NCBI GenBank assembly: GCA_027371625.1
Contig: DAHXMQ010000165.1
Location: 1 to 13,515 of the forward strand
Direction: 5' to 3'
DNA length: 13,515 nt
Source of the DNA: Candidatus Methanoperedentaceae archaeon
GTDB lineage: Archaea; Halobacteriota; Methanosarcinia; Methanosarcinales; Methanoperedenaceae
Part shown: in pieces, positions 1 to 13,515 of the stretch
Numbering within the stretch: position 1 is the first letter of the stretch
Layout of the letters: every line of letters starts with the position of its first letter
Position numbers and translations under genes: made by a program
Notes under the pieces: model-generated
What the model saw: only the letters and a program-made list of their open reading frames with translations
What the model was told of the DNA's origin: nothing
The model's database searches: none

Positions 1-778
1 GAACGTTTGTTTTACCGCAATATGCACATTTTCTCTGGTATTTTTCCAGAAGGTATTCCCTGATTTCATATCCATGGAGTTCCCCCTGCTGATATTCTAT
101 TCCGGATATTTCAGGATTCTGCAGTTTCTGCGTATCGAAAGAAGCAACCTGTACCGTTATGCCTGTTACTGGAAGGATTTCGTTGATTTTGTTTACCAGG
201 TTGGTATGTGTCTGCAGTTTGTGTTCGATAGATGGAGCTAACCATCCTTCTTCAATACTTCTGTTACTGAATCTTGGCTCTCTGTATGGATGATGCCTGC
301 TTCTCCGGTTTCTCCTGTACGTTCTTCGTTCTGTTAGTTTGTTGGAGACGTCTGTTCGGATGGTAACTTCACCTGATATCAGTTCTTTCTTGCCTGATAC
401 TGCCGAGAATCCAACAGTGGAATAGCCTGGTTTAATTCCCAGTTTAATGGGTTGTTTGTTCTCACCTGTAGCATAGTTCAGTTGTATCGTGAACGGCATT
501 CTCTTCACGATTTTGGCTTTTCCCTGTTTCAGGAGTCTTGCTGCTTTTCCGGGCGTTGTTGGCATTAACGGTTTTCCACGCATATTTATGACATATACAA
601 CAGGGACTCTCAAGTCCTGTTTCCTATGTCCGGATATGTCCACATCGGAGTCGTTAGAAGATGTTTTTAAATCCGTCACACTGAGAGTTTCCTCTCTGTT
701 TAATACCGGATCACAGTTGCCACAGACTTGTGGAGCATCTGTAGGTGTGTATGTATTTCTTTCCTCTAACTTCTGCAT
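1..778 (-). CDS. iscB: IscB-family RNA-guided nuclease (RRXRR/PLMP domain), C-terminus beyond window; RuvC residues substituted
   Basis: The first 259 residues are visible. A roughly 65-residue N-terminal extension includes a CGNC motif (19-22). The PLMP domain follows (KPLMP at 69-73, then LLKQGKAKIVKRMPFTIQL). RuvC-I is LGIKPGYSTVGFSAV (113-127), the arginine-rich bridge helix spans about 150-170, and RuvC-II is ITVQVASFDTQ (207-217). The conserved NPEISGIEYQQGELHGYE leads into the HNH start CAYCG (251-255). IscB proteins use an omega RNA encoded just upstream to guide DNA cleavage and travel with IS200/IS605-like elements. Family members normally have Asp in RuvC-I (GIDPG) and Glu in RuvC-II (VEVASFD). 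Here these are Lys115 and Gln210, so RuvC is predicted inactive while HNH could still nick; its catalytic part lies outside the window. The ATG at 778 is the first Met after an in-frame TAG and has GGAGG about 10 nt upstream. Confidence 0.92.
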   Translation of the reverse strand, partial: MQKLEERNTYTPTDAPQVCGNCDPVLNREETLSVTDLKTSSNDSDVDISGHRKQDLRVPVVYVINMRGKPLMPTTPGKAARLLKQGKAKIVKRMPFTIQLNYATGENKQPIKLGIKPGYSTVGFSAVSGKKELISGEVTIRTDVSNKLTERRTYRRNRRSRHHPYREPRFSNRSIEEGWLAPSIEHKLQTHTNLVNKINEILPVTGITVQVASFDTQKLQNPEISGIEYQQGELHGYEIREYLLEKYQRKCAYCGKTNV

Positions 779-793
779 GTTTTTGTATGCCTC

Positions 794-860
794 CTAATCA
801 ACCAGTTATCCACGTTCCTCACAGGACATGCCCCTGTCTTTAGACAGGGGTGATTGACAA
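794..860 (-). ncRNA. Structured iscB leader element, probable part of the omega RNA (copy 1)
   Basis: Read on the minus strand, this 67-bp block ends 15 nt before the iscB start. It opens with a perfect 8-bp hairpin, CCCCTGTC-TAAA-GACAGGGG. A second stem follows, CATGTCC pairing with GGAACGTG around a TGTGA loop with one bulged A, and AATCA/TGATT can close the whole. Copy 2 matches at 56 of 67 positions, and a T-G pair in the second stem becomes T-A there, which supports an RNA fold. In known IscB loci the omega RNA lies in exactly this upstream position. The 5' end, including any guide, would lie further upstream (860 to about 1000). A TATA-like stretch sits at 942-951. Confidence 0.6.
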
Positions 861-1013
861 TCTGTTGTTTAATTGAGTTTTGTTTCATTCTTTGCGCTCC
901 CTTTAAGCCGATGATATGTTATACAAAAGAGAATGCGACAGTATTATATATGAACTACTAAACCACATCGTCCACATAGACGGGATTGCACTTTTTCTTT
1001 CATTTATTTTTTT

Positions 1014-1052
1014 TATCATAAATATAGATACCGCCGCAACGAACTTAAACCT
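1014..1052 (-). promoter_or_regulatory. Conserved upstream block with TATA-like box (copy A)
   Basis: This 39-bp block matches 1435-1473 at 30 of 39 positions and, like that copy, lies upstream of a 67-bp hairpin element. On the minus strand it contains CTATATTTATGATA, which resembles an archaeal TATA box. Transcription from it would run toward iscB. Here 153 bp separate it from the structured element, against 14 bp in the second copy, so copy A may carry an insertion or the actual promoter may be nearer (TATA-like at 942-951). Confidence 0.4.
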
Positions 1053-1120
1053 TATGTTTATATCAACATGAGATGTAGGAGAATGGCGCCGGTCGAACTA
1101 AGCATTGCGATTGTCGCTTA

Positions 1121-1322
1121 TCAAACTGTAACTGCAAACTCCACTATAGCGAACCGCTCTTTGGTTTCAGATACTTGTTTGTTCAGCGATTCAATCCGGG
1201 TTTGGGTTTTGATATCGTGCTGCGTCATGTCGGAACGAAGAAGTTTAAACCCCAACTCTGTCAAATTCGCGTATTAGGTATCGGAATTTAGTCGATGCAT
1301 GCTGAAATGGGTTTATTTTCAT
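1121..1322 (-). pseudogene. Possible decayed small ORF downstream of element copy 2
   Basis: Two overlapping minus-strand reading frames look like pieces of one small protein separated by a frameshift. The first starts at ATG 1322 (MKINPFQHASTKFRYLIREF...) and stops at 1245. The second runs from about 1273 to a TGA at 1121 and includes FKLLRSDMTQHDIKTQTRIE, a heptad-like helical stretch, then ERFAIVEFAV. It lies just after copy 2 of the structured element, where iscB lies after copy 1. I do not recognise the protein, and the residue pattern is the only evidence that it was ever coding. Confidence 0.22.
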
Positions 1323-1353
1323 ACGTCCCTATTTACATAGCATGAACTTAACG

Positions 1354-1420
1354 CTAATCAACCAGTTGCCCATGTTCCTCACGGGACATGCCCCTGCCTT
1401 CTGGCGAGGGTGATTGACCA
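1354..1420 (-). repeat. Orphan copy 2 of the iscB leader element, possible stand-alone small RNA
   Basis: This is a same-length copy of the element next to iscB (56 of 67 identical, no gaps) in the same orientation. The first hairpin keeps its stem with one mismatch and one wobble, and the second stem is fully paired (CATGTCC with GGAACATG). No iscB follows. A TATA-like box on the minus strand at about 1437-1445 lies roughly 25 nt before the start of the element, the normal archaeal TATA-to-start distance, so a transcript could begin at the element itself. It may be a relic IS end or a retained guide-type RNA gene. Confidence 0.6.
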
Positions 1421-1434
1421 ACGTATTTTTCTTG

Positions 1435-1473
1435 TATCATAAAGATATGTACTACTGCATCGAATTTAAATCT
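1435..1473 (-). promoter_or_regulatory. Conserved upstream block with TATA-like box (copy B)
   Basis: This is the partner of 1014-1052 (30 of 39 identical). Minus-strand ATCTTTATGATA is TATA-like. It sits only 14 bp from the structured element, which suits a promoter that starts transcription at the element's first hairpin. Conservation of both blocks in the same order suggests duplication of a whole unit, not of the hairpin alone. Confidence 0.42.
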
Positions 1474-1515
1474 AGTGCCAATGAACTATAAAATTCCCGT
1501 TCCCGGACACATCCA

Positions 1516-1570
1516 GTAGCTGTATGTAGATACAATGTAGCTGTATATAGATGCGCTGTAGCTATACATA
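1516..1570. repeat. 21-bp tandem repeat, about 2.6 units
   Basis: Units are 1516-1536 (gtagctgtatgtagatacaa plus t), 1537-1557 (gtagctgtatatagatgcgc plus t) and a partial third, gtagctatacata, from 1558. The period is exactly 21 bp, two helical turns, so each unit presents the same face of the DNA. No gene covers it. It could be a simple slippage repeat or a binding-site array. Confidence 0.7.
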
Positions 1571-1619
1571 ACCGCCCTCCGTTTTTAGGCACGAGTGCTT
1601 TCCGTCGGCATTTTTCTTC

Positions 1620-1654
1620 GAACCCTCTCCCAGTTGAAGTTGGGGAGAGGGTTC
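1620..1654. terminator. Strong 12-bp hairpin, possible terminator or repeat palindrome
   Basis: GAACCCTCTCCC (1620-1631) pairs perfectly with GGGAGAGGGTTC (1643-1654) around an 11-nt loop. On the plus strand it is followed by AAGTTTTCT, a weak T-tract. No gene on the plus strand ends just before it, so a terminator role is uncertain. It could also be a mobile-element end or a boundary for the regulatory region to its right. Confidence 0.4.
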
Positions 1655-1662
1655 AAGTTTTC

Positions 1663-1787
1663 TGTCAAACTGCTTCCAGCCTATCGATTTGACAGTTATT
1701 TTGACAATTTTTGACAACTCGCTTGACGGTTTTTGTCAAATCGCTTTCCGCATATCGATTTGACAGTTGTTTTGACAATTTTGACAG
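1663..1787. promoter_or_regulatory. Cluster of TGTCAAA/TTTGACA motifs in two 55-bp direct repeats, possible operator array
   Basis: Two direct repeats, 1663-1717 and 1734-1787, lie 71 bp apart (about seven helical turns). Each begins with TGTCAAA, continues through TATCGATTTGACAGTT and ends with two more TTTTGACA motifs. That gives inverted TGTCAAA/TTTGACA pairs flanked by direct copies, plus a related TTGACG at 1723. The array ends about 28 bp before the TATA-like box of the first gene of the pilus locus. This suggests cooperative binding by a transcription regulator. The motif also resembles a bacterial -35 box, which is probably a coincidence here. Confidence 0.5.
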
Positions 1788-1814
1788 CACCGAAAACTAA
1801 AAATACCGTCCTGT

Positions 1815-1823
1815 CTATATTAA
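1815..1823 (+). promoter_or_regulatory. TATA-box-like site for the lipoprotein/motor genes
   Basis: CTATATTAA lies just downstream of the motif cluster. The expected start of transcription about 25 nt later falls at or next to the TTG codon at 1845, so the transcript would be nearly leaderless. That sits awkwardly with the GGAG at 1831-1834, so the real promoter could lie slightly further upstream. Confidence 0.35.
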
Positions 1824-1844
1824 AGAGATTGGAGATGTATTGAT

Positions 1845-2366
1845 TTGAAAAAAACCGTTTTAATTCTTAGTATTATTATAATTATTGCATCGGTGGGATG
1901 TGTATCCCGGACCAGCAATCCGCCCGTGAGTGGAAGCAGCCAGACGCCTTTTGCCTCGGCAGGCGCTGGTTCGAATGTCTGCACAAACCCTGCGCCGCTG
2001 GAACACGTATATCATCCTTACAGGCTTGCGGTCATTGATTCGTGTAAGACAGTATCGGGCACAGTGACAAAAATAATCAAGGAAAAAGACGGGGATACCC
2101 ATATCAGGCTCAATGTTGATCCACAATATGCGGATACCATTAACCAGGCTAACATCGACGGGCAGGATGGGTATCTTGTGCTTGAAATCGTCTGCGCCTA
2201 TCCGGTTACGCAGAAGGATGCAGTCAGCGCGTGTGCCGACTACGAAAACGAGATAGCCGTGCCTGCTGTCAATGAACATATCACGGTTACCGGGCAGTTC
2301 GTCTCAGATACCGATCATGGGGGATGGAATGAAATACATCCTGTGTATCAGATAATCGAAAGTTAA
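1845..2366 (+). CDS. Secreted lipoprotein, OB-fold-like hypothetical family
   Basis: The 173-residue product starts at TTG, with GGAG ten bases upstream; the nearby ATG at 1835 runs straight into a stop. The N-terminus (MKKTVLILSIIIIIASVGC) is a lipoprotein signal with the lipobox SVGC and Cys19 as the likely lipidated residue. A Ser/Pro-rich linker reaches about residue 50. The rest alternates short beta-like strands: CKTVSGTVTKI, DTHIRLNVD, GYLVLEIVC and EHITVTGQFV, ending in HGGWNEIHPVYQI. This pattern resembles an OB-fold-like family of archaeal and bacterial lipoproteins ending in HGWxEIHPV; no biochemical role is known to me. Four further cysteines (45, 67, 115, 127) could form disulfides outside the membrane. 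It lies 17 bp before ATPase 1 and probably shares its transcript, so it may be a surface accessory of the pilus or an unrelated passenger. Confidence 0.8.
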   Translation: MKKTVLILSIIIIIASVGCVSRTSNPPVSGSSQTPFASAGAGSNVCTNPAPLEHVYHPYRLAVIDSCKTVSGTVTKIIKEKDGDTHIRLNVDPQYADTINQANIDGQDGYLVLEIVCAYPVTQKDAVSACADYENEIAVPAVNEHITVTGQFVSDTDHGGWNEIHPVYQIIES

Positions 2367-2383
2367 AATCACAGAGGTTTATT

Positions 2384-4870
2384 TTGCAGACATGTAAGCA
2401 TGTACTAAAACAGGTTGAGAGCAATCTTGCCAATGTTCGGTCGAGGTCGAGAACCATCAACGTACTTGAGATTAACTGCATGCGTTCTGATCATATAGCA
2501 GGATGCTGCGGAATGCCATCGCTATCCAGCGCTGCGTGCAGGGAAGGAGTGCTCGAAATTCTCGCTTCCTGTACCAGGGAACGGATAGAACTTATCTCAT
2601 TCAATTACGTCGAAAATGGCTCCGTAATGAAACACGATATAATAGAAACCGCTGCGGTTGAACTCCAAAACCTGTCTTCCTATCGTAAAAATGCAATAAA
2701 TGTGATAAACCGGGCGCTTGAGATGAGTCTGAACTCAAACCACACCGAAAAGGACGCTTCTTCCGTCCATCTCTGCGAACTGTGTGGTTCAATGCAGAAA
2801 AGAGAACTAGAATCACTTGCCAATGCAATAAAACGGAACCCGCTTGAAGCCAGGGAATCCATAATTCGCAACAAGGGCTTCATGTCGATGTTTCAACGAA
2901 TTAATAAAACTGCTAAAAACAACGGATGCGGCGCCTGTTCGGCAAAATTCACTGCCGCATACCTGTCTCCCCTGAAAGGTTTTCCTATGAATCCTTTCTA
3001 TAAAGATTACGCTTACGCATCGGAAAATGATTACGGCAGCCTGTTTGCGGGAACGAACACGAAAATCGGCGAGAAGCCTATCTATGCCGATACGAGAAAC
3101 CGATTTAAAACCGTGCTGCTCGGTCCTTATGACGTAAAAGGATACCAGATATGCATAAGAAAAAACCAAAAAACCGTTTCAGGTCACGACATAGACTCAA
3201 GTGATTTTAACCTCTACCAATATTCGGTCAGTCTCAGTGCAAGAAACATTTTGTTTCTAAAATCGCTCTCTGAAGACGTAAAAAACGAGATACTCACGAA
3301 AAGCAGGTCAACGCACACGAAAAGCCCCGAAGACCTGAGAGCTGAACTGTCGGGCATATCGTTACAACTGCTTGATAGAGCAATCAGGAAACCCGAATGG
3401 GACGACCTTGCGGACATGTCGCCAGAAGAAAAGAATGCAATTGCGTGGATGGCAGTTGATAACATCGTCGGATACGGCGGAGGCGGATTCGGGATATACA
3501 CTCCCCTGATATACGATACAAACGTAACGGATTTCGAGTTAAAAGAAGTCGCCGATGACGTATATAAATTAACGTGCCGGCACCTCTACTCAAGGCCGAA
3601 AAAAATGTGTGTGGTAGATGCGGAAATAAACAAGACAGAGGTAGAAAACCTCGTCAAGAACATCGTTCCGAGAATAGCAGGAAGCGCTGGGGATACTGCT
3701 TTATTCAAGAACAATACTCTGGAAACCGCTGGCGAAATAAAAGGCGTAGGTAAAATCAGGTGCACCATAAACAGGCCGCCTATAACCAAAGGATATCACG
3801 TAGAGATCAGGAAACACTCAAGAAGACTCAGCATACCGGAACTCATGGCGTTAGGAGAAGCTTCTGCGGAAACCTTTTCATTGCTCTGGATATTTTCGTT
3901 GCTATCCAGAATGAGCGTAATGTTCGTAGGTCCCGTAGGATCGGGGAAAACCACGCTAATGTTAGCATCGCAGGCAGGCGCTCCGCAAAGTCTCGTATGG
4001 GGCGTGATAGGTGACATAGATGAACTGCAGGACATCAGCGGCGACAGTGTGTTGTTTAAAACCGAAGCAGGAGATTCAAAATCGAGGGATGGTGTGAGAA
4101 ATAAACTGCTCAGAAAAAGAAAAGACAAAGTCATCGTGCAGGAGATAAGGAATAAGACAGACGCAGAAGATTACATCAAACAGAGACTTCAGGGCGAAGC
4201 CATACTCAGCACCACGCACGCAAGAAGCATCAGCGAACTCGTGGACAGGTTTAAGTTCGATTTCCAGATAGCAGAAGAAACCGTGTATAAGAACGTAGAC
4301 GCCGTAGTTGTCATGAACGAACGCGACCGGCAGGTCATTGATAACATAGGCATCATGCAATACAGTGATGTTGAAAACTACAGTAATGCCCAAAACCAGT
4401 CTCGGAACGGGCATAAAAACAATCGCCCCGTGAGTACTGGCAAGGACGGCGAAGATAAAAAAGAAGATGCGGGCGATGCGTATAAGATATACAACCTGTT
4501 AGAATACGATTATGAGAGGAACACGTGGCGCTGGAAAAACAAAAAAGGCGAAACCGTGGATTTTTTTTCAGCTCTCGCCGATCTGAGTACGGTAACATGC
4601 ATCCACAATGCCCTGAGAATGCAGGAGATTCCACTCAGCAGGCAGAATTTCATAGACCTCGCCAGCATCGGCACCGTCGCAATAAATGCTCTCCTTATGA
4701 AGTGTTTTAAAAAACAGCCGCAAGGGATATATGTACCCATGATGAGCGACAAGGGAATATTTCAATTAACCAGGGAATGCCTCCAGACGGCGTATGATTT
4801 GTACATTCACGGTGGTCTTGATAGGACTCTTGCGATCGAGAGGCTGGTGACGTGGCTAAAAGAAAATTAA
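2384..4870 (+). CDS. Type IV pilus/archaellum-type secretion ATPase 1, divergent, with paired CxxC motifs
   Basis: The 828-residue protein belongs to the VirB11/TadA/FlaI/GspE ATPase superfamily and should power filament assembly from the cytoplasmic face. The Walker A loop GPVGSGKTT is at 516-524, an Asp-box-like GDIDELQD at 543-550, the Walker B region VIVQEIRNK at 583-591, and the His box ILSTTHARS at 607-615. Canonical members read VGE[VI]RG at Walker B; Gln586 and Asn590 replace the usual glycines while Glu587 is kept. The N-terminal ~480 residues are long for the family and contain CELC (131-134) and CGAC (182-185), spaced as a possible zinc site. A charged low-complexity insert (about 668-697) precedes a C-terminal helical domain. 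The TTG start has AGAGGT eight bases upstream; the next Met is residue 33. The gene overlaps platform protein 1 by 19 bp. Confidence 0.9.
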   Translation: MQTCKHVLKQVESNLANVRSRSRTINVLEINCMRSDHIAGCCGMPSLSSAACREGVLEILASCTRERIELISFNYVENGSVMKHDIIETAAVELQNLSSYRKNAINVINRALEMSLNSNHTEKDASSVHLCELCGSMQKRELESLANAIKRNPLEARESIIRNKGFMSMFQRINKTAKNNGCGACSAKFTAAYLSPLKGFPMNPFYKDYAYASENDYGSLFAGTNTKIGEKPIYADTRNRFKTVLLGPYDVKGYQICIRKNQKTVSGHDIDSSDFNLYQYSVSLSARNILFLKSLSEDVKNEILTKSRSTHTKSPEDLRAELSGISLQLLDRAIRKPEWDDLADMSPEEKNAIAWMAVDNIVGYGGGGFGIYTPLIYDTNVTDFELKEVADDVYKLTCRHLYSRPKKMCVVDAEINKTEVENLVKNIVPRIAGSAGDTALFKNNTLETAGEIKGVGKIRCTINRPPITKGYHVEIRKHSRRLSIPELMALGEASAETFSLLWIFSLLSRMSVMFVGPVGSGKTTLMLASQAGAPQSLVWGVIGDIDELQDISGDSVLFKTEAGDSKSRDGVRNKLLRKRKDKVIVQEIRNKTDAEDYIKQRLQGEAILSTTHARSISELVDRFKFDFQIAEETVYKNVDAVVVMNERDRQVIDNIGIMQYSDVENYSNAQNQSRNGHKNNRPVSTGKDGEDKKEDAGDAYKIYNLLEYDYERNTWRWKNKKGETVDFFSALADLSTVTCIHNALRMQEIPLSRQNFIDLASIGTVAINALLMKCFKKQPQGIYVPMMSDKGIFQLTRECLQTAYDLYIHGGLDRTLAIERLVTWLKEN

Positions 4871-6825
4871 GAATCCAGGATACGCTCTTTGACTCTGAAA
4901 CCGTGCATCTGCCCGAAAAAGAGCGGAAACTAAAACTGCACAGGTACGCGCTGCCTCCTAATTCAAACAGGCAGCAGATCAGGCTGCATGCAGAAATCGA
5001 CGAGTTCGCCAAAAGCGCACGGTTCTGGGATAAATATGCCCAGCGAATACCGCCCGTAGTGTATTTTTCCGAATGGTTCGCTTCCAGGAGAGGGGGGCAG
5101 CTGCGAAAAAACGTTGAGTACATAAATAAGAACATACATTCTTTCGATATTACGCCCAGAATGGTATACAATAAAACCATACTGGTCTTCCTGCTATTCG
5201 TGTTTGCCGGGTACTTCTTCAGCGTAGTGATAGAAAACCCGATGGTAAAACTCATTGTAATTGCGATATTTTTCCTTCTTGGACAGAGAGTGTCTGCGGA
5301 TACTTTGAACAAGATAAAGGAATGGGCAGAACCCGATTATGCGGAAAAGCTCGTGTACAATATAGCGCTCGTGAACGAAGCTATAATGTGCTACGGACCA
5401 ACACAGCTTCTCGACCACGTCGCCGGAAATCGCGCATTTGGTCCCATTGCAGTTGAGTTCTCTGAACTCATAAAAGAGATACACCTGCAGAAACTTAATC
5501 CATTTGATGCTATCATCAACTGGAGCGAGAACCAGGACCTTGAATCGTTAAGGGACGTGGGCAAGATAATGCGCCTGAAGGAAGCCGGCTCTCCTATCGA
5601 TATGGATTTCTTCGTTAACCGCGCAAAAAGAGACAGCCTGCGGGCTATAGAAAGGGAAACGAAAAAAGCAAGCGTGAACCAGAGTGTTATGAATATCATA
5701 AGCATCTCGCTTCCTTTAATGTTCGCTTTTGGCATCCCGTTCTATTACATACTATACCTGAAACCATGGATCCGAATACTGCCGATGGGCGCAATCCTGA
5801 TACCTCTTGCCCTCACCATATTCGAATGCGCTGCATACCATTTCATCATAGGCAAGATATTTGGGGATAAGGTCTTCAAAAGCTATGGTAAACTCATTGG
5901 CGATGTCAAGTTTTCGACCAACTGGAAAGACAGCATTACGTCCGATATGCTAAACAGGAACAGGATAAGTATAGGATTTCTTGGATTCGTCGCCGTTCTG
6001 CCAATGGCATTCTTTGCCGGAAGCGAATGGTTCGGTATTGCCGTTATGTCCGGCATGTTTTTTTTCATATCAATGCCGTATTTTTATTCGAGGATGGGAG
6101 AGGAATTCGCGGATATATCGAGCCACGAAGAACTCGCGGAAGAAATCAAAACCATTATCAAACATTTTCACGACAACAGCCATTTAAACGCATTTGTCGT
6201 CTTCAAATCACTTCCAGAAAAGATGGGCGGCCTGAAAGACGTTATAAATTACTACGTGAAAGAAGTCGAACTCGGAATGAGCGTAGAGAAAGCGCTCACG
6301 AACCTCGCCGACTGGATTGATTATAAAACCGACAGGAGCGCGATATTACTCACGGACAGATTAAGAAGAACGGCGGAATTGCTCATAGAAAACGACCGGG
6401 AACTGAGGCTGAAACGCATCCTGGAAGAGATCGCCGCCGTCCGGGAAGCGCAGCAGGATAGAGAAACTTCGTTTGCAGAAGCAAAAACCGAACGCTCTTA
6501 CATATCCATGTACTTCATGCCGCTGCTTCTTGGCTTCTCCGTATTTTTTGCTGTCATCCTGGTAAGCGTAATGCAGATGTTCAATGTAGGATTGAGTTCG
6601 CTCCTGCCAGGCAGAACGACGCTTGGCTTTGGGGCGATAGTAAAAGACAGCGTTAATAACATTCGGTGGATAGTTTTCAGTCAGGGTGCATTGAATCTCA
6701 CTATAGCATGGAAACAAAGCGATAAAAAGAATCTGTTAAAGACCGTTGCAATCGCTACCGTAATATATTCAATAACGGCTACGCTTGCGTTCTACTTTGC
6801 ATCGCACCTCCTGCCAACTTTTTAA
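4852..6825 (+). CDS. FlaJ/TadC-type pilus membrane platform protein 1
   Basis: The 657-residue polytopic protein should be the inner platform that couples ATPase 1 to pilin insertion. Hydrophobic segments lie near 108-145 (two), 280-302, 308-333, 372-412 (two), 551-577 and 628-652. They flank two cytoplasmic helical domains (about 150-275 and 415-545), the duplicated T2SSF arrangement seen in archaeal platforms. The second domain includes DVINYYVKEVELGMSVEKAL, typical of the family. It starts at GTG inside the end of the ATPase gene, with the 19-bp overlap indicating translational coupling; GAGGCTGGTGA lies just upstream. The first ~100 residues are hydrophilic and charged. The gene ends 15 bp before an IS605-end-like hairpin, after which a new promoter serves the pilins. 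Confidence 0.88.
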   Translation: MAKRKLRIQDTLFDSETVHLPEKERKLKLHRYALPPNSNRQQIRLHAEIDEFAKSARFWDKYAQRIPPVVYFSEWFASRRGGQLRKNVEYINKNIHSFDITPRMVYNKTILVFLLFVFAGYFFSVVIENPMVKLIVIAIFFLLGQRVSADTLNKIKEWAEPDYAEKLVYNIALVNEAIMCYGPTQLLDHVAGNRAFGPIAVEFSELIKEIHLQKLNPFDAIINWSENQDLESLRDVGKIMRLKEAGSPIDMDFFVNRAKRDSLRAIERETKKASVNQSVMNIISISLPLMFAFGIPFYYILYLKPWIRILPMGAILIPLALTIFECAAYHFIIGKIFGDKVFKSYGKLIGDVKFSTNWKDSITSDMLNRNRISIGFLGFVAVLPMAFFAGSEWFGIAVMSGMFFFISMPYFYSRMGEEFADISSHEELAEEIKTIIKHFHDNSHLNAFVVFKSLPEKMGGLKDVINYYVKEVELGMSVEKALTNLADWIDYKTDRSAILLTDRLRRTAELLIENDRELRLKRILEEIAAVREAQQDRETSFAEAKTERSYISMYFMPLLLGFSVFFAVILVSVMQMFNVGLSSLLPGRTTLGFGAIVKDSVNNIRWIVFSQGALNLTIAWKQSDKKNLLKTVAIATVIYSITATLAFYFASHLLPTF

Positions 6826-6837
6826 CCTCGTGGGGTA

Positions 6838-6876
6838 AGATGGAAGCCCCAGCCCTTCAGGGTGGGGAGGACGTCA
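6838..6876 (+). mobile_element. Solitary IS200/IS605-end-like hairpin (relic)
   Basis: GGAAGCCCCAGCCC-TTCA-GGGTGGGGAGGACGTCA forms a stem of CCCCA(G)CCC with GGGTGGGG (6847-6867), with one bulged G. From memory, AAGCCCC...CTTCAG...GGGGAGGA(T/C)GTCA is a very common right end and RNA scaffold terminus of TnpB-bearing IS605-type elements in archaea and bacteria. No tnpA or tnpB lies beside it, so it is a relic, a small non-autonomous element or a retained RNA end. Sitting directly after the platform 1 stop, it could also act as a 3'-end hairpin. Confidence 0.55.
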
Positions 6877-6878
6877 CC

Positions 6879-6889
6879 TATATATATAT
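6879..6889 (+). promoter_or_regulatory. TATA box for the pilin genes
   Basis: CTATATATATA is a near-ideal archaeal TATA box. Transcription would start about 25 nt later, near 6909-6912, giving a leader of about 115 nt before the first pilin. A second AT-rich candidate (ATTTTATATTTAT, 6942-6954) would give a much shorter leader. Confidence 0.5.
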
Positions 6890-6911
6890 GAAAAGCATTG
6901 TTTGAGGAAAC

Positions 6912-7001
6912 GAAAACAATGAAATAGCGAACACAAAATGGATATTTTATATTTATCTGGATATTTATCTATTTTGTATCCTCGCTTCGGCGATTGTTTT
7001 C
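6912..7001 (+). promoter_or_regulatory. Large interrupted dyad in the pilin leader
   Basis: Nested arms pair in order: GAAAACAA (6912-6919) with TTGTTTTC (6994-7001); AGCGA (6926-6930) with TCGCT (6982-6986); ACAAAAT (6933-6939) with ATTTTGT (6971-6977); GATA (6941-6944) with TATC (6966-6969). That is 24 pairs broken by small internal loops. An alternative compact hairpin, TCGC-TTCG-GCGA (6982-6993), with a UUCG tetraloop, competes with it. The predicted transcription start falls at the first arm. It could be an RNA switch or stabiliser of the pilin message, or a protein-binding dyad in DNA. Confidence 0.5.
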
Positions 7002-7025
7002 ATTTTAATCGATAGGAGGAAAAAG

Positions 7026-7547
7026 GTGAAAATGTTTAACGAAAAGAAACTTCAAAATAAAAGAAAAAATGTGCTGAAAGACGATTCCGCGGTATCTCCG
7101 ATGATCGCAACCATCCTGCTGATAGCAATAGTAGCTGTGCTGGGGGCTGTGATTGCAGCAAGCTCTATGAAAAGTGCAGGGAACATGGAAACCCAGAGCG
7201 TAACTGCGACTCTGACCGCTGAACAGCAAGCGCCTGGTGTGTACAATATCACGATCATCCACGACGGCGGCGACCAGCTAACCGCATCAGCACTGGAGTT
7301 TTCAGTCACGAATGGAGAGAATTCCGCAGTAGTACTTGAGAACTTCTCGGCTGCAATAAACACATCAATCGGTCCCATAATATCCCCGTCGTCTGTCCCG
7401 TCTCATTTCACTGCGGGTAGTTCAATCATATTCAATGGTACAACGAACTCTCCAATAGGCACGCTTACATCCGGCAGCACATACCACGTACTGGTAATGT
7501 ACAACAACAAGCAGGTGCTTCTGGATACAAACGTCCTGTTGAGTTAG
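7026..7547 (+). CDS. Archaeal type IV prepilin (Pilin_N-type), likely major subunit
   Basis: The 173-residue prepilin has a positively charged leader, then DDSA|VSPMIATILLIAIVAVLGAVIAA. The prepilin peptidase should cut after Ala22 (counting from the GTG), and residues 27-46 form the hydrophobic helix that packs into the filament core. The VSPMIA motif is the hallmark of the archaeal Pilin_N family. The rest is Thr/Ser/Asn-rich with beta-strand character (GVYNITIIHDGGDQ, GSTYHVLVMYNNKQVLLD), as in other archaeal pilins, and N-x-S/T sites suggest glycosylation. Translation starts at GTG 7026 or ATG 7032; AGGAGGA at 7014-7020 serves either. It has its own promoter and leader dyad and is followed at once by a strong terminator, so it should be made in larger amounts than its neighbours. 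Confidence 0.88.
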   Translation: MKMFNEKKLQNKRKNVLKDDSAVSPMIATILLIAIVAVLGAVIAASSMKSAGNMETQSVTATLTAEQQAPGVYNITIIHDGGDQLTASALEFSVTNGENSAVVLENFSAAINTSIGPIISPSSVPSHFTAGSSIIFNGTTNSPIGTLTSGSTYHVLVMYNNKQVLLDTNVLLS

Positions 7548-7548
7548 C

Positions 7549-7579
7549 TCCGGGAATCTTCCCGGATTTTCTTTTTTTT
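7549..7579 (+). terminator. Intrinsic terminator between the two pilin genes
   Basis: TCCGGGAA and TTCCCGGA form a perfect inverted repeat (7549-7566) followed by a T-rich tract (TTTTCTTTTTTTTC). It begins two bases after the first pilin's stop. Since the larger pilin and the second motor pair have no clear promoter of their own, leaky termination here would set the ratio of major pilin to downstream products. Confidence 0.8.
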
Positions 7580-7595
7580 CTCTGCATGGACGCCC

Positions 7596-8426
7596 ATGTC
7601 CGTTTATATTGATATTCGATCATCCCTGTCAAAAGGCAGGGGCATGTTCCGTGAGGACGACAGCGGCTTAAGTGAAATGATCGGTTTTATGTTCATTCTT
7701 GCAGCCATTGTTATATTCGCTTCCGTAGTCTATCCCGCAATGGTAAGAAACGATATCAAAACCGCTGAAAATAATGCTTTTTCGAACATCTATGCGAAAA
7801 TGCTTCAGTTCTCGGACGATATGCAGAGTGCAACGGCGGGGCAGACGAGTTTCCAGCTTACTTCGGCACAAGAACATTCTTCGGCGAGCACATCCAGTCT
7901 TGTATTCCAGCCCGATACCGGGACTTTCGTCATAACCACAACGAACCATTCAACATACGCTCCTCCATATGCCGGCGAACCGCAGTCGGGTTTGATTACA
8001 ATTACGCCGAACAACTTCTTTGCAAAGAACATTATAACCGCTTTTCAGCTTGGTGCAGTAGTCGAGGAGCAGGATAATAAATACTGGTCGAGCACATCGA
8101 GTTTTCTATCAATCATCGGCAGGAACGTTACGGCGCAGTTTCCCGTCTTGACGGGAGGATTTTTGAGTTCCAGTGGAGGAACCGTAACCTTAAAATATAA
8201 TGTCGTAAACATGTTTGATATAAATGATACGAATACAAATGCGGTTATCGTGATAAACACTCCCTATCCCGATGTTTTTGAAAACGCATTTCAGAATGAT
8301 ATGAATCGTGCTGGGTTTACAAGAAACACTGATTATATACTCACGGAAGGAGCAAATGCAGTAACGCTGCATTTAAAAAATCTTAATTCCATTAATATTA
8401 AAGTAATAATATGGTCAGTGAGTTGA
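7596..8426 (+). CDS. Second, larger archaeal type IV prepilin
   Basis: The 276-residue protein carries DDSG|LSEMIGFMFILAAIVIFASVVYP, with predicted peptidase cleavage after Gly24 and a hydrophobic helix at about 31-47. The ectodomain is Ser/Thr/Asn-rich with beta-strand-like stretches and several N-x-S/T sites. It resembles haloarchaeal prepilins with SEVIGFVL-type N-termini and probably acts as a minor, tip or adhesive subunit. Two starts are possible: ATG 7596 (24-residue leader) and ATG 7644 (8-residue leader, MFREDDSG). The DNA from 7616 to 7657, around the second start, is a copy of the iscB leader element, so the extra 16 residues may be a by-product of that element, not original pilin sequence. 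The gene ends six bases before ATPase 2. Confidence 0.82.
   Translation: MSVYIDIRSSLSKGRGMFREDDSGLSEMIGFMFILAAIVIFASVVYPAMVRNDIKTAENNAFSNIYAKMLQFSDDMQSATAGQTSFQLTSAQEHSSASTSSLVFQPDTGTFVITTTNHSTYAPPYAGEPQSGLITITPNNFFAKNIITAFQLGAVVEEQDNKYWSSTSSFLSIIGRNVTAQFPVLTGGFLSSSGGTVTLKYNVVNMFDINDTNTNAVIVINTPYPDVFENAFQNDMNRAGFTRNTDYILTEGANAVTLHLKNLNSINIKVIIWSVS
7616..7657 (+). repeat. Copy 3 of the iscB leader element, overlapping the pilin start
   Basis: It matches copy 1 (minus strand of 816-857) at 36 of 42 positions and copy 2 (minus strand of 1376-1417) at 35 of 42, without gaps. The hairpin TCCCTGTC-AAAA-GGCAGGGG (7623-7642) is kept, with two G-T pairs. GGGGCATGT(T)CCGTGAGGA follows, then similarity stops. 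The ATG at 7644, an alternative pilin start, lies inside the conserved part, and the AGGGG before it is in the hairpin's 3' arm. Relative to the downstream ORF, its orientation is the same as copy 1 relative to iscB. Confidence 0.72.
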
Positions 8427-8432
8427 AAAAAA

Positions 8433-11171
8433 ATGTTTAATATTTTCAAACGGTCTCGCCTTAACACGAACGCAGGCATGGTAAATGCCGAGCATCGCGC
8501 CCCTTTAAAGCTCAAACTGGATTTTTTAGAATGCACTGACTTGGAAGAAAGTGAAAGCGAAACTGTAGATAACGATCTCATCATACTTCCCTCGGATGGA
8601 TTGTTTGTCATTGAGAACGCCAAAGAAGCCGATAATGTAACTGAGAAAAAAGACATCAAATCAGGTGCGCCCGCTCATCCAGAAGAAAAGATTGAATTTA
8701 ACGTTGATGAGTTTAACGTTACTGAGTTTCTGAAGAACGTTGATGATTTTCAGAAATCTGTCGAAATAAACAGTCTTGAAAACCATCCGTTTTTTCCCGT
8801 GCCCAATGAGACACCAAAAATTAACGGCGCAGATGATATCGGTGCAGATGAATACGAGGAACAGGTATCACATCCACCCATATCTGAATTGGAGTCGGGA
8901 GATGCTAAAAACGATAGCCGATATAATGATGTTCTTCCACAGATACTCGATCTTGCAAGGGGAGACCCGGCAAATTATGGATGCGAAAAACATTCCCTGA
9001 GAAAGCTAAGAACGTTTTTATTTGAAAAAGGAATTGTAAAAATAAGCCACGAAACCCTGAGAACGCTGCTGGCAGATAACGGCATTAAGTGGAATGGAAA
9101 TGATTGCCATAAACCGAAAAAGAAGCCAAAAGAAAAAATTGTGATTATAGATCGTCACGTCCCACCTTCCCTTCATGCGCAGGCTACGCATGCATCAATC
9201 AACGAAAAAACCGAAATAAAGGAACCTGAACCCGCAGCTAAGATAGAGGTTATTGAAAAAGCAGAACCCATACAAAAACCCGAGCAGCCTTCTTTTACCA
9301 AGCCCCCGCTTGTGAATACAGATATTCCAGCAGAAAAGGAAATTGCACAACAAGGACCTACGGCAAAAGAGATTGAACTCGAAGCCAACGTACGAGAAAT
9401 AAAAGCCGAGCTTGATGGAATAAAAACGGGAATCAGTGAAATTAAAGCTGCACAGGACCGCAGAGATGATCAAAGCCAAACCCTGATTAAATCGTCCGAA
9501 ATCGTGGAAAAGAAAAAAAACAATGTCCAGCACGGCATCGATACCGAATCCATGATTGAAAACGGTTCAAAGAAAGGAACCGGGGATACTTTAGTCGTGA
9601 AATCATACGGTACGTTCATTTTGAACGATTACGTGAAAAACAGGATAATGATTCAGGAAACGGATGCGCATTCCGCGGTGAGCAGCGCCGTGATAAATGG
9701 CAGGGAGAAACCGGAAGAAAGTGAAAAGATATTGAGCGGTGCGTCTGGCTCACAATCTGATATATACGTCCCTCCCTGTATAAAGAGCGAAATGAACAAC
9801 ATAAAATCGTTTGGCGCGGATTTTGACCCGACGAAACTCAACGTTATCGACAGCTATAGTCTGCCCAACCCGATTGAAAGCCCTACGGTTTACATCGTAA
9901 AAGATGGATATAAACTCAGATATTTGATAAAAGAGCCTGTTAAACCTGCGACGTACGGCAGCGTGCGGGATGCGATTCTCAGGAACGTTGATCTCTATAA
10001 ATCGGCTGAAGAAGACCCAGTCGCCAGGCTGGATGCAATTGTTAATCGGCTGAAAAAAAAATACCCCGAACTGGCTGAACTGCGCGTTGACGAAGAACGT
10101 GCTCTAAGATACTACCTGTTCCGGGATTTTATAGGATACCGGGAAATAGACGTTCCCATGAATGACGATAATATCGAAGACATTACCTGCGTAGGCTATG
10201 GCATTCCCGTATTCATATATCACCAAAAGTATTACAATTTGGTCAGCGATATCGTCATGCACGAACGCGAACTCGATGCTATGGTTCTGCGGCTTGCCCA
10301 GGAAGGAGGCAAACATATCAGTATAAGCGATCCTATCGTAGATGCTACGCTCAGGAACGGCACACGCGCTCAGTTGACGTTCAAAAAAACCGCGACCGAA
10401 AAAGGTTCCACATTCACCTTAAGACGGTTCAGGAACAGCCACATAACTCCTGTTGACCTGATAGAAAAAGGCACGTATAGTCTCGAAGCCATGGCATATC
10501 TATGGCACTGCGTCCAGAGCGGAAAAAGCATTATAATCGCTGGAGGCACGGCAACGGGCAAAACCACGAATCTCAATGCGTGCAGCCTGTTCATACCGCC
10601 CGAAGTCAAAATCGTGTCCATAGAAGATACGAGGGAAATAAAGCTGTATCAGAAAAACTGGATTCCCAGCACCACGACAAAAGACATTGATACGTTCGGG
10701 CTGCTCAAAGCCGCGCTGCGCCAGAGACCCGAATATATCATAGTTGGCGAAGTGAGAGGGAAAGAAGCGCAAACGCTGTTCCAGGCAATGACGTCCGGAC
10801 ACGTTGTTATGAGTACGTTTCACGCAGGATCGGTAGATGATTTAGTCAACAGGCTTACCAGCTCCCCGATAGACGTACCAGCCGCCATGCTTGAAAGTCT
10901 CGATATCATCATCGTTCTCAAGAACGAATGGACGAATGCGTCCAGCAGGCACAGGTATGCAGATGCCATTTACGAACAGCAAAAAATCAAAGGCGTACCG
11001 AGGTTCGTGAAAATATACGATCATGAGGAAGGATTGTCGGCATCGTTGATTACCCATGAAATAAAAAATAAGATAGATTGCCTGTCTTCATTGATGGAAG
11101 AAGGCATACGAAATCCCGATAAGGTCAGCGAACGGGTCATTTCACAGATGTACGCTGCAGGCGAACAATAG
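8433..11171 (+). CDS. Secretion ATPase 2 with long N-terminal extension carrying a transposase-like HTH
   Basis: The 912-residue protein ends in a canonical VirB11/TadA/FlaI-type ATPase (about 480-912). Walker A is GGTATGKTT (704-712), the Asp box SIEDTREIKL (729-738), Walker B IIVGEVRG (769-776) and the His box VMSTFHAGS (792-800). It should drive pilus assembly with the adjoining platform protein. The first ~450 residues are unusual: a basic start (MFNIFKRSRL), an acidic disordered stretch (35-160), then ILDLARGDPANYG...HSLRKLRTFLFEKGIV-KISHETLRTLLADNGIKW (171-220), which resembles the winged HTH of IS630-type transposases. KPKKKPKEK (227-235), a Pro/Glu/Lys-rich stretch and a predicted coiled coil (311-345) follow. 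It begins six bases after the pilin stop and ends two bases before platform 2. Whether the HTH binds DNA is unknown. Confidence 0.9.
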   Translation: MFNIFKRSRLNTNAGMVNAEHRAPLKLKLDFLECTDLEESESETVDNDLIILPSDGLFVIENAKEADNVTEKKDIKSGAPAHPEEKIEFNVDEFNVTEFLKNVDDFQKSVEINSLENHPFFPVPNETPKINGADDIGADEYEEQVSHPPISELESGDAKNDSRYNDVLPQILDLARGDPANYGCEKHSLRKLRTFLFEKGIVKISHETLRTLLADNGIKWNGNDCHKPKKKPKEKIVIIDRHVPPSLHAQATHASINEKTEIKEPEPAAKIEVIEKAEPIQKPEQPSFTKPPLVNTDIPAEKEIAQQGPTAKEIELEANVREIKAELDGIKTGISEIKAAQDRRDDQSQTLIKSSEIVEKKKNNVQHGIDTESMIENGSKKGTGDTLVVKSYGTFILNDYVKNRIMIQETDAHSAVSSAVINGREKPEESEKILSGASGSQSDIYVPPCIKSEMNNIKSFGADFDPTKLNVIDSYSLPNPIESPTVYIVKDGYKLRYLIKEPVKPATYGSVRDAILRNVDLYKSAEEDPVARLDAIVNRLKKKYPELAELRVDEERALRYYLFRDFIGYREIDVPMNDDNIEDITCVGYGIPVFIYHQKYYNLVSDIVMHERELDAMVLRLAQEGGKHISISDPIVDATLRNGTRAQLTFKKTATEKGSTFTLRRFRNSHITPVDLIEKGTYSLEAMAYLWHCVQSGKSIIIAGGTATGKTTNLNACSLFIPPEVKIVSIEDTREIKLYQKNWIPSTTTKDIDTFGLLKAALRQRPEYIIVGEVRGKEAQTLFQAMTSGHVVMSTFHAGSVDDLVNRLTSSPIDVPAAMLESLDIIIVLKNEWTNASSRHRYADAIYEQQKIKGVPRFVKIYDHEEGLSASLITHEIKNKIDCLSSLMEEGIRNPDKVSERVISQMYAAGEQ
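8697..8726 (+). repeat. 15-bp in-frame tandem repeat in the ATPase 2 extension
   Basis: tttaacgttgatgag is followed directly by tttaacgttactgag (13 of 15 identical), encoding FNVDE FNVTE. The nearby AACGTTGATGA at 8736-8746 is a further partial echo. It indicates slippage growth of the disordered acidic region. Confidence 0.6.
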
Positions 11172-11173
11172 AA

Positions 11174-12898
11174 ATGCAAACACCGGATAGTCTTCAAAAA
11201 GTCCGCGGTTACATACTGGCGCACGCCAGGAACCAGGGCTGGTATCATGGATTGGACAGGGCAGTCGTATCCGCCAGAATGAAAACAATGACCGACGACT
11301 ATGTTATAACAGCCACAATGGTTTCGTGCGCGGCGGGGCTTGCGGGTATTGTGGTTTCTTTTTATATATATCTCTTATTCCACGGAAGCCTCGCTGCTAT
11401 CCCTCTAATAATACTTATCCCGTTTCTCCTGTACTATGCATCATTCACATTTATCACGGCATACCCTGGAATGATAGCCATGGAAAGGGGAAAAATCATT
11501 GACGAAAAAATGCCTGCATTCGCAAGCCACATGGCAATAATGCTGCAGAACAACGCTTACCTTCTCGATGCATTTAAATACATCGAGAAGTCGAATCTTT
11601 ACGGCGAGATCGGAGAGGAAATCGGGATAATACTCAACCGCGCTTCGTTCAACATCAATTTCGTCGATGCAATTAATTACGTTGCGGCTACCACGAGCAG
11701 TTATGAACTGAGAAAGTTCCTGAATGGCATCGTGGAAACCACGACTAATATCGGTACGCTGGACACTTATCTCAGGAATGCGTCGGAAAATCTCAGCCGA
11801 TTATCATTGATCAAGAACAGGGATAACGCACAATCCAGGGCATCGCTGGTCGAGATATACACGATTGCGATGGTAATGATGCCACTTATGATACTTCTGA
11901 CCCAGATGACAACGGCATTGATGGGGCAGGAAATAGCAATAGGCGGCATTATGGTATATGGCTACATTCCTCTGGGAACCCTGGTTTTTATACTGATCGA
12001 AGAACGAAGCGTTAAGATGAAAGTGGACGAAAAAAAGGGGGCAAATGATAAGAAAAAAGGAAAAGAAAAACACGCAGTGGGTTTGAAAGAAAAAGTCCAT
12101 ATGCACGAATATCTTAGAACGGAAGACGGGCTCATCGTAATAGGGATTTTCATTGCACTGCCGGTTTTTTATATCCTGTACCTGAGCAATTTTGGCATAG
12201 ACACCGTCCTGCTTGTTTTCTCTGCAATTGCCGTACTCCCTTATGCTGTATACTGGCATATCGAATTAAACAGGATCAAAAAAGAAGAAGAAGTGATGCC
12301 GGTTTTTTTAAGGAACGTATCTGACAGAAACAAAATGGGATTTGGAATAATAGAAATATTCGAGCCGTCTCCCGTATACGAAAACATAACGAAAAGAGTT
12401 GATAAAATATATCATTCACTAAAGATGGGCGAAAATCTTGAAACTGCTATCGAAGTATTGAAAGACAAACGAAGCTTTATAATGACAAGGGCTACGGTGA
12501 TAATAAACGACGCTCTGCGCGCAGGTGGAAACATAAATAAAGTGCTTGAAAGCGTGGCAGAAGATATCCAGAACCAGTTCAATACATATCGTGAAGTCGA
12601 AGGAGACATGAAACGTAACACCAAGATGATAATGGCAACATATTTTCTCTTTATCGGGATAGTCTGGATAATAAACAACATGTTCTTCAAATCGCTTGCA
12701 GGCATGACAAGCAGCGCACACTCCCCGCTGCCCATAGATATCGTATATTACAAACAGTTGTTCTATCACGGCAGCGCACTTGCAGGAATATCTGCGGGTC
12801 TTGTTATGGGAAAATACGAAAAAGGCGACCCGCGTCCAGGTCTGGTGTTCAGCGCAGTGTTTGCGCTCATCACAGTAGTGGCTTTCAAGTATATTTAG
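11174..12898 (+). CDS. FlaJ/TadC-type pilus membrane platform protein 2
   Basis: The 574-residue polytopic membrane protein partners ATPase 2. Hydrophobic segments are near 45-67, 72-96, 226-248, 254-276, 316-336, 342-361, 485-505, 530-547 and 556-573. Two helical cytoplasmic domains lie between them: about 105-220, with MPAFASHMAIMLQNNAYLLD, and 365-480, with LKMGENLETAIEVL and NDALRAGGNINKVLESVAED. That is the T2SSF duplication typical of archaeal TadC/FlaJ proteins. A lysine-rich loop (281-308) separates the halves. It starts at ATG two bases after the ATPase 2 stop, with no strong ribosome binding site, so coupled translation is likely. It is shorter than platform 1 by about 80 residues, mainly because it lacks the long charged N-terminus. 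It closes the pilus gene run. Confidence 0.88.
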   Translation: MQTPDSLQKVRGYILAHARNQGWYHGLDRAVVSARMKTMTDDYVITATMVSCAAGLAGIVVSFYIYLLFHGSLAAIPLIILIPFLLYYASFTFITAYPGMIAMERGKIIDEKMPAFASHMAIMLQNNAYLLDAFKYIEKSNLYGEIGEEIGIILNRASFNINFVDAINYVAATTSSYELRKFLNGIVETTTNIGTLDTYLRNASENLSRLSLIKNRDNAQSRASLVEIYTIAMVMMPLMILLTQMTTALMGQEIAIGGIMVYGYIPLGTLVFILIEERSVKMKVDEKKGANDKKKGKEKHAVGLKEKVHMHEYLRTEDGLIVIGIFIALPVFYILYLSNFGIDTVLLVFSAIAVLPYAVYWHIELNRIKKEEEVMPVFLRNVSDRNKMGFGIIEIFEPSPVYENITKRVDKIYHSLKMGENLETAIEVLKDKRSFIMTRATVIINDALRAGGNINKVLESVAEDIQNQFNTYREVEGDMKRNTKMIMATYFLFIGIVWIINNMFFKSLAGMTSSAHSPLPIDIVYYKQLFYHGSALAGISAGLVMGKYEKGDPRPGLVFSAVFALITVVAFKYI

Positions 12899-12940
12899 GC
12901 AGCCGTCCCCCGAATTTCATTATTATTCGTTTCAGAAATC

Positions 12941-12948
12941 TTTATGCG
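12941..12948 (+). promoter_or_regulatory. TATA-like box for the two small downstream genes
   Basis: TTTATGCG lies 57 bp before the ATG at 13005, which would give a leader of about 35 nt. AGGAGAG (12991-12997) sits seven bases before that ATG. The 106-bp gap after platform 2 therefore marks a separate transcription unit. Confidence 0.35.
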
Positions 12949-13004
12949 AAATACAAGACTAAATCGTTGCTCCAGAATTAATCGAAGAAAAGGAGAGAAT
13001 ATTA

Positions 13005-13160
13005 ATGGACGTATTTGAGGTTTTAAAAGCAATATCAAAACGAAAAAGAATTTTAACGGAAAGTGGAGTCACGGAATGCGAAGCCAGTTCTAAAGCCGAG
13101 CTTGATATATCAGAAGAATATCATATTTCACTGCTGGATATTAAAAAACTTAACAGGTAA
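13005..13160 (+). CDS. Small hypothetical protein, 51 residues
   Basis: The sequence begins MDVFEVLKAISKRKRILTES and ends EEYHISLLDIKKLNR. It is highly charged and mostly helical in character, with no signal or membrane segment. A well-placed AGGAGAG ribosome site and one-base coupling to the next gene (TAA-T-ATG) support it as a real gene. I do not recognise the family. Its position next to the pilus genes suggests, but does not show, a related role. Confidence 0.6.
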   Translation: MDVFEVLKAISKRKRILTESGVTECEASSKAELDISEEYHISLLDIKKLNR

Positions 13161-13161
13161 T

Positions 13162-13383
13162 ATGTTCAAACGCCTGTTGGGAAAAATTGGGTTGGCTGCG
13201 CCTGAGAAAAAAAAACTCCCGACGACGCGTGAAACGGCTGTTGCCCTATCCCATGATGTGATAGAAAAACTGCATGATGAATTCAAAAAACCCCCTGATG
13301 AGCTGAATAAGAAAATCCAGGGGTTGATTGATTCAAAATCTGAGCAGATAAAAGCCAACGCAGAAGCAGTTAAGATGGAGTGA
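13162..13383 (+). CDS. Small basic/helical protein, 3' end cut by an IS3-family insertion
   Basis: The visible 73 residues begin MFKRLLGKIGLAAPEKKK, a short amphipathic basic start like that of ATPase 2 (MFNIFKRSRL). A heptad-like helix follows (ALSHDVIEKLHDEFKKPPDE, then KIQGLIDSKSEQIKANAEAV). I do not recognise the family. The last native codon is GAG at 13378-13380. The TGA stop at 13381-13383 is the first three bases of the IS inverted repeat, so the original protein was probably longer. The ATG at 13162 is chosen because it is coupled to the upstream stop; a longer GTG start at 13063 would overlap the previous gene in another frame. Confidence 0.6.
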   Translation: MFKRLLGKIGLAAPEKKKLPTTRETAVALSHDVIEKLHDEFKKPPDELNKKIQGLIDSKSEQIKANAEAVKME

Positions 13384-13400
13384 ACCCCATTTTGTGGACA
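13381..13400. repeat. Terminal inverted repeat of the IS3-family element
   Basis: tgaaccccattttgtggaca begins with TG and has the TGAACC start common in IS3-family ends. On the transposase strand it reads TGTCCACAAAATGGGGTTCA. Confidence 0.7.
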
Positions 13401-13422
13401 ACCAGTTAAGAAACTTCTCAAT

Positions 13423-13515
13423 TTAAAACCTCCCTTCAGATTTTTCAAATTCTTCAGGAGTGACGTACCCGATAGACGAATGAACCCGCTTTTTATTGTA
13501 CACCACTTCTATGAA
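13423..13515 (-). CDS. IS3-family transposase (OrfB), C-terminal 30 residues
   Basis: The minus strand encodes FIEVVYNKKRVHSSIGYVTP followed by EEFEKSEGRF and a TAA stop. YNxxRxHSSIGYxTPxEFE is the standard C-terminal signature of IS3-family DDE transposases, just after the catalytic Glu helix. The N-terminal and catalytic parts, and any orfA/orfB frameshift, lie beyond the window. Confidence 0.93.
   Translation of the reverse strand, partial: FIEVVYNKKRVHSSIGYVTPEEFEKSEGRF

Follow-up and report, generated by a model that had tools for sequence, protein, structure and literature searches.

The closest described relatives of the protein studied here are the archaeal type IV pilus ATPases (PilB3/FlaI-type, VirB11 superfamily), which have a T2SSE motor and adjoining TadC and pilin genes. 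Motors of the FlaI/PilB type work as hexamers, and in related motors the cytoplasmic N-terminal extension is a docking place for regulators. The second point of reference is the IS630 transposase family (NF033545; HTH_29/HTH_32), which has two consecutive helix-turn-helix units and a DDE catalytic domain. According to the available part of a census, some methanomicrobial pilus ATPases carry Cys-rich N-terminal domains (PMC4858521). In the genus Methanoperedens, HMp plasmids possess SMC ATPase, DUF2250, primase and VirB11 genes, and the accessible portion of that report describes no helix-turn-helix fusion for them (PMC9674854). Subscription papers and preprints aside, the open-access literature, including the available part of the census, yielded no report of a transposase-derived DNA-binding domain in a pilus or secretion ATPase.

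The stretch analysed here (the window) is one entire contig of 13,515 bp from a 1.91-Mb archaeal bin that is 69% complete. One strand carries, in order, a lipoprotein-like ORF, a first pilus-type ATPase (ATPase 1), a 657-aa protein, a pilin, a DUF7289-type protein, a second ATPase (ATPase 2) and TadC (Table 1). As in the archaeal type IV pilus ATPases, ATPase 2 has a T2SSE domain above the Pfam cut-off (E 3.4e-32, 111.9 bits vs 24.9) together with adjoining pilin and TadC genes, the latter starting 2 bases after its frame. Moreover, it retains the invariant motor columns in an alignment of 32 ATPases (the window protein, 29 loci from among more matches listed and two of its own genome). Unlike these relatives, it contains neither PilB3_N nor PilB3_C at E<=0.5, whereas the two domains were detected in 26 and 30 of the 32 ATPases scanned, respectively, and membership of the PilB3 subfamily was rejected for this reason. 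Its best NCBIfam model was the archaellum motor FlaI (NF058587), and an identity as FlaI was also rejected, because 286 bits is well below the cut-off of 550.

Table 1 Features of the window (positions in the 13,515-bp stretch; residues refer to ATPase 2)
Feature	Position	Strand	Evidence
Candidate control region: two 60-bp direct repeats with TGTCAAA-N18-TTTGACA and TTTTGACA boxes	1652..1786	.	
Small lipoprotein-like ORF, first of cluster	1845..2366	+	No Pfam match; lipoprotein by eye
ATPase 1, second divergent pilus-type ATPase	2384..4870	+	T2SSE E 1.6e-12
Membrane protein of 657 aa, possible platform for ATPase 1	4852..6825	+	No Pfam match; multi-pass by eye, position
Archaeal type IV pilin	7026..7547	+	PF07790 E 7.7e-11
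Pilin-like DUF7289-type protein	7596..8426	+	PF23960 E 8.8e-4, 19.3 bits vs cut-off 27; counterpart in nzgw24
ATPase 2, 912-aa pilus-type secretion ATPase with helix-turn-helix domain	8433..11171	+	Uninterrupted open frame; T2SSE match
Acidic N-terminal linker, residues 1-162	8433..8918	+	Net -22, pI 4.3; poorly conserved
IS630-type second helix-turn-helix, residues 163-221	8919..9095	+	IS630 models, profile searches, profile-profile comparison
Basic Lys-rich tail, residues 222-235	9096..9137	+	Sequence; net +4; Lys cluster in nzgw24 too
Possible coiled coil in second linker, residues 302-369	9336..9539	+	Weak BicD match, E 0.007, below cut-off
T2SSE motor core, residues 654-813	10392..10871	+	Pfam T2SSE; invariant motor columns
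TadC-type platform protein (T2SSF)	11174..12898	+	PF00482 E 2e-19

Within the order, even the best match to ATPase 1 was distant (E 1.8e-13, 31% identity), and Cys pairs were seen by eye near the N-terminus of ATPase 1. In the plasmid collection, the matches listed for ATPase 1 were bacterial ATPases with 22-30% coverage, and the 657-aa protein had no match there. No HerA/VirB4-type DNA pump or relaxase was found among the window ORFs scanned, on a contig that ends on both sides, and RdfA was not found in the 69%-complete bin. An origin of the cluster from a mobile element is unproven. At the contig start, positions 2-858 (-) hold an IscB RNA-guided endonuclease gene, open at that end (NF040563, 274 bits vs cut-off 175), with its HEARO/omega RNA at 633-858 (116.6 bits). 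Copies of the HEARO-end sequence at 794-858 and 1354-1418 form a direct repeat (85%), and an inverted 42-nt copy (83%) lies at 7616-7657, at the beginning of the DUF7289-type ORF. The copies look like remnants that an IscB element left behind in the cluster.

The N-terminal extension of ATPase 2 comprises about 480 residues and runs from an acidic linker through a basic segment (residues 163-235; net +7, pI 9.7) into a second linker, whose residues 236-460 are again acidic (net -8). Residues 1-162 had no match to a helix-turn-helix family in Pfam. Residues 163-221 read RYNDVLPQILDLARGDPANYGCEKHSLRKLRTFLFEKGIVKISHETLRTLLADNGIKWN and contain all three strings that the original prediction had quoted for an IS630-like helix-turn-helix, and the Lys-rich flank that it described is the tail listed in Table 1.

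The IS630 model NF033545 matched a 107-aa piece holding the segment at E 8.2e-5 (22.2 bits, cut-off 100) and the whole of ATPase 2 at E 0.0018 (17.7 bits), while Pfam HTH_32 matched ATPase 2 at E 0.011 (16.7 bits vs cut-off 33.7). The IS630 model also picked out the segment when the genome of the window was scanned in six frames (E 3.1e-4). A second copy was present in 'Candidatus Methanoperedens sp. isolate nzgw24' (GenBank JAHFDG010000037.1), with E 9.4e-4 for the IS630 model, 5.4e-4 for HTH_32 and 0.02 for HTH_Tnp_Tc3_2. Because the IS630 and HTH_32 scores lie far under the curated cut-offs, they indicate a remote domain match and not family membership. NF033545 aligned to the segment only over model positions 64-127 of 299, the remaining protein being linker and T2SSE, and of the two IS630 helix-turn-helix units the segment matches the second only. 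ATPase 2 was rejected as an IS630 transposase because it reaches 22.2 of the 100 bits and lacks the first helix-turn-helix and the DDE catalytic domain. The likeness to the family includes the ISHET-R pattern of the recognition-helix core, which is ISHETLR in the segment and ISHETVR in a transposase of the genus. When eight genus transposases were aligned with the segment, the closest were identical to it at 18/73 and 18/69 positions, about a quarter. That the segment was copied recently from a transposon in its own genome is unsupported, since it found itself alone at E<=10 there and the nearest genus transposases match at just these positions.

Searches in the opposite direction used a profile built solely from the window and nzgw24 sequences. 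Scanning 31 genus genomes in six frames, it found 18 non-self places at E<=1; nine overlapped IS630 loci when coordinates were compared by eye, and the top four (E 6.3e-5 to 0.010) were all IS630 loci. Among 392 sampled genomes of the phylum, the 10 non-self places at E<=0.01 comprised seven IS630 N-termini, two HypF-like proteins and one that was neither, with protein names assigned by eye except in G023, which was in the IS630-model scan. The HypF-like matches (E 4.9e-4 and 8.1e-4) were taken as chance, so single E-values of such size are no proof alone. Profile-profile comparison with genus Methanoperedens transposases gave 95.6% for six close IS630 ORFs, 95.3% for all 14 and 3.7% for the remaining eight. 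The controls gave 0.25% (winged-helix partner of RdfA), 0.14% (RdfA) and 0.14% (ATPase N-termini), and 30 column shuffles gave at most 0.88%. At the level of sequence, the resemblance to IS630 exceeds chance and the segment is a homologue of the second helix-turn-helix of IS630 transposases. The proposed IS630 likeness was thereby borne out by the model match, the profile-profile comparison and the reverse profile scan. The wider claim of a transposase domain within a pilus ATPase also stood as to homology and absence from the other pilus ATPases examined; it had to be amended in that only the second unit is present, within the long extension.

AlphaFold2, with an input alignment of two sequences only (window and nzgw24), predicted four helices in the window copy (residues 168-176, 179-182, 189-199 and 206-215; pLDDT 71.4) and five in the nzgw24 copy (pLDDT 74.0). 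In both copies, the predicted helices sit where a helix-turn-helix requires them. Foldseek returned no significant match with either model (best E 2.1 and 3.5). The VIA lists placed helix-turn-helix domains of ArgR (5.5 and 5.7), sigma-54 (5.7), Fur and PadR high, and also contained the Sleeping Beauty RED subdomain (3.7) and the ISCth4 transposase (4.1); these matches were interspersed with unrelated helical proteins, and all were below the reliable level of the tool. The structure comparisons agree with a helix-turn-helix but do not prove one. Structure prediction, which the original prediction had named as a check, thus supplied the expected kind of helices and no significant structural match by Foldseek; the helix-turn-helix match itself came from the profiles, the structure search alone being non-significant.

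A search of 185 genomes of the order with an 86-aa segment gave two strong matches (E 1.5e-56 and 4.5e-25), and the next was at 0.0115. The domain therefore occurs in 2 of the 185 genomes, both from the genus Methanoperedens (2/31 genus genomes). Additionally, HTH_32 was detected in only one of the 32 ATPases scanned, that of the window itself. These two counts led us to reject the segment as a conserved pilus-ATPase domain; it was not found throughout the pilus ATPases of the clade, and the remark that no standard N-domain of such ATPases has this pattern holds among those examined. A genome-contig scan for the domain found nzgw24 only. In the plasmid collection, 11 records matched the segment, all at E 0.3 or worse, and four of them were annotated as IS630 family transposase; in the phage collection, there were 12 records, with the matches listed at E 9. 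Neither the domain profile nor ATPase 1 nor the 657-aa protein had a match in viral contigs. ATPase 2 as a whole matched eight plasmid records partially, and those listed cover the motor core.

Between the window and nzgw24, residues 163-221 are identical at 37/59 positions, compared with 29 of 113 aligned positions for residues 34-155. The nonsynonymous difference was 0.22 in the domain and 0.51 in residues 1-155, with a synonymous difference of 0.79 in both, which is near saturation. Because the domain is far better conserved than the preceding linker, it is kept by purifying selection, as a maintained part of the protein and not debris.

In nzgw24, the genes before the homologous N-terminus encode a pilin, a protein recognised by eye as a surface beta-helix protein and a DUF7289-type protein. 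The ORF ends after 470 aa, before the motor core, where it overlaps a primase-like fragment on the opposite strand (L067:4254-5171 (-); PF01896 E 0.028, below cut-off) that occurs once in the nzgw24 genome. Both a decayed or rearranged locus and an assembly join are possible causes of this end. The motor core and the junction to it are consequently unconfirmed in nzgw24, and this copy was accepted as a partial and not a full orthologue. Further upstream are an integrase and Orc1/Cdc6, the latter separated by ABC-transporter genes (by eye) from a 140-aa IS630-like ORF; the same region also holds RdfA, an SMC-like protein and a DUF2250-type winged helix. The 140-aa ORF (L066:10568-10990 (+); NF033545 E 3.3e-10) is a stand-alone DNA-binding ORF with no catalytic domain, directly upstream of RdfA and the SMC-like gene. 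Only six of the order's 185 genomes have RdfA, and the SMC-like gene adjoins it in five other loci (L130, L133, L135, L136 and L137, besides L066). In L135 and L136, the pair adjoins gas-vesicle-like genes (by eye), and in L130 (pMETHO01) it lies near a pilus-type ATPase. According to part of a published report, RdfA and Sph3 are cell-shape factors in Haloferax, with genes neighbouring in numbering (PMC13286277).

Relatives of the SMC-like protein occurred in 129 plasmid records at E<=1e-5, three of them with coverage >=80%, and include pMETHO01 and a Methanohalobium evestigatum plasmid. Because these neighbours are shared with plasmids, the nzgw24 copy sits among plasmid-typical genes, on a contig that starts with ribosomal protein L15e and other chromosomal-type genes (by eye). 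The surroundings also resemble the HMp plasmids of the same genus, going by the available part of their description, in having SMC ATPase, DUF2250, primase and VirB11 ATPase genes (PMC9674854). On pMETHO01 (L161, NC_019972.1:54000-72000), a HerA-like gene and a series of hypothetical genes are oriented divergently, the series closing with a T2SS/T4P/T4SS-family ATPase. This cluster possibly serves plasmid DNA transfer in Methanosarcinales, and genes similar to it were seen on G184:C40.

The repeats of the candidate control region lie about 60 bp upstream of the first ORF of the cluster, and their TGTCAAA-N18-TTTGACA motif had two matches against 0.01 expected. Among 31 genus genomes, the region had only short matches elsewhere, of about 36 bp or less; a 29-bp match in contig C294, the best outside one, lies beyond the repeats and was set aside as uninformative. 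The nzgw24 locus has a palindrome of its own before the pilin and the following ORF (L066:14243-14264 and about 15070-15090), and both upstream regions have TTTCTTGTTAATATTAAT shortly 5' of a TATA-like ATAAAATATAAATA. The TTTCTTGTTAATATTAAT regions are a possible operator of the nzgw24 pilus locus. The window repeats were absent from the nzgw24 stretch searched, and the palindrome was absent from the window. A shared operator therefore failed as proof of autoregulation. Being locus-specific, the repeats and the palindrome reveal no shared target, and the domain is tied to neither.

Another IS630-related fusion was found in Methanoperedens. In the piece scanned of a 1123-aa frame (L099, G012:C60), PAS domains come after HTH_32 (E 1.2e-13). 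This fusion shares with ATPase 2 the genus and the family from which the DNA-binding domain came, but it keeps both helix-turn-helix units and its partner is a sensor, not a motor. Judged by its domain matches, it is a second transposase-domain capture in the genus. Moreover, both the 1123-aa frame and a 1121-aa frame in a second genome of the genus (G008:C43:16138-16428) match the IS630 DNA-binding region.

We consider it probable that a captured IS630 half-domain, most likely still contacting DNA, links the pilus motor to DNA. The second, RED-like helix-turn-helix would have been captured into the long and presumably mostly disordered extension of an archaeal pilus ATPase and retained by selection. 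Since the motor would be hexameric, six copies of the domain on flexible linkers could grip DNA multivalently. The DNA in question may be the motor's own control region, which would mean autoregulation, or DNA that the pilus or the host element handles, and ATPase 2 would be the motor of an accessory, possibly element-borne pilus. Continued DNA contact is the best-supported reading because the recognition-helix core is kept, the segment and its tail are basic and the domain is constrained. Also in its favour are the helices modelled for the two copies, the high places of helix-turn-helix proteins in the VIA lists and the IS630-PAS fusion in the same genus. Counted against it are the retention of half of a bipartite domain, the non-significant Foldseek results, the 3.7% with eight IS630 ORFs, the lack of a shared target and the occurrence of the complete fusion in one contig only.

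Its main rival, which we regard as rather unlikely, takes the IS630-derived helix-turn-helix to have no function on DNA and to serve the motor now in protein docking or oligomerisation. The use of such extensions for docking regulators in related motors, the loss of one IS630 unit and the lack of a DNA target common to the window and nzgw24 loci would suit this role, but a nearly unchanged recognition-helix core and a basic charge flanked by acidic linkers argue for DNA. That a helical domain came to resemble IS630 through convergence, not descent, is very improbable: although every score is below its curated cut-off, Foldseek gave no significant match and two HypF-like proteins reached similar E-values with the two-copy profile, both search directions lead to the IS630 family, including 7 of the 10 phylum-scan places, and 95% in the profile-profile comparison stands against at most 0.25% in the controls. 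We find it hardly credible that the fusion is an assembly join of a helix-turn-helix gene and an ATPase gene. The full protein is known from one contig of an incomplete bin, and the truncated nzgw24 ORF with its primase-like overlap leaves the junction without a second instance; yet the window frame is open throughout, with the TadC gene close behind, and both assemblies have a DUF7289-type gene directly before a similar domain-bearing N-terminus.

The captured domain suggests, by its sequence, that ATPase 2 can grip DNA. If DNA is indeed its ligand, an element-borne motor might recognise the DNA of its own element and carry that DNA to the base of the pilus for transfer, or might sense pilus assembly and report it to the operon promoter, needing no separate coupling protein or regulator; we think such built-in coupling clearly unlikely. 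An archaeal protein has captured an IS630 DNA-binding half-domain, making two such fusions in the genus Methanoperedens. If the domain binds DNA, a surface-filament motor and DNA would be joined in one polypeptide, and the link between pili and DNA would be directly testable with a 90-residue protein piece.
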